The notes beneath the pieces were generated by a model. The model did no database searches. It was not told where the DNA came from and saw nothing but the letters and a program-made list of their open reading frames with translations. Positions 1 to 64,000 of a DNA stretch of 64,000 nucleotides are shown here, in pieces. Made by a program: the position numbers and the translations under genes. Source of the stretch: Natrinema salaciae (GTDB taxonomy: Archaea; Halobacteriota; Halobacteria; Halobacteriales; Natrialbaceae); contig NZ_FOFD01000004.1 of assembly GCF_900110865.1 (NCBI RefSeq), positions 124,001 through 188,000 on the forward strand, given 5' to 3'. Position 1 is the stretch's first letter; the number at the start of each line of letters is the position of its first letter.

Positions 1-2
1 GC

Positions 3-725
3 ATCGAGGGGGTCCCCGGCCAGGAGACGCTCACGACCGCACAGCTCCGGGCGTCCCTCTCGGCTGTCCTCCGTGATCGCTGGCTCTGGGTCATCAGTCT
101 CATGCTGTTCTGTTCGACCGGCGTGAACCTCACCCTGTTCGGTCTCTGGGGTGTCCCCTACGTCGTCCAGACCTACGACGTCTCGGTGACCTACGCCTCC
201 ACACTGACCCTGCTCGGCGGCGTCGGCCTGATGGTCGGCCCGCCCGCGGTCGGCTGGCTGTCCGACCGACTCGAGAGCAGGGTCGAACTGATGGTCGCCG
301 GCAGCGCGTGCTACGTCGTCTGTCTCGGTCTCATCGCGGTCGTCGGGGACCCGCCGCTCCCGGTCGTCGGCGCGGTGTTCCTCCTCGCCGGCGTCATGCT
401 CGGGACGTTCGTGCTCGGCTACTCAGTTGTCAAGGAGCGCCATCCGAGTAGCGCGAGCGGCATCTCGACCGGAACGGCCAACGGCGCGGCGTTCTTCGGC
501 GCGGCGATCCTCCCGACGCTGATGGGCTGGGTGCTCGACGCCTACTGGACCGGCGAACTCGTCGGCGGGGTTCGAGTGTACACGCGGACGGGGTACCGAA
601 TCGCGTTCGGTATCGCCACCGTCGCCGGCGCGATCGCCTTCTGCTGTACGCTCTGGCTGTACCGACGTGAACGGGCGACCTCCCCATCCGAGGAGTCGAC
701 AGTCGACGGCGTCACCGGGGAGTAA
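3..725 (+). CDS. MFS transporter, C-terminal part (start lies outside the window)
   Basis: This is the distal part of a major facilitator superfamily transporter, an integral membrane carrier of unknown substrate. The frame is open from base 3, so the gene starts upstream of the window; the first in-window ATG (102) is internal. Hydrophobic helices with short polar loops fill the visible 240 residues. The loop GWLSDRLESR near base 255 looks like the MFS motif-A type loop (G-x-x-x-D-R) that starts the second half of such carriers. The tail after the last helix is short and charged. It ends 246 bases before the ABC cassette and is probably unrelated to it. Confidence 0.8.
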   Translation: MEGVPGQETLTTAQLRASLSAVLRDRWLWVISLMLFCSTGVNLTLFGLWGVPYVVQTYDVSVTYASTLTLLGGVGLMVGPPAVGWLSDRLESRVELMVAGSACYVVCLGLIAVVGDPPLPVVGAVFLLAGVMLGTFVLGYSVVKERHPSSASGISTGTANGAAFFGAAILPTLMGWVLDAYWTGELVGGVRVYTRTGYRIAFGIATVAGAIAFCCTLWLYRRERATSPSEESTVDGVTGE

Positions 726-939
726 CGAGGGGCCACCGCGACGACTCTCCCTGCGTTCGTAGCCGCCGAAAGTCACTACCCACCTGCCCGCACGACGGCG
801 TTCCGGTCGGTGTGAAACTCGTTTCAGTGACGACTATCGGCGAGCGAAACCCGTCCGGAGCGGACGTCGGACCCGGGTTCTGCGGTCATCTCCGCACCGA
901 CTGTGACGGTCGAATCCCGAATCGTTACGGATGAGAAAG

Positions 940-948
940 CTATATACC
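940..948 (+). promoter_or_regulatory. TATA-like promoter of the ABC cassette
   Basis: A ctatata element lies about 25-30 bases before the ATG at 972. This is the usual haloarchaeal spacing for a leaderless or very short-leader transcript, and no Shine-Dalgarno sequence is visible. Confidence 0.55.
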
Positions 949-971
949 ATCCCCATCGGTAGTAACCGATA

Positions 972-1880
972 ATGGTGCCGGTGGCGTTTAAAAATGTCAC
1001 AAAACAGTTTTCGGATACTACCGTCGTAGTCGATCTCACGTTTGAGATAACGACCGGTGAGACGGTCTGCGTTCTCGGGCCGAACGGGGCCGGGAAATCG
1101 ACGACGTTCGGTCTCTTGCTGGGAGCACTCAAGCCGAGCAGCGGTACGGTGGCCGTGTTCGGAAACGATCCATTCGACGAACCGTCCGTTCGCTCCCGTC
1201 TCGGAGCATTACCGGACGGGTTCGACGTCTATCCCCGTTTGACCGGTCGACAGCACGTTCAGTATGCCGCTCGATTGAACGGTGACGACCGTGATCCGGC
1301 GAGACTGTTAGACCGCGTCGGGTTAGCGGCAGCGATCGACAAGCGAGCGGGGAAGTATTCGCTCGGAATGAAACGCCGCCTCGGTCTCGCGCTCGCACTA
1401 AGCGGCGATCCGGACCTCCTCGTTCTCGACGAACCGTCAGCAGGTCTCGACCCGGTCGGGTCGTATATGCTTCGAGACATCATTCGGGAGGAACAGGACC
1501 GTGGAACGACGATTCTCGTCGCGAGTCACAATCTCGAGTACATCGATGATCTCTGCGATCGGTTTATCGCTATTCTGGACGGACGCGTTCAGTTCAACGA
1601 CACCGTTGCAGCGCTTCGGGAGCAGGCCGGTACTGGGATCCGCGTATCGATTTCGGTCGAAGCGTGTCCGGACCCCTTCGTAGAACGGATCGCGACGATG
1701 ACCGGCGTTTCGAACGTCAAGATCGATAGCTCTCGGATACGGATCGACTGTACCCCGTCAGCCAAGCCGTCCGTCATTGCTGCGCTCGACGATTCGAACG
1801 TCCGGTTTACCGACATCGATATCGAAGAACAATCGACGATGAGTGCATTTCGGCAGTTTCTCCACGAGGGCACGCAATGA
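972..1880 (+). CDS. ABC transporter ATP-binding protein
   Basis: Cytoplasmic ATPase that should drive the permease encoded next to it. Walker A GPNGAGKST is at about residues 36-44, the signature region YSLGMKRR at 128-135, Walker B LLVLDEP at 148-154 and the switch histidine in ASHN near 184. In place of the Q-loop glutamine the sequence reads ALPDGF, as I would expect for NosF/Nat-type ABC-2 ATPases of haloarchaea. The 302 residues include a C-terminal regulatory extension of about 90 residues. The stop overlaps the permease start by four bases (ATGA), so the two are translationally coupled. The substrate cannot be read from sequence; the gene order suggests the secreted protein downstream or immunity to it. 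Confidence 0.92.
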   Translation: MVPVAFKNVTKQFSDTTVVVDLTFEITTGETVCVLGPNGAGKSTTFGLLLGALKPSSGTVAVFGNDPFDEPSVRSRLGALPDGFDVYPRLTGRQHVQYAARLNGDDRDPARLLDRVGLAAAIDKRAGKYSLGMKRRLGLALALSGDPDLLVLDEPSAGLDPVGSYMLRDIIREEQDRGTTILVASHNLEYIDDLCDRFIAILDGRVQFNDTVAALREQAGTGIRVSISVEACPDPFVERIATMTGVSNVKIDSSRIRIDCTPSAKPSVIAALDDSNVRFTDIDIEEQSTMSAFRQFLHEGTQ

Positions 1881-2758
1881 ACGAGAGAGTCATCGCGGCG
1901 AAGGAGTTCCGGGAACTGTTCTTCGGATATCACGGCTGGATTTGGAGCGTATTCCTGTTGTACCCAGGATACGAGATGCTGGTTTCCGAGGCGACGGTAC
2001 CGTCGCTCGGAACGGTAGAAGCAGTTGCCGCGTATCAGGGACCGGTGTGCATACTCTTGGGTTTCCTCGGATGCTTTCTCACCTACCGAACGATCGTCGG
2101 AGAGCGGGAGTCGGGAACGATCTTATTCCTCATCTGCCAGGATTGTTCACGACTCGAGATCGTGCTGGGAAAGCTGCTCGGACGAACCGCAGTTCTCGGG
2201 GCATTTCTCCTCGTCGGCTTGTCGGCATCGCTCGTCGCGAGCGGTCTCGAGTACGGGGCGATCGCACCCGGGACGACGCTCCTGTTCGGTTTCGTCTCAC
2301 TACTGTATCTGTGTTCGATCGCGAGCGTCGGTGTCGCGTGGTCGATGACCGTGTCGACGAGTCCGCGGGCACTGTTGGCTACCTTCGGGACCTATGCAGC
2401 GTTCGTCGGCTGGGGCGACCTCGCTGACCAACTGTACGCTGTGATCACCGGTACGACTCTCGACAATGGCCCGCCACAATCCGGTCTCTACTTCTTTAGC
2501 CGTCGTCTCGACCCGCTCAGTTCGTATCGAGTAGTAACGAATTCGCTGTTCGACGTCGGAAACGCTGCTGGCGACTACACGTTCGCATACGCAACGGTTC
2601 ACGATGGCTCAGTGACGAACGTTGTGGCAGCGGAAGCGACGCTCAGCCACCTTCCGTGGTATCTGTCGGCGTGGGTCTCTCTCGTCGTTTTGCTGCTTTG
2701 GATCGTCGTTCCAACAGGTCTCGCATACTGGCGATTTCGGTCGACTGATCTCTATTAG
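1877..2758 (+). CDS. ABC-2 type permease, NosY-like
   Basis: Membrane partner of the preceding ATPase. The 293-residue protein has about six hydrophobic helices, an N-terminal cytoplasmic stretch (KEFRELF) typical of ABC-2 permeases, and the E-R-E-S-G-T segment (near base 2105) that is common in NosY-like permeases at the cytoplasmic coupling helix. The region between helices 4 and 6 (about residues 180-255) is long and probably extracellular. It overlaps the ATPase gene by four bases. A short AT-rich gap with its own promoter separates it from the secreted protein, so the pair may be transcribed apart from the downstream genes or read through into them. Confidence 0.85.
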   Translation: MNERVIAAKEFRELFFGYHGWIWSVFLLYPGYEMLVSEATVPSLGTVEAVAAYQGPVCILLGFLGCFLTYRTIVGERESGTILFLICQDCSRLEIVLGKLLGRTAVLGAFLLVGLSASLVASGLEYGAIAPGTTLLFGFVSLLYLCSIASVGVAWSMTVSTSPRALLATFGTYAAFVGWGDLADQLYAVITGTTLDNGPPQSGLYFFSRRLDPLSSYRVVTNSLFDVGNAAGDYTFAYATVHDGSVTNVVAAEATLSHLPWYLSAWVSLVVLLLWIVVPTGLAYWRFRSTDLY

Positions 2759-2810
2759 GGTGCTAACCCCGTTTCTATTCACAATCATGTCTGTATAGGT
2801 AACAATCACA

Positions 2811-2822
2811 ATATATTAATAG
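2811..2822 (+). promoter_or_regulatory. AT-rich promoter of the secreted protein gene
   Basis: The aatatattaata stretch is the strongest TATA-like element in this part of the window. It lies about 50-60 bases before the ATG at 2871, implying a transcript with a 20-30 base leader. That is unusual beside the mostly leaderless genes around it, and the leader contains a perfect hairpin. Confidence 0.5.
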
Positions 2823-2842
2823 TAATTAGTAGTAGCAATTTC

Positions 2843-2861
2843 CGTAGCGCCCAGCGCTACG
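2843..2861 (+). promoter_or_regulatory. Perfect stem-loop in the 5' leader
   Basis: CGTAGCGC and GCGCTACG form an 8-bp perfect stem around a CCA loop, ending ten bases before the ATG at 2871. The position suggests an RNA structure that stabilises the transcript or gates translation. An operator palindrome for a DNA-binding protein is the alternative. Confidence 0.6.
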
Positions 2862-2870
2862 ACTACAACA

Positions 2871-3455
2871 ATGAGATGGAAACGAACCGGTGCCACGCTG
2901 ATGGCGACGATGCTCGTGCTGAGTACGCTGGCTATTGGTGGTGCCCTCGCGCAGGAATCGACTACGGAATCACAGGCGAACGGTGACTTCCTCGCTCAAG
3001 AACTCGACCAATCTGGCGACGAGGAGTATTCCACGCAGGACGTGTATACGGACAGTTCACGCCAGTACGTGAACGGTGATTACATCAGGCTCGAGTCGCG
3101 GATGGTCAGCGATTTCGGTAGCGGGATAAAAGCGACGTATCACGCAGACGGAGAAGCGACGGCAACGTGGGAAGGCTCCGGCACGCCGGACGAGATCGAT
3201 CTCGAATCAACCCTCTCCATCGGTGGCATCGAAGTTAGCGTCCAGGCCCCGTCCGGTGCCAATTTCGAGCCCGGGTCCGGCTATAGTTACGTCTTCGAGG
3301 ACTCCGTCACCAACGGCGACAGCATCCACTTCGAGTACCGCGACTTTTACGCGGAATCGTACGTTGCACTGTACAACGGGAAGCAACGGGATAGCGCGAC
3401 GTTCTCCTGGGGTTCAGATAGCTACTCGCTGAACAACCACATGCAGAACGACTAG
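2871..3455 (+). CDS. Small secreted protein of unknown function
   Basis: A 194-residue protein with a clear Sec-type signal peptide: basic start, hydrophobic core at about residues 8-24 and a predicted cut after ALA at residue 27. The mature part opens with a polar acidic stretch (about 30-60) and continues as a Ser/Tyr/Gly-rich domain of alternating residues that looks all-beta. It contains no cysteine, so it is not disulphide-stabilised. I recognise no family. It sits between the ABC transporter and the anchored toroid protein, 19 bases before the latter. A surface protein, a bacteriocin-like effector or a substrate processed by its neighbour are all possible; none is shown. Confidence 0.75.
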   Translation: MRWKRTGATLMATMLVLSTLAIGGALAQESTTESQANGDFLAQELDQSGDEEYSTQDVYTDSSRQYVNGDYIRLESRMVSDFGSGIKATYHADGEATATWEGSGTPDEIDLESTLSIGGIEVSVQAPSGANFEPGSGYSYVFEDSVTNGDSIHFEYRDFYAESYVALYNGKQRDSATFSWGSDSYSLNNHMQND

Positions 3456-3474
3456 CGCTCCTGGTTTCATTTTT

Positions 3475-5307
3475 ATGAGAGACTCGATACCGACGCGATT
3501 GATCATCATCGTCGTACTCGTCGTGGGAGTGCTCGTGCCTGTTTCAGTGATGTACCTGGATGATACTCCCGAGGAGCGCGATGGAGAGCGCGCGCTCTCG
3601 CGAACACAGCTACCGGTAGCCGAGCACCAACGGACGGCGTTCATCGTCAACCAGTCGAGCGAACCGAATGGGGGATACACGGAACTTCCGGTACAGAACC
3701 CGGACCTGTATTCCACGTACCACTTTTTAGCGATACAAGAGCACGAGGGGATCGATACTGACGCTGCACATGCTACCGCAACCGAAGAGTGGGCTCGCGA
3801 ACTCGTCGCAGAGCGGTTTGCGGAGTCGGGGCCCCACCCGACGTCGTCCAACGAAAGCGTGGTTTCTCTTTCGGACTACTACTACGCTGCCGGTATCTTG
3901 GCACAACTCTCCGATGACAGTGCACACGAAAGACAGGTTCGCGAGAACGTCTCCGAATTCAGACTGGCCGATGGATCGTACTGTGCAGAGCGGTTGCGAG
4001 ACGGAGCGTGCGTTACCAATAGTTCGCGGGTGCTTGCAACGTATCGCGCCGTCACGACGCTCGACACCGTTGACGGGCTCGCTGATGACGAACGAAAACG
4101 GACGACGGAATGGGTACGGTCCCAGTGGGAACGCCACGAAATCCGGAACGAGAGCAGTCTCGGGACGGAATATCGACTGTTGGCGACACTCGAAGCGCTG
4201 GATGCGGACATCACGGAGCAGCGGTTATACGACGAGCGTCGATCAAACGTCACGGAGTACTTTTCGGGGCAGAGCCGTCCACTGTACGACAATATCGCCG
4301 AGTTGGAGAACCACTATTACCTTCGGCAGTACTACCACCTCGAGGACGCTGCGTTCAATCGTCGTGCGATCGCGTACCTAAACGAATCTCGACGTGCAGA
4401 CGGTGGATACAACGTTCTGGGATACAATTACTCGGATTCGAAGGGGACCGAAATCGCCACACGAGTTCGGAACGCAATCGCTGACGAACTCGAGGTCCCG
4501 CAGCGGCAGCAAGCGGACATACGGACGTTACTCGCGAAATACCGCCTCTCTGGTGGTGGATACGCGCCGGTTTACAGGCAGCGTGTATCCGCGAAAACGA
4601 CTCACTACGCGCTCGAGATCGGTCAACGATTCGGGTACGACGAGCGTGCTAGCAGGGACCGCGCTCAGATCGATTCGCTCGACGAGAGCGATTTTACTCG
4701 AGCCACTGACGTCGAATCGCTCTATCGACACGCGACCCTTCTCGAGGATTCTCGCTCGGAACTGTCCGGGGCGGTCAATAGCACACTCATCACCGTTTTC
4801 GACGAGGAAAATCGATCGCTGCGCGACTGTTACTATGCGATTCGACTGTCGAACCTGTACGAATACAGCTTGAACGAAGACACCATCATGTCGTACGTCC
4901 GCTCCCGACAGAACGACGATGGGGGATTCGGCTCGCCATCGAACACAGAAGAGACGTACTACGCGGTGATGATCGCGTCCGAACTCGACGCAACAGCGTC
5001 GCTCGATCCGACCGTCGTCGACTGGCTTCGAAACGGTCGAAACGAGAGCGGCGGATACCACGCTCGAGTCGGCGGTGACGCAGCGTCCGTTCCCGATCTC
5101 TATAGTACGCACGCGAGCGTTCGCGCCCTCTCCGCCCTCGGCGAGAAGCCAGTCGATCCGACGACGCAACGACAGTGGGTCGACTCGCTCGAGTCGCCGA
5201 ACGGTGGCTTCTACCAAACGAAGCACGAGACAACGACTCCGACGATGCAATCGACGTACTGGGGCATCGACTTGTTGTCGCTGCTCGCACCCGCTGCGGG
5301 GGAATAG
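3475..5307 (+). CDS. Membrane-anchored extracellular alpha-alpha toroid protein (prenyltransferase/squalene-cyclase-like repeats)
   Basis: A 610-residue protein with one N-terminal hydrophobic helix (about residues 8-27) and a large outer domain. At least six repeats start with a GGY/GGF turn followed by a helix pair, for example NGGYTELP near the start, DGGFGSPSN near residue 482 and NGGFYQTK near 583. This is the hallmark of the prenyltransferase/terpene-cyclase toroid fold. The stretch PDLYST occurs twice, at both ends, where protein prenyltransferase beta subunits have DxYHT with a zinc-binding histidine, so the zinc site looks lost. About ten N-x-S/T sites fit an exposed glycoprotein. 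It probably shares a transcript with the secreted protein 19 bases upstream. A binding or scaffold role is more likely than lipid transfer. Confidence 0.7.
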   Translation: MRDSIPTRLIIIVVLVVGVLVPVSVMYLDDTPEERDGERALSRTQLPVAEHQRTAFIVNQSSEPNGGYTELPVQNPDLYSTYHFLAIQEHEGIDTDAAHATATEEWARELVAERFAESGPHPTSSNESVVSLSDYYYAAGILAQLSDDSAHERQVRENVSEFRLADGSYCAERLRDGACVTNSSRVLATYRAVTTLDTVDGLADDERKRTTEWVRSQWERHEIRNESSLGTEYRLLATLEALDADITEQRLYDERRSNVTEYFSGQSRPLYDNIAELENHYYLRQYYHLEDAAFNRRAIAYLNESRRADGGYNVLGYNYSDSKGTEIATRVRNAIADELEVPQRQQADIRTLLAKYRLSGGGYAPVYRQRVSAKTTHYALEIGQRFGYDERASRDRAQIDSLDESDFTRATDVESLYRHATLLEDSRSELSGAVNSTLITVFDEENRSLRDCYYAIRLSNLYEYSLNEDTIMSYVRSRQNDDGGFGSPSNTEETYYAVMIASELDATASLDPTVVDWLRNGRNESGGYHARVGGDAASVPDLYSTHASVRALSALGEKPVDPTTQRQWVDSLESPNGGFYQTKHETTTPTMQSTYWGIDLLSLLAPAAGE

Positions 5308-5372
5308 CAGGGGCTGGCCTACTGCGGCTCTCGTTTATCGTCGGCGACCCACACCCCCGAGATCGGCACTAC

Positions 5373-7589
5373 TTACCCGCGATGGCCCGGATAATCCCGC
5401 TCGAACCGCTCTTCGATCTCGCGCTCGTCGAACCGGACGATCACCGGCCGCCCGTGCGGGCAGGCGTAGGGGTTCTCGCAGCCGTCGAGCGCCTCGAGCA
5501 GGTCGACGACCGAGCCCTCCGTCAGCGACGTGTTGCCGGTGATCGACGGATAGCAGGCCAGATCCCCGAGGAACTCGTCGGCCAGCGCGTCGACGGTCTC
5601 CGTGCCAGCCTCGCGGTCGCCCGCGACGAACGACGCGAGGACGTCGCGCAGTCGATCCGGCTCGAGCGTCTCCTCGAGCACCGCGGGGACGGTCGTCACG
5701 GCGACCGTCCGATCGTCGACGCGGTCGGCGTAGAAGCCCAGCCGCGAGAGGGCCTCGCGGTAGTGCTCGAAGGCCTCGGCCTCGGCAGCGGTCAGCTCGA
5801 GTTCGACGGGGTCGGCGAGCGCCTGTGCGGTGGAATCGTCGGCGACGGCCGCCCGGAGCCGCTCGTAGTTGACGCGCTCGTCGGCGGCGTGCTGGTCGAT
5901 CAGGACCAGCCCGTCGGGCGTCTCACAGACCAGATAGGTGTCGTGGAGCTGTCCGAGCACCCGCAGCGAAGGCAGCGAGTCGAACTCGGTTTCGTCGCCC
6001 GTCGCGGCCTCGCCGGTCAGCGTCCGCTGTTCGGTCGGGGCGGCGAACGATCGCTCGGAATCGGTGCCGTCCGCCGCCGAGGCATCGTCTCGGCCCGGAT
6101 TTCGGGGGCTCGAGTTCGAGTTCGGCCTCGTCGCCGTCGAGTCCGACCCCGGCTCGGTCGAACCGGTCGCGTGGTCGCTCGCGTCGGCGGCGGTCTCCGC
6201 ACTCGTACCCGGTTCGGTCGTCGGCTTCCCGTCGCGAGTGTTCGAGGGCGAGCGAGAGCGCGAACTCGCGGATCGGTCGGCGACGCCGGCGTCCGGACCG
6301 CTCGAGTCGCGGTCCCCGCCCGCGCTCGCAGCGTCGGCGGTCGACGGCTCGGCGTCCAGTCCGGCGTCGCCGTCACCGCCGTCCGAGCCGTCGGTGGGCG
6401 AGGCGGGTTCGACGCTGCGCTCGAGGGTCGTCGGTTCCGAGTCGGTCGAATCGCCCCCGTTCTCGTTCTCGGTCCCGCGAGCGCCGGGTTCGACTCGCGC
6501 CTCGCTCGGTGCCGACCGACCGCGGGGGGCCCGCGAGCGGAGCAGACCGTGCTCGAGCAGCGCCGACTCCACCGCGGCGTCGACCTGCCGGCGGACCGCG
6601 TCGTCGTCGTCGAATCGGACCTCCCGCTTGCGCGGGTGGACGTTCACGTCGACCGCGTCCCCGGGCACCGTCAGGAAGAGGGTGACGAAGGGGTAGCGGT
6701 CGCCGCCCAGTTGCGTGCCGTAGGCCCCCATGACCCCCTCGCGGACGGCGTCGGCGGTCACGGCCCGGCCGTTGACGTACGTGGCGAGGTAGTCACGACT
6801 CGAGCGGTTCGTCTCGGGATGGGAGACGAGCCCGGAAACGGCGTCGAGCGGCCCCGGCGGGAGGTCGTCGCCGTCGGCCTCGACCGGGATCATAGCGGCC
6901 GCGACTTCGCGGCCGTAGACCGACATGACGGCCGCCTGCAGATCGCCCTGCCCGGTCGTGGAAAAGACCTCGCGGCCGTCGTGGGTCAGCGACACCGCCA
7001 CGTCGGGGTTCGCGAGCGCGTAACGGGTGACGACGCGGTTGACGTGGGCGAACTCGGTCGCCGTCGTCTTGAGGAACTTCCGGCGGGCGGGCGTATTGTA
7101 AAAGAGGTCCTCGACCTCGACGATCGTCCCCGCCGGACAGCCGGTCGGCTCGACGCTCGTCACGTCGCCGCCCTCGTAGACGAGTTCCGTCCCCGCGCCG
7201 TCCGCCTCGCGGGGTCGCGAGCGGATGGTCAGCCGCGAGACCGAGCCGATGGTGTGCAACGCTTCGCCGCGAAATCCCAGCGTCGCGACGCCCGACTCGA
7301 GGTCCTCGAGCCCGTCGATCTTGCTCGTCGTGTGCTCGCGGACGGCCGCGCGAACGTCGGCCTCGGACATGCCCCGGCCGTCGTCGGCGACCCGGATCAG
7401 TTCGGTGCCGCCCTCCTCGACGGTGACGTCGACGGTGTCCGCGTCGGCGTCGAGGCTGTTCTCGACGAGTTCCTTGACGGCGCTGGCGGGTCGCTCGACG
7501 ACCTCGCCGGCGGCGATGCGAGCGACGGTGTCCTCGTCTAACTGGTGAATGTCGGTGTCGTTCTGTGGTGGTGTGCTCTCGTCACTCAT
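5373..7589 (-). CDS. mutL: DNA mismatch repair endonuclease MutL
   Basis: MutL is the ATP-driven matchmaker of mismatch repair. The N-terminal GHKL ATPase (about residues 1-330) has the ELVENSLDA helix with the catalytic glutamate and the DDGRGM and GFRGEAL motifs. The C-terminal domain carries the endonuclease motif DQHAADERVNYE (about 562-573) and a CPHGRP motif near 708, so this is a nicking-type MutL, as in organisms without MutH. Between them is a 170-residue Ser/Thr/Asp/Glu/Gly-rich linker (about 345-515), longer and more acidic than in non-halophiles. mutS lies 4.6 kb away on the same strand with unrelated genes between, so they are linked but not one operon. Confidence 0.97.
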   Translation of the reverse strand: MSDESTPPQNDTDIHQLDEDTVARIAAGEVVERPASAVKELVENSLDADADTVDVTVEEGGTELIRVADDGRGMSEADVRAAVREHTTSKIDGLEDLESGVATLGFRGEALHTIGSVSRLTIRSRPREADGAGTELVYEGGDVTSVEPTGCPAGTIVEVEDLFYNTPARRKFLKTTATEFAHVNRVVTRYALANPDVAVSLTHDGREVFSTTGQGDLQAAVMSVYGREVAAAMIPVEADGDDLPPGPLDAVSGLVSHPETNRSSRDYLATYVNGRAVTADAVREGVMGAYGTQLGGDRYPFVTLFLTVPGDAVDVNVHPRKREVRFDDDDAVRRQVDAAVESALLEHGLLRSRAPRGRSAPSEARVEPGARGTENENGGDSTDSEPTTLERSVEPASPTDGSDGGDGDAGLDAEPSTADAASAGGDRDSSGPDAGVADRSASSRSRSPSNTRDGKPTTEPGTSAETAADASDHATGSTEPGSDSTATRPNSNSSPRNPGRDDASAADGTDSERSFAAPTEQRTLTGEAATGDETEFDSLPSLRVLGQLHDTYLVCETPDGLVLIDQHAADERVNYERLRAAVADDSTAQALADPVELELTAAEAEAFEHYREALSRLGFYADRVDDRTVAVTTVPAVLEETLEPDRLRDVLASFVAGDREAGTETVDALADEFLGDLACYPSITGNTSLTEGSVVDLLEALDGCENPYACPHGRPVIVRFDEREIEERFERDYPGHRG

Positions 7590-7725
7590 GATTATCCGGC
7601 GTCGACACGACAGCCCGTCCCGACGCGCCTGAGATGCTACCTCCGTGTAGCGATGGCGGCTGGTTATGTCTTCCGCCCCGCACGGCGACGCCGCCCACGA
7701 GACCCGATGCGATCGTCGACCGCTC

Positions 7726-8526
7726 TCAGTCCTCGAGTCCGAGGTCCTGCGACATCGAGTTGCCGGCCCGCGGGACGCCCTTCACCGTCACGGTCTCGCC
7801 GTTCATGAAGGACGCGGCGGGACTCGAGAGGAACTGGACGACGTCGGCGATCTCCTCGGTGTGGCCGATGCGGCGGTCGGTCTCCTCGCGGGGCGGCATG
7901 TCCTCGCTCTCGATGCCGAGCGTCTCGGCGACGCCGGGGGTCTGGATCAGGCCGGGAGCGATACAGTTGACGCGGATGCCGTCCTCGGCCCACTCGACGG
8001 CGAGGGTCTCGGTCAGCCGGATGATCGCCGCCTTCGACGCGCCGTAGTGACTCTCGCCGGGCGCGGCGTGCTGGCCGTTGACGGAAGAGAGGTTGATGAT
8101 GACGCCGCCCGACCCCTCGCGCATGACCTCGCCGGCGAGCTGGGTGCAGTGGACGGTGCTGTTCAGGTTGAGGTCGACGATGGTCTGCCAGCCGTTCGCC
8201 GAGATGTCCTCGAACGGCGCGACGAACTCCCCGCCGGCGTTGTTCACGAGGATATCGACGTCGCCGAACTCGTCGACCGTCTCGTCGACGAGGTTCTGTA
8301 CCTGCTCGCGCTCGCGGACGTTGCACTCCACGGCGAGCGCCTCGCCCGCGCCGTCGGCCTCGTTGATCCCCTCCGCGACCGGTCCCACGCGGTCCATCGA
8401 CCGCGAACAGATGGCGACGTTCGCGCCGCTCGCAGCGAGCGTCTCCGCGATGGCCTGGCCGATTCCCTGACTCGCACCCGTGACGATGGCGGTCTTCCCC
8501 GACACGTCGAAGTCCGGTTCGTGCAT
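7726..8526 (-). CDS. Short-chain dehydrogenase/reductase
   Basis: NAD(P)-dependent oxidoreductase of the classical SDR family, cytoplasmic. TGASQGIGQ near residues 16-24 is the cofactor-binding glycine motif, NNAG follows in the middle, and the catalytic Ser (NLSSVNG) and YGASK pair are present. The dinucleotide loop after beta-2 reads CSRSMDR, where a basic residue favours NADP(H), though this is only an inference. The 266-residue length is normal. A second SDR at 42,754 is only distantly similar. Nothing nearby points to a substrate. The ATG at 8526 follows an AT-rich segment about 25 bases upstream that could be its promoter. Confidence 0.9.
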   Translation of the reverse strand: MHEPDFDVSGKTAIVTGASQGIGQAIAETLAASGANVAICSRSMDRVGPVAEGINEADGAGEALAVECNVREREQVQNLVDETVDEFGDVDILVNNAGGEFVAPFEDISANGWQTIVDLNLNSTVHCTQLAGEVMREGSGGVIINLSSVNGQHAAPGESHYGASKAAIIRLTETLAVEWAEDGIRVNCIAPGLIQTPGVAETLGIESEDMPPREETDRRIGHTEEIADVVQFLSSPAASFMNGETVTVKGVPRAGNSMSQDLGLED

Positions 8527-8692
8527 GGTGTTACCTGGGAACCTGCCGTATCATAACAATACCGCTACCGATCTCGACGCGGGGCAACGATTCCGGGTCC
8601 GTGCGACCAGCGATGGGACGATCGCTCGAGGCGAGTTCGAAACGGGAAGCCTCCGTCGAGGGGATGATTCGCAGTCGCGATCGAATCGGCGC

Positions 8693-9955
8693 TCACCGGT
8701 CGCTTCGTACCGATTTAGCGGGACCCGTCTCGGTAGTTGCGACGGGAGAAGCGGGCAGTGAGACGAGCACGGCCACGAGAAGGAACAGAACGCCGAGCAG
8801 TCCGATAGCGGTGATCGGCGATGTGGTGTCCGCAGCGTAGCCGGCGAGGGGCATCAGCGGTGCTCGAACGAGCGCATACACCATCGAGGCGCTGCTGAGT
8901 ATCGTTGCCCGGCCGACCGAATCGGCGTGATCGTTCAGATACTGTCCGACGAGCGAATGGTACATCGCGGACGTGCTTTTCACGAGGAAAAACACAGGGA
9001 TCGCAAGGAGTGGAACGAACACCGGAGCGATGAACGCGATGGCGGTGATCGCCGGAACGAGGAGAATCGCCATCCGAAGTCCGACTGTCGACCGAAGCGT
9101 CTCGGTGTGATAGCTGGCAACTGAGGCTACCAGCGCGAATCCTGCATAGATGAGGCCAAGCACTGCCGGTTCGGCCAGTTCGACACCGGCAATCGTGTCT
9201 CCGCCGACGAGTCCGTCGATGAGATCGACGGTAATGGGCTGAATGTACTCGTCGGCCGCCCTCGAGATGCCGAAAAATACCGCAACGTAGACGACGAATA
9301 GCCGCATGCTCGGCTTCGAGAACTCCGTCCGAAGCATCGACAGTGAAGCAGCGATCCCGACGGTATCCGCATCAGTCTCGTCCCTGTACGACTCGTTTTT
9401 CGGCATCGAGAGGACGGCGACGATACCCGAGGTATGCAATATAACCGACGCGATAAACGGATAGGTCGGGTGCACAACGTAGAGGAGTCCGCCGAGTATC
9501 ATCGTCACTGCGGACGCCCACTCGTGAACTGCACCGCCTCGACCTCGAACCTGCGTGAACCGTTCGTCGTCGAACTCCTCCGCGAGCGTCTCGTACAGCC
9601 ACGCGTCGGCCGAGCCGGAGTGAAACGCGAGCGCAACTGACCAAAGCGAATAGAGGAGGACGAATTCGAACAACGCGTCTGCAAGGACGAAGCCCGCGAG
9701 CGAGAGCGACATCGCCGCCATTCCGAACGCGATCGCGTTTCGTCGTCCGACCCGATCCGCGATGTATCCTGTCGGAATTTCGAGGACGACCACGAGAACA
9801 GCCGAAACCGAGCCGAGTAATCCGATCTGCGTGTACGTGAGGTCGTTCCAGCGCAAAAACAGGGTGAAGATGGGCCAGATGAATCCGACTGAGTATGTAA
9901 CCTGAAAAACGTAATATTTGAGGAGTGTCGAGGGTGGAGTCCGCATTCCGAACAT
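8693..9955 (-). CDS. MFS transporter
   Basis: A 420-residue carrier with about twelve hydrophobic helices. The loop GYIADRVGRRN near residue 62 is the classical MFS motif A between helices 2 and 3, followed by a central loop after helix 6. The family as a whole exports drugs or imports small molecules by proton coupling; the substrate here is unknown. The protein starts at ATG 9955 just after an AT-rich stretch (aaataaattcaataaataa-like, 9952-9975 on the plus strand), which is a strong promoter candidate. Its codon use is slightly less GC-biased than that of mutL and mutS, so recent acquisition is possible. Confidence 0.88.
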   Translation of the reverse strand: MFGMRTPPSTLLKYYVFQVTYSVGFIWPIFTLFLRWNDLTYTQIGLLGSVSAVLVVVLEIPTGYIADRVGRRNAIAFGMAAMSLSLAGFVLADALFEFVLLYSLWSVALAFHSGSADAWLYETLAEEFDDERFTQVRGRGGAVHEWASAVTMILGGLLYVVHPTYPFIASVILHTSGIVAVLSMPKNESYRDETDADTVGIAASLSMLRTEFSKPSMRLFVVYVAVFFGISRAADEYIQPITVDLIDGLVGGDTIAGVELAEPAVLGLIYAGFALVASVASYHTETLRSTVGLRMAILLVPAITAIAFIAPVFVPLLAIPVFFLVKSTSAMYHSLVGQYLNDHADSVGRATILSSASMVYALVRAPLMPLAGYAADTTSPITAIGLLGVLFLLVAVLVSLPASPVATTETGPAKSVRSDR

Positions 9956-10187
9956 AAATTCAATAAATAAGATATCTTTCTATAATTGCCCGTAATCCCA
10001 ACCGAGAGGATGGTTTGACGGTCTCCATCTACCGAATATTAGTGGGCATTTCCCACCGTGGCTTGATAATCGTTAATGCCCAGACGAGAGAGGCAACCAC
10101 GTTCAAACATACTTCTTTCAGGTTCTGCATCCGCGACGGGTTCGCTCCGTCGCTCGAGACGTCGTCACCGTCATCGACGAGCACAAC

Positions 10188-10955
10188 GTGACGTTCATCG
10201 CGGGGAGTATCGCCCACGCCGCGTTCATCTCCCTGCTGCCGCTCTTGCTCCTGTTGTTCATCGTCGCGGGCGCGGTCGGCAACGAGTACCTGACCGACCA
10301 GATCGTCTCCGTTGCTCGAGACCACCTCAGTCCCGCCGGCCAGGGTCTCGTATACGAGGCGTTAACCCACGCGTCCAGACGGGCCGGTGCATCGTTGATC
10401 GGTATCGCTTCGCTGCTGTGGGGTATGCTTCGTATCTTTCGCGGCTTGAAAACCGCCTTCGACGAACTGTACGGGGAAGGTGAAGGGGCTCTCTCCGGAA
10501 CGGTCGTCGACGGGATCGTTGCCTTCGTCGTCATCCTGTTCGCCACGATCGGAGTCAGTTTCGCGACGGCGACGCTGGCGACGGTCGATCACCTCGTCGT
10601 CGTGGTAGTGACCCCGCTCGTGCTGTTCTGTGGGCTGATCGTCGCGTTCTTCCCTGTGTACTCCGTCTTTCCGGAGCCGGACATCTCGGTTCGCGAAGCC
10701 TTTCCCGGTGCCGTCATCGCCGCTGCGGGCTGGGTCGTCCTCGAGGTGATCTTCGGCGTTTACGCCGACCTCGTCGACACCGTCGGGACCTTCGATACGT
10801 TCGGTGCGGTCATCCTCCTGCTCATCTGGCTCTACGGCACCTCGTTCGTCCTGCTGGTCGGCGTGGCGGTGAACGTCGTGCTCGGCGAGTCCCATCCGGA
10901 TACGACCCCCGATCCCGGCGACGAACGGGGGTCGGCCGGCTCCGATCGCGGGTGA
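10188..10955 (+). CDS. YihY/BrkB family inner-membrane protein (start uncertain)
   Basis: Integral membrane protein of the YihY/BrkB family with about six helices; the family is often labelled a tRNA-processing enzyme or virulence factor by mistake, and its real function is not established. The hydrophobic pattern and the LLWGMLRIFRGLKTAFDELY segment match the family core. The only usable in-frame start is GTG at 10188, directly at the first helix. Upstream, the same frame stays open to 10077 and reads like the usual cytoplasmic helix (ARDVVTVIDEHN), yet it contains no ATG, GTG or TTG. Either the N-terminus is shortened or the original start was lost. Confidence 0.75.
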   Translation: MTFIAGSIAHAAFISLLPLLLLLFIVAGAVGNEYLTDQIVSVARDHLSPAGQGLVYEALTHASRRAGASLIGIASLLWGMLRIFRGLKTAFDELYGEGEGALSGTVVDGIVAFVVILFATIGVSFATATLATVDHLVVVVVTPLVLFCGLIVAFFPVYSVFPEPDISVREAFPGAVIAAAGWVVLEVIFGVYADLVDTVGTFDTFGAVILLLIWLYGTSFVLLVGVAVNVVLGESHPDTTPDPGDERGSAGSDRG

Positions 10956-11077
10956 CCGACGAGAACGGAGTCGTCCGGTACTGCCCGTGTCAGTCCCGTT
11001 CCGTGGGTCGGCGAAAGCTCTACGGGCCTGGCAGTGGTCGACACCACTGTCGAATTCGGAAACGGAGGGTCCAACGC

Positions 11078-11272
11078 ATGTGCAGCTATACCATCGGCGT
11101 CCCCGACGGGGGAGAACGCGGAATTCGAGTCGAGTGTGACGACCACGGCGAGTGGGAGGAGTTCCAGCCCGGGTATCGGACCGTCACGTTCTACTGCGAG
11201 GGCTGCGGGCTCGAACTCGAAGTCGACCTCCGCGATCCCGCCGACTGGCGCGATCTGGGCGAGCGGTGCTGA
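11078..11272 (+). CDS. Small cysteine-rich (probable zinc-binding) protein
   Basis: A 64-residue protein starting at ATG 11078. An upstream in-frame start at 10952 would add an arginine-rich, non-protein-like stretch and is rejected. Cysteines at about residues 2, 20, 43 and 46 and a histidine at 23 include one CxxC (YCEGCGLEL), so it may hold one zinc ion as a small treble-clef or ribbon. Such mini zinc-ribbon proteins are abundant in haloarchaea and mostly uncharacterised; nucleic-acid or protein binding is the usual guess. It lies between the YihY gene and a convergent pseudogene. Confidence 0.6.
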   Translation: MCSYTIGVPDGGERGIRVECDDHGEWEEFQPGYRTVTFYCEGCGLELEVDLRDPADWRDLGERC

Positions 11273-11300
11273 CACCGTCCTCGCCGCTCGAGAGTGACGG

Positions 11301-11877
11301 TTACCCCTCGCTCTCGTCGGCTTCGGTCGCGCCGGCCTCGCTCTCGTCGGCCAGTTCGGCCGATACCGCTCGAGTCGTCGCTCGAACCTTGTGCATGTAC
11401 TCGGCGAGTTGGGACTCGACGCGCCCTTCGGTCTCGAGATCGATCGTTCCACCCTCGGTTTCGATCAGGAGGGTCGCGGTCTCGACGGCTTCGTAGAGGA
11501 TCGCGTCGAGCTCGTCGGCCGGTGTAGAATCCGGTGAGCGCGCCGTACAGCATGGTGTTGGCCGCCATCTGGACCTTCTCGTCGAACCGGTGTTTCGCGC
11601 TGCTGACGGACTGTCCCGAGTACGTGTCCGTCATGAACGGGACGAGGTCGGGGAGGTTCTCGCCGACCGTTCGCATCGGGACGCCCGTGGGGGTGCGGAA
11701 ATCCTGACAGGCGCGGGCGATCGCCCACTCCCGTGCGGTGAACGTGGTCCTGTCCCTGAGGAACTCGTTTACGCGGTCGTACTCGGCCCCGCGGATTTTC
11801 GTGAATCGCTTCCCGTTCGGATTCCCGGCGTACGTGCTCGCCGATGCGCCGTTGGTTGGTGGAGGTTCGTCGGACAT
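11301..11877 (-). pseudogene. Haloarchaeal conserved protein interrupted by a frameshift (DUF5806-like)
   Basis: The first part, from ATG 11877, encodes an acidic soluble protein containing GAEYDRVNEFLRDRT, FTAREWAIARACQDFRT and NLPDLVPFMTDTY, which I recall from a conserved haloarchaeal family (DUF5806, from memory). At GFYT (bases about 11,517-11,525) the reading frame breaks. The natural continuation, ADELDAILYEAVETATLLI, is in the next frame and runs to a TAA at 11301. One extra G explains it. The unshifted frame runs on as an arginine-rich nonsense tail. This is either a real inactivating +1 mutation or a sequencing error; about 115 plus 70 residues are otherwise intact. Confidence 0.75.
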
Positions 11878-12197
11878 GGTGTGGTTCAGGTGGTCGTCCG
11901 AAGCCCCGCCGCGGGAACGATCCGTGGTGTGCCAGCCGGGGGTAACGTGACACCGCGCGCGAACCACCGCGCCCGCGACGCGAGTGCGTCTCTATAAACG
12001 CGCGAGTCGAAGTTAAGGGGGAGCCAAGCGCGGTGAAAGTGGACGTGGAACGTCGCCCGTGACTGCGCTGCAAACGGCACACGCCGCTCTGTTACGGTGA
12101 TTAACACCGAAGCCGACACCAAAAGCGCAGCGTCACAGCGACGCGTCCGTCCTCGTCGGCCGCCGACAGTTCACCGGAAACGCGGTGTGTCACGACG

Positions 12198-14924
12198 TCA
12201 CTCGGCGGTAGTGGAGTCCTCGAGTCGCTCCTGTAGCTCCTGTACTTTCGAGACGAGTTCGATCGGCGGCGTCGTGTTCACGTCGATCGACTCGAGGTCC
12301 GCCAGGACCGCCTCGGCGTCGGGATCGATCGACTGGCCGTCGGGTTCGGCCCCCGCCGGACCGCCGTCGGTCGACGTCGCCTGTGCCGGCGCGCGGTCCC
12401 GCCCCTGGGTCTGCATCGTCCCGCTCCCCAGGTCGAAGACCGCCTGAACGGGCTCGCTCGAGCCGCCGCCCTTCGCCTCGATGGCCTTCTCCTCGCGCAG
12501 GCGCTCGAGGACGTCTCTCGAGCGGTCGACGACGGGGTCCGGGACGCCGGCGAGATCGGCGACGTGGACGCCGTAGCTGCGGTCCGTCGGACCGTCTCGA
12601 ACGGTCCGGAGGAACGTCACCTCGCCGTCCCGCTCGTCAGCGGCGACGTGGACGTTGGCGACGCGGGGGAGGTTCTCCGCGAGCCCGGTCAGTTCGTGGT
12701 AGTGGGTGGCGAAGAGCGTCTTCGCCCTGACCTCGTTGTGGAGGTACTCCGTCGCGGCCCACGCGATCGAGATGCCGTCGTAGGTCGCGGTGCCCCGCCC
12801 TACCTCGTCGAGGATGACCAGCGACTCTTCCGTCGCGGTGTGGAGGATGTTCGAGAGTTCGCTCATCTCGACCATGAACGTCGAACGCCCCTGCGCGAGT
12901 TCGTCCAGCGCGCCGACGCGAGTGAAGATGCCGTCGACGAGCCCGATTTCGGCCTCCTTCGCCGGGACGAAACTGCCGACCTGGGCCAACAGGACGATAC
13001 AGGCAACCTGTCGCATGTAGGTCGATTTCCCGGACATGTTGGGACCGGTCACGACCAAGAATCCACGATCCTCGTCCAGTCGCACGTCGTTGGGGACGAA
13101 CTCCGTCGTCTGCTCGACGACCGGATGGCGACCCTGCTCGATCTCGAGGCGATCACCCCGGTGCAGTTCCGGCTGGACCCACCGGTTCTCGGCTGCGTGC
13201 GTCGCCAGGCTCGCGAGCGCGTCGATCGTCGCCAGCGCCCGCCCGACGTCCTGCAGCAGTTCGGCCCGCGCCGCGACGTCGTCCCGGAGGGTCGCGAAGA
13301 GTTCGTACTCGAGCTCGCCGCGCCGTTCCTCGAGCCGGAGGATCTCGCGTTCTTTCTCCTCGAGTTCGTCGGTGGTGAACCGCTTCGAGTTCTTGAGCGT
13401 CTTGATCTCCTCGTAGTGATCGGGGACGCCGTCGGCGGCGGACTTGCCGACCTGCACGTAGTAGCCGTCGGTCTTGTTGCGATCGACCGTGACGTGGGAG
13501 AGGCCGTACTGGGCTTTCTCGCGGTCGGCGAGGGTATCGAGCCACTCCATCACTGCCTCGTGGCGCTCGATCACCTCGTCGAGTTCGTCGTCGTAGCCCC
13601 GCCGGAGGAGTTCGCCCTGGGTCACCGTCGAGGGTGGGTCCTCGGCGATCGCCTCCTCGAGCGTCTCGCGCAGTTCCCGCGCGGCCTCCCGATCCGGTCG
13701 GTCGACGATCGCAGACAGCGGGGAGTCGGCCAGTTCCGGATTCGACGCGATCGTCTCGGCCAGCGCCGGGAGGACCGCCAGCGTCTCCCGAACCGCGACC
13801 AGATCTCGCGCATCCGCGCTGCCGTGGGTCGCCTTCGAGGCGAGCCGGGCCAGATCGTACGCGTCGCCGAGCGTCTCCTGCAGCTCGTCGCGAGCGAGCG
13901 CCGCCGTCGAGAGCGCGGCGACGCTCTCCTGACGCCGCTCGAGGGTCTCGAGCGAGCGCCGCGGGCGCTGAAGCCACTCCTTCAGGCAGCGGCCGCCCGC
14001 GCTCGTCGCGGTGTGGTCGATCGTGTCGAACAGCGACCCGTCGCGCTCGCCCTGCATCGTTTCGGTCAGCTCGAGGTTGCGCTGGGTGGTCGCGTCCAGC
14101 GTGACGTGATCGTCGCCGTGGTGGGACTGGATGCGGGTCATCGAGGCGAGCACGCCCGTGCCAGTCTCCTCGACGTAGGAGCGGATCGCGCCGGCCGCCG
14201 CGACGGTCGGCTCGCCGACCGAGAGCCGGTCGACGGTTTCGGCGCCGAACTGCTCGCGAACTGCGTGGGCGGCGCGCTTCGGCGCGAACGCCTCGGTCTC
14301 GTGGAGCGTGAGGGTCGCGTCGACGCGCTCGCGAACCTGCTCGAGGAGGTCGTCGTCGGTCCGCACGTCGGGTCCCGGCAGGACCTCGACCGGATCGAAC
14401 CGGTACAGCTCCGTCAGCGCGTCGTCGACGTCCGCGGCGTCCGCGACGAGGAATCGACCCGTCGTTACGTCCGCGAAGGCGAGGCCGTACGCGCTCTCGG
14501 AGCCGCCCGAACCGCCGCCGTGTCCGCTCCCGTCGACGACCGCCGCGAGGTACTGGGCGTCGGCGTCGCTCGTCTCGAGCAGGGTTCCGGGGGTCACAAC
14601 GCGGACGATTTCTCGCGCGTGTCCGGCGTCGGTCTCGTACTGGTCGGCGACGGCGACGCGGTAGCCGCGCTCGACGAGGGCCTTGAGGTAGGGAGTGAGG
14701 TCGTCGACCGGCACGCCGGCCATGGGGTACGACGAGCCGTGGGACGACTTCTGGGAGACTTTGAGATCGAGTTCGTCGCTGACGGTCTCGGCGTCCTCGC
14801 CGAAGAACTCGTAGAAGTCGCCACACTGCATCGCCAGTAGCTCGGCGTCGGTCCCCTCCTTCAGCGAGAAGAACTCTCCGACGATCCCCGTCGCCTCGGT
14901 CATATTCGGAGACTGTTCTTCCAT
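12198..14924 (-). CDS. mutS: DNA mismatch recognition protein MutS (MutS1 family)
   Basis: MutS binds mispairs and recruits MutL. The N-terminal mismatch-binding domain has GDFYEFF (about residues 36-42), where the Phe and Glu contact the mispair. The clamp, lever and core domains follow, and the C-terminal ABC-type ATPase has Walker A GPNMSGKST near 628, LVILDEVGRGT as Walker B and the ATHYHEL switch. At 908 residues it is full length. The N-terminus MTEATGIVGEFF is what I associate with the second of the two MutS1 paralogues found in many haloarchaea; that assignment is from memory. The start could also be the internal ATG at 14903. A Gly/Asp-rich insertion near residue 130 is typical of halophiles. 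Confidence 0.96.
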   Translation of the reverse strand: MEEQSPNMTEATGIVGEFFSLKEGTDAELLAMQCGDFYEFFGEDAETVSDELDLKVSQKSSHGSSYPMAGVPVDDLTPYLKALVERGYRVAVADQYETDAGHAREIVRVVTPGTLLETSDADAQYLAAVVDGSGHGGGSGGSESAYGLAFADVTTGRFLVADAADVDDALTELYRFDPVEVLPGPDVRTDDDLLEQVRERVDATLTLHETEAFAPKRAAHAVREQFGAETVDRLSVGEPTVAAAGAIRSYVEETGTGVLASMTRIQSHHGDDHVTLDATTQRNLELTETMQGERDGSLFDTIDHTATSAGGRCLKEWLQRPRRSLETLERRQESVAALSTAALARDELQETLGDAYDLARLASKATHGSADARDLVAVRETLAVLPALAETIASNPELADSPLSAIVDRPDREAARELRETLEEAIAEDPPSTVTQGELLRRGYDDELDEVIERHEAVMEWLDTLADREKAQYGLSHVTVDRNKTDGYYVQVGKSAADGVPDHYEEIKTLKNSKRFTTDELEEKEREILRLEERRGELEYELFATLRDDVAARAELLQDVGRALATIDALASLATHAAENRWVQPELHRGDRLEIEQGRHPVVEQTTEFVPNDVRLDEDRGFLVVTGPNMSGKSTYMRQVACIVLLAQVGSFVPAKEAEIGLVDGIFTRVGALDELAQGRSTFMVEMSELSNILHTATEESLVILDEVGRGTATYDGISIAWAATEYLHNEVRAKTLFATHYHELTGLAENLPRVANVHVAADERDGEVTFLRTVRDGPTDRSYGVHVADLAGVPDPVVDRSRDVLERLREEKAIEAKGGGSSEPVQAVFDLGSGTMQTQGRDRAPAQATSTDGGPAGAEPDGQSIDPDAEAVLADLESIDVNTTPPIELVSKVQELQERLEDSTTAE

Positions 14925-15453
14925 CGCAAAAACCCTGCGGGATCCGCGGTGAAAGTGGTTGGGTAGGGGTCGCCTGTCAGGGAGCGTCGCCGCTCGGTAT
15001 CGCGGTCGACAGCGACGACCGACGGGTACGGATGTGCCGTCGGGCTCCGGACGAGCGGTCGGCTACCGGGTGTCGTCGACGGCCTCGAGACCGCGACTCT
15101 CGAGGGAACGACTCGGACTCGTCGGGAAACCGTCGGCCGGAAGCCGACGGCGAATCCATCCGGTGTGTGGTAACAGGCAGGTGGAAGATCGGAATCGATG
15201 GGTGGTGTGCCCGACGTGGAACGATATCCGACCGGTGGCGAGGGGACGGCGATGTCTCGGGATGATCAGACGGTTCGGATTGGCAACGACCGGATCCGTC
15301 CCGCCTCGCCACACAGGCCTTTCGAGGGTTCCGGATATACTTATTCGGCCGTTAAAACGATCACAGGCGCTGAAATGGGGGGTTTTGATTTGGTTCCGTT
15401 CGGCCGGGGACTGCGGCGACCGACCCGCCGAGCGATCCGATCGTGCGACCGAC
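14925..15453. other. Intergenic stretch without a recognisable gene
   Basis: About 530 bases between divergently placed mutS and the tRNA-binding protein stop. Open frames here are arginine- and serine-rich on both strands and lack protein-like composition. There is an AT-rich patch near 15,335-15,375, but no gene begins after it in either direction. It could hold a decayed gene or an unrecognised RNA; I see no hairpin of note. Confidence 0.5.
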
Positions 15454-15777
15454 TCAGTACAACGTCCCGCCCAGCGGCACGTCCTCGTCCGGCGATACCA
15501 GGACGGGATACCCGTCCTCGCTGGGGACGCCGACGGTCAGTGCCTCGGATTTGAAGCCGGCGATCCGCACCGACCCGAGGTTCGTTGCGCACAGCACCTG
15601 GCGACCGATGAGGTCCGGGGCGTCGTAGTGGTATTCCAGTTGGCCGGCGGACTGGATCTCATCGTCGCCGAGGTCGATCCACAGTTTGGTCATCTCCGGC
15701 TTCTCCGCGTCGGGAAACGGTTCGGCGTCGATCACTTCGCCGACCTCGATCTCCACGTCGAACGGGCTCTCGACCAT
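15454..15777 (-). CDS. tRNA-binding domain protein (CsaA-like)
   Basis: A 107-residue protein consisting of a single OB-fold tRNA-binding domain of the type found in CsaA, in the C-terminus of methionyl-tRNA synthetase and in Arc1p/EMAPII. Recognisable stretches are FDVEIEVGEVIDAEPFPDAEK at the start, LCATNLGSVRIAGFKSEAL and VPLGGTL at the end. Stand-alone versions bind tRNA or act as chaperones; the archaeal role is not settled. It is a single-gene unit, with its ATG at 15777 opposite the divergent UspA-like gene. Length and composition are normal for the family, and it is cytoplasmic. Confidence 0.85.
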   Translation of the reverse strand: MVESPFDVEIEVGEVIDAEPFPDAEKPEMTKLWIDLGDDEIQSAGQLEYHYDAPDLIGRQVLCATNLGSVRIAGFKSEALTVGVPSEDGYPVLVSPDEDVPLGGTLY

Positions 15778-15942
15778 GTGCCGCGGTATCGCGGCCAGCG
15801 AGAATTAGCTATCGGTTCTCGGTCCGGTCAACGCCGAGACGTATCGGGGCCGCGCTCCCGGTGCCGCTGGCCGGGTTCGGCGGCCGTCGGCGCTGTCGGC
15901 CACGCGGATTCGCGGCGAGGACGCCCGCGACGCGCCCGCGGG

Positions 15943-15952
15943 GATATATTAC
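15943..15952 (+). promoter_or_regulatory. TATA-like element before the UspA-like gene
   Basis: The ggatatatta motif sits about 35 bases upstream of the ATG at 15986, giving a transcript with a leader of roughly ten bases or less. Confidence 0.5.
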
Positions 15953-15985
15953 GGTGACCGTGGTAGATGGACGGAACCGACAGCC

Positions 15986-16744
15986 ATGGCATCCCCTGAC
16001 GATCACCGCGTGCTGGTACCGGTCGACGTTCTCGAGGGAGAGCCCGTTCCGGGGACGATCGTCGACGCGTTCGCGTCGATTCCGGTCGTCCTGCTCGGCT
16101 ACCACGAGCTCCCCGACCAGACCGGGCCGGACCAGGCCCGCGACCAGTACGGCGACCGCGCGCGCGCCGAACTCGAGGAACTCCGGACGGTGTTCGAAGA
16201 CGCCGGCTGTGACGTCACGTCGCGACTGGCGTTCACTCACGACCGGTTGAAAACGTTCGAACGCGTCGCCGTCGACGGGTCGTGCGACGCCGTCTTGCTG
16301 CTCAATCCGGCACCCGTCCTCGAGACGGTGCTCGTCGCGGTCCGGAGCGACGTCAACGTCGAGCACATCGCCCGCCTTCTCGAGACGGTCCTCACCGACA
16401 CGGACCTCGAGGTGACGCTCTTTCACGTCGCATCGGACGAGGCGGGTCGGGACGCGGGAACGGAACTACTCGAGACGGCGCGCTCGGAACTGGTGGCTGC
16501 GGGGGTCGATGGCGATCGGATCGACAGCACGGTCGTCGTCGACGACTCCGCCACGGACGCTATTCTCGAGGCCGCGGCCGATCACGACCTCCTCGTCGCG
16601 GGCGAGAGCCGCCCGTCGATCCGGCGCTTCGTCTTCCGGGATCGCGCCGAGCGACTGGCTCGGAGGACGATCGATCCGGTCCTCGTGATTCGCGGGGAGT
16701 ACCTCGAGTCGGACGAAGAGACGAGCGGCGGCGAGCCCGACTGA
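15986..16744 (+). CDS. UspA-like universal stress protein (252 residues, two-domain form)
   Basis: Cytoplasmic protein made of two Usp-type alpha/beta halves. The first opens with HRVLVPVDVLEGE and the second carries DHDLLVAGESRPS and PVLVIRGEY, matching the usual C-terminal Usp strand. The nucleotide motif G-2x-G-9x-G(S/T) is not intact, so this is probably a non-ATP-binding member. Its closest relative in the window is the convergent gene at 16,819: both have 252 residues, a QARxQYxDRA helix and an FTHDR segment. These proteins are often partners or regulators of cation and amino-acid carriers, and the APC permease is next door. Confidence 0.8.
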   Translation: MASPDDHRVLVPVDVLEGEPVPGTIVDAFASIPVVLLGYHELPDQTGPDQARDQYGDRARAELEELRTVFEDAGCDVTSRLAFTHDRLKTFERVAVDGSCDAVLLLNPAPVLETVLVAVRSDVNVEHIARLLETVLTDTDLEVTLFHVASDEAGRDAGTELLETARSELVAAGVDGDRIDSTVVVDDSATDAILEAAADHDLLVAGESRPSIRRFVFRDRAERLARRTIDPVLVIRGEYLESDEETSGGEPD

Positions 16745-16818
16745 TACCGTAGCCGGCTCGGCGTCGGTCCCGAAACCGAGCGAAATCACTGTCCTTGAAA
16801 CCGGTCCCTCGGCAACGG

Positions 16819-17577
16819 TCACGAGTTCTCGAGACGCGGTGGTCGGTCGGCGTCCGGCGGTCGATCACCGCGTGCTGCCGTGTCGTCGGCCTCCTCGAGG
16901 GTCCGGACGACGAGCACCGGACCGATGGACTCGGCGGCGACGCGTTCGGCCTCGTCTCCGAAGACGAGCGATCGGAGCGACGGTGCCCGTTCGCCCATGA
17001 CGATCGCGTCGTGGCCGGCTGCGGCCTCGACGAGCGCCTCGGTGGGGGCAGAACTGACCGCGAGTTCGGTTCGTACGTCGATACCGCGCTCGGAGAGGGT
17101 CGCGGCGGCGGCCTCGAGCGATTCCCGGCCGCCCGCTTCGTCGTCCGTCGCGAGAAAGACCGTGAGCACGATCTCGCGGTCGCCGACCAGTTCGGTGACG
17201 AACGAACTGATCCGTTCGACGGCGACGTCGCCCGTCAGCGACACGAGGAGCCGATCGATCGGGCCAGTTACGCCCGCGATGGCGTAGGCGTCCGCCGCCG
17301 TCTCGGCGGCGACGCGATCGATCGTTTGCGCTCGGTCGTGAGTGAACACGAGACGGTGATCGGCGCTCCCACCGGCCGCCTCGAACGCCGCCGCGAGGTC
17401 GACGAGGGCGTCGGTCGCCCTGTCTTCGTACTGGAGTCGCGCCTGGTCCGGCGGCGTCTGCTCGGGCAGGACGTGGTACCCCAGCACGGTCACGTCCATC
17501 GGCTCGAGCAGCGTCGGGAGCCCGGTCGAGACCGATTCGCCCTCGAGTATCGCCAGCGGAACGAGGACGCGGGTCAT
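16819..17577 (-). CDS. UspA-like protein coupled to the amino-acid permease
   Basis: A 252-residue two-half Usp-like protein starting at ATG 17577. Its start overlaps the TAA of the permease gene by one base (TAATG), so the two are translated together. [15 protein letters not shown] at the N-terminus, FTHDRAQTIDRVA in the middle and VLVVRTLEEA near the end are Usp-like. In several prokaryotes APC permeases carry such a domain fused or co-encoded and it is thought to tune transport by ligand binding; here it would be a separate subunit. The convergent gene at 15,986 is a paralogue, which points to an old inverted duplication. Confidence 0.82.
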   Translation of the reverse strand: MTRVLVPLAILEGESVSTGLPTLLEPMDVTVLGYHVLPEQTPPDQARLQYEDRATDALVDLAAAFEAAGGSADHRLVFTHDRAQTIDRVAAETAADAYAIAGVTGPIDRLLVSLTGDVAVERISSFVTELVGDREIVLTVFLATDDEAGGRESLEAAAATLSERGIDVRTELAVSSAPTEALVEAAAGHDAIVMGERAPSLRSLVFGDEAERVAAESIGPVLVVRTLEEADDTAARGDRPPDADRPPRLENS

Positions 17578-18998
17578 TACAGCGCCCCCTTCAGTTTCAC
17601 GTCGCGGGCGTAGTAGGCGTACCACCCGGCGGCCACGATCATGATCGCGATACCGGTGAGTTGGGAGACGGGCTGCATGAACCCGATCAGCGCGAAACTG
17701 GCGACCGCACCGATCGCCGGAACGACGGGGTAGCCCGGTGCCCGGAAATCCGGGTCGTACCACTCCGGTTCGTCCCGGCGCAGTGCGAGCAGCGCCACGC
17801 AGATCAGTCCGTACATGATGAGATGCAGGAACGAGGCGACCTCCGCGAGCAGTTCCACGCGGCCGGTCGCGACGAGGACGAGAATCGGCCCGCCGGCCAG
17901 CCCCAGCGCGACGTGTGGCGTGCCGTACCGGAGGTTGATGCGGCTCGCCCGCCGCGGTAACAGCGCGTCCCGCGAGACCGCGTAGATGGATCGAGAGGTG
18001 CTGAGTACCGACGCGTTGGCGCTCGACATCGTCGCGAGCAGCCCGCCGAAGACGATCGCGAACGCGCCGATCGAGCCGAGATAGTGTCGGCCGACGTCGA
18101 CCATCGCCGTCTCGCCGAACGTCGAGAGCTGTTCGCTCCCGAACGCACTCGTCGCGACGAAGATGGTCACGACGTAGAGGCTGCCGACGACGAGCACCGA
18201 GCCGACGATCGCCAGCGGGAGGTTCCGACCGGGGTCTTTCATCTCGCCGGCGACGGTCGCGATCTGCGCGAAGCCGAGATACGAGGTGAACACGAGCGCC
18301 GCCGTCGTCAACACGGGCATCGTGCCGAACGGTGCGAACCGTTCGGGGGCGGCCCGGTCGCCGACGAGTCCCACCGCATCGAGGCCGCCATACCCGAGAA
18401 AGAAGACCAGAATCGAGAGTAACAACACGACGATTCCGTTCTGGAGCTTCGCCGCGTTTTCCGTTCCCGTCACGTTCAACGCGGTAAAGCCGGCACCGAA
18501 CAACAGTGCCAGCGGAATGACGAGGCCCTCGCCGACCGCGACCCCGACTTCGGCGAGCGTGTCGACGGCGTAGTAGCCGAAGCCGACGAGGTAAAACGCC
18601 GTCGCGAACACCAGTCCGAACCACAGCGACAGCCCGACGACGGCGCCGGCGAGCGCGCCCAATCCGCGAGAGATGAAGTAGTAGCCCCCGCCGCTTTTGG
18701 GCATCGCCGTCGCGAGTTCGGCGGTCGGGAGCGCGACCAACAGCGCCACGATCGCACCGATGGCGAACGAGGCCGCCGCCGCGGGCCCGGCTCGGCCGGC
18801 CGCGAGCCCCGGGAAGACGAAGATACCGGCTCCGATCATCGTTCCGATCCCGATGGCCAGCCCGCCGGTGAGCCCGAGCGTTCGCTCGAGTTCGGCGTCG
18901 TCGGTGATCGTGGCCTCGTCGGTCTCGATCGTCGCCTCGACCTGTGGGGACTCGTCCTCGATGTTGGTTCCCCCGGCCGACGGCGGTGCACGGTCCAT
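17577..18998 (-). CDS. APC family amino-acid permease
   Basis: Integral membrane amino-acid/cation symporter or exchanger of the APC superfamily, 473 residues from ATG 18998, with about twelve helices. [19 protein letters not shown] (about residues 47-65) is the family's helix-1 substrate motif with the broken helix [20 protein letters not shown] follows at helix 3, and [20 protein letters not shown] in the middle is typical of APC carriers. The first 45 residues are polar and acidic, as in haloarchaeal homologues. An upstream in-frame extension to 19787 is arginine-rich nonsense. The specificity is unknown. The Usp-like gene directly downstream is translationally coupled. Confidence 0.92.
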
Positions 18999-19134
18999 AT
19001 GGTAACACGAGTCACGCCAGAGAGATAGTACTACTGTCACGTTCGGACGATTGTCATCGGGACCGTCATATTTCGGCCAGCGAACGCGAGTGCCGGTTCT
19101 CGAGGCGGGGGCACTGTGTCGCGTTTCGAGCCGA

Positions 19135-20124
19135 TTACGCGAGCAGGTCGTCCGCCAGCAGCGACAGGCTGTCGTCCCCGTCCGCGGCCGCGTCCGGAAC
19201 CGCGAGCATAACCTCCTCGATACCGACGTCGACGTACGCTTCGAGACGCTCCCGGACGTCTTCGGGCGTCCCCGTCGGCGCCGTCTCGACGTACCCCGAG
19301 AGGAAGAACTCGCGGGGCTCGCCCGGCCCGTCCGGCAGGAACTCGGTCCGGAACGCCTCGCGCTTCTCCTCGGCCGCCGCGGTCGTCTCGCCGACGAAGA
19401 CGAACAGCTCGGCGGACTTCCGGATCTCGTCGTAGCGGTCCTCGCTCTCGCAGTGCTCGCGCAAGACCGAGAGCTTCTCGGCGAAGCCCTCGGGCTCGAG
19501 CGTCCCGTAGTTCCAGCCGTCGGCGAGTTCGGCGGTGTACCGCAGCGTGAACGTCTCACCGCCGCCGCCGATCCAGATCGGTGGGTGGGGGTCCTGCACC
19601 GGCTGCGGTTCGCAGAAGGCGTCCTCGAGATCGATCTCGAGGTGCTCGCCCGCATGGCTGTAGGTCTCCTGGGTCCAGAGCCCCTGCAGGATCTCGACGG
19701 TCTCGGCGAGTCGGCGGAGCCGCTCGGCCGGCGGCTCCCGAAACTCGTAGCCGAACCGATCGTACTCGTCCTCGTACCAGCCCCCACCCAGCCCGAGTTC
19801 GAGCCGGCCGTCGCTCACGCGATCGACCGTCGCCGCCATCTTCGCGAGCAGCGCCGGATGGCGGTACGACTGACTGGTGACGAGCGTGCCGAGTCGCACC
19901 CGATCCGTCGCCTCGGCGACCGCGCTCAGCGTCGTCCAGCACTCCTGGGTCGCCCGCCGCGGGTCGCCGATCCACGACTGGAAGTGGTCCTCGAGCCAGA
20001 CCGCGTCGTAGCCCAGCCGCTCGGCCTCGAGCGCGGTGGCCCGAACCGTGGCGCTGTCGGTGCCGTACTGCGGCAGGATCAGGCCGACGTCGAGGGCGGA
20101 CGTGTCGCGCTCGGCGGCGCTCAT
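19135..20124 (-). CDS. LLM-class (luciferase-like) F420- or flavin-dependent oxidoreductase
   Basis: A 329-residue TIM-barrel enzyme of the bacterial luciferase superfamily. [18 protein letters not shown] near residue 35, [18 protein letters not shown] near 80 and [16 protein letters not shown] near 115 are typical of the LLM branch that uses F420 or FMN. Haloarchaea make F420, so this cofactor is plausible. The ATG at 20124 overlaps the stop of the ThiD-ThiN gene by four bases, so both are one transcript and it may serve in thiamine metabolism or salvage; the reaction is not known. An in-frame extension to 20352 overlaps the thiamine gene and is rejected. Confidence 0.88.
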
Positions 20125-21482
20125 TCGGCCACCTCGGCCTCGAGCGCCAGCGTTCGATCCGCGAGCGCCTCCGGATCGGCGGCGACGAGTTTGACGAGCG
20201 CCTCCTTGCCGACCTCGCCGCGGTCGACGATGGCGACGGGGGGGTCCTCGCGGCCCGCGAAGGCCTGCCGGGCACCCCAGCCCATCGTGTTGCCTTCCGT
20301 CTCCTTGACGTCGTCCGGCTCGTCCCCGCGGTCGTACTCGGCGAGCGGCCACTCGAGGGATTCGAGCGCCGCCTCCACGTCGGCGTCGAACCGACAGTTG
20401 ACCGCGAACCGGAGCTCGGGGACGAACTCGCGGGCCGAGAGGAGGAAGCGAGCGACGTGACTCGAAGCGCCGAACCGGACCCCGCGGTTCGGCTGGACGC
20501 CCGAGAGCGTCCGCGTGATACGGCCCTCGACGGCGGCGGTTTCGGCGACGGATTCGGCGTAGGGCGTCGCGCCGACGACGTTCATCCCGACCTCGGGGAC
20601 GAGTCCGGAGACGTCCGCCTCGACGAACCGGTCGACGACGGCCTGCACTTCCTCGGCGGTCAGCTCTCGAGCGGCCTCGTTTCGCAGCGGGGCCATGTGG
20701 TTGACCGCGCCGTGTCCCTCGCCGACGTCGTAGTGGTATCTCACCGCGCGCGCGAGGAAGTCGGTCGCGCCCTGCACTGCGGGCTCGAACGACTCGCCCT
20801 TCGCGAGGCGGGCCGCGATCGCTGCGGCGAGCGCACAGCCGGAGCCGTGGGTGGCGTCCGTGCCGACGCGGGCGTGCTCGAACGCGTGGACGGTGTCGCC
20901 GGTGACGAGCACGTCCCGGACGCGCTCGCCGGGGACGTGACCGCCCTTGACGAGGACGGCGTCGACGCCCGTCTCGAGGATCGCCTCGCCGGCCTCGCGA
21001 GCGCTCTCCCGGTCGACGACGGCGATATCGGACAGCACTTCGGCCTCGTCGGCGTTTGGCGTCGCCAGCGTCGCTTCGCCGAGCAGCCGCTCGTAGGCGC
21101 GTTCGGCCTCGGACTCGAGCAGGGGGTCCCCGGAGGTCGCGACCATCACGGGGTCGACCACCAGCGGGAACTCGAACTCGCGGGCGGCGTCCGCGACGGT
21201 TTCGATGACGTCAGTCGTCGCAAGCATGCCGGTCTTCGCCGCGCCGACGGCGAAGTCGTCGGTGACGGCCTCAAGTTGCGCCTCGATCTCCGCGACCGGG
21301 AGGACGTACGAGGAGGCGACGCCGCGGGTGTTCTGGGCGGTGACGGCGGTGATCGCCGACGTACCGAAGACGCCGTGGGCGGCCATCGTCGCGAGGTCGG
21401 CCTGAATCCCGGCCCCGCCACCGGAGTCGCTGCCCGCGATCGTCAGCGCGACCGGCCGGCTGTCGGGTGCTGGTGTTCTCAT
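20121..21482 (-). CDS. thiD: Bifunctional hydroxymethylpyrimidine/HMP-phosphate kinase and thiamine-phosphate synthase (ThiD-ThiN)
   Basis: Thiamine biosynthesis enzyme of archaeal type. The N-terminal ribokinase-fold ThiD domain (about residues 1-265) has GSDSGGGAGIQADL, which binds the pyrimidine, KTGML, VVDPVMVATSG, and the GSGCALAAAIAARL anion hole with the catalytic region. The C-terminal domain (about 285-453) with GMNVVGATPYA, GRITRTLSG and MGWGARQAFAG is ThiN, the archaeal replacement for ThiE that joins the pyrimidine and thiazole phosphates. The fused 453-residue form is known from archaea. The LLM-class oxidoreductase overlaps its 3' end. A THI-box riboswitch is not apparent in the 200 bases upstream. 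Confidence 0.94.
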   Translation of the reverse strand: MRTPAPDSRPVALTIAGSDSGGGAGIQADLATMAAHGVFGTSAITAVTAQNTRGVASSYVLPVAEIEAQLEAVTDDFAVGAAKTGMLATTDVIETVADAAREFEFPLVVDPVMVATSGDPLLESEAERAYERLLGEATLATPNADEAEVLSDIAVVDRESAREAGEAILETGVDAVLVKGGHVPGERVRDVLVTGDTVHAFEHARVGTDATHGSGCALAAAIAARLAKGESFEPAVQGATDFLARAVRYHYDVGEGHGAVNHMAPLRNEAARELTAEEVQAVVDRFVEADVSGLVPEVGMNVVGATPYAESVAETAAVEGRITRTLSGVQPNRGVRFGASSHVARFLLSAREFVPELRFAVNCRFDADVEAALESLEWPLAEYDRGDEPDDVKETEGNTMGWGARQAFAGREDPPVAIVDRGEVGKEALVKLVAADPEALADRTLALEAEVAE

Positions 21483-21684
21483 GGGGGATCGTATTCCCGG
21501 ATTATACTAAGCGATGGTGGTCAGCGACGGTGAACGTCCGCCAGTGTTCCACCGACGGTGGCGCGTGCCGAGGCGCGACTCGAATCCACGCGAGGGATGA
21601 GCGAACGCCGTCGGGCGTGAGCGAATCGGCTGGGGAGGACGCGGTGCTCGACGGTCGGCGCTCTGGAGCGACCCGCGGGACCGG

Positions 21685-22725
21685 CTACGAATCGGTGCCG
21701 TCGGCCGCCTCGGCGGCGAGATCGGCGTACGCGTCCCACGACGGATCGACCCGCGGGTGCTCGAGCCGGTCTTCGTCCACCCGCACCTCGCTTTCCCCGT
21801 TTCCGACGGCCTCGACACGGCCGATTTCGGCGACCGGTGTCTCCCGCGCCTCGAGCGCGCCGCGGACGGCCGCGACGCCGTCCGGGTCGACCGCGAGCAG
21901 GAGCGAGCCGCAGCTGGTCGCCGCCCAGGGGTCGAACGCGAGGGCCTCGCAGACCTCGCGGACGCCGGGACGCATCGGCACGGCGTCCCCGTCGACGGCG
22001 AACCGGACGCCAGCGCCGTCGGCCATCTCGTTGAGCGCGCCCGCGAGCCCGCCTTCGGTGACGTCGTGCATCGCTCGCACCGGAACCGCGGCGGCCGCGG
22101 TGAGCGCGTCGCGAACGGCGAAGACCTCCTCGAGCCGCTCCTGTGCGTCCGCGATCACGTCGGCCGGCAGCTCGAGCTGCTCGCCGAAGAGCGTACTCAG
22201 CAGGCCGACCGACTCGACGGCGGGCCCGTTCGTCAGGAGGAGGCGGTCGCCGGGGCGGGCCCCGTCCGGGCGGACGATCTCGTCGTGATCGCCGACGCCC
22301 ATCGCGGTGGCGGCACCGACCCACGGATGCGACGGGTCCGCGTAGCGGGCCGTGTGTCCGGTCACGACCGCGACTCCCAGGTCCGTACACTCCGCGTGGA
22401 TCGTCTCCCAGACCGTCGCGAACTCCTCGTCGGTCATCCCCTCGGGGAGCGTGAAACAGATGGAGAGATGCGACGGCGGAACGCCGCTGACGGCCACGTC
22501 CGCGAGTACGAGGTCGAGGGCGAACCGCGCCGCCCGCTCGAGGCCCAGCGCGGGGAGGATCGACAGCGGGTCGGTGGCGGTGACCAGCGCCCGGCCGCCG
22601 ATATCGACGACGCCGAAGTCGACGCCGTGGGCGGGACCGACGGCGACGTCGTCGCGATCGGCACCGAGGTTCGGCGCGATGTGACGGTCGAAGAACGCTC
22701 GATCGATTTTGCCGAGATCGCTCAC
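21685..22725 (-). CDS. AIR synthase-related protein (HypE/ThiL-like ATP-binding fold)
   Basis: A 346-residue protein of the PurM/HypE/ThiL/SelD superfamily. The N-terminal half carries GGRALVTATDPLS and LVLADVAVSGVPPSHLS, where these proteins place the metal-binding aspartates, and the C-terminal half carries AMHDVTEGGLAGALNEMA, a hallmark of the family (D-x-T-x-G-G-L). The Gly-rich N-terminal motif is not the GDDAA of true ThiL, so thiamine-phosphate kinase is uncertain. HypE is unlikely since no hydrogenase genes are near and the C-terminal cysteine of HypE is missing. The position close to the thiamine genes on the same strand supports a link, but the 200-base gap leaves it open. Confidence 0.8.
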   Translation of the reverse strand: MSDLGKIDRAFFDRHIAPNLGADRDDVAVGPAHGVDFGVVDIGGRALVTATDPLSILPALGLERAARFALDLVLADVAVSGVPPSHLSICFTLPEGMTDEEFATVWETIHAECTDLGVAVVTGHTARYADPSHPWVGAATAMGVGDHDEIVRPDGARPGDRLLLTNGPAVESVGLLSTLFGEQLELPADVIADAQERLEEVFAVRDALTAAAAVPVRAMHDVTEGGLAGALNEMADGAGVRFAVDGDAVPMRPGVREVCEALAFDPWAATSCGSLLLAVDPDGVAAVRGALEARETPVAEIGRVEAVGNGESEVRVDEDRLEHPRVDPSWDAYADLAAEAADGTDS

Positions 22726-22815
22726 GGTCGGCAGGTCCCGCCGAGCGGCCTTAGCGGTGATGATCCGAGCCGACGGGGTCCCCGTGACGGATCGTCGAGT
22801 ACCGGTTCGATCCGA

Positions 22816-23010
22816 TCACGGCTCGAGCGTATCGATCGCGGTCGGATACCGCTCGCCACCGATTTCGAACGCGTTCGATCCCGTCCGTTCGAAGCCGCGA
22901 GCGTCGTAGAACCGCTGGACCACGTCGTTGCCCTCGAGGGTCTCGAGTCGCACCCGGTCGACGTGCGATGGGAGCCGATCGAGGCCGCGCTCGAAGCGAC
23001 GGAGAAGACG
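22816..23010 (-). pseudogene. C-terminal remnant of a GNAT-like acetyltransferase
   Basis: Reading the minus strand in the frame that ends with TGA at 22816 gives LLRRFERGLDRLP, VRLETLEGNDVVQRFYDAR and GFERTGSNAFEIGGERYPT. These are the last helix-strand-helix of a GNAT acetyltransferase with its typical N-x-x-x-x-x-F-Y-x-x-x-G-F-E motif. There is no start and no acetyl-CoA-binding half in any frame upstream to 23,116. It is therefore a relic of about 65 residues rather than a gene. It explains most of the otherwise empty 390 bases between the AIR-synthase relative and the transporter. Confidence 0.6.
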
Positions 23011-23116
23011 GACCCGGGTTCGCAGACGTAACCGAAATTCGTAACAGATCGAGCGGAGAGGTACCGCGACCGGTTACTGCGAAGAGTCAAGGACGGGAGC
23101 CACATATCGGGGATAG

Positions 23117-24220
23117 ATGGCGTACTCGATCCGGTCGAGAGCGGAATCCGACCTCGAGTTCTCCGCGAGCGAGGTGACGGGTGCGCTAGGTGATTCGGTT
23201 ACGGTGCTGCCGCTGCTCGTGGCGCTGGGGGCGACGACGAGCGTCTCGCTGTCTCACGTGCTGGTCGGGTTCGGCGTCTTCCAGATCGTCTGGGGGCTGT
23301 ACTACGGACTGCCGCTCTCCGTCGAGCCGATGAAGGCGCTGATCGGGCTGGCGATCGTCGGCACGCTCACGTACGCCGAGCTCGCCGCGGCCGGCCTCCT
23401 CGCGGGCGGCGTCCTGCTCGCGGTCGGGCAACTGGGGCTCGTCGGTCGGCTCCAGCGGGTCGTCGGCGAACCCGTCATCCGTGGCGTCCAGTTCGCCGTG
23501 GCCCTGCTCTTGCTCGCAGCCGCGGTCGACCTCTCCGTGAGCGATCTTCCGATGGCAGCGGGCGGACTGGTCGTCGTGGCCCTGCTGTCGCTGGTCGGCT
23601 ACCGCCGAGCCAGTGTCCTGGTCGTGCTCGGACTCGGCGGCGTCGCGGCCGTCGCGACGGCCGGCGTTCCGACGCCGGCGGTTCCCGAACTCGCGATCTT
23701 TCCGGCCGGCTCGCCGTCGGTTACCGGGGCCGCCCTCGAGGGGACCGTGGCGCAACTCGGCATGACGGTGGGCAACGCCGCGATCGCGACAGCCCTGCTC
23801 TGTGGCGACCTCTACGATCGGGACGTGTCGGCGGACACCCTCTCGACGAGCATGGGCGTCACCTGTCTCGCGGCGATCCCGTTCGGTGGGGTACCGATGT
23901 GTCACGGCAGCGGCGGCCTCGCCGGAAAGTACGCCTTCGGCGCGCGAACCGGCGGTGCGAACGTCCTGCTCGGAGTGGGCTACATCGGGCTCGCGCTGGT
24001 CGCCGCCAGCGCCGTGCTCGCGGCCTTCCCGATGGCTATCCTCGGCGTGTTGCTCGTCGTCGTGGCGCTCGAGCTGGCTCGAGCCGCGTTCGCGCCCGTC
24101 GACGATCGGCGGTCGCTCGCGATCGTGCTGGGGGTGGGTGCGGTCGGACTACTCGTCAACGTCGGCGTCGCGTTCGTGGTCGGAGCCGTCGCGTTCTGGC
24201 TCCGCTCGCAGCAGTCGTGA
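23117..24220 (+). CDS. MOT1-type molybdate/sulfate transporter family protein
   Basis: A 367-residue membrane protein with about ten to twelve helices, related to the SulP/MOT1 group of oxyanion carriers. The first motif is EVTGALGDSVTVLPLLVAL and the second PFGGVPMCHGSGGLAGKY followed by FGARTGG; both are the two conserved signatures of MOT1-like molybdate transporters. LPLSVEPMKALIG lies between them. Eukaryotic and bacterial MOT1 proteins take up molybdate with high affinity; archaeal members are mostly untested. It is a single gene with no regulator beside it. Start at ATG 23117 agrees with the motif position near the N-terminus. Confidence 0.88.
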   Translation: MAYSIRSRAESDLEFSASEVTGALGDSVTVLPLLVALGATTSVSLSHVLVGFGVFQIVWGLYYGLPLSVEPMKALIGLAIVGTLTYAELAAAGLLAGGVLLAVGQLGLVGRLQRVVGEPVIRGVQFAVALLLLAAAVDLSVSDLPMAAGGLVVVALLSLVGYRRASVLVVLGLGGVAAVATAGVPTPAVPELAIFPAGSPSVTGAALEGTVAQLGMTVGNAAIATALLCGDLYDRDVSADTLSTSMGVTCLAAIPFGGVPMCHGSGGLAGKYAFGARTGGANVLLGVGYIGLALVAASAVLAAFPMAILGVLLVVVALELARAAFAPVDDRRSLAIVLGVGAVGLLVNVGVAFVVGAVAFWLRSQQS

Positions 24221-24284
24221 CCGGGCCGCTCGTCGGACGGCCCGAGCCGGACAACCTTTCATCACGCAGCCCCAACCGCCACCG

Positions 24285-24392
24285 ATGACCGCGAGCTGGA
24301 CCGATCTGTTCGACCGCGGGGCGGAGTACGACGGCGATCTCGAGCGAATTCGAACGGAACTCGAGGCGATCCGGGAGGACGACGATGCCTGA
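24285..24392 (+). CDS. 35-residue ORF overlapping a PIN-like gene
   Basis: A very short reading frame from ATG 24285, encoding an acidic helix: MTASWTDLFDRGAEYDGDLE and then RIRTELEAIREDDDA. Its stop lies inside the first codons of the PIN-like gene (8-base overlap), so both are translated from one message. From memory, a similar short W-T-D-L-F-D-R peptide precedes this PIN-like gene in other haloarchaea. An antitoxin would usually be larger and DNA-binding, but a short helix could plug the PIN active site. Function is unknown. Confidence 0.6.
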   Translation: MTASWTDLFDRGAEYDGDLERIRTELEAIREDDDA

Positions 24393-24864
24393 GCGCCAGC
24401 GCCCGAATCCGGCTCGCGTCGTCGCTGACGCCGACGTCCTCGCGGCGGACCTGCTCGTCGGCGGCGCGGCGCGCGAGGCGCTTGACCACGTCCGCCGTCA
24501 CTCGTGGGTCGAACTGGTCGCGAGCGACCCGTTGCTCGCGGAGACCGAGCGGCTCGTCGCGCGGCTGGCCGACGCGGAGCTGGCCGCCGCCCACCGCGAG
24601 CGACTCGCGGCCGAGCGCGTCGCGGTCGATCAGCCCGAGGGCGACCAGCCGGCGCTGGCGTCGGCCTATCGGGGCGAGGCGGCGCACCTGCTCTCGTACG
24701 ACGAGCGGCTCCGGTCGGCGGCGGCCGGCCTCACCCTCCAGCCCCGCGTCTCGGTCAGCATTCGGCCGCCGGACGCGTTCGCTCGCCTGTTCGATCCAGC
24801 GAGCCTGTACGCGGCCGTCGAGGGCGGCGAGTATCCGGGACCGGATCTGGATCCGCGAGCCTGA
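24385..24864 (+). CDS. PIN-like nuclease-fold protein
   Basis: A 159-residue protein whose N-terminal strand VVADADVLAADLLVGG (about residues 11-26) and C-terminal LLSYDERLRSA (about 98-108) match the acidic positions of PIN ribonucleases (first Asp after strand 1, last Asp after strand 4). The helices between are Ala/Glu-rich. The full set of PIN acidic residues is not obvious, so activity is uncertain; it may be a divergent or inactive member. It overlaps the 35-residue ORF by eight bases, an arrangement like a VapBC pair but with an unusually small partner. The last 40 residues, ending PGPDLDPRA, are not part of the fold. Confidence 0.65.
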   Translation: MPERQRPNPARVVADADVLAADLLVGGAAREALDHVRRHSWVELVASDPLLAETERLVARLADAELAAAHRERLAAERVAVDQPEGDQPALASAYRGEAAHLLSYDERLRSAAAGLTLQPRVSVSIRPPDAFARLFDPASLYAAVEGGEYPGPDLDPRA

Positions 24865-24966
24865 CGACGGTCCGGTGAGACGGGCCACGGCGGCCCGGCG
24901 AGCGAACTCACGGCCCCGCGAATCCGGGAGCCTTATGCGGCGGGACCTCCTGTATAGTGAGGGGTA

Positions 24967-26091
24967 ATGAACGACCTACGAACCGGGCTGAGCTACGGGG
25001 ACGTGCTCCTCGTCCCGAAGCGCTCGCCAGTCGACAGCCGCGACGACGTGGACCTCTCGACGAGCCTCACGCCGAGTATCGAACTGGAGACGCCGCTGGT
25101 GTCCGCCGCGATGGACACCGTCACGGAGGCCGAACTGGCCATCGACCTCTCGCGGGCCGGCGGGATCGGCGTGCTCCACCGGTTTCTCACGCCGGACGAA
25201 CAGGCCGCACAGGTCGAGCGAGTGGTCGCCGCCGACGAGCGCGCGGCCGCCGCGGTGGGCATCGACGAGGACTACGTCGCCCGCAGCGCTCGCCTGCTCG
25301 AGGCCGGCGTCGACGTACTCGTGGTCGACGTCGCCCACGGCCACCTCGAGCGTACGCTCGAGGCCGTCGAACGGCTCCGATCGGCGTTCCCGGACGTCGG
25401 CCTCGTCGCCGGCAACGTCGCGACGCCGGCGGGCGTCGAGGACCTCGCGGCCGCCGGTGCCGACTGCGTGAAAGTCGGCATCGGCCCCGGCTCTCACTGC
25501 ACCACCCGGAAGGTCGCCGGTGCGGGCGTGCCGCAGCTAACCGCCGTCGACGACTGCGCGACGGCGGCCGAGGATCTCGGCGTCACCGTCTGTGCGGACG
25601 GCGGCATCCGCACGTCCGGCGACGCGGTGAAGGCGCTGATGGCGGGGGCGGACACGGTAATGCTCGGGAGCCTCTTCGCCGGCACCGAGGAGGCACCGGG
25701 CGCGGTCGTCGAGGTCGACGGCGCTCGGTACAAGCGGTCGCGGGGGATGGCGACGACGACGGCGGCCGAGAAGCGCGACGACAAGGACGAGGACGTTCGC
25801 GCCGACGAGGGCGTCGAAGCCCTGACGCCGTACAAGGGGCCGGTCGCCGACGTCGTCGACGAGTTCCGCGCCGGCATCCAGTCCGGCCTCTCCTACTGCG
25901 GCGGCCACACGATCCCGACCGCCCGCGAGAAGGCGGAGTTCATCCGCGTCGCGCCCAGTGCGAAAGAACGGGAGGGATACCACGCGGATCAGGACTGGGA
26001 GGGCGTCAGCGTCGATACCGAAGCGACGGTCGTCGCCGAACCGCAGCGCTCGGACGACGAGACCGCGACGACCGCCGAGAGCGACGACTGA
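24967..26091 (+). CDS. IMP dehydrogenase/GMP reductase family enzyme without CBS domains
   Basis: A 374-residue TIM-barrel enzyme. [20 protein letters not shown] at the start, [17 protein letters not shown], and the catalytic loop [17 protein letters not shown] with the nucleophilic cysteine near residue 178 identify the family. SRGM and YCGGHTI occur toward the end. The two CBS domains of normal GuaB are absent, and the length fits GMP reductase or CBS-less IMPDH. The two activities cannot be told apart from the cysteine loop alone. A full-length GuaB elsewhere in the genome would argue for GMP reductase or a purine-salvage role. The acidic tail after residue 345 is halophile decoration. Confidence 0.88.
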
Positions 26092-26112
26092 CGACCGGTC
26101 GCACCCGGCCGA

Positions 26113-26664
26113 CTACTCGCCGCGCTCGGCGTACCACTCCGCGAATTCCGCCAGCGCTCGTCCCCGGTGGGAGATCGCGTTCTTCTCCTCGGTGGTCATC
26201 TCCGCCATGGTCCGTCCGTTGTACTCGAAGATGGGATCGTAGCCGAACCCACTCTCCCCGCGGGGCGGGACGAGCGTGCCGGCGACCGACCCCGCGAACG
26301 TCTCGGTGCCGTCCGCGTCGGCGTACGCGAGCACGGTCCGGAAGTGCGCGCGGCGATTCTCCTCCTCGCTCGCGAGCCGCCAGAGGCGCTCGACGCCGAC
26401 GGTGTCCTCGACGTACGCCGAGTACGGCCCCGGAAAGCCGCCCAGCGCGTCGACGAACAGGCCGGCGTCGTCGACCAGCACCGGGTCGGCGCTCCCCAGT
26501 TCGGCGAACGCTTCGCGGGCCCCGTGGGCGGCGATCTCCGCGAGCGAGTCGCTCTGAACCTCGGTGTAATCGTACTCGATCTGCTCGACGGACTCGACGC
26601 CTTCGAGGTAGTCCCGGGCCTCGCGGACCTTCCCCTCGTTGCCGGTGACGAATCGAATGGCCAT
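26113..26664 (-). CDS. rdgB: Non-canonical purine NTP pyrophosphatase (RdgB/HAM1)
   Basis: House-cleaning enzyme that hydrolyses ITP, dITP and XTP to monophosphates. The 183-residue protein starts at ATG 26664 with RFVTGNEGKVREA, the substrate-binding loop; VDDAGLFVDALGGFPGPYSA holds the catalytic aspartate and SGFGYDPIF and SHRGRAL complete the family motifs. A nine-residue upstream extension to 26691 has no family support. The gene stops 21 bases after the convergent purine enzyme, with little room for separate terminators. It fits a housekeeping role in nucleotide-pool quality. Confidence 0.94.
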   Translation of the reverse strand: MAIRFVTGNEGKVREARDYLEGVESVEQIEYDYTEVQSDSLAEIAAHGAREAFAELGSADPVLVDDAGLFVDALGGFPGPYSAYVEDTVGVERLWRLASEEENRRAHFRTVLAYADADGTETFAGSVAGTLVPPRGESGFGYDPIFEYNGRTMAEMTTEEKNAISHRGRALAEFAEWYAERGE

Positions 26665-26742
26665 GTGCGTGGGACGCGGCGGCGACGGCAAAGCGTCGTC
26701 GGTTGCGCCGCGCCGGGGTGGCCGCCGGGCCCCCGGTCGACC

Positions 26743-27393
26743 CTACAGCTCGAGGGCGCCCATCACGGCGGCTTCCGCCTTCCGGAGGTGTTCGGCGGCC
26801 GTCCCGGGAGCACAGTCGAGTTCCGCGGCGACGTCCTCGACGCCTGCCGAACGGGGGACCTCGAAGTAGCCGAGGTCGCGAGCGACCCGCAGCGTCTCGC
26901 GCTGGCGGTCGGTCAGCGCGCCGACCGCGTCGTCGCTCCCGTCGTACTCGCCGACGCGGTCGACGGCCGTCTCGATGCCGTCGGGCACCCCCTCGAGCGC
27001 CCGTCGGAGATCGGTCGACTCGCCGACGACCGAGAACCGCACGGTCCAGTCGGACCGGTACTCGATCGGCGGCAAGACGACGAGACTCCCGCGCGTGAAG
27101 AGGGTGAGGAGCCGCTCGTCGACGCCGTCGGGGACGTCGCGAACGTAGACGGTGAACGTCCGGTCGCCGGTCCGCGTGAGTTCGTACTCGTCGACGCGGT
27201 CGGTTCCCTCGAGGGCGGCCTCGTAGACGTCCGGATCGCCGACGACGTGGAAGATGAAGGCGTTGTCGTTGCCGCCGGCGAAGTTCCCGTGAACCATCCG
27301 GTAGGCGTCGAACGCGTCGCTGTCGGCGACGAACCGGTGCATCGGGTGGATTGTCTCGGCGTCGTACCGGAGCGTGAGCCGGACCGTCTTCAC
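26743..27393 (-). CDS. HTH_10-family (Bat-like) transcription regulator
   Basis: A 216-residue regulator of the haloarchaeal type. The N-terminal 150 residues form an alpha/beta sensor-like domain with no recognisable ligand motif. The C-terminal part, ALTDRQRETLRVARDLGYFEVPR followed by EDVAAELDCAPGTAAEHLRK (about 158-205), is the HTH_10 DNA-binding domain of Bat-like activators. It lies divergent to the orphan NuoCD gene with only 83 bases between the starts and a cataaata element near 27,415. That makes NuoCD or itself the most likely target; no operator can be named. Confidence 0.9.
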   Translation of the reverse strand: MKTVRLTLRYDAETIHPMHRFVADSDAFDAYRMVHGNFAGGNDNAFIFHVVGDPDVYEAALEGTDRVDEYELTRTGDRTFTVYVRDVPDGVDERLLTLFTRGSLVVLPPIEYRSDWTVRFSVVGESTDLRRALEGVPDGIETAVDRVGEYDGSDDAVGALTDRQRETLRVARDLGYFEVPRSAGVEDVAAELDCAPGTAAEHLRKAEAAVMGALEL

Positions 27394-27476
27394 GACCGAT
27401 CGTTCGGTTCCGCGTACATAAATAGCCTAGTCAGTGACGCAGAATCGACTCCAGCGGCGCGTTCGAACGACCGCGT

Positions 27477-29147
27477 ATGTCAGCAGACTCGACGCTCGAG
27501 CCGGGGATCGCCGACGCGGGGAGTTCGAACGGGGAGTTCGACCTCGAGACGCGCCTCGGGGACGCCGTCCTCGGTCGGGACGACCACGGAAACGCGCCCG
27601 CGGTCGTGATCCGGCCGGACGACGTGCGGGCGGTCCTCGAGACGCTCCGCGAGGAGGCAGGGTTGGATCACTGTTCCTGCGTTACCGCCCAGCAGTATCC
27701 CGACCGGTTCGAGACGATCTATCACCTGAAGTCCTACGCCGATCCGACGCGCGAGGTAAGTGTCGTGGTACCGACGCCGACCGCCGACCCGAGCAGCGAC
27801 TCCGCCGCGCCCGTCTTCCGAACCGCAGACTGGCACGAACGCGAGGCCTACGATCTCGTCGGCATCGAGTACGAGGGGCATCCCGATCTCCGCCGGATTC
27901 TCCTCCCGGAAACCTGGCAGGGCCACCCCCTCTCGCGAGGGTACGATCAGGAGCAGTCCCAGGTCGTCACGCTCTCGGAACACGAGAATCCCCTCGCCGG
28001 CGACGACCGCGACGCCGCCTCGGAGACGATGTTCCTCAACATCGGCCCGCACCACCCGTCGACCCACGGCGTCCTCCACGTGAAGGCAGTGCTGGACGGC
28101 GAGACGGTCGTCGACGTCGACCCCGATATCGGTTACATCCACCGCTGCGAGGAGCAGCTGTGCCAGCAGGGGACCTACCGCCACCAGATCATGCCCTACC
28201 CCGACCGCTGGGACTGGGTGTCGTCGGGGCTCCTGAACGAGTGGGCCTACGCGCGCACGGCCGAGGAGCTGGCCGACCTCGAGGTTCCGGCGTACGCGCA
28301 GGTCCTCCGCACGATGGGTGCCGAGCTCTCGCGACTGGCGTCGCACTTCATCGCCGTCGGCACCTACGCGCTGGACGTCTTCGGCGAGTTCACCGCCGCT
28401 TTCCAGTACGCCATCCGCGACCGCGAACTCGTCCTCGACGCTCTGGAGGAGCTGACGGGCCAGCGGATGATGTTCAACTACTTCCGGCTCGGCGGCGTCG
28501 CCTGGGACCTCCCCGAACCGCGTGCGGACTTCATCGCGGGCGTCCGGGACGTGCTCGACGGGTTCCCGGCCAAGATCGACGAGTACCACGATCTGCTGGT
28601 CACCAACGAGATCTTCCAGCGCCGCTGCGTCGGCACGGGCGTTCTCGAGCCCGACGTGGCCAAAGACTACGGCTGTACCGGCCCCGTCGCCCGCGGCTCC
28701 GGCATCGACTACGACCTGCGGCGGGACGATCCGTACGGCTACTACGAGACCCTCGAGTGGGACGTCGTCACCGAACCCGACGGCGACAACTACTCGCGCG
28801 TCCTCGTTCGATTGCGCGAGATCGAGGAGTCCGCGAAGCTCGTCGAGCAGTGTCTCGACCTGCTCGAGGAGTGGCCGGACGACGAGCGCGAGATCCAGTC
28901 CACCGTGCCGCGAACGCTCAAACCCGAGGCCGGTGCCGAGACGTATCGCGCCGTCGAGGGGGCGAAAGGAGAACTCGGCATCTACATCCGCTCCGACGGG
29001 ACCGAAACGCCGGCGCGGTTCAAGATCCGCAGCCCCTGTTTCTCGAACCTCTCCGTGCTGCCCGAACTCGCCCGCGGGGAGTCCGTCGCGGACCTCGTCG
29101 CGGCGATCGGGAGCCTCGACTGTATCATGGGCGAGGTCGACCGCTGA
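27477..29147 (+). CDS. nuoCD: NADH dehydrogenase-like subunit NuoCD, stand-alone gene
   Basis: A 556-residue fusion of NuoC (about residues 30-170, with FRTADWHEREAYDLVGI and HPDLRRILLPETWQGHPL) and NuoD (about 185-556, with IGPHHPSTHGVLH, GYIHRCEEQ, MGAELSRLASHF and GCTGPVARGSGIDYDLR). These form the peripheral-arm part that contacts quinone in complex I. In haloarchaea the nuo genes normally form one operon; here no nuoA, B, H or I flank it. It is thus a second copy or a moved gene. Key residues of the HPSTHG quinone loop are kept, so it looks functional. The HTH_10 gene is divergent. Confidence 0.92.
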   Translation: MSADSTLEPGIADAGSSNGEFDLETRLGDAVLGRDDHGNAPAVVIRPDDVRAVLETLREEAGLDHCSCVTAQQYPDRFETIYHLKSYADPTREVSVVVPTPTADPSSDSAAPVFRTADWHEREAYDLVGIEYEGHPDLRRILLPETWQGHPLSRGYDQEQSQVVTLSEHENPLAGDDRDAASETMFLNIGPHHPSTHGVLHVKAVLDGETVVDVDPDIGYIHRCEEQLCQQGTYRHQIMPYPDRWDWVSSGLLNEWAYARTAEELADLEVPAYAQVLRTMGAELSRLASHFIAVGTYALDVFGEFTAAFQYAIRDRELVLDALEELTGQRMMFNYFRLGGVAWDLPEPRADFIAGVRDVLDGFPAKIDEYHDLLVTNEIFQRRCVGTGVLEPDVAKDYGCTGPVARGSGIDYDLRRDDPYGYYETLEWDVVTEPDGDNYSRVLVRLREIEESAKLVEQCLDLLEEWPDDEREIQSTVPRTLKPEAGAETYRAVEGAKGELGIYIRSDGTETPARFKIRSPCFSNLSVLPELARGESVADLVAAIGSLDCIMGEVDR

Positions 29148-29203
29148 CCGCCGCTGGGCGGACGAGAGGGCTCGAGAAGTAGTCCCAACGACGTTCGGAC
29201 GAC

Positions 29204-29482
29204 CTATTCGTCGTCGACGATGACTTCGACGGGTTCGTCGGCGGTGTCGCCGGTCTCCTCCGAGGTCCCCGTCTCCTGGTGCCAGAGGAGCGCGCCGGCG
29301 ACGGCGACGACGACCCACGACCGCCAGTTGGCGAGGTTCAAGGTGTAGCCGACGCCGAAGGGCTTCTCCACGAGCATCCCTTCGCCGGGCTGCCAGTACG
29401 ACGAGAGCATGCGACCGATGCTCGGTCGTTCGAAGTTGTACGGTACCCCGAGAATCTCACCGGAGGTCGGCTTGTCTGCCAT
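29204..29482 (-). CDS. Small haloarchaeal membrane protein, DUF5808-like
   Basis: A 92-residue protein from ATG 29482. It begins with a soluble stretch, KPTSGEILGVPYNFERPS, continues with GEGMLVEKPFGVGYTLNLAN and has one hydrophobic helix (WVVVAVAGALLW, about residues 54-66) followed by an acidic tail. The GxPYNFERPS and GWGYTLN-type pattern is what I know from the DUF5808 group, whose function is not known. An upstream start at 29539 is unlikely since it adds a basic, non-conserved stretch. It sits between NuoCD and Kae1-Bud32 without overlap. Confidence 0.75.
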   Translation of the reverse strand: MADKPTSGEILGVPYNFERPSIGRMLSSYWQPGEGMLVEKPFGVGYTLNLANWRSWVVVAVAGALLWHQETGTSEETGDTADEPVEVIVDDE

Positions 29483-29571
29483 GGCAGGTGATACGTTCTC
29501 CCCTGATAAGAGTATTGTGTGCCGCGACGGTCGCTGCAATCAGTCGACCGCGGCCGATCCGGTGGGGCTCG

Positions 29572-31239
29572 TCACCTGTCCGGTTGGTATCGGCCGCGCC
29601 CCTCGATATCGCGCAGACGCTCGAGGACGCGCGCCTCGCCGACCTCGCGGTACCCCTCCCGGACCGCCTCGCGGAGGGGGGCGGGATCGTCGGCGGTGCC
29701 GACGAGGCTCTGATCGAAGACGTGCAGGTCCATCGCGTAGTCCTCGACGTGATCGGTGTGGTAGCCCAGTCCGAAGTCGATGAGGACGGTTCGGTCCGAA
29801 CCGACGCGAACGTTCCGCGTCGTCGGATCGCCGTGGACGAACCCCGCCCGGTGGAGCCGCGCGAGGTGGCGACCGACGTCGCGGACGCGGGCCGTCGAGA
29901 GCGCCTCGCGGAGGTCCCGCTCCCCGACGTACTCGAGTTCGAGTCGCGCCTCCCGGGAATCGACGTCCGAGAGGACCGGCGTCGGAACCCCTTCGCGGCG
30001 GGCCAGACTGGTCAGCCGGGCCTCGAGGGCCGTCCGTTCGCGGCGGAGCCGGTCGTCGAGTGACGGGTGGCGATAGGTCTTCGACTCGCGGCGCTTCGTG
30101 ACGCGGCCGGCGGCCGGCTCGAGGTCGACGAGCGCTTCGGCCCCGCGGATCTGACTCGCGCCCTCGCCGCGGCCGGCCGCGAGCTCGGTCTCGTCGGATC
30201 GCCAGCTAACGGGCACCTGGTCCGGTCGAAAATCGGGGTCGACGCGGGAGTCCTCGAGTGCGAGCGTGTCGCCGGCCGCGTACATCTTCGCACCGAGCAC
30301 GGCGATCATGCCGGCGTTGTCCCGCAGGAATCGCGGCTCGGGGGCGTGGAACCGGGCACCCCGCTGGGCACACATTTCCGCGAGCATCTCGCGCAGGCGG
30401 GCGTTCTGCCCGACGCCCCCGCCGAGGACGAGTTCGTCGCTGCCGGTCAGCGAGAGGGCCCGCTCCGAGACTTCGGCGAGCATCGCGAAGACGTTCTCCT
30501 GCAGGGAGTAGCAGACGTCCTCGACGGGTGTGCCGTCGTCGTACGCCTGCTTCGCGGCGCTCATGATCCCCGAGAAGGAGAAGTCCATCCCCTTGACGAC
30601 GTAGGGGAGGTCGACGTAGTCGCCGTCTTCCGCTGCCGCCTCGACCTTCGGCCCCCCGGGGTGGGACCAGCCGACGTGACGAGTGAACTTGTCGATCGCG
30701 TTGCCGACGCCAGTGTCCATCGTCTCGCCGAGAACGCGATAGCGCCCGTTGCGGAAGGCGAGCAGGTGCGCGTTCGCCCCGCTGGCGTTGAGACAGACCG
30801 GCGAGTCGAAGCCGGAAGTGTGTCGCCCGATCTCGAGGTGGGCCACCATGTGATTGACGCCGACCAGCGGGACCGCGAGCGCCTGACTCAGCGCCCGGGC
30901 GGCGGTTCCAACGACGCGCAGGCAGGGGCCGAGGCCGGGACCGCGGGAGAAGGCGACCGCGTCTATCGGGGAATCCGTCGCCGGCCCGTCGTGGCGTTCC
31001 CGGGCGTGCTCGAGGGCCCGTTCGACGACGCGGGGGATCGCATCGTGCATGTGTTCGGCGGCCTCCCGCGGGTGAATGCCCCCGCTCTCGGGCTGGTAGG
31101 CGTCGCTCTCGATGAACACGTCGTCAGGGTGGGCGGTCCGGTCGCCCGTCGAAATCGCCGTTCGGTCGGTCTCGAAGACCGCTGCGCTGGCCGCCCAGGC
31201 GGTGCCCTCGATCCCGAGGATACGAACGGTGTCAGTCAC
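29572..31239 (-). CDS. kae1: Kae1-Bud32 fusion, KEOPS complex tRNA t6A synthase subunit and kinase
   Basis: Bifunctional protein of the KEOPS complex, which makes N6-threonylcarbamoyl-adenosine at position 37 of ANN-decoding tRNAs. The N-terminal Kae1 domain (about residues 1-330) has VNHMVAHLEIG with the two metal-binding histidines, GGVGQNARLREML and FLRDNAGMIA. The C-terminal Bud32 domain (about 350-555) is an atypical kinase/ATPase with HGDPTTRNVRV as catalytic loop and LIDFGLG as metal loop. The fused 555-residue form is common in euryarchaea. It is downstream of rps24e and rps27ae on the same strand with a 72-base gap, an arrangement widely kept in archaea. Confidence 0.96.
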   Translation of the reverse strand: MTDTVRILGIEGTAWAASAAVFETDRTAISTGDRTAHPDDVFIESDAYQPESGGIHPREAAEHMHDAIPRVVERALEHARERHDGPATDSPIDAVAFSRGPGLGPCLRVVGTAARALSQALAVPLVGVNHMVAHLEIGRHTSGFDSPVCLNASGANAHLLAFRNGRYRVLGETMDTGVGNAIDKFTRHVGWSHPGGPKVEAAAEDGDYVDLPYVVKGMDFSFSGIMSAAKQAYDDGTPVEDVCYSLQENVFAMLAEVSERALSLTGSDELVLGGGVGQNARLREMLAEMCAQRGARFHAPEPRFLRDNAGMIAVLGAKMYAAGDTLALEDSRVDPDFRPDQVPVSWRSDETELAAGRGEGASQIRGAEALVDLEPAAGRVTKRRESKTYRHPSLDDRLRRERTALEARLTSLARREGVPTPVLSDVDSREARLELEYVGERDLREALSTARVRDVGRHLARLHRAGFVHGDPTTRNVRVGSDRTVLIDFGLGYHTDHVEDYAMDLHVFDQSLVGTADDPAPLREAVREGYREVGEARVLERLRDIEGRGRYQPDR

Positions 31240-31311
31240 GGCTGCAAAACGGCTGTTACCGGCGTTCGACGTGCCACGTCCGTCTTCGGCACGTCGCCCA
31301 TCGGTCGGGGG

Positions 31312-31446
31312 TTACTCCCACTCGGTGTAGCTGCACTTCCCGCAGTGCTTGCGGTCGCCGTGGTCGGCGAGGAACACGTCGCCACAGCGGGGACAGAGTT
31401 CGCCGTCCGTGGTGCCGTCGTCGGCGTAGAGTTCGTAGCGCGCCAT
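31312..31446 (-). CDS. rps27ae: 30S ribosomal protein S27ae
   Basis: A 44-residue zinc-ribbon protein of the small ribosomal subunit. Two CxxC pairs, CPRCGD and CGKCSY, bind one zinc ion, and the C-terminus ends in TEWE. It starts at ATG 31446, directly after the TAA of rps24e with no spacer, so it is translated as a coupled pair. Its small size makes it easy to miss in automatic scans. The organism's eukaryote-like S27a lacks the ubiquitin fusion, as in all archaea. It is cytoplasmic and ribosome-bound, and the Kae1-Bud32 gene follows. Confidence 0.93.
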
Positions 31447-31767
31447 TTACGCTTCCTCCGCTTCGGGTTCGGCCTCGGCCTCCTCTTCTGCGCCAATCTT
31501 GTTGCGCTCGAGCATGTGGTCCTGCTCGACGTCGCGGGCGTTGTCGGCCGTGTCGTAGACCTTCGCCTGGCCGACGGTCTTGCGCATCCCGAACTTGGTG
31601 TCGAGTTTGCGGATGACGACCTCGTCGGCGTCCTTGTTCAGTTTCGCGGCGAGACTGTCGCGAACCTGCAGACGGGAGGGTGTGGCGTCCTCGTGGACGA
31701 GTTCGAAGGTCACGTCCGTTCGATGCAACATGGGGTTCTCCGTTTCGGAGATGATGTCGACGTCCAT
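31447..31767 (-). CDS. rps24e: 30S ribosomal protein S24e
   Basis: A 106-residue ribosomal protein found in archaea and eukaryotes. MDVDIISETENPMLHRTDV opens the first strand, DADEVVIRKLDTKFGM and AKVYDTADNA follow, and the tail is very acidic (EEEAEAEPEAEEA), which is the usual halophile extension. The gene is first in the rps24e-rps27ae-kae1/bud32 operon. Its ATG at 31767 is preceded on the minus strand by an AT-containing region near 31,785-31,800 that may be the operon promoter. No anomalies are seen. Confidence 0.95.
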   Translation of the reverse strand: MDVDIISETENPMLHRTDVTFELVHEDATPSRLQVRDSLAAKLNKDADEVVIRKLDTKFGMRKTVGQAKVYDTADNARDVEQDHMLERNKIGAEEEAEAEPEAEEA

Positions 31768-31958
31768 GATATCACTCAGTTACCCTACTATCCCCGTGTA
31801 GCGCCTAAAAGGATTTCGAACCGCCAACCCGTTCCCGCGGTCGGTGATCCGACACGGAGCGGACCGATCGCCGGTCGCAGGCCCCGTTCGTTCGAAAATA
31901 TGATTATGGATTGGTGTGATAGGAACTATTACATGATGGGGCTCCGACCTCTCGGCCG

Positions 31959-33170
31959 ATGCCCTCCAGACGACGACTGCTCGCGGGCTGTGGTCTGACG
32001 CTCGCGAGCCTGTTCACCGGCCGGACCGTCCTCGCCGACCGTTCGCCCACAAGCGGCGTCGAGTGGCCGATGTCCCGCTACGACGCGGCCGGAACGGGGT
32101 ACAACCCCGACGCGTCCGGCCCGAGCGACGACGTCCGCCTCGCGTGGAACAGCCCCCTCGATAGCGTCAGCGGGTTCGAAGTCAATTCGCCCGTCCTCGT
32201 CGACGACACCCTCTACACCGTCGGTGACGAATTCGCCGCGTTCGACGTCGAGAGCGGAGACCGCCGCTTTTCCCACGAGACGGCCCACGGCGCGGGTCTC
32301 GCGCGCGCCCCGTCGACCATCTACCGGACCGATACGGTGGCGGTGACCGCGGAAGACGGGCTCACCGGCCTGAACGCCGGCGGCGGCGTAGAGCTATTCG
32401 GACGGCGATTCGGCGACGAACGCTGGCACGAACCGGCGACGGAATCGGCCACTGACCTCCTCGACCCAACCGAGGTGCCGCCGCCCGTGGCAGCCGACGG
32501 GACGGTGTACGCCGTCGTCCCGGGTGCGAACGAGCTCGTCGCGCTCGAGTCGGACAACGGTCGCGAACGATGGCGACTGGACTTCGACCGAGAGGACGAC
32601 AGCGGCGTTCCCCACCGACCGGCCGTCCGGGACGGGACCGTCTTCGTCACCGGCTGGCCCAACGAGGTGGCGGCGTACGACGCCGCCACCGGACGCAGAC
32701 GCTGGCGGAGGGTGGTCGACGAGGCCGACGTCAATCGTCCGCCGACAGCCACGCAGGACGGGGTCGTCGTTCCGACCAGAGGCGGAGTCCGGGTGCTCGA
32801 GGCCGACGACGGGAACCGCCGCTGGAAGCGCGACCTCGGTGGCAACGCGACCGAAGGGGCTGCTGCGGTCGCCGACGGAACGGTCTTCGTCGCCGACAAC
32901 GGCTCCGACGGGGAGTTGCACGCGCTCGATCTCGAGACCGGCGAAACCGAGTGGTCGATCCCCTACGGGTACGAGGCCACGCCGGTCGTCGCCGACGGCG
33001 TCGTCTACGTGACGAGCGGCGGCTACGAACTGGTCGGGTTCGACGCCGAAAGCGGTGAGAAACGATTCGCGTACGGAGCGACGTGGGCGATGTCGCTGCC
33101 GGCGGTCGGTGACGGCGTCCTCTACGTCGTCGACGGCGACCGCGTGCTCGCCATCGCGGAGGAAACATGA
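31959..33170 (+). CDS. Secreted PQQ-repeat (beta-propeller) protein
   Basis: A 403-residue exported protein with a Tat-like or lipoprotein-like N-terminus (RRRLLAGCGLTLASLF): paired arginines, a hydrophobic core and a lipobox-like LAGC at about residues 8-11. The mature part consists of about seven blades of the PQQ/quinoprotein type, each with a core such as DGTVYAV, LDLETGETEW or VVYVTSGGYELVGFDAESGE. These repeats make a propeller that often binds partners at the surface, as in BamB; enzyme cofactor residues are not evident. It overlaps the following membrane protein by four bases (ATGA), so they likely act together at the membrane. Confidence 0.85.
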   Translation: MPSRRRLLAGCGLTLASLFTGRTVLADRSPTSGVEWPMSRYDAAGTGYNPDASGPSDDVRLAWNSPLDSVSGFEVNSPVLVDDTLYTVGDEFAAFDVESGDRRFSHETAHGAGLARAPSTIYRTDTVAVTAEDGLTGLNAGGGVELFGRRFGDERWHEPATESATDLLDPTEVPPPVAADGTVYAVVPGANELVALESDNGRERWRLDFDREDDSGVPHRPAVRDGTVFVTGWPNEVAAYDAATGRRRWRRVVDEADVNRPPTATQDGVVVPTRGGVRVLEADDGNRRWKRDLGGNATEGAAAVADGTVFVADNGSDGELHALDLETGETEWSIPYGYEATPVVADGVVYVTSGGYELVGFDAESGEKRFAYGATWAMSLPAVGDGVLYVVDGDRVLAIAEET

Positions 33171-34108
33171 CCGACGAGGAGGCCGAGCCGGCATCGACGG
33201 CGGCGGTAGCCGACGACCGTTCGCCCACGGCCGCGGCCGACGACTCGAGTTCGGGACGGGGCGAACCGGCGAACTCAACGGCGGAGTCGGACCTCGAGAG
33301 CGGCGACGAGCGAGCGGCGGCCGGCGGTGACGACGACCCGTCGGGGTTCGCGCTGGCGGCGAGGCGCGTCCGGCGGGAGCCGACGCTCCTGCTCCCGTTT
33401 GCCGTCGCGGGCGTCCTGCTCACCGTCGTCGACTGGCTCCGACGCGACGATCCGCTCCCAGTACTGGTCACGAACGGCGGCGACGCGGCGACGATTCGCA
33501 TCGAGTTCGCCGGCTATCCGACCGGCGTCCCCGCGACGGCGCGTTCGCTCGAGGCGCTGATCGACCTGCGGCTGCCGTACCTGGCCTGGGGGATCGGTCT
33601 CGAGATCGCTGCGCTTCTCGTCGTCGCGACTGCCGGGTGTCTGACCATCGCGTGGAGCCGTGCGGACGAACGCAGCGGGGACGACCGGGACGAGCGGGAC
33701 GACTGGTACCAGTCGCTCACGGGGCGGCGGCTGCTCTCGTACCTCGGCCTCGTCGCGCTGTTCGACGCGATCGGCCGACTGCTCGGCTGGATCGGCGACG
33801 GCGGCCTCCTCCTCGGCGTCGTCATCGCCGTTCCCCTGTTCGCCGCGTTCGTCCGGTGGTTCCTCGCGCCCGCGTTCGTCGTCGACGGCGCGGGACCGGT
33901 GACCGCGCTCCGTCGAAGCACGCGAGCGACCCGGGGCATCGGCTGGCAGGTGCTCGTGCTCGTCGTCCTCTTCGGACTCACGGCGGGGCTCCTCGGGGGG
34001 CTTCCCGTCGGCGGAACCCTCCTGAGTACCGCCCTCGTCGGCTCGGTTCACGCCGTCACGATCGCGACGATCCGGGCGGAGCAGCGTCGACCGGACGCCA
34101 CGTCCTGA
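33167..34108 (+). CDS. Haloarchaeal membrane protein of unknown function
   Basis: A 313-residue protein. The first 60 residues are Ala/Glu/Asp/Ser-rich and disordered. Then come about five to six helices, starting with LLLPFAVAGVLLTVVDWL (about residues 74-91) and including a pair around YLAWGIGLEIAALLVVATAG and a final LVVLFGLTAGLLGGLPVGG. The pattern with long polar N-terminus resembles haloarchaeal DUF4013-type or YckC-type membrane proteins, but I cannot assign a family. Its start overlaps the propeller gene stop, which suggests a shared complex with the exported propeller outside and this protein in the membrane. Confidence 0.65.
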   Translation: MTDEEAEPASTAAVADDRSPTAAADDSSSGRGEPANSTAESDLESGDERAAAGGDDDPSGFALAARRVRREPTLLLPFAVAGVLLTVVDWLRRDDPLPVLVTNGGDAATIRIEFAGYPTGVPATARSLEALIDLRLPYLAWGIGLEIAALLVVATAGCLTIAWSRADERSGDDRDERDDWYQSLTGRRLLSYLGLVALFDAIGRLLGWIGDGGLLLGVVIAVPLFAAFVRWFLAPAFVVDGAGPVTALRRSTRATRGIGWQVLVLVVLFGLTAGLLGGLPVGGTLLSTALVGSVHAVTIATIRAEQRRPDATS

Positions 34109-34159
34109 CCGATCTCGAGGGTGTCCCTGCGGCGAGTCCGCTCCTGTCGGCCGACCGGC

Positions 34160-34590
34160 TCAGTCGGCGGCCTCGTCCTCGAGCGCGTCCCGATCGAGCT
34201 TTCCCATGTCCGTCACGGGCACCTGCTCGAGGACGATGGCCGCGATCACCGCTTCACCTTTGGTCTCGTGGTCGCGGCCGGCGACAGCGGCGGTGGCGAC
34301 GTCGAGATGCGTCTTCAGCACGCCCTCGACCTCGACGAGGGCGATAGAGCAGTAGTGTGTCCCCGCGACCGTCCCCCCCACTCGCTCAGATGCGTCGCGA
34401 ACCGGTCGATCGCGTCACCGAGTCGCCCGTACGTGAGCGCGGTGCCGTAGTAGTTGATCGCGACCTGGTCCGGACGCTCCGCGGCGTGATGGGCGACGTA
34501 GTCGTGTAACGGTCGCCGTCCGAGCGGGAACGCAGGTTCGGTCGGCACGCCGTCCGGGAACTCGTCGGGTGACGCGGTAACTATACCCAC
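34160..34590 (-). pseudogene. Acyl-CoA ligase (AMP-forming) gene with large internal deletions
   Basis: The frame starting near GTG 34590 encodes a typical N-terminus of a fatty-acyl-CoA ligase: DEFPDGVPTEPAFPLGRRPL, then HDYVAHHAAERPDQVAINYY and LTYGRLGDAIDRFATHLSEW. After that the sequence jumps, in another frame, straight to the C-terminus: VEVEGVLKTHLDVATAAVAG and a degenerate VTDMGKLDRDALEDE. About 400 residues including the AMP-binding core are missing, and the C-terminal piece is itself shortened before the PVTDMGKLDR lysine region. This cannot be an active ligase. The relic is between a membrane protein and the geranylgeranyl reductase. Confidence 0.8.
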
Positions 34591-34744
34591 GTCGACACGG
34601 CGGATCGGTAAATCCGCCGTGTCGGTCCGGCGTCGACGGCCGAGATCGGCGGGGATCGTCGTCGTACTCGCGGTACGATGCCCGCCCGTGCCAGAGCGAC
34701 ACTCAAGGGACTCCGTGACGTACGATCGATCGGAACAGGACAGA

Positions 34745-34752
34745 CTAATTAA
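34745..34752 (+). promoter_or_regulatory. TATA element of the geranylgeranyl reductase gene
   Basis: The octamer ctaattaa lies about 25-30 bases before ATG 34775, ideal for a leaderless transcript. This supports the ATG at 34775 over the in-frame start at 34619, which would lie upstream of the promoter. Confidence 0.6.
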
Positions 34753-34774
34753 GGTCCAACACAGTCTCGCTTTC

Positions 34775-36025
34775 ATGAACGATCGCTACGACGTAGTTAT
34801 CGCGGGTGCCGGTCCCGCCGGCGCACAGTGTGCCCGCGATCTCGCCGCCAGAGGGTACGACGTCGTCGTCCTCGAGACCGAGGCCGAGGACGAATTCCCC
34901 CGCCAGAGTAACAAGTCCACTGCGGGGACCTTCCACTCGATGATGGGTGCCTTCGGCATCCCCGACGACGTGGTGATGCAGTACACCGACAGCGTCGTTC
35001 TCGAGTCCCCGATGGAGCACTACGTCCGCGACCAGCCCGGTGCGGTCCTGGAGTTCGCCGACTTCAAACGGTACCTCGTTCGGGACGGACGGGACGACGG
35101 GGCCGAGTACCGGTTCGACGCTCGCGTCACCGGCCCGATCATGGAGGGCGGCGAAATCGCCGGCGTCAGATACAACGGCGACGAGGAGGTCTACGGCGAG
35201 ATCGTCGTCGACGCGACGGGGCCGAGCGCCCCCCTCGCGAAGAAACTCGACGTCGTCGACCTTCGGCGCGAGAACCACGCGATCGGCATCGAGTACGAGT
35301 TCGAGGGGATCGACATCGATCGCCCCGGCTTCGCTGACCTGCGCGACGCGATGATGCTACGGCTGGACCACGAAATCGCCCCCGGCGGCTACTCCTGGAT
35401 CTTTCACACCGGCGGGGACACCGCCAAGGTCGGCCTCTGTTACATCCAGAACGCCAGCCACCAGCAGTACGGCCGCACGGAGTTCACCATCGACGACTAC
35501 CTGTCCCACTGGCTCGAGACCGACCCGCGGTTCCAGAACGCCGAACGACTCGCGGGCAAGCAACACCGCGGCTCGGCCCACATTCAGTCGCCCGGAAAGC
35601 TCCACACCGATCGGTTCATGGCGGTCGGCGACACCGTCCCGACGCTCGACCCCCTCTGGGGCGAAGGAATCAACAAGTGCATGCAGTCCGGTCGCATGGC
35701 CGCCGTCACCGCCGACAGCGTCCTCAAACACGATTCTATCGAACCCACCGCGGAGAACCTCGCGGTCTACGATACCCTCTGGCACCGCGACGTCGCGCCC
35801 AACGCGAAGACGCGGCTACTGATGACGCAGCTCCTCTATCTCGCGCCGAACGAGCGCTACGACAAACTCATGCGGGATCTCCAGCGCCTCGACGACGACA
35901 CACTGGCCGAGGCGAACAAGGGGAACGTCCGCGCGATCGCGAAGCTACTCGAGTTCGGGGACGCGCCGCTGCTCGCACGCCTCGCGAGCCAGCACATCGA
36001 TCTGGATCTCGGGTCCCTGCTGTAG
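34775..36025 (+). CDS. Geranylgeranyl reductase family FAD-dependent oxidoreductase
   Basis: A 416-residue flavoprotein that reduces double bonds of isoprenoid chains, as in archaeal lipid maturation (digeranylgeranylglycerophospholipid reductase), or a related carotenoid or menaquinone step. The N-terminal Rossmann motif AGAGPAGAQCARDLAARGYD with VVLE, the middle GGYSWIFHTGGDTAKVGL and the AVGDTVPTLDPLWGEGI motif, which binds FAD, are all present. The true start follows the TATA element at 34745. Several paralogues usually occur in haloarchaea, so the exact substrate cannot be fixed from sequence. It is a peripheral membrane enzyme. Confidence 0.9.
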   Translation: MNDRYDVVIAGAGPAGAQCARDLAARGYDVVVLETEAEDEFPRQSNKSTAGTFHSMMGAFGIPDDVVMQYTDSVVLESPMEHYVRDQPGAVLEFADFKRYLVRDGRDDGAEYRFDARVTGPIMEGGEIAGVRYNGDEEVYGEIVVDATGPSAPLAKKLDVVDLRRENHAIGIEYEFEGIDIDRPGFADLRDAMMLRLDHEIAPGGYSWIFHTGGDTAKVGLCYIQNASHQQYGRTEFTIDDYLSHWLETDPRFQNAERLAGKQHRGSAHIQSPGKLHTDRFMAVGDTVPTLDPLWGEGINKCMQSGRMAAVTADSVLKHDSIEPTAENLAVYDTLWHRDVAPNAKTRLLMTQLLYLAPNERYDKLMRDLQRLDDDTLAEANKGNVRAIAKLLEFGDAPLLARLASQHIDLDLGSLL

Positions 36026-36055
36026 CCCGTCGCCTCGTGGCGGCGACGTCGCGGG

Positions 36056-37696
36056 TCAGGCGAGAAACTGCGCCTCGAACGACCGGACGCTCTCGTCGGT
36101 GCCGGCGAGGACGACCTCGTCGCCCGTCTCGAAGACGAACGAGGACGGATCGAACGCCGTGATCGTCGTGCCGTCTCTGACCGCGGCGAGAACGGTGCAG
36201 CCGGTTCGGTCCCGCACTGCGGCGTCGACGACCGTTCGTCCTGCCAGCCGCCCGGCGGGAAGCTTCACGACGTCGATCTGCTGGTCGACGGCCAGCACCT
36301 CCTCGTCCTCGAAGACGGTCGACGCGAGCATCCGCCCGCTGACCGTCGCCAGCGACTGCACGTAGTCGGCGCCCGCCCGGTACAGTTTCCGAACGTCGTC
36401 GGGGTCGTTCGCTCGGACGACGACCTCGACCGACGGATTCAGATCCTGCGCGACCAGCGTCGTGAAGATCGCCGTGGTATCGTCGTCGAGCGTGACGATG
36501 ATCGCGGCCGCGTCGTCGATGCCCGTCTCACGGAGCGTCTCCGGCTCGCGTGCGTCGCCCACCACGTCGACGCCCGCTTTATCGGCGCTGTCGAGGACTG
36601 TCACCTGCGAGTTCGTCTCCGCGAGCGCCTCACCCGCCGCGACACCCGCTTCACCGTAGCCGGCGATCACCACGTGCTGGGCCGAGAACGGCTGGACCGT
36701 CGACATCGCTTCGGTCCGTAACGCGTCGATTCGGTCCGGTTCGCCCGCGACGAGCAGCCGCGTCTCCGTATCGAACTCGCGGTCCGACGGAATCGGGCTC
36801 TCGAAGGTCCCGTCGGTCCAGACGCCGATGCCGTCCACCCCGAACTGCTCACGGAGTTCGACCTCGCCGGCGGTCCGCCCGTCGAGGTCGCTCCCCTCGG
36901 CGATCGAGAGCTCGACGAGTTCCAGATCGTTTCCGATCTCGACGCCATCGTCGACCGTGGTCGTCACTGCCGTCGGCACGCGGTGAGCGAGACTCTCGCC
37001 GAGCAACTGGCGTGGCGACAGCACCTCGTCCGCGCCGGCGATCCGATGATACTCGCCGAGGCGCTGATCCTCGACCAGCGTCACGATCTGCACGGTCGGA
37101 TTCGCCTCCCGAGCCGAGAGGACGATGCTCGCGTTCGTATCGTCGGCCGAATCGGCCACGACCGCCGTCGCCCGGTCGATGCCGGCGTTCTCGAGGACGG
37201 CCATCGACTCCGGATCGCCGTGGACGACCCGGTACTCGTCCTCGTGGAGCGCCGTCGCCGTCTCCTCGTCCGGTTCGACGACGACGTACTCCCGTCCGCG
37301 GGACTCGAGTTCCTCGATGAACGCCTCACCGCGAGGGGTGTACTCGCAGATGACGACGTGATCCTCGAGATCGGTAGTCGCCGACGGCGGCGTGACCGCC
37401 AGCGTGTTTCGGAGCCACGGCACCGCGAAGATGTCGACCGCGGTGAGGATCAGGCCGATTCCCAGGAGTTGCAGCCCGATCGTCAACAGGTACATCTGCG
37501 GCGTCGCCCACCCTGCATCCTCGCCGTAGCCGGTCGTCGTGAACGACTGAAAGACGATTCCGAGCGATCGAAAGAGCGGCTGCGGGTCGTTTTCCCACGT
37601 TGCCATTCCATAATTGTACAGCAACGTGGAGCCGACGGTCGTCGCGGCCACCAGAACGAGATAGTGACGGGTGCGGTCGGAGCTCCACAGAGACAT
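36056..37696 (-). CDS. Two-RCK potassium channel-like protein (TrkA-N domains)
   Basis: A 546-residue membrane protein with two transmembrane helices around a pore loop TTTGYGED (about residues 53-60), which matches the K+ selectivity filter, then two cytoplasmic RCK/TrkA-N modules. The first starts at HVVICEYTPRGEAFIEEL (about 113) and the second at HVVIAGYGEAGVAAGEAL (about 343); each is followed by a TrkA-C-like part (LPAGRLAGRTVVD near 485). The first TrkA-N lacks the GxGxxG glycine pattern, while the second keeps GYGEAG, so only one may bind NAD(H). It probably gates K+ flux for osmotic balance, essential in cells that use the salt-in strategy. Confidence 0.9.
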   Translation of the reverse strand: MSLWSSDRTRHYLVLVAATTVGSTLLYNYGMATWENDPQPLFRSLGIVFQSFTTTGYGEDAGWATPQMYLLTIGLQLLGIGLILTAVDIFAVPWLRNTLAVTPPSATTDLEDHVVICEYTPRGEAFIEELESRGREYVVVEPDEETATALHEDEYRVVHGDPESMAVLENAGIDRATAVVADSADDTNASIVLSAREANPTVQIVTLVEDQRLGEYHRIAGADEVLSPRQLLGESLAHRVPTAVTTTVDDGVEIGNDLELVELSIAEGSDLDGRTAGEVELREQFGVDGIGVWTDGTFESPIPSDREFDTETRLLVAGEPDRIDALRTEAMSTVQPFSAQHVVIAGYGEAGVAAGEALAETNSQVTVLDSADKAGVDVVGDAREPETLRETGIDDAAAIIVTLDDDTTAIFTTLVAQDLNPSVEVVVRANDPDDVRKLYRAGADYVQSLATVSGRMLASTVFEDEEVLAVDQQIDVVKLPAGRLAGRTVVDAAVRDRTGCTVLAAVRDGTTITAFDPSSFVFETGDEVVLAGTDESVRSFEAQFLA

Positions 37697-37870
37697 ACGC
37701 TACGTAACCGACGGATGGCTGTTGATGGTATCGGTCGATCCGACCGATCTCGAACCACCCGGCCGGGCTGGCGTCCGCCGTCCCCGTCATACGGAGGTGT
37801 CGTCGCGATACCACGGTCGAGGTGCCCGCTTTCGCCGTCGATTTAACCGCACGGTTCGATACGTCAGTAG

Positions 37871-38668
37871 ATGGCGCTGCTGGAGAACCTCACGCTGGTG
37901 TTCGTCGCCGGGCTGATCACGGCGCTGGCGACCGGGCTCGGCGCGCTCCCGTTTTTCTTCTTCGAGGGGATCAGCGATCGGCGAAACGTCGTTCTCTGGG
38001 GGCTTTCCTCCGGGATCATGCTCTCGGCGTCGACGTTCGGACTCATCGATGAGGGGCTGGCCGAGGGGACGCCCCTCGAGATCGCGATCGGGATCGTGGC
38101 CGGCGTCGCGCTCGTCGTCGTCGCCCACGACGTGCTGATGGACGCCGACATCGATCCGAAGCAGTACGAAGAAGCCGACTTCAAGAAGCTCGTCCTCATT
38201 CTCGGCATCCTGACCGTCCACAGCTTCCCGGAAGGCGTCGCTATCGGCGTCTCCTTCGCCGATCTCGGGCTCGAGGGCGGCACCGCGTTCCTCGGCTTCA
38301 CGATCCCGGTGCTGGCGATCTTCATGACGATCGCGATCTCGATCCACAACGTGCCCGAGGGGACCGCGATCTCGATCCCGCTGACTTCGATGGGCGTCGC
38401 GAACTGGAAGTTGGTCTGGTGGGCCGTCTTCTCGAGCCTGCCGCAGCCGATCGGGGCCGTCCTCGCGTTCGGGTTCGTCCGCTACGCGCGTGAGTTCCTC
38501 CCCTACGGCTTCGGCTTCGCCGCCGGCGCGATGATCTACCTCGTGCTCACGGAGTTCGTCCCCGAGGCGCTCGACATCGGAACGCGACTCCCGCGGGGCG
38601 GCAAGCCGGAACTCGTCGCCGGTATCCTCGTCGGCGTCCTCGTCATGGCCCCGCTCGCGTTCATCTGA
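37871..38668 (+). CDS. ZIP family divalent-metal transporter
   Basis: A 265-residue transporter with eight hydrophobic helices. The metal-binding helix pair is visible as HSFPEGVAIGVSF (about residues 117-129) and HNVPEGTAISIP (about 158-169), which are the ZIP helices IV and V (HSxPEG and HNxPEG). GATxP-like features and the early ALPFFFFEGISDR stretch are consistent with the ZupT/GufA branch. It should move zinc, iron or manganese into the cytoplasm. It is a single gene with no metal regulator beside it, so regulation is unknown. Confidence 0.92.
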   Translation: MALLENLTLVFVAGLITALATGLGALPFFFFEGISDRRNVVLWGLSSGIMLSASTFGLIDEGLAEGTPLEIAIGIVAGVALVVVAHDVLMDADIDPKQYEEADFKKLVLILGILTVHSFPEGVAIGVSFADLGLEGGTAFLGFTIPVLAIFMTIAISIHNVPEGTAISIPLTSMGVANWKLVWWAVFSSLPQPIGAVLAFGFVRYAREFLPYGFGFAAGAMIYLVLTEFVPEALDIGTRLPRGGKPELVAGILVGVLVMAPLAFI

Positions 38669-38752
38669 CGGCCGCGGTCGTCGGCCGGCTCGACCAGTCG
38701 AGATCCGCCGTTTCGGCAGGAACTTTACGCGGCTGGCCGTATGGGTCGGACG

Positions 38753-39196
38753 ATGTTCGATACGATCCTGATCCCGACCGACGGGAGCGACCACGCCGAC
38801 GACGCCGCCGAGACCGCCCTCGAGCTGGCGACGATCCACGAGGCGGCGATCCACGTCGCCTGCGTCGCGGACACCGGGCCGCTGAGCGAGCTCCACCTGC
38901 CGGGTGACGCCGCCAGCGCCGAAGACGCGATGCGCGGCCGAGCCCAAGAGTACGTCGACGCAGTCGTCGATCGGGCCGACGCGGCCGGGCTCGACGTCAC
39001 CGGGACGGTCCTCGAAGGGCCGCCCGAGAGCGAACTCATCGAGTACGCCGACGAGATCGACGCCGACCTCATCGTCATGGGGACTCGCGGCCGCGGCGGC
39101 GTCCACCGGATGGCGATGGGAAGCGTCACCGACCACGTCGTCCGGTTCGGCGACGTGCCGGTCCTCGTCGCGAACTCGGGGACGGAATCGGCCTGA
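38753..39196 (+). CDS. Universal stress protein A family
   Basis: A 147-residue single-domain Usp from ATG 38753. TILIPTDGSDHADDAAE starts the fold and GTRGRGGVHRMAMGSVTDHV contains the ATP-binding pattern G-2x-G-9x-G(S/T), so this is an ATP-binding member. PVLVANSGT ends the last strand. An upstream ATG at 38741 is possible but adds only MGRT. It is cytoplasmic. A TATA-like tttac lies about 25 bases upstream. In contrast, the two pairs of Usp-like genes elsewhere in the window lack the full nucleotide motif. Confidence 0.92.
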   Translation: MFDTILIPTDGSDHADDAAETALELATIHEAAIHVACVADTGPLSELHLPGDAASAEDAMRGRAQEYVDAVVDRADAAGLDVTGTVLEGPPESELIEYADEIDADLIVMGTRGRGGVHRMAMGSVTDHVVRFGDVPVLVANSGTESA

Positions 39197-39199
39197 CAG

Positions 39200-39619
39200 T
39201 TACCGGACCATCTCGTTGATCGCTTCGGTCCGACGACCGACCGACCAGCCGAGCAACGCGAGTCCGGCGTAGATACCGGCCACCGGCAGGGCATAGACGC
39301 CGACGACTCCCTCGAGCGGGATGCCGACGGCGTCGAGCGCGAGCAGGAGGAGCAACGAGACGAGCAAGAGCGCGAGCCCGACGTCCGCGAACCGCATGTT
39401 CGGGAACGACTGTCGATCGGGAGCGGGCCACACGCGACCGAGTCCGTAGAACACGAGCACGTACGTCAGCCAGCCGGCACCGACCGTCAGCACGGTCAGC
39501 AACACGTCGCCGGGGAGGTATCGGGGCAGGAATACGAGATGCAACAACAGCGTCACGAGCAGCGCACTGCCCAGCAACACGTACAGCAGTGGTCGTCGAT
39601 CACCGGTCATCACCTGCAC
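39200..39619 (-). CDS. Small four-helix membrane protein of unknown function
   Basis: A 139-residue hydrophobic protein with four predicted helices: LLYVLLGSALLVTLLLHLVF, VLLTVLTVGAGWLTYVLVFY, a Leu-rich stretch near residues 78-97 and VYALPVAGIYAGLALLGW. I recognise no motif and no family. The start may be ATG 39619 or ATG 39610. It is convergent with the Usp gene (only three bases between the stops). Its charged tail, VGRRTEAINEMVR, probably faces the cytoplasm. Confidence 0.65.
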   Translation of the reverse strand: MQVMTGDRRPLLYVLLGSALLVTLLLHLVFLPRYLPGDVLLTVLTVGAGWLTYVLVFYGLGRVWPAPDRQSFPNMRFADVGLALLLVSLLLLLALDAVGIPLEGVVGVYALPVAGIYAGLALLGWSVGRRTEAINEMVR

Positions 39620-39699
39620 TGACTGTCTCCCGGTCCATTACTATTGTGTCACGTCGGTCGACAGCGGCCGGTGGCACTTGTGGACCGCCGTCGGGGTCG

Positions 39700-40167
39700 T
39701 TACTCGAGCACGCGGCCGTGTTCGTCGATCTCACCGTTCACGATCCGCGTCGAAGAGATCCGCTCGCCGTCGTCGGCGTAGACGTAGGGCGCGACGATCC
39801 CGGACAGCGGTTCGAAGCCGCGCTCGCGACGCCGGTCGTTGATCGCCTCGAGTTCGGGGGCCGTCTCGGGGGAGACCACGAGCGCGTCGATCGACGGCTC
39901 GTCCGTCGCGATGTCGTGTTCGGTCTCGAGAGTGCGGATTTCGACGTGGCGATCCCACTCGTCGAGCGCGCGGATAGCGGCCGTCACGGTCCGCGTTCGC
40001 TCCTCGAGCGAGGGGATCGGACGGGGTTCGTGGCGCGTCTCCACGGCCAGCTCGTCGCTGGTCAGCGCGACGACGACGCCGTCCTCGCCGAACCGTAGCG
40101 CGTGTTCGAACAGGGTCCGGTGGCCGTCGTGGAGCGGGCCGAACGTGCCGGCGACTGCGACTCGCAT
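39700..40167 (-). CDS. coaD: Phosphopantetheine adenylyltransferase, archaeal type
   Basis: Catalyses the ATP-dependent conversion of 4'-phosphopantetheine to dephospho-CoA. The 155-residue protein starts at ATG 40167 with RVAVAGTFGPLHDGHRTLFE, the nucleotidyltransferase H-x-G-H motif (here HDGH), and ends with the ISSTRI motif near residue 140. The family's archaeal branch has about 150-160 residues, so this start fits. An extension to 40209 has no support. It is a cytoplasmic, single-gene unit. Confidence 0.9.
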   Translation of the reverse strand: MRVAVAGTFGPLHDGHRTLFEHALRFGEDGVVVALTSDELAVETRHEPRPIPSLEERTRTVTAAIRALDEWDRHVEIRTLETEHDIATDEPSIDALVVSPETAPELEAINDRRRERGFEPLSGIVAPYVYADDGERISSTRIVNGEIDEHGRVLE

Positions 40168-40255
40168 ACCCCACTCGAGGACGACGACCGCCATAACTGT
40201 GGTGCGCAACGCTGCCGGCTCGATCGAGCGGTTCGAGCCGCGAGCGCCGCGCGAC

Positions 40256-40855
40256 TCAGGAACCGTCCTCGAGCAGGTCGGCCGTCGTCGCCACCGTCGC
40301 GAACTCGCCCGCGAGGTGGGCCAGTGCGGTCCGGTGGACCGTCTCCGCGTCGAAGCGCTCGCCGTCGAAGGTTCGCTCGAAGGTCGCGGTCGCGTCGCCG
40401 GCTACGATCGGGTCGAAGCCGAGGTTCTCGGCCATTCGTGTGCTCGTCGAGACGCAGTGATCCGTCGTGAGACCCGCGACGACGAGCGTTTCGAGCCCTC
40501 GCCCGCGGAGCCACTCCTCGAGATCGGTGCCGATGAACGCACTGTTGACCGACTTCACCATCGTCGGCTCGCTCTCGAGCGGCGCGGTCTCCCGTTTGAA
40601 CGCGAACCCGGGTTCGTCCCCCCGGAGCGGCGAGTCGGGGTCCGTCGAATCGTGGCGAACGTGGACGACGGGCCGCTCTCGCTCGCGCCAGCGCTCGAGC
40701 AGTCGCGCCGCGTTCGCTTCGGCGTCGGGGTTGTTTCGGTCGCCCCACGAGGGATCGTCGAATCCCCGCTGAAAGTCGATCAGGACGAGTGTGGCGTCCG
40801 CGAGCCGAGCGCCGTCCGGGCTCGCGGCGTCGGGATCGCTATCGGCGGCCGTCAT
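40256..40855 (-). CDS. Isochorismatase/nicotinamidase-family cysteine hydrolase
   Basis: A 199-residue hydrolase. [12 protein letters not shown] provides the catalytic aspartate, MVKSVNSAF the lysine and [20 protein letters not shown] the nucleophilic cysteine near residue 136. The typical cis-peptide position before the [10 protein letters not shown] strand is kept. The substrate may be nicotinamide, isochorismate or another amide; metal-binding histidines of true nicotinamidases are not obvious, so PncA is unlikely. Its start ATG 40855 overlaps the stop of the YqcI/YcgG gene by four bases, so both come from one transcript. Confidence 0.9.
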
Positions 40856-41649
40856 GGCAATCGAGCGGCGGGTTTCGGATGCGTCCGCGTGATCGTGATC
40901 GGGCACGTCGATGGCGCCTGACGGTCGTCCTCCGAGAACATGTACTGGGGCCACTCGCGGTCGCCCTCGACGCCCCAGTCGCCGAGGTCGGCGTGCGGGC
41001 AGACGCCGTCGTACTCCTCGAGTCGATCCTGAATGACGTCGCGGGCGTGCTGGCCGGCCGCGGTGTCGGCCGTTACGTCGAGGTCCTCGAACAGCGCGCG
41101 CGGCTGGAACGTGATCTCGAGGCCGACGGGGCAGTAGCGGCTCTTGCGCGTCTCGTAGAACGGTGCCCGGCAGGTCGGGAACATCGGTTCGCCGCCGAGA
41201 CAGAACTCCCAGCGGGGATCGTCGGGGTCCGTCGGAATCTCCTCGGGCCACGGTTCGGGGTCGTGGAGGTGCAGCGTCTGCAGAATGTGCCAGAGCGCGT
41301 CGTGATAGTCCGCCTCCGAAAGCGGCGTCTCGGGTGGCTTGAAGAAGGTGACGAGCGACGCTCGCTCCGAGTGGTCTCGATAGGTGTCGAGGTACTCGAG
41401 AACCCGATCCCGCAGCCCCAGGAGCGCGTCGGCGTCGCTCATCGAGGGTACCGCGGTGTAGATCGGGTCGCCGCGCTGTACCGATTCGACGCCGAAAAAA
41501 CAGGGGAACGGCGTCCCGTTTCGTTCGCCGAGCAACCCCTCGCGAAACGAGTGCCAGTGGTCGGCGACCCACTCGGGCGTGTCCCCGTCCCGAACGCGCT
41601 GGTCGAGCGTTTCCTGATCCATCAGCGACTGGATGCCCGGTTCGTTCAT
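40852..41649 (-). CDS. YqcI/YcgG family protein
   Basis: A 265-residue protein of the YqcI/YcgG family, whose biochemical role I do not know. Recognisable parts are [15 protein letters not shown] near residue 47, LVTFFKPP near 98, and the [26 protein letters not shown] stretch (split here: [12 protein letters not shown], then [11 protein letters not shown]) near 148-170. Conserved cysteines at three points could bind a metal or haem; this is an inference only. It is the first gene of a pair with the isochorismatase relative. The start is ATG 41649, next to an AT-rich promoter-like stretch (41,652-41,685). Confidence 0.82.
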
Positions 41650-41715
41650 AGAGAATTCTTTGCGCTCGCAAAAATGTAGTTTGCGTTCCGGTCGACGCTG
41701 TGGGCGGCAGGCGGG

Positions 41716-42180
41716 TCAGACCGGTTCGATGTCGTCCCCGCTCGTCACGGTCCCGCCCTCGAGGATACGCGCCCGAAGCCCGCCGCGATGGACCAGCGCC
41801 TCCCGGACGCCCTGTTTCTCGAGGTGACGCTCGAGGTACGAACACGGCTCACAGAGCTCGATCCCCTCGCAGACGACCTCACCGATCCGGAACCGGCCGT
41901 CGACGAGGTGGTTCAGTGCGATCCCGTCGGTCGTCAGGTTCCGGCGGTGAACGCCGGGCTCGAGTTCGATATCGTAGTCGCGCTCGACTGACGTCAGCGT
42001 CTCGCTCTCGATGAGCGTGATATCGCTCCCGTCCCGATCGGTGAACGTGCCGTCAGCGTTGTAGTACCGATCGCCCTCGAGCCCGCGCCCGGCGACCGCG
42101 GTGACCCGCTCGACTCGGTTCATCGGTGCCCCCTGCTCCGGCGCGACGTGGATCGTCTGAACTCGTCCCGTGGACGTCAT
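41716..42180 (-). CDS. MOSC domain protein
   Basis: A 154-residue MOSC (molybdenum cofactor sulfurase C-terminal) domain protein. [20 protein letters not shown] begins the domain, ITLIESETL follows, and the hallmark cysteine segment [12 protein letters not shown] lies near residue 110. MOSC proteins carry activated sulfur or act as molybdenum-enzyme factors, such as YiiM. A TATA element on the minus strand (gatatacc, 42,205-42,213) is about 28 bases before ATG 42180. The stop codon is TGA at 41716. Confidence 0.92.
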
Positions 42181-42549
42181 GCGTCGGAGAACGACCGCGA
42201 GTGTGGTATATCGATCGCTTCTCGAGGAGCCACCGCCACGGGCGATTTCGCGAGGCCGTGATATCGACGCCACCTGTCCGGCGGCATCGTCGCCGAATGA
42301 GCGCCGTTCCGACCGCGGAAGCGAGCCCCCTCCGAGACCGAGACCGGAGGCGCGAGCACTCCAATACAGTCGGTCCGACCTCGACGCCGTCGGCGAGTAT
42401 TGAGGAGTACCAGGACGACAAATCCGCTTCGCACTCCCCGAGAGCCGCCACGATCCGTCTGTTCGAACTATAGGTGATCGGTGTATCAGTCCCGGAAAAC
42501 CAGCGTCTCATAGCCTCGAGCGCGGAACTGTTCGGAATCTCGCGAGGCA
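42181..42549. other. Intergenic stretch, no gene recognised
   Basis: Apart from the MOSC promoter near 42,210 nothing convincing is seen in these 370 bases. A minus-strand frame from 42,565 gives a protein without family features that runs into the MOSC gene; I do not accept it. Confidence 0.5.
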
Positions 42550-42714
42550 TCAATTCTGGTCCCAAGCAAGGGATACTTTATAAATGAATACGATGGCGAC
42601 TAAGGAACCAGCGAGAAAAGAACCCATTCCAGCCGTTCCACCAGATACTGCATACTGCGCCACGGTGGCGGACAGAGATCCGAAGAGCAGAAACAGCAGC
42701 AGTCTTCTGACCAT
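42550..42714 (-). CDS. 54-residue membrane protein
   Basis: A small gene below most ORF cut-offs. From ATG 42714 it encodes RRLLLFLLFGSLSATVAQYA, a polar turn SGGTAGM and a second helix GSFLAGSLVAIVFIYKVSLA, ending WDQN before TGA. Two helices with a short loop of Gly and Ser give a hairpin membrane protein. A strong TATA element (42,732-42,742) at leaderless spacing supports expression. The base composition is more AT-rich than the neighbours. Function is unknown; small membrane proteins of this kind often modulate larger complexes. Confidence 0.65.
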   Translation of the reverse strand: MVRRLLLFLLFGSLSATVAQYAVSGGTAGMGSFLAGSLVAIVFIYKVSLAWDQN

Positions 42715-42731
42715 GCGGAACCGACTCTGTT

Positions 42732-42742
42732 AAAAATATATG
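42732..42742 (-). promoter_or_regulatory. TATA element of the 54-residue protein gene
   Basis: On the minus strand the sequence reads atatatttttaa, about 20-28 bases before ATG 42714. It falls between this gene and the stop of the SDR gene upstream, so the small gene has its own promoter. Confidence 0.6.
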
Positions 42743-42753
42743 GCTGCTTGGAT

Positions 42754-43494
42754 TTATACTCGTTCGGGCAACCAGCCACCGTCGACCTCGATATTCTCCC
42801 CGCTAATGTACTCGCTGTCGGGATCGAGGAAGAAGTACAGCGGCGCGATCAGGTCCGCGAAGTTCGCCGGCCGGTCGCGCGGGAGGTCGTCGGGGAACTC
42901 GTCGGAGTTCTCGACGACGTACGGCGAGATCGCGTTGACCGTGATCCCGTCGTCCTGGGTGTCGGCCGCGAGCATGCGCGTGAACATCAACACGCCCTTC
43001 TTCGCGACGAAATACGGGAAGTTCTTCGGGCTGACGAGGCCCTGTTCGCTCGAGGCGTAGCCGACGTTCACGATTCGACCGTACTCGGCCTCCCGCATCG
43101 CCGGGAGCGCCCGCTTCGAACAGAGGTAGGTCCCGTTGAGGTTCGTCTCGAGCACGCGGTTCCAGGTCTGGAACTCGAGGTCGTCCCAGCGGGCGGGCGC
43201 GAAGTCGCCGACGTTGTTCACGAGCACGTCGACGCTCCCGAGTTCGGCCTCGACGGCCGCGAAGAGCCCGTCGACGCTCTCGGGATCGGTGACGTCGGCC
43301 TGGACCGGTATCGCGCCGGCGGCACCGCGCTCGAGCGCCTCGTCGGCCACCTCGCGGGCGGCCTCGGCGCTCGTGTGGTAGTGGACCGCCGTTCGCGCAC
43401 CGCAGTCGGCCATCGAAAGCAGGAGTTCGCGACCGACGCCTTTCGCGCTGCCCGTGACGAGTACCGTCCGATCCGAGAGCTCCGGTTCGTCCAT
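42754..43494 (-). CDS. Short-chain dehydrogenase/reductase (FabG-like)
   Basis: A 246-residue NAD(P)-dependent oxidoreductase from ATG 43494. TGSAKGVGRELL binds the cofactor (about residues 13-24), NNVGDFAP replaces the usual NNAG, and GYASSEQ plus YFVAKKG hold the catalytic Ser and Tyr/Lys. The spacing between Ser and Tyr (about 14) is normal. Its sequence is FabG-like, ending in IEVDGGW. Frames that extend upstream of the ATG lack conservation and end in a region with a poly-A/T patch (43,518-43,526) that may hold the promoter. The substrate is unknown. Confidence 0.9.
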   Translation of the reverse strand: MDEPELSDRTVLVTGSAKGVGRELLLSMADCGARTAVHYHTSAEAAREVADEALERGAAGAIPVQADVTDPESVDGLFAAVEAELGSVDVLVNNVGDFAPARWDDLEFQTWNRVLETNLNGTYLCSKRALPAMREAEYGRIVNVGYASSEQGLVSPKNFPYFVAKKGVLMFTRMLAADTQDDGITVNAISPYVVENSDEFPDDLPRDRPANFADLIAPLYFFLDPDSEYISGENIEVDGGWLPERV

Positions 43495-43597
43495 ACGTCC
43501 ACTCTGGTCGACTGTGTGGAAAAAACATCTGCAACTGAAACACCGTTGTCTGTTTCGAAGACGTGGATTTACAGTATTTCGAGTCAATAGTTCCGAT

Positions 43598-44050
43598 ATG
43601 ACGTTAGAAACCGTCTTACTCGCCGTGGGACCCAGTGACGCCGACCGCAGCGATCAGCTCGCCGAAGCCGTCCTCGAGGTAGCGAAACCCGCCGACGCGA
43701 CCGTCGTTCTCGCGCACGTCTTCACCGACACCGAGTACGACGAGGTGCTCGACCGCCTCGAGTTCGACAGGCAGGTCGACGAGATCGATCCGGACGCGGT
43801 CGCGGGTCGCCACTCGACGATTCACGACCTGCAGGCGATCCTCGACGAGCACGGCGTCGACTACGACGTACGGGGTGGCGTCGGCGAACACGGGCCGACG
43901 ATCGTCGATCTGGCGTCGAGCGCGGGTGCAGACCGGGTCGTCGTCGGCGGCCGACGGCGGTCCCCCACCGGCAAAGCCGTCTTCGGCTCGACCGCACAGG
44001 AAGTCCTGCTGTCGGCCCCCTGTCCCGTCACGTTCGTCCGACACGAGTAG
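43598..44050 (+). CDS. Universal stress protein family, first of a tandem pair
   Basis: A 150-residue Usp from ATG 43598, after a TATA-like tttacagtatt about 25-30 bases upstream. TVLLAVGPSDADRSDQLAE opens it and VVVGGRRRSPTGKAVFGSTA carries a G-2x-(RRR)-type version of the nucleotide-binding loop, ending PVTFVRHE. It shares most positions with the following Usp gene (44,213), so they arose by tandem duplication. The first strand ends in VGP instead of the typical VDGS, a sign of a specialised group. It is cytoplasmic; no partner is evident. Confidence 0.9.
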   Translation: MTLETVLLAVGPSDADRSDQLAEAVLEVAKPADATVVLAHVFTDTEYDEVLDRLEFDRQVDEIDPDAVAGRHSTIHDLQAILDEHGVDYDVRGGVGEHGPTIVDLASSAGADRVVVGGRRRSPTGKAVFGSTAQEVLLSAPCPVTFVRHE

Positions 44051-44178
44051 TCGATCGACACCGTGCGACGAACCCGTCCGCGACCGGCACCACCCGGTTG
44101 TGCCGCTCGACGCGTCGCCGCAGCAGCGGCTCCGACGCACCGACCATCGGTCGTTTCCGCAATACTGCAGCGACGAGA

Positions 44179-44187
44179 ATACTTAAG
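44179..44187 (+). promoter_or_regulatory. TATA element of the second tandem Usp gene
   Basis: The atacttaag element is 26-34 bases upstream of ATG 44213, so the second copy has its own promoter and is not simply read from the first. Confidence 0.6.
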
Positions 44188-44212
44188 CGGATGGCCCCAC
44201 CACTGTGACGGT

Positions 44213-44677
44213 ATGGCAATCGACACGGTACTTCTCGCGGTCGGACCGATGGACACAGTACGCGCACCGGAACTCGCCGAAACCGTTCTCGAGATCGCCG
44301 ACCCCCTCGGTGCTACGGTCGTGATCGGTCACGCCTTCACGGAAGAGGAGTACGAGGACGTCCACGACGACCTCGGCTTCGACGCCCGCGTCGAGGATAT
44401 CGATCCCGACGAGGTCGCGGCCAAGCGCGCGCCAGTCCCCGACCTCGCCGACCGCTTCGAGGAGGCCGGCGTCGAGTACGAGATCAAGGGCGCGCTCGGC
44501 GAGGTCGGTTCCGAAGTCGTCGACATGGCGATCGACGTCGATGCGGACCGGATGGTCGTCGGCGGCCGGCGGCGCTCGCCCGCCGAAAAAGCCGTTCTCG
44601 GCTCCGTTTCGCAGGAGATCATTCTACAGGCACCCTGCCCGGTCACGTACTTCCGCGATCTCGACGTCATGGAGTAG
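44213..44677 (+). CDS. Universal stress protein family, second of a tandem pair
   Basis: A 154-residue protein closely similar to the one before it: TVLLAVGPMDTVRAPELAE at the start, GHAFTEEEYEDV where the first has HVFTDTEYDEV, and VVGGRRRSPAEKAVLGSVSQ at the nucleotide loop. The two are separated by 162 bases with an independent promoter, so they could respond to different signals. Both lack the classical VDGS start. I count this as an expanded Usp group typical of haloarchaea and do not infer a specific ligand. Confidence 0.9.
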   Translation: MAIDTVLLAVGPMDTVRAPELAETVLEIADPLGATVVIGHAFTEEEYEDVHDDLGFDARVEDIDPDEVAAKRAPVPDLADRFEEAGVEYEIKGALGEVGSEVVDMAIDVDADRMVVGGRRRSPAEKAVLGSVSQEIILQAPCPVTYFRDLDVME

Positions 44678-44786
44678 CGGCTCCCCGACATCGGTCCCGT
44701 TCTCGACTCGTCGTTCTCGACCTGCCGTCTCTCGGTCGCGGCTCGCGGTGTGCGCCGTCCGCTCGTCGCCCGCGACGCCGACGGCG

Positions 44787-45248
44787 TCACGTCGAACCGT
44801 CGCCGTCGTCGGCCTCGAGCAGTTCGTCGGCGCGTCGCTTCCACTCCCGTTCCTGCTTGCGCTCGGGGACGTGGCGCTGGCCGTCGGCTAGCTCCAGCCG
44901 AACCCGTCGCTCGAGCGCACGCGTTTCGGCCAACAGCGTCCCCTGAAAGCTCTCGAGGACGTCGTAGGACCAGCGGTCGTCGTCGACGACGCCGTAGGGG
45001 AGCACCTCGGTTCGAACCGCGTCCGCGAGCTCGTCGTGACCGGTTTCCCTGAGCAACGCTTCGCCCCGATAGAGGTGGTCCATCCCGTGCCCCGTCGCGT
45101 GGTGGAACTCGAGCAGATAGCCCTGTGCCCGCTGGACCCACTCGAGCCCTAACTCGACTTCGTGGAGGGCCTCGCGCTCAGCGTCGGACAGCGCGCTCGC
45201 CGGGTCGCTCGAGGCGGTCGTCTCGGCCGGTGAGTCGTCGGTGGTCAT
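44787..45248 (-). CDS. Haloarchaeal conserved protein of unknown function
   Basis: A 153-residue acidic helical protein from ATG 45248. After a disordered start rich in Thr/Ser/Asp it contains LSDAEREALHEVELGLEWVQ, an E-F-H-H-A-T-G-H-G-M-D-H-L cluster of histidines near residue 60 and a C-terminal helical part with many charged residues. Four histidines and an acidic residue within about a dozen positions could bind a metal, as in hemerythrin- or DinB-like bundles; I do not recognise a family. An extension to 45275 is not supported. Confidence 0.6.
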   Translation of the reverse strand: MTTDDSPAETTASSDPASALSDAEREALHEVELGLEWVQRAQGYLLEFHHATGHGMDHLYRGEALLRETGHDELADAVRTEVLPYGVVDDDRWSYDVLESFQGTLLAETRALERRVRLELADGQRHVPERKQEREWKRRADELLEADDGDGST

Positions 45249-45396
45249 GTGCCAAACTACGGTATATGGTAACATACATCTGCCGCCGGATGCCAGCCGC
45301 GCCCTCCTACTGAACCCATAACGTATCGAAATCGCAACTCGTTGCCGAGTATAATCTGGGTAGTTAAGTACGGCCGCCGTCGTTCCCTAGGATAGA

Positions 45397-46374
45397 ATGG
45401 GCTACTATGCGGGCGTCGATCTCGGCGCGACGAACGTCCGGGCCATGGTCGCCGAGGCCGACGGGACGATGGTCGGCGTCAGTCGCCGATCCACGCCACG
45501 CGGTCCGACGGGTATCGACGTGACGGAAGGCGTACTCAGAACGCTTCGCGAGGCGTGTGGCGACGCCGGGGTCGATCCCGAGAGAATCGTCGCCGCCGGG
45601 ATCGGCTCGATCGGGCCGTTCGATCTCGCGGAGGGGGCGGTGATCGATCCGGCGAACCTTCCCGATTCGATCGACCGAATTCCGCTCACGGGGCCGATCT
45701 CGAAGCTGATCGACAGCGACGACGTCTACCTCCACAACGACACCACGGCAGGTGTCATCGGCGAGCGCTTTCACGCCGCCAGCAATCCGGACGACATGGT
45801 GTACATCACCATTTCGTCGGGGATCGGTGCCGGCGTCTGCTCCGACGGCGACATCGTGTCCGGCTGGGACGGCAACGCCGGCGAGGTCGGTCACTACGTC
45901 GTCGACCCCCGTGGCAGGCTGACCTGCGGCTGCGGGCGCGAGGGTCACTGGGAGGCGTACTGTTCCGGAAACGCCATTCCCGACTACGCCCGGCTGCTCG
46001 CCGAGGACGACCCGACGATCTCGACGTCGCTCCCGCTCGACGGGACGGACTTCACCGCGAAGGACGTCTTCGACCTGGCGGGCGAGGACGAACTGGCCGA
46101 TTACGTCATCGACCAGCTCGCCCACTGGAACGCGATCGGCGTGACCAACGTGATCCACGCGTTCGCGCCGATCGTCGTCTCCTTCGGCGGTGCGGTCGCC
46201 CTGCACAACGAGGAACTCGTCGTCGATCCCGTCCGCGAGCGCGTCTCGGAGATGGTGATGACGAACGTTCCCGAGATCCGCGTCACCGATCTCGGCGACG
46301 ACGTCGTCCTCGAGGGTGCGCTGGCGAGCGCCCTGACCGAGGGAACCGGTGACCGACGACGGCTGCGGAGCTGA
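45397..46374 (+). CDS. ROK-family glucokinase-like sugar kinase
   Basis: A 325-residue kinase of the ROK group. YYAGVDLGATNVRAMVAEAD is the phosphate-1 loop, HNDTTAGVIGERF carries the catalytic aspartate region, and GHYVVDPRGRLTCGCGREGHWEA holds the zinc-binding cysteines (CGCG with H-x-x-x-x before) that define ROK proteins. ATP-dependent phosphorylation of glucose or a related sugar is expected, though haloarchaea use several such kinases. TATA-like agttaagta is about 30 bases upstream. The following exported protein starts about 100 bases after the stop. Confidence 0.92.
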   Translation: MGYYAGVDLGATNVRAMVAEADGTMVGVSRRSTPRGPTGIDVTEGVLRTLREACGDAGVDPERIVAAGIGSIGPFDLAEGAVIDPANLPDSIDRIPLTGPISKLIDSDDVYLHNDTTAGVIGERFHAASNPDDMVYITISSGIGAGVCSDGDIVSGWDGNAGEVGHYVVDPRGRLTCGCGREGHWEAYCSGNAIPDYARLLAEDDPTISTSLPLDGTDFTAKDVFDLAGEDELADYVIDQLAHWNAIGVTNVIHAFAPIVVSFGGAVALHNEELVVDPVRERVSEMVMTNVPEIRVTDLGDDVVLEGALASALTEGTGDRRRLRS

Positions 46375-46477
46375 CCGGTCGCGGGTCCCAGCTACGGCTA
46401 CGCCGGCGGTCGTCGCGCGATGTCGGTCCGGGAGACGAGTGCGCACCTCTATGTGGCTGCATCCGACAGGATTGCGT

Positions 46478-47929
46478 ATGGAGCGGAGAGCGTTTCTCGG
46501 AGCGAGTGGTGCTGCCGGCCTCGCCCTGTCCGTGCCGGGCGTCGCGGCGTCCCGAACGAGTGCGACGATCGCCCGACGACAGGACGCGTACGAACCGCTC
46601 GGGCAGCTTCCGATCACCGGCGCCGCGGAAGCCGTGGTCGGCGACGACGGCGATACCGCGTACGTCGCTGCGACCACCGGGTTCGCAGTCGTCGACATCA
46701 GCGATCCCGCCGAGCCGTCGCTGCTCGCCGAGGAGCGCGACATCGAGATCGATGGCGTCGCCCTGACGCAGCTCCTCGATCTGACCGTCGACGGTGATCG
46801 GCTGGTCGTCGCCGGCCCCGCCGAACCTACCCAATCGACCGGCGAGTTCCTGGGATTCCGGTGCTACGACGTGAGCGATCCCGCGGCACCCGTCCCGATC
46901 GGCGACCGCGAAACGGGGTATCACATCCACAACTGCTATCTCGAGGGCGAACTGCTGTTCGTCGCCGCGAACGCGATCCGAGAGAACCGACTCGAGATCT
47001 TCGACATCGGCGGCGACGAGTTCACGTGGGTCGGCTACTGGTCGCTGCTCGATCACGAGCCGGGCTGGCGGGACATCCACTGGCTCGCCCGCTACCTCCA
47101 CGACGTCTACGTCCAGGACGGCACCGCCTATCTCCCCTTCTGGAACGCCGGGACCTACCTGATCGACGTGAGTGACCCGTCCGCACCCGAATACGTCTCG
47201 CACGTCGCGACCACGACGCTCGAGGAGCAACGCGAGATCCCCAACTACCGAGAGGCCGTCTTCGGGTTGCCGGGCAACGATCACTACGCCGCGGTCGACG
47301 AGGCCGGCGACCTCATGGCGGTCGGACGAGAGGCCTGGGCGACCGGTGGCGAAGAGCCCGACCATCCGGGCGGGATCGATCTCTACGACGTGAGCGATCC
47401 CGCCGATCCGACTCCCCAGGGCTCGATCGACGCGCCGCGGACGGCCGACGAATCCCACGGGGGCGGGACGTGGACGACCGCACACAACTTCGAACTCCGC
47501 GACGGTCGGCTCTACTCGGCGTGGTACCGAGGCGGCGTGAAGATCCACGACGTCTCCGATCCCGCGGCCCCCGAGCAGCTCACCTGGTGGCGCGACCCCG
47601 AGATGACCGGGTTCTGGACCGCACGCGTCGCCGATCCCGAGACGGCGTTCGTCGCGACCAGCACCGAGGCGATCCCCAACACGTCGCTCGAGGGGGCGCT
47701 CTACACCTTCCCGACCGAGCCCGGTGAGCAGGCCGATCCGCCATCGCTGTCCGACGCCGCCGAGACGAACGGCGATGCCGAGGCGAACGAAACCGACGAC
47801 GCGAACGAGTCCGACGAGAACGACTCCAGCGGGGACGACTCGATCCCCGGCTTCACGAGCGCGGTCGGACTCGTCGGTGGCGGCGTCGCCCTCGAGTGGC
47901 TGCGCCGGCGCGGAAACGTTCAGGATTAA
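46478..47929 (+). CDS. Tat-exported LVIVD-repeat beta-propeller with PGF-CTERM-like tail
   Basis: A 483-residue surface protein. The N-terminus RRAFLGASGAAGLALSV is a twin-arginine signal, so it is exported folded. The body has six or seven LVIVD-type repeats, each with V-x-D-I-S-D-P-A or Y-D-V-S-D-P-A cores (FAVVDISDPAEPSLLAEE, CYDVSDPAAPVPIGD, LYDVSDPADPTPQG, IHDVSDPAAPEQL). After an acidic linker (about 415-455) comes IPGFTSAVGLVGGGVALEWL followed by RRR, which fits the PGF-CTERM signal cut and lipidated by archaeosortase ArtA. It is thus a lipid-anchored propeller. Its ligand is unknown. Confidence 0.85.
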   Translation: MERRAFLGASGAAGLALSVPGVAASRTSATIARRQDAYEPLGQLPITGAAEAVVGDDGDTAYVAATTGFAVVDISDPAEPSLLAEERDIEIDGVALTQLLDLTVDGDRLVVAGPAEPTQSTGEFLGFRCYDVSDPAAPVPIGDRETGYHIHNCYLEGELLFVAANAIRENRLEIFDIGGDEFTWVGYWSLLDHEPGWRDIHWLARYLHDVYVQDGTAYLPFWNAGTYLIDVSDPSAPEYVSHVATTTLEEQREIPNYREAVFGLPGNDHYAAVDEAGDLMAVGREAWATGGEEPDHPGGIDLYDVSDPADPTPQGSIDAPRTADESHGGGTWTTAHNFELRDGRLYSAWYRGGVKIHDVSDPAAPEQLTWWRDPEMTGFWTARVADPETAFVATSTEAIPNTSLEGALYTFPTEPGEQADPPSLSDAAETNGDAEANETDDANESDENDSSGDDSIPGFTSAVGLVGGGVALEWLRRRGNVQD

Positions 47930-47956
47930 TTCGAGGGATTTCGGCCGCGCGACCGA

Positions 47957-47965
47957 ACTTATACA
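47957..47965 (+). promoter_or_regulatory. TATA element of the NifU-type gene
   Basis: The acttataca element lies 25-33 bases upstream of ATG 47990, at leaderless spacing. Confidence 0.6.
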
Positions 47966-47989
47966 CCGTTCGAGTGCCTAGCACGACCC

Positions 47990-48355
47990 ATGAGTGAGTC
48001 AGCGGACGGGCCGTCGCTGAAAGAGCGAGTCGAGAAGTGGATGGCGCGCGAGATGCCGATCATCCAGATGCACGGCGGGACCAGCGCGGTGCGGGCGGCC
48101 GACCCCGAGACCGGCGAAGTAATCATCGAACTCGGCGGCGGCTGCAAGGGTTGTTCCGTCAGCGGCGTGACGACGAGCAACATCGAGGCCGAACTCATCA
48201 CGTGGCCGGAGATCGACGAGGTCACCGTCCGGGTTCCCGACGCGCGCGATAGTCTCGGCGGGCCCGACCAGCCCGAGTCGATCATGGGCGTCGACCGGAC
48301 GGAGGGCGGCCGCGGCGACTGGGGCTCGTCGAATCCGGGGAAAGACCACCTCTGA
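47990..48355 (+). CDS. NifU C-terminal-type iron-sulfur protein
   Basis: A 121-residue protein with a NifU C-terminal (NfuA-like) domain. The metal site GGGCKGCSVSGVTTSN (about residues 53-68) has the C-x-x-C that holds a transient Fe-S cluster for transfer to target proteins. LKERVEKWMAREMPIIQMHGG begins the domain. The last 35 residues are a polar tail with no known function. It is cytoplasmic and a single gene. In haloarchaea this is one of several Fe-S carriers. Confidence 0.92.
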   Translation: MSESADGPSLKERVEKWMAREMPIIQMHGGTSAVRAADPETGEVIIELGGGCKGCSVSGVTTSNIEAELITWPEIDEVTVRVPDARDSLGGPDQPESIMGVDRTEGGRGDWGSSNPGKDHL

Positions 48356-48508
48356 GTGATCCGGCTCGCGCCCGTTCGGTGGCTCCACGCTCCGTGCCCC
48401 TCGTTGACAGGGACGGAGAGTTTTGGGAAGTCCTATATCCTTTTACGCGCCCGTTACGCACATCAGATATCATGACGAGTAGACGCCCGCAGACAGGAGG
48501 TGTCGACG

Positions 48509-49075
48509 ATGGGTGACCCACCCGCGGCCGGCGACGACGATCCCGACGCCGAGACCGACGGCGGCATCCAGGCCTACACCGTCCGGCTCGAGCTCGTCGA
48601 CGAACCCGGCGAGTTGCTTCGCGCGCTCGCCCCGATCGCCGACAACGGCGGCAATCTGCTCAGCATCCACCACGAACGCGGCAACATCACGCCCCGAGGA
48701 CACATTCCAGTCGAGGTCGACCTCGAATGTCCACCCGACCGGTTCGACGACGTCGTCGAGGGTCTCCGCGACGCCGGCGTCAACATCATCCAGGCCGGCG
48801 CGGAGCACTACGGCGAGGAGATCAACGTCGTGCTCGTCGGCCACCTCGTCGAGACCGATCTCTCGGACACGCTCTCGCGGATCGAAGACGAGGTCGGCGC
48901 CGTCGTGTTGGACCTCTCGCTCGCCGCACCCGAGGGCACCGGCGGCATCTCGAGCGCCCGCGCCCGACTCGCGATCGACTCCGGCCGGTCCGAAGAAGCG
49001 CTCGCGGCGATCCGCTCGATCGGCGCGGACAAGGAACTGACCGTCGTCGAACCCCTGCTCGGAGGTGACGCCTGA
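48509..49075 (+). CDS. ACT-domain regulatory protein coupled to homoserine dehydrogenase
   Basis: A 188-residue protein with two ACT-like units: AYTVRLELVDEPGELLRALAPIADNGGN starts the first (about residues 25-95; only its beginning quoted in parts here: RLELVDEPGELLRALAP) and NVVLVGHLVETDLSDTLSRI the second. ACT domains bind amino acids and regulate aspartate-family enzymes; here the likely partner is the next gene, whose start overlaps this stop by one base. The start at ATG 48509 has a ggagg sequence nine bases upstream, a rare true Shine-Dalgarno here. It likely senses threonine, methionine or serine. Confidence 0.85.
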   Translation: MGDPPAAGDDDPDAETDGGIQAYTVRLELVDEPGELLRALAPIADNGGNLLSIHHERGNITPRGHIPVEVDLECPPDRFDDVVEGLRDAGVNIIQAGAEHYGEEINVVLVGHLVETDLSDTLSRIEDEVGAVVLDLSLAAPEGTGGISSARARLAIDSGRSEEALAAIRSIGADKELTVVEPLLGGDA

Positions 49076-50022
49076 TGCGACTCGCAGTTCTCGGTGCCGG
49101 CGACGTCGGCCGCGCGGTGGCCGATCTCGCCGACGAATACGGCCACGAGGTCGTCGCCCTCGCCGACTCCACCAGCGCCGCGGTCGATGCGAGCGGGATC
49201 GCCGTCGACGACGCCCTCGAGCGAAAGATCGACGGCGAGGCTATCGGACCCGGCGATCCCGAGGACGTCTTCGAGACGGCGTACGACGTGCTGATCGAGG
49301 CGACGCCCACGACGCTCGGCGACGCCGAACCCGGCTTCTCCCACGTCGAGCGCGCGCTCGAAGCGGACCGCCACGTCGTCCTGGCGAACAAAGGCCCGGT
49401 CGCCGAGCGCTACGAGGAACTCCGCGCGCTCGAGGACGAGAGCGCGGGCTCGATCCGGTTCGAGGCGACCGTCGGCGGCGCGATTCCCGTCCTCTCGACG
49501 ATCGAAGACAGCACGCCCCAGGCCGTCACCGCGGTTCGAGGCGTGCTCAACGGCACCGCGAACTTCATCCTCACACGGATGGCCGCCGAGGGACTCGACT
49601 ACGAACACGTCCTCGCGGAGGCCCAGGACCTCGGCGTCGCCGAGGCCGATCCCACCTTCGACGTCGACGGCACCGACGCCGCCCTGAAGTTCGTCATCCT
49701 CGCGAACGTGCTGGCCGACGGCGGGTTCTCGCTCGAGGATGCGACGGTCGAGGGCATTCAGGACATCCCGGGCAGCGCGCTCGATCTCGCCGCCGAAGAC
49801 GGCCGGACGATCCGGCTCATCGGCGAGGCGACCCGCGACGGCGTCCGCGTCGGACCGCGGCTCGTCCCCGAAAACGGCGCGCTCGCCGTGACCGGAACCC
49901 GAAACATCGTCCAGATCGAGACCCGCAACGCCGGCTCGCTACACTCGAGCGGTCGCGGTGCCGGTGGGCCGGAGACGGCGACGGCGGTTCTCTCGGACGT
50001 CGGTCGGCTGCCACCGCTGTAA
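49075..50022 (+). CDS. hom: Homoserine dehydrogenase
   Basis: Reduces aspartate-semialdehyde to homoserine for threonine and methionine synthesis. The 315-residue protein has the Rossmann motif VLGAGDVGRAVADLADEYGH at residues 4-23, HVVLANKGPVAERY with the catalytic region, and GVLNGTANFILTRM and EAQDLGVAEADPTFDVDGTD which are the family's substrate-site segments. It lacks its own ACT domain, which is supplied in trans by the overlapping upstream protein. The start is the ATG at 49075 that shares bases with the TGA of the ACT gene. Confidence 0.95.
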   Translation: MRLAVLGAGDVGRAVADLADEYGHEVVALADSTSAAVDASGIAVDDALERKIDGEAIGPGDPEDVFETAYDVLIEATPTTLGDAEPGFSHVERALEADRHVVLANKGPVAERYEELRALEDESAGSIRFEATVGGAIPVLSTIEDSTPQAVTAVRGVLNGTANFILTRMAAEGLDYEHVLAEAQDLGVAEADPTFDVDGTDAALKFVILANVLADGGFSLEDATVEGIQDIPGSALDLAAEDGRTIRLIGEATRDGVRVGPRLVPENGALAVTGTRNIVQIETRNAGSLHSSGRGAGGPETATAVLSDVGRLPPL

Positions 50023-50113
50023 CCCGCGTTCTCTCCGCGTTCCGAACTGTTACATCGCTGTTCTGTCGTACTTCTTCGTACTTCCGCAGATTCCGCGTAC
50101 GCGCGTGAAACAT

Positions 50114-50161
50114 CGTTACCTACCGTTTCTGTACCGATCGTTACCCACCGTCTGTACCGGT
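50114..50161 (+). repeat. Two-copy tandem repeat in the EF-1A upstream region
   Basis: Two near-identical units of 25 and 23 bases stand head to tail (cgttacctaccgtttctgta and cgttacccaccgtctgtacc begin them). They lie about 155-200 bases before the EF-1A TATA element. The rest of the 292 bases between homoserine dehydrogenase and that promoter holds no gene. The repeats may bind a regulator of the strongly expressed EF-1A/S10 unit. Confidence 0.6.
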
Positions 50162-50314
50162 CGTCTGCGATTCGACGTCGATTTCACCGTCCACTGCCGA
50201 TTTCGGCCATCCGAACGGTCCATGGCGTGTGAATGCTAGCCAAACCGCAAGACGGCGTCGGGATGACCAGAATACGCTTTCGAAATGGTTTTAACCGCAA
50301 CGAGCCAAAGAGAC

Positions 50315-50323
50315 CGATATAAG
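50315..50323 (+). promoter_or_regulatory. Promoter of the EF-1A/S10 operon
   Basis: A cgatataag element 25-33 bases upstream of ATG 50348. The sequence before the ATG, ctacaacaatg, lacks a Shine-Dalgarno motif, which suits a leaderless or very short leader. Confidence 0.65.
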
Positions 50324-50347
50324 CGCCTCTGCGCGTGAGCTACAACA

Positions 50348-51610
50348 ATGAGCGACCAACACCAGAACCTGGCCATCATCGGTCACGTCGACCACGGGAA
50401 GAGTACGCTCGTGGGACGACTCCTCTACGAGACGGGGAGCGTACCCGAGCACGTCATCGAACAGCACCGCGAAGAAGCCGAAGAGAAGGGCAAAGGCGGC
50501 TTCGAGTTCGCCTACGTCATGGACAACCTCGCCGAAGAGCGAGAGCGTGGTGTCACCATCGACATCGCCCACCAGGAGTTCTCGACCGACGAGTACGACT
50601 TCACGATCGTCGACTGTCCCGGTCACCGCGACTTCGTGAAGAACATGATCACGGGCGCATCCCAGGCGGACAACGCCGTCCTCGTCGTCGCCGCTGACGA
50701 CGGTGTTGCGCCCCAGACCCAGGAGCACGTCTTCCTGGCTCGTACCCTCGGTATCGACGAACTCATCGTCGGCATCAACAAGATGGACATCGTCGACTAC
50801 GAAGAGTCGACGTACGACGAAGTCGTCGAGGAAGTCACGCAGCTGCTCAAGCAGGTCCAGTTCAACACCGACGACGCCTCGTTCATCCCGATCTCGGCGT
50901 TCGAGGGCGACAACATCGCCGAGCGCTCGGACAACACGTCGTGGTACGACGGCGAAATCCTGCTCGAGGCACTCAACGACCTGCCGGAGCCGGAGCCGCC
51001 GACGGACGCACCGCTTCGACTCCCGATTCAGGACGTGTACACCATCTCCGGTATCGGTACCGTCCCCGTCGGACGTATCGAAACCGGCATCATGAACACC
51101 GGCGACAACGTCTCCTTCCAGCCCAGCGACGTGGGCGGCGAAGTCAAGACGATCGAGATGCACCACGAAGAGGTGCCCAAGGCCGAACCCGGTGACAACG
51201 TCGGATTCAACGTCCGCGGCATCGGGAAGGACGACATCCGCCGCGGTGACGTCTGTGGCCCCGCCGACGACCCGCCGAGCGTCGCCGAGACGTTCCAGGC
51301 CCAGATCGTCGTCATGCAGCACCCCAGCGTGATCACCGCCGGCTACACGCCGGTCTTCCACGCCCACACGGCCCAGGTCGCCTGTACGATCGAGTCCATC
51401 GACAAGAAGATGGACCCCTCGAGCGGCGAGGTCGCCGAGGAGAACCCCGACTTCATCCAGTCGGGTGACGCTGCTGTGGTCACCATCCGACCACAGAAGC
51501 CCCTCAGCATCGAGCCGTCCAGCGAGATTCCCGAACTCGGGAGCTTCGCCATCCGCGACATGGGTCAGACCATCGCCGCTGGCAAGGTGCTCGAAGTCCA
51601 CGAGAAATAA
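50348..51610 (+). CDS. tuf: Translation elongation factor EF-1A
   Basis: GTPase that delivers aminoacyl-tRNA to the ribosome. The 420-residue protein has GHVDHGKST (about residues 12-20), DCPGH and NKMD for GTP binding, the switch-1 ERERGVTID and domain-II/III parts such as [11 protein letters not shown] and [17 protein letters not shown]. It matches archaeal EF-1A in length. Codon use is the most biased of the window (nearly all third positions G or C), as expected for a highly expressed gene. The ribosomal protein S10 gene begins directly after its stop, which is the classic archaeal pair. Confidence 0.98.
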
Positions 51611-51919
51611 ATGCAGCAGGCACGCGTTCGACTCGCGGGCACGAGTCCAGACGACTTAGACGACATCTGCGACGACGTCCGCGAGATCGCGAACAACACC
51701 GGCGTCAACCTGAGCGGGCCCATCCCGCTGCCGACGAAAACCCTCGAGGTGCCGACCCGAAAGTCGCCTGATGGCGAGGGCACCGCGACGTGGGAGCACT
51801 GGGAGATGCGCGTCCACAAGCGCCTGATCGATCTGGACGCCGACGAACGCGCACTCCGACAGCTCATGCGCATTCAGGTGCCGAACGACGTCTCGATCGA
51901 GATCGTCCTCGAAGACTGA
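51611..51919 (+). CDS. rps10: 30S ribosomal protein S10
   Basis: A 102-residue small-subunit protein. [20 protein letters not shown] is the conserved start, [17 protein letters not shown] contains the long extended loop that reaches into the ribosome, and [14 protein letters not shown] is the typical helix. It starts one base after the EF-1A TAA and is translated with it. A short poly-T run downstream (51,953-51,957) may end the transcript. Confidence 0.96.
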
Positions 51920-51957
51920 GGACAGCCGATCGCGACTCGAGAGGAAAGAGCGTTTTT
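51920..51957 (+). terminator. Possible terminator of the EF-1A/S10 operon
   Basis: The first T-tract after the operon (five T at 51,953-51,957) with a GC-rich segment before it. Archaeal transcription often ends at such T-runs; this one is short, so confidence is low. Confidence 0.3.
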
Positions 51958-52130
51958 GCAGTCCTCGAGCGCCGTTTCTCCGGCGATAGCTCCGCCTTAC
52001 GAGCCGCTGCTGACCGAGTGCGCGACCATCACCGCGTCGGGCACACGTACGGACAGCGGTCGCTCGGGTCCACCGATGTTCGATACCGACGGTGATGGGA
52101 CTTTTATCGCTCGCCGTCGCAGCCACCCGT

Positions 52131-52835
52131 ATGGCGAAGCCCTCACGATCCCGAACGCAGTCGGAAACCTACCTGCGCGCCGATTCCGGTGGCGACGACG
52201 GGTCGAGGACGGGATCGGGGAGCCCGATCCTCGAACTCCTCGTCATCTTCGCGCTCGTGCTCGTCGTTCAGGGACTCACCGCGTTCGTCGGCGTGATGAG
52301 CGGCCTGTTCGTCCTCGCGCCGCCGTTGACGACGAACCCGTGGACGATCGTCACGAGCGTCTACGCCCACGACGGGTTTGGCCACCTCGTGTCGAACAGC
52401 ATCGCGCTGCTCGTCTTCGGCTGGCCGGTCGCACGGGCCACGACGCGAGCGCACTTTCACGCCTTCTTCGTCATCACGGGCGCGATCGCCGGCGTCTCCC
52501 AGATCGTCATCACGGGCGCGATCGCGGCGATCCCGTTCGTTCCCGTCGCGCCGACAGCGGGCGTACTCGGTGCCAGCGGAGCCGTCTTCGCCCTGCTGGG
52601 ATATCTCGTCGCGTCGAACCGGCTGTCGAGCGGGCTGGCCTCGGTCGTCGATATCCCGCGCTGGCTGTCGATCCTCGTCGCCCTCGGCCTCGCGACCGCA
52701 GTGACCTTCGCGACCGCCTCACCCGGCGTCGCGCTGATCGCCCACTTCACCGGCTTCCTCGTCGGCGTCCTCGCCGGGCGCGCTCGAGTCCTCGCCGTCG
52801 ACTCCGGGCCGGCCGGCGGGCGGTCCGCCGTGTGA
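52131..52835 (+). CDS. Rhomboid-family intramembrane serine protease
   Basis: A 234-residue protein with six helices. The substrate-entry region HDGFGHLVSNSIALLVFGWP (helix 2) supplies the conserved His and Asn, GASGAVFALLGYL the catalytic serine (GxSG) and AHFTGFLVGVLAG the catalytic histidine. It cleaves transmembrane segments within the membrane. The first 35 residues are polar. Start ATG 52131 is preceded by a TATA-like cttttatc about 28 bases upstream, so the alternative start at 52092 is unlikely. Expected targets are membrane or surface glycoproteins; none can be named. Confidence 0.9.
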   Translation: MAKPSRSRTQSETYLRADSGGDDGSRTGSGSPILELLVIFALVLVVQGLTAFVGVMSGLFVLAPPLTTNPWTIVTSVYAHDGFGHLVSNSIALLVFGWPVARATTRAHFHAFFVITGAIAGVSQIVITGAIAAIPFVPVAPTAGVLGASGAVFALLGYLVASNRLSSGLASVVDIPRWLSILVALGLATAVTFATASPGVALIAHFTGFLVGVLAGRARVLAVDSGPAGGRSAV

Positions 52836-52947
52836 ACGCGGCTCCCCAACTCGAGCGAACGGTCGACGATCGTGGTGCGGTGTACCGATCACCGATCCGA
52901 CTCCGAAACACAAGCTACAAATAGAAACCGGGGTTAGGAACGTGCGA

Positions 52948-53019
52948 GGGCTCGTAGATCAGTGGTAGATCGCTTCCTTCGCAAGGAAGAGGCCTCGGGT
53001 TCAAATCCCGACGAGTCCA
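52948..53019 (+). tRNA. tRNA-Ala (anticodon CGC)
   Basis: A complete cloverleaf of 72 bases without encoded CCA. The acceptor arms GGGCTCG and CGAGTCC pair with the G3-U70 wobble that is the identity element for alanyl-tRNA synthetase; the anticodon arm CTTCC/GGAAG encloses TTCGCAA with CGC at the anticodon; the T arm carries GGTTCAAATCC. The discriminator is A. No intron is seen. Its 3' end is the left border of the integrated element. Confidence 0.95.
52990..53019 (+). other. Probable attachment site (attL) in the tRNA 3' end
   Basis: The 3' half of the tRNA gene (from the T arm to the discriminator) is a classic integration target of archaeal tyrosine recombinases. Chromosomal genes stop here and virus-like genes follow. 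The second copy (attR) and the integrase would lie beyond the right window edge, so this is an inference. Confidence 0.5.
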
Positions 53020-53193
53020 TCCCGGCGGATCGTTCTCTCGAAGGACGCTAAAACGACAGCCTGAGCTACGTCTATCGGACGTTTCGATTTTTGGCGGACG
53101 GAATAAACAGGGGTCGCGAAACCGAATAGTAGCGGAATTTACTACCCGGTCGCCGCAGTCCGGCGATTTCTCGAAGGAATCGGGGTGGTCGGC

Positions 53194-53433
53194 GTGAGTG
53201 CCGAGAACCGTCTCGGAATTGACCTGAAGACATTCCGACAACGGTTGAACACTCCGCCGACGCCGACGAAAGACCGGGAGTTCCAGTGTCCGGAATGCGG
53301 CTGTCGGTGCACCCGACTCACTGACGGCCACTCCGAAGCCGGGCACGAACGCGGTTGCTCGCGGCGACTGCGGCGGACTGGCGCAGAGCGGGTTGCTCCG
53401 AAACTCATCGACGAAAGGGAGGGAGAGCGATGA
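53194..53433 (+). CDS. Small zinc-finger-like protein of the element
   Basis: A 79-residue protein from GTG 53194 (GTG 53185 would add three residues). ECGCRCTRLTDG with CPECGCRC at about residues 33-40 and HERGC near 58 give a C-x-x-C...H...C pattern that could bind zinc. It is rich in Arg and Glu. First gene of a chain with 4-base overlaps (each stop shares bases with the next start), so it is part of an operon with the Rep-like protein. Likely a regulator or accessory of replication; function unknown. GTG starts are common in this operon. Confidence 0.55.
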   Translation: MSAENRLGIDLKTFRQRLNTPPTPTKDREFQCPECGCRCTRLTDGHSEAGHERGCSRRLRRTGAERVAPKLIDEREGER

Positions 53434-53561
53434 CGGACGGATTCGTCCGTGCGAGTCGGCTGTACGACGTTGAAAGTCGGACGCCCATCGCCCATCCGGC
53501 CCATCAAGCGACAGATGCCGACGTTCGCCGTGCGCTCGGGAACGGAGGTGAATCGGCGTGA
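53430..53561 (+). CDS. 43-residue ORF in the replication operon
   Basis: From ATG 53430, overlapping the previous gene by four bases and the next by four. It encodes TDGFVRASRLYDVESRTPIA and then HPAHQATDADVRRALGNGG. No family is recognised. The tight ATGA-type overlaps on both sides are the main support that it is translated. It is a typical very small gene of haloarchaeal viruses and plasmids. Confidence 0.5.
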   Translation: MTDGFVRASRLYDVESRTPIAHPAHQATDADVRRALGNGGESA

Positions 53562-53809
53562 CGGTCTCGGTTCACCAGACCGGGCTCGGCTACGAGTACG
53601 TCCGGTGCCGCGTCGGCGACGACGATTCGACCATCTACATTCACCAGCTGGTCGCCTGCCTCGAGCACGATCCGCGGGCGGTATTCAGCGACGAGTTCGA
53701 CGTTCACCACTGCAACCACGTTCCGTGGGATAACAGGCCCGAGAACGTCGTTCTCGAGGAAGCGTACGACCATCGCTGTGCGCACCTGGAGGGACGATCG
53801 CCGGCATGA
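53558..53809 (+). CDS. HNH-like small protein
   Basis: An 83-residue protein from GTG 53558. The segment FDVHHCNHVPWDNRPENVVL (about residues 48-67) is like the core of HNH homing-type endonucleases (H-H-x-x-x-x-x-x-D-N-R-P-E-N), and IHQLVACLEHDP precedes it as in such proteins. The domain is complete but lacks the zinc-binding cysteine pairs of larger HNH nucleases. It may nick DNA for replication or act on host DNA; the function is not proven. It is coupled to both neighbours by overlap. Confidence 0.6.
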   Translation: MTVSVHQTGLGYEYVRCRVGDDDSTIYIHQLVACLEHDPRAVFSDEFDVHHCNHVPWDNRPENVVLEEAYDHRCAHLEGRSPA

Positions 53810-54021
53810 CCGAGGACTTGACAGCCTTCGGTCTCCAGCCGCAGGACTCGGCTGACGATGAGGCCGACGAGGTTTCGGAAACGGAATCGGAAACCGAGTC
53901 AGCCCCGGTCTGGCCGGAGTGCGAAGACTGTGGCTACGGTGGGCCGGAGGTGAAGTGCCGGCTTGGTCAGTCGGTCCCACTCTGTACCGCGTGCTTCGCG
54001 GAGCGCGAGGGACTGCTATGA
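53806..54021 (+). CDS. Small protein with C-terminal zinc ribbon
   Basis: A 71-residue protein from ATG 53806. The first half is acidic (DDEADEVSETESETESAP), and the second half is CEDCGYGGPEVKC followed by CTACFAEREG, a four-cysteine zinc ribbon. It overlaps the preceding gene by four bases and the Rep-like gene by four. Such ribbons bind DNA or a partner protein; here the coupling suggests a role with the Rep-like protein. Confidence 0.6.
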   Translation: MTEDLTAFGLQPQDSADDEADEVSETESETESAPVWPECEDCGYGGPEVKCRLGQSVPLCTACFAEREGLL

Positions 54022-55640
54022 AGGCCGTCGAACTGGCCTTCCACGAGTTCGCGGCGAACTACCTGTTCGACGATCATGCGCTGAAGCCGTTCTTCGCGTG
54101 CGATTCGCGGGTGAAGGACGGCGACGGGTCGCAGGTGGCCGAGTTCGAGATCGGGAGCGAACGCTGGGTCGTCAAACTGTACTATCAGGATAGCGGCATC
54201 GTCCATCCCGGCCCGGAGAACCCGCAGGGAACGCCGTTCAGGATCAACGAGATACGCGAATTCCGGTTCGCCGTCTCGCGGCATCCAGAGGAAGACCCAG
54301 TGGGCGAGCAGTCGTTCAACGCGCACCTGGCTCCACGCTGGCAGGGCATGGAAATCGAGAACGACCAGGGCAAGCGCTCGGAGTACAGCGTTCCCGAGCC
54401 GATCACCGAGGCGGTGAACGTCAAGATCAACGGCTCGAACATCGACTTTCGGCGGTATCACGAACTGCTGTGCCGGGCCGCCGAGTCAGTCGGCATCCAT
54501 CGGCGGTACTTCGAGCGTCCCCACCAGTTCAGCAACGTGCAGGACGCCGAGCGATACGTTCGCCTGGACAGTGACCGCTCCGGGCCGATCCACGCTCGAG
54601 ACGGTCCGATCGCGAGTATGGCGCACTTACTCGAGAACGACCGAGATGGGTATCGGAAACTCGTACAGAACGAGCGCGACGAGAAAGGGAGGCACTTGCC
54701 CGGTTACTATCACACGGTCACGCTTGGCCCGAGACGGGTATCTGAGGCCTTCCCGAGTCACACGTTTCCCCGTGAAGTGAAACACTACTACAGCCGCGAG
54801 GCCGCCGGGATGGACGACGACGAGACGCTGGCGAATCCGAAGCTCGGCGCGTCCTATCAGGTGAGCCGGTGGGACGAGACGATCGGCGTTACCGACGACG
54901 ACCTCGAGGCGCTGATCACACAGCTGGACGAGACGGTGTGTTCGGTGATGGCCGACGCCGGCATTCCGGTTCACCCCGCGGACGACGATCGCGGCGATGG
55001 GCATGGGCCGTTCGTCTCGGATGCCTACTTCGATCCGACCGAGGAGCAAGAGGTGAACGTCGTCTCGCTGGATCTCACCCGGATACGCGAGACGCAAGAG
55101 AGTGTCGTCGTGAAACACCTCTCAGATGGGCTTTCTCCGGTCGAATGGGAAGCTCTCGAGACGCTGGTCACTGACGGAGGCCAGGTGTCCCCGCAGGATA
55201 TCGCCGAGGAACACGGCCGCCACGTCGACAGCGTGCGACGGGCGCTGAAACGGATTCCCGAGTTAGTCGAGTCCGAGTACGGCTCGGTCTCGCTTCGATC
55301 GAATCACGTCGCCGAGATGGTCCACGACGCGGTACAGGAGGCTCGCGACGCGACCCGGCGGGCAGTCGAGGCTGGGGCGAAGGCGCTCGAGGCCGCCGAG
55401 CGTGGAATCGACGAGACGACGAGCGCGCTGGTAGCCTGGTGTGCGAAGCACGGCATCGACGTCGACGATCGGCAGGAGGCTCGCGTCATGTTCCGACTCC
55501 AGGGCGTCGAGAACGTCGAGGCACGGTTGAAAGAGGCCTACCGGCTGTGGACGGAAGCCGGGAAGGACCCCGCGCGGTTCCGCTCCGCGCAGATCGACCT
55601 CGGCGAGCGCGGCAAGAGCGCAGCCTGGCGCTGGCTGTAG
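54018..55640 (+). CDS. Large Rep-like protein of the element with winged-helix C-terminal part
   Basis: A 540-residue protein from ATG 54018, the last gene of the coupled operon. The N-terminal two-thirds contain AFHEFAANYLFDDHALKPFF, WVVKLYYQD and CRAAESVGIHRRYFERPHQF with no catalytic motif I can name. The C-terminal part, LSPVEWEALETLVTDGGQVS with DIAEEHGRHVDSVRRALKRI (about residues 372-413), is a winged helix, followed by a coiled helical stretch (EARDATRRAVEAGAKALEAA). This layout resembles replication proteins of haloarchaeal pleolipoviruses such as SNJ2 and of small plasmids, as I recall. A five-hairpin structure lies 100 bases downstream. Replication initiation is an inference. Confidence 0.6.
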   Translation: MKAVELAFHEFAANYLFDDHALKPFFACDSRVKDGDGSQVAEFEIGSERWVVKLYYQDSGIVHPGPENPQGTPFRINEIREFRFAVSRHPEEDPVGEQSFNAHLAPRWQGMEIENDQGKRSEYSVPEPITEAVNVKINGSNIDFRRYHELLCRAAESVGIHRRYFERPHQFSNVQDAERYVRLDSDRSGPIHARDGPIASMAHLLENDRDGYRKLVQNERDEKGRHLPGYYHTVTLGPRRVSEAFPSHTFPREVKHYYSREAAGMDDDETLANPKLGASYQVSRWDETIGVTDDDLEALITQLDETVCSVMADAGIPVHPADDDRGDGHGPFVSDAYFDPTEEQEVNVVSLDLTRIRETQESVVVKHLSDGLSPVEWEALETLVTDGGQVSPQDIAEEHGRHVDSVRRALKRIPELVESEYGSVSLRSNHVAEMVHDAVQEARDATRRAVEAGAKALEAAERGIDETTSALVAWCAKHGIDVDDRQEARVMFRLQGVENVEARLKEAYRLWTEAGKDPARFRSAQIDLGERGKSAAWRWL

Positions 55641-55740
55641 CGGACGGTCGGCCAGTGGCAACACTATTCTGACACCCATATTTCGCCGTTTTTCGCGCGT
55701 AGTAGCCCGGTCTGGGTCCCGATCGGCACGCGGCTCGAGG

Positions 55741-55896
55741 GTGGCCGGGGACAAGCCCCGGCCACGCCTGACGGGGAACCACGACGGGGGCCGTCGGGTT
55801 CCCCGTTAGGGGTGTGGCTAAGGCCACATCATCAAAATACACCGCACCGCTCCGTAGCGGTGCAGCAGAAACACCTCCCTGTCGCCAAGGCGACAG
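55741..55896 (+). repeat. Array of five perfect hairpins downstream of the Rep-like gene
   Basis: Five stem-loops follow one another with short spacers. (1) 55741-55765: 10-bp stem GTGGCCGGGG, loop acaag. (2) 55771-55806: 16-bp stem with one bulged A and a GGG loop, outer arm ACGGGGAACC. (3) 55811-55830: 8-bp stem with one G-U, loop TAAG. (4) 55844-55863: 8-bp GCACCGCT, loop ccgt. (5) 55879-55896: 8-bp CTGTCGCC, loop aa. There is no reading frame through it. A replication origin, an assembly signal or a structured RNA are the options; I see no direct-repeat iterons. Confidence 0.75.
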
Positions 55897-56028
55897 CGCC
55901 AAAAAATTACAGCGCCCCACCCCACCCTCCGTACACCAGATCTCCAGTTGAAGCACATGAAACGAAGGAAGTAGCATCACAAGCAATTATGTCCAGGTAT
56001 TAACACCCTGCTTGCTGAATTTGTAGAT

Positions 56029-56730
56029 ATGACATCCAGAAAATCAGCAGAAAGATTAGTTAGCGCTATAATTGAGTCCTACCAAGATACATCTCCGCTA
56101 CGAAGTGAATTTGATTGTAGAGTCTTTGACAAACAGCCAAGTTCTGAATATACCGTTCTGTCGAACAAAATGCAGGGGACATCTAATCTCCTTGCCCCCG
56201 ATATTGAATTCTTTGGGAACTTCCCGCAATCAATTGCAAATAATATAGGGGTCTGGGAGAGGAACCATATCCTTAATAATATTAGGGATCGGGATTCCCT
56301 ATCGATCTCAGTTGACGCGGTTACCGAAGAAGAGTTATTTGATGTTCTTACTATTGTAGATAATCCTACGAAAGTCTATCTTCCGTTTGAGAAGGAGTAC
56401 ATGAAGGAGTACATGATGGATAAAAGCGGTATACTTTCTGAAAATATAGACGTTGAGTGGTTGAACTCAGATATAGATGATTTTGAAAAGGGATTTGTTG
56501 TGGATTCCAATAGAATCCAAATATCACAATACAGTCAGATGCCACCATCTTATGCCATAGAAATAGATGATATTATGTCTGAATATAGCGATATTTCTGA
56601 TGACGCCTCTATATTTGTTGAATTTTCTAGACCGGACGATCCATCGGAGATTGAATTATACTTTGGAACGGTTCTTGACGAGAACCCATATTTCGGGCCC
56701 AGATCGATTGGTACAATAGAAATGCCTTAG
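56029..56730 (+). CDS. Unknown protein in AT-rich island
   Basis: A 233-residue protein from ATG 56029. Composition is much more AT-rich than the chromosome (codons such as aaa, ata, tta are frequent), which points to foreign origin. It is mainly acidic and polar, mixed alpha/beta, without signal peptide or membrane helix. I recognise no motif; segments such as FFGNFPQSIANNIGVWERN and VDNPTKVYLPFEKEYMKEYM give no family hint. It ends in FGPRSIGTIEMP. The closely related decamer CTTGCTGAAT lies just upstream at 56011. It is likely cargo not needed for the element's own cycle. Confidence 0.65.
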   Translation: MTSRKSAERLVSAIIESYQDTSPLRSEFDCRVFDKQPSSEYTVLSNKMQGTSNLLAPDIEFFGNFPQSIANNIGVWERNHILNNIRDRDSLSISVDAVTEEELFDVLTIVDNPTKVYLPFEKEYMKEYMMDKSGILSENIDVEWLNSDIDDFEKGFVVDSNRIQISQYSQMPPSYAIEIDDIMSEYSDISDDASIFVEFSRPDDPSEIELYFGTVLDENPYFGPRSIGTIEMP

Positions 56731-57034
56731 GCCCACTTTGTACCTTCTCCCCTCCTTCGTACGTCAAAAGAATGCATTCCCCACGTATCAACATGAGATA
56801 GAGGACGTCGTGTGCATATTCATTGGGCGGCACCGCAGTGAATTCAGGGTGCAATGGTTAACACTGAATGTTCGTGTTTATGAGTATGCCCCTAAGGGGG
56901 CAAGGTGATTGCGTGCCGCGCTTGAGAAAATTGAGACAGCCGATATTGGACGCCGTAGTATGACTACACGACTACTATGATGTATTGATACCTCGATAAC
57001 TGCGATTGTCAGATATACCTACGAGGGATTATGA
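56731..57034. other. Non-coding AT-rich stretch with repeated leader motifs
   Basis: No convincing gene. The sequence holds GTGTGCATATT at 56810-56820 and gttcgtgtttatgagtatgc at 56869-56889, both of which recur in diverged form in front of the gene at 58149, plus a 6-bp hairpin TGCCCC/GGGGCA with loop TAAG at 56887-56902. It may be the leader of a gene that has since been lost. Confidence 0.5.
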
Positions 57035-57223
57035 GTGAAGCCGCAACCAAACGTGAGCGTTATGCGACAACCACGAGACGACCTGTTGATCATCTACGCA
57101 CTGTCAGTGCTTGCTTGGGAGCATAGAAGTATGGAGAAGGAAGAGTGGGCATTCGATCTTGCGGCCGAGATCGCTTATCAACATGGACTCAAAGTAAGCG
57201 ACGCAATTCGCCAGCTCAAATAG
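57035..57223 (+). CDS. Possible small protein (62 residues), start uncertain
   Basis: From GTG 57035 it encodes a helical peptide with IIYALSVLAWEHRSMEKEEW and FDLAAEIAYQHGLKVSDAIR. The second part reads like a helix-turn-helix. An ATG at 57031 in another frame gives a 31-residue ORF, so a frameshifted ancestor is possible. There is no strong promoter, and the composition is intermediate. I give it modest confidence; it could also be a pseudogene fragment. Confidence 0.4.
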   Translation: MKPQPNVSVMRQPRDDLLIIYALSVLAWEHRSMEKEEWAFDLAAEIAYQHGLKVSDAIRQLK

Positions 57224-57387
57224 ATCATGTCCTAAGGGGACTAAGCGAAAATCACACCCCTTTGCATTCATCTCTGAATATAGGACTCCAGTTAAAGCAT
57301 ATACTCTCCACTGGACCATAGTTTCACTCAAATATCAAATCCATCTTAGATCCAACTTATTATGTTCTATCGATACGTCTAATCGGT

Positions 57388-57945
57388 ATGGCCGATGTGG
57401 AAGAGCTAGAAGTAGAACAAAATGTCAGTTTACATCGTCTGGCAACTGCGGTTGAGAATTCAAATGAAGACGGCATTGATTTCTGGAAGGACCTCTTGGA
57501 AGAATCTAAATCAACATTCCAAAACAGCTTGTCGTCTGTCCAAAACACTCGTGACAGAGCTATTGAACTAATCAAAATTGATCTGGTCTTGGGGTCTTTT
57601 TATGTTGCGCTGTTTCGATTCGGATCTTCCAGTTTCGACTTCCCCTCTAATCCATATATTCTGTCACTTCCATTCATAATCCTCCTTAGCTCTATGTTCA
57701 TTTTCCTAATAGCTTATTTTACATTAGGGTCACGCACAATTGGGGCAAGTAGTGGAAATGTATATCAGGCTATTTCGGAGGAATTTGGTCAACTCCAATT
57801 TTGCCAAACAATGGCAATCATGTATGCGAAATGGACAGACAAGAATATGAAGACACATCGCAAAGGTGTTAAGCTTGTGACTGTTGGAGTCGGAGTGATT
57901 TTCGCTTCCCTCGGAACAGTAGCTGGAATTTTTGCTTTTGTCTAA
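57388..57945 (+). CDS. Membrane protein with about three helices, unknown function
   Basis: A 185-residue protein from ATG 57388. The first 60 residues are polar and helical, then come a weak helix (LIKIDLVLGSFYVALF, about 64-79), a strong one (PYILSLPFIILLSSMFIFLI, about 90-109) and a C-terminal one (VTVGVGVIFASLGTVAGIFA). Between the last two is a cytoplasmic helical part with YAKWTDKNMKTH. The layout is like small effector membrane proteins found beside nucleic-acid sensors in defence systems (SLATT-like), but I see no family signature. AT-rich codon use marks it as foreign. A complete GmrSD-like nuclease lies 650 bases downstream. Confidence 0.65.
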   Translation: MADVEELEVEQNVSLHRLATAVENSNEDGIDFWKDLLEESKSTFQNSLSSVQNTRDRAIELIKIDLVLGSFYVALFRFGSSSFDFPSNPYILSLPFIILLSSMFIFLIAYFTLGSRTIGASSGNVYQAISEEFGQLQFCQTMAIMYAKWTDKNMKTHRKGVKLVTVGVGVIFASLGTVAGIFAFV

Positions 57946-57984
57946 TTCCCCTCCCGGTTGTACATCAACGAATCCGGTTTCCCG

Positions 57985-58021
57985 AATATGCACACAAGGT
58001 ACGAAACTTCGTGTGCATATT
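57985..58021 (+). promoter_or_regulatory. 11-bp inverted repeat upstream of the small gene at 58149
   Basis: AATATGCACAC at 57985-57995 is mirrored by GTGTGCATATT at 58011-58021, a perfect 11-bp inverted repeat with a 15-base centre. The right arm recurs exactly at 56810-56820. It may be an operator; a transcript end after the membrane protein gene is an alternative. Confidence 0.55.
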
Positions 58022-58148
58022 GAGTGACGATTGCCCCAATCGAGCCCGAAACGTGTCGGATAGAGTGACAAGATACCCCTGTTTCGTTGGCTATGGGCCG
58101 CTCGAGATAGACGAAAAAACTAGGATATAGGGGTTCGTGTGTACGAGT

Positions 58149-58403
58149 ATGCGAATCCGAACCGACGGTGACTACGCGTATCGGAACGATGCGATCGAAC
58201 GTGCAGCGGACTTCTACGACTGTAACAAGACGAAAGCCATCGTTTCAGCGTGTGACGACGTGCCGAAACTGGTTGCCGCCGCACGCCAAGTCCTCGAGCG
58301 GGACGACCTTACCCTTGATCAACGCCGGGAGATTGCCGAGACACTCTCTACCCGAGCTGTGGACTTCGAAATAGAACAGTCAGTGAACGTCTACCGAGAT
58401 TAG
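58149..58403 (+). CDS. Small haloarchaeal protein (DUF7692-like)
   Basis: An 84-residue protein from ATG 58149 with RIRTDGDYAYRNDAIERAAD, CNKTKAIVSACDDVPKLVAA and LDQRREIAETLST. I recall similar sequences as a haloarchaeal family found mostly on plasmids and viruses. The middle part (F-Y-D-C-N-K-T-K-A-I) could be a ribbon-helix-helix- or HTH-like DNA-binding element, so a repressor is a fair guess. The composition is nearer to the chromosome than the AT-rich cargo. Repeated leader motifs stand upstream. Confidence 0.65.
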   Translation: MRIRTDGDYAYRNDAIERAADFYDCNKTKAIVSACDDVPKLVAAARQVLERDDLTLDQRREIAETLSTRAVDFEIEQSVNVYRD

Positions 58404-58449
58404 AGGCCGTGTCGAATCTCTCAGTAGGTGATAGATCCCAGCCGCCATG

Positions 58450-58516
58450 CTGAATACACAGCGCAAATCGGTCACTCGTCAGGCGGCATTTGGAGTGGCA
58501 TCGGAGTTGTATTCAG
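58450..58516. repeat. Short inverted repeat related to the 60.7-kb element
   Basis: CTGAATACA (58450-58458) and TGTATTCAG (58508-58516) form a perfect 9-bp inverted repeat 67 bases long overall. The same CTGAATA core forms the ends of the 181-base element at 60710-60890. The region from 58,404 to 58,567 otherwise holds no gene and looks like a remnant of a transposable element. Confidence 0.5.
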
Positions 58517-58567
58517 AAAATTGATAGATCAGAAAAACTGGGCCAGCGGTGAAAATATGATAAACAA

Positions 58568-58582
58568 AATTATTATAAATAT
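58568..58582 (+). promoter_or_regulatory. Promoter of the DUF262 gene
   Basis: An AT-only tattataaatata-type stretch about 20-33 bases before ATG 58601, one of the strongest TATA elements in the window. Confidence 0.6.
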
Positions 58583-58600
58583 AGAAGATTAGTCATTGAC

Positions 58601-60583
58601 ATGGACGGTACACCAGACGATAATTTTTCTCTGTCATCAGTATTCAGTCAATCCTACTTTGAGATTCCTGATTACCAGAGGGATTACGCTTGGGAAAAGT
58701 CCAATGTAGACGACTTGATCGACGACGTGGAATTTGTTTATAAGCAAAATAACAGCTCCGAGTCCAGCGAACGATTAGACCACTACTTCGGAACACTCGT
58801 ATTAGAAGAGAGAGGGAACATTGAACCGACCGACTACGAGGAGTTTGACAATTACGGCATAGTCGACGGACAGCAGAGACTAGCTACAGTCGCTATCGTT
58901 ATCTCTGCAATAATTGACGAGATGGCTAATATCGAAAAGAGCCGGGATGTTAGCACAGATTTTTCTAAAACGATTGAAAAACGAAGAGAGGATATTGCGG
59001 ATAAATATGTTGAATACGAGGGGATTGAGAGAATCCGCTTGGGTGGTCTCGCCAAAGATGCGTATGATAATGTTATTCTTGATAACACATCTCCAGAAAG
59101 TTATCTAGAACAGGATGACCTCGTTGAGGCTGAGAGGAAGATTGCGAGGGCTAAAGCCACGACCCTTTCTCGATTGGCGCAATGGAGGGAATCCGAGTAT
59201 CAAAATGGCTCAACCGACTATGCAGGGTATTATAAATTATTGAATAATATCACCCAAATAATCACACAGAGGTTTGAGGTCAATGTGAAAGTTGTAGAGG
59301 ATATTGACGAAGCGGCAAGGATGTTCAAGGTGATTAACGATCGAGGGAGGGATTTGCGATTACACGATAAGATCAGGAGTCATCTTGTCTACTGTGCGTC
59401 TCAATCAGAAAGCTTGGACTCTGAAGACATATATCAGAGATTTAATAACATTGTGCGGAATATCACAATCCACGACGGATTTTCTGATGTCGAAGTTGAT
59501 GACCTCGTAAGGATTCATTGGGAAGTGTTTGCTAGTGAGCGCTCTGATTCCCGGTCGAAGCGTCCCGGCCCCTCGGAGATTCATCGACGCCTTTCCGATC
59601 TCGATGACTTCGCGAGTGTTCAGAGACCGAATTTTGAATCATTTATCAGTCCGTATCTAAACTCGCTTGAGAACTTCTCGGAGCTATACCCGTATCTCAC
59701 TAACAGGGACAAATTTGCAGAAAGGTATTTTAACCCAAACAAAAGCCATGATTCGCCAATCAACGAATCGGTGAGAAAGGTCCAACTTCTATTTCTACAC
59801 GCTGGGTCACAGTCTGCAACCACGCCGATATTATTCGCAACAGCCGACAAATTCGGTGTCCAGTCTCCTGAATTTGCGGACATGGTATCTGAGCTAGAGA
59901 AGTTGGTTTTCAGATATAGTATGGTAATGTCTCATGGCGCCCAAGGATTTGCTAACGCACTCTCATCGATTGCCAACGACCTGTATTGGTCGGATGTTGA
60001 CCCAGAACAGGTCGCCGAGGTATTCAATTCTGAAAGTCATCGCTACATAGGATATCAGTCAAAAGAACTTGGGATTAAGGACGCAATCGAACGAATCATC
60101 GAAAAACGAGAGCGGATTGCTCCAATTGAAGAAGTAGTATCTGATTTCTTAGATACTCCAGATGTGCTAGATGGCTCTTTCACTTCCGGATGGGGGGGAG
60201 TGAGGAGTAGTGAGGTTGTAAAATACATCATGTATGAGTATGAGAGAAGCCTTCGAGGCCCGTCCGGGCTTCTCTCGCTTGCCCCCTACCATGAGTTCCG
60301 GAAAAACTTCCAAGTTGAACATCTTGTTCCGAAAAATGCTGAGGAAGGTAATCGGTTGGAAGCTCACATGGAGAATCGCAACCGTATCGGTAACTTAGCT
60401 GTGCTCAGCAATGGTGAAAACCAATCTGAAGGGAATTCCGCCTTTGAGTCCAAATATAACGACATCTACTCAAGCTCTTCATTGAAAGTCCTCAGAGACC
60501 TCAATGGTCCGGACTTCACGGTTGGGAATGTATCTATGCGTAACGAAGAATTGCTTGATTTCATCAATGAGCGATGGGGTTGA
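58601..60583 (+). CDS. GmrSD-like DUF262 plus HNH (DUF1524) protein, modification-dependent nuclease
   Basis: A 660-residue single-chain protein with both halves of GmrS/GmrD. The N-terminal DUF262 domain has EIPDYQRDYAWEK (about residues 26-38) and YGIVDGQQRLATVAIVIS (about 89-106), where D-G-Q-Q-R is the NTP-using ParB/Srx-type motif. The C-terminal DUF1524 domain has FQVEHLVPKNAEEG and RIGNLAVLSNGENQSEGNSA (about 570-612), an HNH-type nuclease core. GmrSD proteins cut DNA with modified cytosine in a nucleotide-stimulated way and protect against phages. Its AT-rich codon use differs from the chromosome. All key motifs are intact, so it looks active. Confidence 0.88.
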   Translation: MDGTPDDNFSLSSVFSQSYFEIPDYQRDYAWEKSNVDDLIDDVEFVYKQNNSSESSERLDHYFGTLVLEERGNIEPTDYEEFDNYGIVDGQQRLATVAIVISAIIDEMANIEKSRDVSTDFSKTIEKRREDIADKYVEYEGIERIRLGGLAKDAYDNVILDNTSPESYLEQDDLVEAERKIARAKATTLSRLAQWRESEYQNGSTDYAGYYKLLNNITQIITQRFEVNVKVVEDIDEAARMFKVINDRGRDLRLHDKIRSHLVYCASQSESLDSEDIYQRFNNIVRNITIHDGFSDVEVDDLVRIHWEVFASERSDSRSKRPGPSEIHRRLSDLDDFASVQRPNFESFISPYLNSLENFSELYPYLTNRDKFAERYFNPNKSHDSPINESVRKVQLLFLHAGSQSATTPILFATADKFGVQSPEFADMVSELEKLVFRYSMVMSHGAQGFANALSSIANDLYWSDVDPEQVAEVFNSESHRYIGYQSKELGIKDAIERIIEKRERIAPIEEVVSDFLDTPDVLDGSFTSGWGGVRSSEVVKYIMYEYERSLRGPSGLLSLAPYHEFRKNFQVEHLVPKNAEEGNRLEAHMENRNRIGNLAVLSNGENQSEGNSAFESKYNDIYSSSSLKVLRDLNGPDFTVGNVSMRNEELLDFINERWG

Positions 60584-60709
60584 GTGACGAGTCTGTCGGT
60601 TCTGTTGTAACTTCCATGGGCTAATAAGTTTGAGAGCCTTGTTCGTTAGATACGCACACTCTTCTTATCGGTCTGTTCGGCTCATCCAGCGTGAAACAAA
60701 GAAGAAATA

Positions 60710-60890
60710 CTTGCTGAATACAGCCTCTCAACCTTGTTTAGACGCTCCCGAAGGTGCCCGGTTAGTAGTTACGACGGGTAAACATAACCAGTCCGTGAGC
60801 GTCTCTCGACTTGGTTTGTTGTTTGAACAACAGCCGTAGAGGACGATCTACACCGCGTCTAAACAAGTCCCAGCCTCTATATTCAGCAAG
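60710..60890. mobile_element. MITE-like 181-base element with 36-base inverted ends
   Basis: The left end starts CTTGCTGAATA and ends CTTGTTTAGACGC; the right end is the inverse with the same first 11 and last 13 bases, differing in the middle. Between them are about 110 bases with no coding potential and a small TTGTTTGAACAA-type palindrome. No target duplication is evident. It looks like a non-autonomous transposable element or the fused ends of an insertion sequence that lost its transposase. Confidence 0.6.
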
Positions 60891-60928
60891 TCATCTTTAT
60901 CACTTGCAGAGGATTTCAGCGAGCCAGA

Positions 60929-61327
60929 TTAGAAAATATCGCCGATGGCGATTTTTGATTGCTCGGTTCCACGGTGATCGCCACCCCCATGCCACCGGAG
61001 CATGGGCAACGACGAGGCCTTGCACATTTTATCCTTAATGATCGTACAGCCAGACCGTCCGTGCGGCCGGTAGACGACGAAACAGTACCAGCCATCGTGA
61101 CTCCGTAGCTTGTCGTGGTAGGCCCTGTAGACTTTGAAATTCCCCGGCTGTCCGTCGCTGTGCTCGAGCATGGTCGACTTGATTTCAACCGGCGTTCCGT
61201 TTCCGAATCGCGCGTCGTGCCAGCTGGCCCGCTCGAGATCGAACCGCCGTTTCTCCGCCATCCGTTTCTCGCAGATCGTCCCGAAGTGGTTCGCTCGCTT
61301 CGAGCGGGAGCGACTCACGCGGACCAC
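60929..61327 (-). CDS. PD-(D/E)XK-like nuclease-fold protein of the element
   Basis: A 132-residue basic protein from GTG 61327 (GTG 61318 also possible). WHDARFGNGTPVEIKSTM (about residues 35-52) fits a PD-(D/E)XK active site: the aspartate in DARFG, then E-x-K in VEIKS. GWYCFVVYRPHG is the next core strand. Restriction-like, Holliday-junction and packaging nucleases share this fold. The gene is downstream of the ATPase on the same strand with its own promoter at 61341. From memory similar genes occur in haloarchaeal viruses and plasmids. Its function here is unproven. Confidence 0.65.
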   Translation of the reverse strand: MVRVSRSRSKRANHFGTICEKRMAEKRRFDLERASWHDARFGNGTPVEIKSTMLEHSDGQPGNFKVYRAYHDKLRSHDGWYCFVVYRPHGRSGCTIIKDKMCKASSLPMLRWHGGGDHRGTEQSKIAIGDIF

Positions 61328-61340
61328 GCGCGTCGCGCGC

Positions 61341-61351
61341 CGATATATATC
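61341..61351 (-). promoter_or_regulatory. Promoter of the PD-(D/E)XK-like gene
   Basis: On the minus strand a gatatatatc element lies 15-33 bases before the two possible GTG starts. Spacing favours GTG 61318 as a leaderless start. Confidence 0.55.
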
Positions 61352-61376
61352 AACTCCTCATCGTGTCTCGACGAGC

Positions 61377-61418
61377 GCCCATCGGTCGCGTTGCTCCCTG
61401 CGGGAGCAAGCGATGGGC
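61377..61418. other. Composite hairpin between the ATPase gene and the nuclease-like gene
   Basis: GCCCATCG (61377-61384) pairs with CGATGGGC (61411-61418), and inside it TTGCTCCC (61391-61398) pairs with GGGAGCAA (61402-61409) around a TGC loop. One side has a 6-base bulge. It may stop transcription after the ATPase gene or be a stable RNA element; no T-run follows on either strand. Confidence 0.6.
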
Positions 61419-61475
61419 CTGACCGTGTACTAAACGGGGGTGCGTTACCATAACCAGCCGACCAACCCGTCGCGG

Positions 61476-62657
61476 TCATCCGATTACTTCCTCCACTTTG
61501 CCAAGCGTCTCAGCGTGCATCCCATCGTTTCGGTACTCGTTCCAGCGGGAATTTACCCATCCGTGGCTGTATGGCACGAATTGAGCGGTTTCACGATCCG
61601 TCATTCCGTCCTCTTTGCACCGGATCACCGTCCAAATCGCCGTCATCTTGGCCGCCTCGTCAGGCTCCAATTCCTCCGTTTCCTCGCCATACTCCGACCA
61701 ATTCCAATCGCTCGCCTCTTTCGTGTTGTATCGAAGGTCCGTCGGTGGGACACCTTCGACTTCGCCCTGGATATCGGCGAGTTTCCCGTTCCTGATTGAA
61801 TCGGCGATGACGGCCTTCTTTTGCGAGACCTTCTTGACGATCGTGCCGACGCGCCAGAGCATCGGGTGAATCGACCGTTCCCCGTGGGCGATGTAGATGA
61901 GCGCGCCGCCGTACTTGCGGATCTTGTAGACGAGCGGGGCCATCTTCTGCCGCGTTTGGTAGCCCTGTTTCCCGGTCCCGCTGGCTGCGCTCGAGAACTC
62001 GTCGCCGATGAACAGCTTGTCGCGCTGGCTGTGCTCGAGCGGATCACCGTCCTGTTCGACCCACTCCATGAGGGTTCCGTAGTCGGGAATCCAGCCGTCC
62101 TGTACGTCACCGTCGTCGTCTACCCAGCGGTTTTTCTCCTCGAGCGAGCGGATGTTCGTGCCGAGTAGCGAGTTCTCCTGGTGGAGTGCCCGCCACCGTT
62201 GTGCGAGGAGGCACGCGAAGTCGGTCTTTCCCGCGCCCATCTCGCCCATGACGACGATCACCGGAGCGGGGCCGTCGACAAGCTCGTCTATCTTTCCGAT
62301 CGCCTTCAACCCGGAGATGTCCGCCCGCTGGCTGGTGTCGCCGACCATGTGCTTGATCGTCGGCATATCGCCGTTCTCCATCGCTTCGCGGAAGGTTTCG
62401 GTTCCCTCAGCCAGCCGAATTTGCTCGTGTTTCTCGAGATCGTGAACCTGGCCGGGCATCTTGTCGGGTCGATCGGCCGCTGTCGGATCGTAGTGAATCG
62501 ATCGGATCGACAGCGCCCGCGAAACCGTCTCGTCGCGGACGATCCCGCCGTGGTCGGCGATTTCTCGATTCTCTCGGGCACTGTACCCCTCCTGGTGTTC
62601 TCTCGCTGCAGCGGTCGTATAGAGTGCCTGCTGATCGGCCTGCTTTCCGTCACTCAT
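61476..62657 (-). CDS. P-loop ATPase, pleolipovirus VP8-like
   Basis: A 393-residue ATPase from ATG 62657. Walker A GEMGAGKT is at residues 138-145, Walker B LFIGDE at 215-220, and the C-terminus ends in a helix-turn-helix-like stretch (DRETAQFVPYSHGWVNSRWN). The order ATPase after two membrane proteins, with ATGA overlaps, is that of the pleolipovirus conserved block, where VP8 is the putative NTPase thought to act in DNA handling or assembly. The exact virus group cannot be set from this window. It is cytoplasmic. Confidence 0.75.
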   Translation of the reverse strand: MSDGKQADQQALYTTAAAREHQEGYSARENREIADHGGIVRDETVSRALSIRSIHYDPTAADRPDKMPGQVHDLEKHEQIRLAEGTETFREAMENGDMPTIKHMVGDTSQRADISGLKAIGKIDELVDGPAPVIVVMGEMGAGKTDFACLLAQRWRALHQENSLLGTNIRSLEEKNRWVDDDGDVQDGWIPDYGTLMEWVEQDGDPLEHSQRDKLFIGDEFSSAASGTGKQGYQTRQKMAPLVYKIRKYGGALIYIAHGERSIHPMLWRVGTIVKKVSQKKAVIADSIRNGKLADIQGEVEGVPPTDLRYNTKEASDWNWSEYGEETEELEPDEAAKMTAIWTVIRCKEDGMTDRETAQFVPYSHGWVNSRWNEYRNDGMHAETLGKVEEVIG

Positions 62658-63463
62658 TCGTTGATCCCTCCGTCGGATACGGTGGTCTGCTCGCTGCCCT
62701 GATCGATCGTGATACCGCTCGGATCGGTCGGATCAAACTCGTGTTCGTAGTCGCCGAGGTCGCTGATTTCGTCGGTCGACCACTCTTTCGCGTCGTCTTC
62801 GGCTGCCTCGAAGCGTTCCTTCACGCTGGTCCGCTGGGTCATGAGCCCGCGCTCGTCGGCTTCGGCGTGGGCATTCACGGTGTCGCGTTCGATCTCGACA
62901 CCCATCCGGGAGATACGACCGCGAAGCTTGTTGTACGCGATCGCCGTCTCGATCAACTCGCCGTGGATGTCCTCGAGCATGGCCTTGACCGTGATGAGTT
63001 TCGAATCCGCCATCTGGCTGAAGTGGCAGCCGGTAACGATGAGGGTCCCGTTCTCGCCCTGATCCGGGTACCAGTCGAACTCGCGAACCTCGAACGCGTC
63101 GCCGTCGTTACACCGGTACGGCGACGGTCCTTCGACGGTTTTGTTCTCCCAGACACCCGGCTCGACGTATTTCTTCTTGCGGGTGTCGGTGACGCCGTTG
63201 ATGTGGTAGACCGGGACCATGTTCCGGTTTCGGAGCCGGCGCGCACCGGTCACGAACAGCCCGAGCAACGGCGGCCCGAGGAGCAACAGCGCCGCGAAGA
63301 TCCCCTTCGTGACTGGCGGAACACCGGGAATCTCCGGACGAATCCAGAGCAACAGCGCCCCGAGCGTAACCGCGAACCCGGCGACGACCAGCTGGCCTTC
63401 GGCGACGACGTAGGTCAGCCGATCGGCCCATCCGCTAAAGGTACCGCTCGTCTCGGGACTCAC
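62654..63463 (-). CDS. Membrane protein, pleolipovirus ORF7-like
   Basis: A 269-residue protein from GTG 63463, whose start overlaps the upstream stop (GTGA) and whose stop overlaps the ATPase start (ATGA). Two or more helices lie near the N-terminus (LVVAGFAVTLGALLLWI and AALLLLGPPLLGLFVTG, about 20-75). The rest is a soluble domain with VPVYHINGVTDTRKKKYVEP, SPYRCNDGDAFEVREFDWYP and a helical part with NKLRGRISRMGVEIERD. The topology and gene order fit the ORF7-like membrane protein of pleolipoviruses. A longer start at 63505 would overlap the upstream gene more and is less likely. Confidence 0.65.
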   Translation of the reverse strand: MSPETSGTFSGWADRLTYVVAEGQLVVAGFAVTLGALLLWIRPEIPGVPPVTKGIFAALLLLGPPLLGLFVTGARRLRNRNMVPVYHINGVTDTRKKKYVEPGVWENKTVEGPSPYRCNDGDAFEVREFDWYPDQGENGTLIVTGCHFSQMADSKLITVKAMLEDIHGELIETAIAYNKLRGRISRMGVEIERDTVNAHAEADERGLMTQRTSVKERFEAAEDDAKEWSTDEISDLGDYEHEFDPTDPSGITIDQGSEQTTVSDGGINE

Positions 63464-64000
63464 GCATCGATCACCCCGCTTTCCTCCGACCGAACGACCC
63501 ACCACGCGCCGACCGCGGCGAGAACGACGGTCATGCCGACGCCGGTGAATAGCCCGCTCTCGCCGCCGAACGTCTCGAGGGGGTTCGATTCGCTGCTGTC
63601 TCGACCGGTGCTGATGAACGCGCCGCGCTCTTCCTCTTGACTGAGCGACGTTCCGAAGGTGAGCGCCGCGCCTTCGGGGTCCATTACCGAGATCGTGTGT
63701 GTCGACTCGCCTTCGGGAACCGCAAGTTCTCGGTAGGTGAACTGGCCAGAGCCTTCTTCGAAGCTCCCCGATTCGGCGACCGCAACCGTCGTCGGCTCGT
63801 CCGCCTCGAGCGTGATCGTGAACGTCCCATCGTCAAACGACCACTCGAGGATGCGGGTGTTGCTGTCGATGATCTCCTCGTAGTCGCTTGCCGTCGTATT
63901 CGTGGCTGTCTCATTGGCGTCCTGCGCGGCGACAGGCCCACCGCCCATGCCCATCGCGAGCGCGGCCGCTGCGACAACAGCGACAAGAATAATTCGGCGC
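63460..64000 (-). CDS. Exported protein with C-terminal anchor, pleolipovirus ORF6-like (5' end outside the window)
   Basis: The frame is open to the right edge and begins within a signal peptide (RRIILVAVVAAAALAMGMGG, then PVAAQDANETA), so only the first residues are missing. The internal ATG at 63954 lies inside this signal. The mature part has a beta-rich domain (ILEWSFDDGTFTITLEADEP, TIGVMDPEGAALTF-like) and a hydrophobic helix near the end (LFTGVGMTVVLAAVGAWWVV), followed by a few charged residues. It is translationally coupled to the ORF7-like gene. This fits ORF6 of pleolipoviruses, the small protein before ORF7. Confidence 0.65.
   Translation of the reverse strand, partial: RRIILVAVVAAAALAMGMGGGPVAAQDANETATNTTASDYEEIIDSNTRILEWSFDDGTFTITLEADEPTTVAVAESGSFEEGSGQFTYRELAVPEGESTHTISVMDPEGAALTFGTSLSQEEERGAFISTGRDSSESNPLETFGGESGLFTGVGMTVVLAAVGAWWVVRSEESGVIDA

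What the first reader, a model, noticed from the sequence alone, without database searches (positions are those of the whole stretch)
55741..55896. Five consecutive perfect hairpins after the Rep-like gene
Five stems of 8-16 bp, four of them fully paired apart from one G-U or one bulge, occupy almost all of 156 bases. I do not know this structure from described haloarchaeal replicons. Position next to the Rep-like gene favours a replication origin (double- or single-strand), an encapsidation signal or a structured non-coding RNA. Their loops differ (acaag, ggg, taag, ccgt, aa), so they are not copies of one unit.
Basis: seen in the sequence. Interest (0 to 1): 0.66.

Follow-up and report, generated by a model that had tools for sequence, protein, structure and literature searches.

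The report
Provirus replication origin with grafted second origin
The five hairpins are the rolling-circle replication origin of a virus integrated in a salt-loving archaeon, of a kind described in 2026, with the start of a second, different origin grafted behind it; that second origin recurs across related genomes as a loose ~90-base unit next to AT-rich cargo genes.

Summary
In detail: five hairpins fill 55,741-55,896 (fold z about -8.5, no shuffle of 200 as good). The upstream 'Rep-like' gene is a DUF7845 protein, i.e. Rep-Arvir, the betapleolipovirus rolling-circle initiator described in 2026 (PMC13107129). The locus is a ~15.4-kb betapleolipovirus-type provirus in tRNA-Ala. Hairpin 3 (TGTGGC-TAAG-GCCACA, 178 nt after the rep stop) is the published nick hairpin. 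Hairpin 2 is the sequence-variable inverted repeat abutting it. Both are kept, with covarying arms, across dozens of loci. Hairpins 1 and 4 are accessory: significant in the window and a few relatives only. Hairpin 5 is different: it is the nick hairpin of another Rep-Arvir origin subtype and begins a ~90-bp unit (55,880-55,969). That unit occurs in 88 of 121 Natrialbaceae genomes, often without a Rep gene, with sharp edges, AT-rich unshared DNA to its right, and direct-repeat arrays with other origins; a decayed copy lies at 57,228. So the core is a new member of a known kind, and the stacked, mismatched double origin is a new variant. The most novel open reading is that such origins dock defence-like cargo cassettes. 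Nicking and mobility were not testable here.

The parts
54018..55640 (+). rep gene, 540 aa, DUF7845 / Rep-Arvir initiator (KHYY motif, predicted catalytic Tyr257)
   Evidence: PF25227 E=1.2e-115; 59% identical to HRPV-3 ORF9 over its full length; residues aligned with SNJ2 RepSNJ2
55654..55665 (+). conserved motif AGTGGCAACACT just after the rep stop; probably the 'motif 1' of SNJ2 (near the operon's transcription end)
   Evidence: 58 of 67 homologous loci within 45 nt of the stop, background 0.4%; PMC13107129
55741..55765 (+). hairpin 1, accessory; present in the close Natrinema relatives, zone also structured in HGPV-1 and SNJ2 but not general
55767..55810 (+). hairpin 2 = upstream inverted repeat (presumed Rep binding site), sequence-variable, arms co-vary
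   Evidence: arm-swap test, none of 2000 permutations reaches the observed value; z=-6.1; role inferred from SNJ2 mutants
55813..55828 (+). hairpin 3 = nick hairpin of the provirus's own origin (TGTGGC TAAG GCCACA)
   Evidence: conserved in nearly all DUF7845 loci; 94% of cells paired, 3 of 6 pairs with double changes, 0/500 shuffles on paired cells and covariation
55829..55845 (+). conserved tail of the type-1 origin (TCATCAAAATACACCGC)
55844..55863 (+). hairpin 4, accessory, lineage-specific
55879..55896 (+). hairpin 5 = nick hairpin of a second origin subtype (type 2)
   Evidence: same hairpin after the REP-2 gene in the window's own genome (L002/L095) and many relatives
55880..55969 (+). 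~90-bp type-2 origin unit, sharp left and right edges
   Evidence: HMM hit E=1e-24 in the window; conservation falls to background at both edges
55970..60583 (+). AT-rich cargo inserted to the right of the origin (44% GC against 63% in the rep module), incl. a GmrSD-type restriction gene 58601-60583
57050..57223 (+). ORF X (PHROG 25699), small ORF that ends cargo segments
57228..57301 (+). decayed third origin copy (type 2), same orientation, directly after ORF X
   Evidence: nhmmer E=3.9e-5 in the window
60932..63921 (-). HRPV-3 ORF6-ORF5-ORF4-ORF3 homologues, transcribed towards the origin
   Evidence: tblastn; PHROG matches
53006..53019 (+). attL core (tRNA-Ala 3' end, TCCCGACGAGTCCA); exact repeat at 68367-68380 beyond the window, next to an integrase-like gene

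Best explanation
The hairpins form a composite rolling-circle origin at the end of the replication operon of an integrated betapleolipovirus-type provirus. After excision, the provirus's own Rep-Arvir protein would bind the inverted repeat (H2) and nick the neighbouring hairpin (H3, loop TAAG), priming leading-strand synthesis to the right; this step is inferred from the SNJ2 experiments. H5 and the next ~75 bp are a copy of another Rep-Arvir clade's origin ('type 2') joined just behind it, giving two mismatched origins in direct orientation about 70 nt apart, followed by AT-rich cargo. H1 and H4 are lineage-specific accessory hairpins of unknown detailed role.
For: Rep identity: DUF7845 E=1e-115 and HRPV-3 ORF9 59%. 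SNJ2 E25, D207, Y283 and G410 are kept as E10, D176, Y257 and G388. The published SNJ2 origin has the same layout; stem and loop mutants abolish replication. Hairpin and tail found downstream of nearly all DUF7845 genes, stop-to-loop distance mostly 176-190 nt, window 178. Covariation of H3 and H2. Across 67 loci only the H2 and H3 zones are generally structured (median z -3.0 and -3.6); the H1 and H4 zones are not, and the H5 zone is peculiar to the window. Provirus anatomy. Type-2 unit with Rep2 at fixed spacing or as orphan.
Against: No nick, replication or excision was tested. The equivalent of SNJ2's essential E303 is Gly277 here, as also in HRPV-3 and HGPV-1. Covariation alone does not tell a DNA hairpin from an RNA hairpin. 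Closely related loci inflate pair counts.
Confidence: 0.88

Rival explanations
1. The hairpins act as RNA: a stable structured non-coding RNA or a bidirectional terminator between the convergent rep and structural operons.
For: The region lies between convergent operons; strong RNA fold; SNJ2 motif 1 lies near a transcription end.
Against: No Rfam family reaches its cut-off; the best, SorX, scores 23.4 against 46.6. The fixed Rep association and the SNJ2 loop and stem mutants point to an origin. Different nick-hairpin subtypes keep the same loop core next to different reps.
Confidence: 0.06
2. H5 and its 90-bp unit are a passive scar: a fragment of an unrelated type-2 replicon or a MITE-like insertion with no function here.
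For: Many copies lack any Rep, including two whole plasmid records without a single DUF7845 gene; left-truncated copies with Rep2 remnants exist; no Rep2 gene in the provirus.
Against: The unit is kept with both edges and a paired stem; arrays and ORF X neighbours are all in one orientation; a full Rep2 gene is present elsewhere in the same genome (L105).
Confidence: 0.45
3. The type-2 unit is the terminus of an IS91- or Helitron-like rolling-circle transposon whose transposase is Rep2.
For: 226 pairs of sites share the left flank up to the hairpin and none shares the right flank beyond +91.
Against: No fixed left end was found; the right flanks are AT-rich accessory DNA, not conserved target genes; no empty site was shown; one orthologous pair does share its right flank.
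Confidence: 0.12
4. The hairpins are an encapsidation signal of the virus.
For: The element is a provirus with virion-type genes.
Against: The same hairpins follow rep in pL6-type plasmids and other non-virion elements; SNJ2 tests show that they are needed for plasmid replication.
Confidence: 0.03

Closest known systems
SNJ2 origin and RepSNJ2 (Rep-Arvir family, PF25227), PMC13107129
   Same: DUF7845 Rep; conserved nick hairpin about 180 nt after the stop (SNJ2 189, window 178); sequence-variable inverted repeat beside it; post-stop motif 1; provirus with integrase at the opposite end
   Different: Here a second nick hairpin of another subtype and accessory hairpins H1 and H4 are added, with ~5 kb AT-rich cargo to the right; SNJ2 hairpin stem and tail differ (GGCCAAGATCCCAAACTAACCG)
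HRPV-3 and HGPV-1 (Betapleolipovirus)
   Same: Closest viral Reps (59% and 57%); same nick hairpin and tail; HRPV-3 ORF3-6 synteny; the HGPV-1 H1 and H4 zones are also structured
   Different: No type-2 unit behind the origin; no AT-rich insertion
pL6-family plasmids of Haloquadratum
   Same: Rep-Arvir Rep followed by the same kind of nick hairpin (pBAJ9-6); the region right of rep is a known site of foreign gene gain (PMC11431627)
   Different: Plasmid with a different second module; single origin
pT181-type origin (bacterial Rep_trans)
   Same: Works alike as proposed: bind site plus nick hairpin
   Different: No sequence similarity known; not a member
Integron attC and gene cassettes
   Same: Directly repeated hairpin sites that separate single cargo genes
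   Different: The sites are replication origins; no integron integrase is implied; cassette mobility not shown

Membership tests
Rep-Arvir (DUF7845) replication origin | Lies directly downstream of a DUF7845 rep gene | tested here: met
Rep-Arvir (DUF7845) replication origin | Conserved nick stem-loop at a fixed distance | tested here: met
   stop-to-loop 178 nt, most loci 176-190; pairing and covariation
Rep-Arvir (DUF7845) replication origin | Sequence-variable inverted repeat just upstream | tested here: met
   arm-swap test on 27 diverse loci: observed 7.2, permuted 4.7 with s.d. 0.27
Rep-Arvir (DUF7845) replication origin | Rep keeps the essential residues E25, Y283, E303 and G410 of RepSNJ2 | tested here: inconclusive
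   E, Y and G kept; the E303 equivalent is Gly277, as in HRPV-3 and HGPV-1
Rep-Arvir (DUF7845) replication origin | Supports replication; stem and loop essential; ssDNA intermediates | not testable with these tools
   shown for SNJ2 only
Betapleolipovirus provirus | Rep and HRPV-3-like ORF3-6 block in conserved order | tested here: met
Betapleolipovirus provirus | att repeats with an adjacent integrase | tested here: inconclusive
   14-nt repeat 53006 / 68367 found; the adjacent 335-aa ORF at 67295-68302 reads as an integrase by eye, no profile search was run
Betapleolipovirus provirus | Spike protein homologue | tested here: inconclusive
   627-aa ORF 64005-65888 in the right place, no match to HRPV-3 VP2 at E 1e-3
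Type-2 Rep-Arvir origin (H5 unit) | ~90-bp unit with nick hairpin at its left edge, as after REP-2 genes | tested here: met
Type-2 Rep-Arvir origin (H5 unit) | Own REP-2 gene and its inverted repeat upstream | tested here: not met
   type-1 rep and H4 lie upstream instead; so it is an orphan copy
IS91/Helitron-like transposon | Two fixed ends and an empty target site | tested here: inconclusive
   fixed right end only; no empty site found
Integron cassette array | IntI-type integrase acting on attC | not tested
   only the array geometry was examined

The most novel reading that the evidence does not exclude
Rep-Arvir origins in haloarchaea serve as docking and exchange sites for cargo: ~90-bp origin units, active in trans with any matching Rep, are stacked as direct repeats behind other origins, and each stretch between two origins (AT-rich, defence-like gene, often ended by ORF X) can be released as a rolling-circle unit and re-inserted at another origin, an integron-like cassette system run by replication initiators.
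Probability: 0.3. Interest if true: 0.82.

Novelty: new variant of a known kind. Interest (0 to 1): 0.52.

Why it matters
It extends a 2026 discovery (Rep-Arvir origins) to a proviral locus carrying two mismatched origins side by side, and shows that one origin subtype is scattered through most sampled Natrialbaceae genomes as a sharply bounded unit, often without its Rep. If those units are active in trans, one replication protein could mobilise cargo, including restriction and other defence-like genes, in many places of a genome; if they are not, they are a clean record of recombination at origins. Either way the boundary between conserved replication module and AT-rich cargo in these elements is the origin itself, which can be tested directly in Natrinema.

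Tried and rejected
Rfam: only tRNA-Ala; SorX on the minus strand far below cut-off. Whole-window tRNA 20-mer repeat: none inside the window; the shorter 14-nt repeat lies outside. One alignment register for H2: registers differ by 1-2 nt between loci, so an arm-swap test was used instead. Transposon reading of type 2: no common left end. Cargo flanks as conserved target genes: not found in relatives except one orthologous pair and one cargo gene without an origin. Left module (a) search for empty sites: only 5 genomes, not resolved. Viral contig scan with the Rep: no relative found. Regex for intact nick hairpins upstream of orphan units: found almost none because the neighbours are decayed or imperfect (which stopped with an error after printing; the background rate was redone). 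An origin-HMM run with a faulty input file returned nothing and was repeated. No structure prediction was run; the fold claim for DUF7845 rests on the paper.

Full report
OBSERVATION. Coordinates: H1 55741-55765, H2 55767-55810, H3 55813-55828, H4 55844-55863, H5 55879-55896. Folding 55721-55916 gives -113.6 kcal/mol as RNA (z -8.44) and -65.3 as DNA (z -8.66); none of 200 dinucleotide-preserving shuffles does as well. So the cluster is not chance.

WHAT THE GENE IS. The 'Rep-like' ORF (54018-55640, 540 aa) is DUF7845, PF25227, E = 1.2e-115, followed by a weakly matched winged-helix stretch. It is 59% identical to ORF9 of HRPV-3 and 57% to HGPV-1 ORF14 over almost full length. A paper of April 2026 (PMC13107129) shows that the DUF7845 protein of pleolipovirus SNJ2 is a rolling-circle initiator (family named Rep-Arvir) and that a hairpin downstream of its gene, with an inverted repeat beside it, is the likely origin: loop and stem-breaking mutants abolish plasmid replication, a stem-preserving mutant does not, and changing one half of the repeat lowers transformation strongly (1.9e3 to 5e1 cfu/ng). 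In the window's protein the residues equivalent to SNJ2 E25, D207, Y283 and G410 are E10, D176, Y257 (in KHYYS) and G388; the equivalent of E303 is Gly277, as in HRPV-3 and HGPV-1.

WHERE IT LIES. The locus is a provirus. HRPV-3 ORF6, 5, 4 and 3 have homologues in the same order on the minus strand at 60932-63921 (PHROG matches), and 60931-61306 is 78% identical in DNA to SNJ2 around gene 18. The 14-nt end of tRNA-Ala(CGC) (53006-53019) is repeated exactly at window coordinate 68367, just beyond an ORF at 67295-68302 whose sequence reads as a tyrosine integrase (my reading, no profile search run). This gives about 15.4 kb between the att repeats. Natrinema ejinorense carries a sister element beside the same tRNA region (L045). 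As in SNJ2, the origin sits where the rep operon and the opposing structural operon meet.

WHICH HAIRPINS MATTER. I collected the DNA after DUF7845 genes of haloarchaeal genomes, viruses and plasmids. A motif TTAGGGGTGTGGC-TAAG-GCCAC..TCAAAAYACNCCGC lies after nearly all of them, mostly 176-190 nt after the stop, 178 in the window. On 51 aligned loci the six pairs of H3 are formed in 94% of cells (85% in shuffles, 0/500), with double changes at three pairs (0/500 for cells and covariation score; 7/500 for number of pairs) and a clear drop when slid. H2 differs in sequence between loci and in register by a base or two, so I tested whether left arms fit their own right arms better than those of other loci: on 27 loci less than 70% alike the mean fit is 7.2 against 4.66 +/- 0.27 in 2000 permutations, maximum 5.8. 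Zone by zone over 67 loci, the H2 and H3 zones are structured (median z -3.0 and -3.6), the H1 and H4 zones are not (about -0.3), and the zone of H5 is structured in the window (-4.2) but not in general. H1 and H4 zones are also structured in HGPV-1 (-5.5, -4.0), and H1 in SNJ2 (-4.9), so they are accessory. The short motif after the rep stop is present in 58 of 67 loci. Shared ancestry inflates such counts; the arm-swap test was made on thinned data for that reason.

H5 IS A SECOND ORIGIN OF ANOTHER SUBTYPE. The window's own genome has another DUF7845 gene (C1, L002, 'REP-2', about 25% identical) whose downstream origin reads GGGTGTCCCCAAGGGGACTGAACCAAAAAATTACAGCGCCCC..., closely matching H5 and what follows it, with a compensated change in the stem. 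An HMM of this ~90-bp unit hits the window at 55880-55969 (E 1e-24) and again, decayed, at 57232-57301 in the same orientation (E 3.9e-5). So a type-1 and a type-2 nick hairpin stand about 70 nt apart, each followed by its own tail; this is why five hairpins are seen.

THE 90-BP UNIT ELSEWHERE. It is found in 88 of 121 Natrialbaceae genomes. Many copies stand at a fixed 183 nt after REP-2; others have only a remnant of REP-2 or none. Of the 49 sites studied in detail, chosen with a preference for sites without Rep, the script counted 15 full, 9 partial and 25 without Rep2; two of these (window 55880 full, 57228 partial) are cross-matches to the window's type-1 Rep, so 14, 8 and 27. Two plasmid records with the unit have no DUF7845 gene at all. 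In copies without Rep, conservation is at background (0.38-0.47) left of the hairpin, 0.92-0.94 in the first 20 bases, about 0.6 up to +90 and at background beyond. All-against-all, 226 pairs of sites share the left flank up to the hairpin and none shares the right flank beyond +91; a later search found one orthologous pair outside that set that shares both. DNA to the right is AT-rich: 43% against 58% GC, lower in 48 of 49 sites; for type-1 loci 51% against 64%, lower in 62 of 67. In the window 44% against 63%. Cargo genes found there include Mrr-like and type IIG restriction enzymes, a trypsin-like peptidase matching a candidate defence model, GGDEF, radical SAM and, in the window, a GmrSD-like enzyme.

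ARRAYS. Several loci hold two or three origin copies: N. aibiense plasmid (three, 1.2-1.3 kb apart), L139, L140, L126, L070 (type 1 then type 2), and the window (three); every adjacent pair of strong matches is in direct orientation. In Natrialba magadii (L223) an SNJ2-type origin is followed at once by a type-2 unit, and L249 reads the same way. A small ORF (ORF X, PHROG 25699) ends the window's first cargo segment; its relatives in 37 of 125 genomes are followed directly by a type-2 or an SNJ2-like origin, intact or decayed, in about half of the 30 loci read, and lie downstream of a type-2 unit in others; all origin matches listed there are on the same strand as ORF X. The SNJ2-like cases were read by eye from the sequence.

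MECHANISM. Shown elsewhere and inferred here: Rep binds H2, nicks in the H3 loop, and leading synthesis runs to the right. Inferred only: the type-2 unit may be nicked by a Rep2 in trans; two origins in direct repeat could release the DNA between them as a circle, because rolling-circle replication started at one origin can end at the next. I rate the first part 0.88 and the cassette reading 0.3. A scar left by recombination at origins explains the orphan units almost as well (0.45 for H5 itself).

KNOWN OR NEW. The core (H2 and H3) is a new member of the Rep-Arvir origins. The stacked mismatched origins, the orphan units and their arrays are not described in the SNJ2 paper, as far as its text was read, nor in the other papers searched; the pL6 paper does report foreign genes gained between rep and R7. 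Hence 'new variant of a known kind'.

LIMITS. All is sequence inference. The origin-unit searches used BLAST-like first looks that may miss weak copies; the long combined flank query was only partly scored per genome. Site choice was not random.

Noticed in passing
L039 and L052 (Harhisp1, HHPV3), origin tail: Two viruses with quite different Rep genes share an identical stretch to the right of the nick hairpin, as does chromosomal locus L009; a sign of recombination at the origin.
   Followed up: partly
window 57050-57223; L232-L261: ORF X (PHROG 25699, unknown function, ~57 aa) is repeatedly the last ORF before a Rep-Arvir origin.
   Followed up: partly
window 58601-60583: GmrSD-type restriction gene (also close to PADLOC Orf5/SspE models) inside the provirus's AT-rich cargo.
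   Followed up: no
L040 (Natrinema versiforme pNVE500), 3771-3818: A relative's origin has lost H2 and the left arm of H3 by an apparent deletion between two GGCCAC repeats in H1 and H3; its Rep is truncated.
   Followed up: no
downstream of several origins, e.g. L045 4850-4880, L048, L007, L092: A recurring GC-rich hairpin followed by GCGCGCGAAAAATT lies further right of many type-1 origins; possibly a terminator or single-strand origin.
   Followed up: no
window 52468-52525: Exact 22-bp direct repeat 36 bp apart inside the rhomboid-like gene left of the tRNA.
   Followed up: no
window 21916-22001: ARAGORN reports a doubtful tRNA with a four-base anticodon on the minus strand.
   Followed up: no
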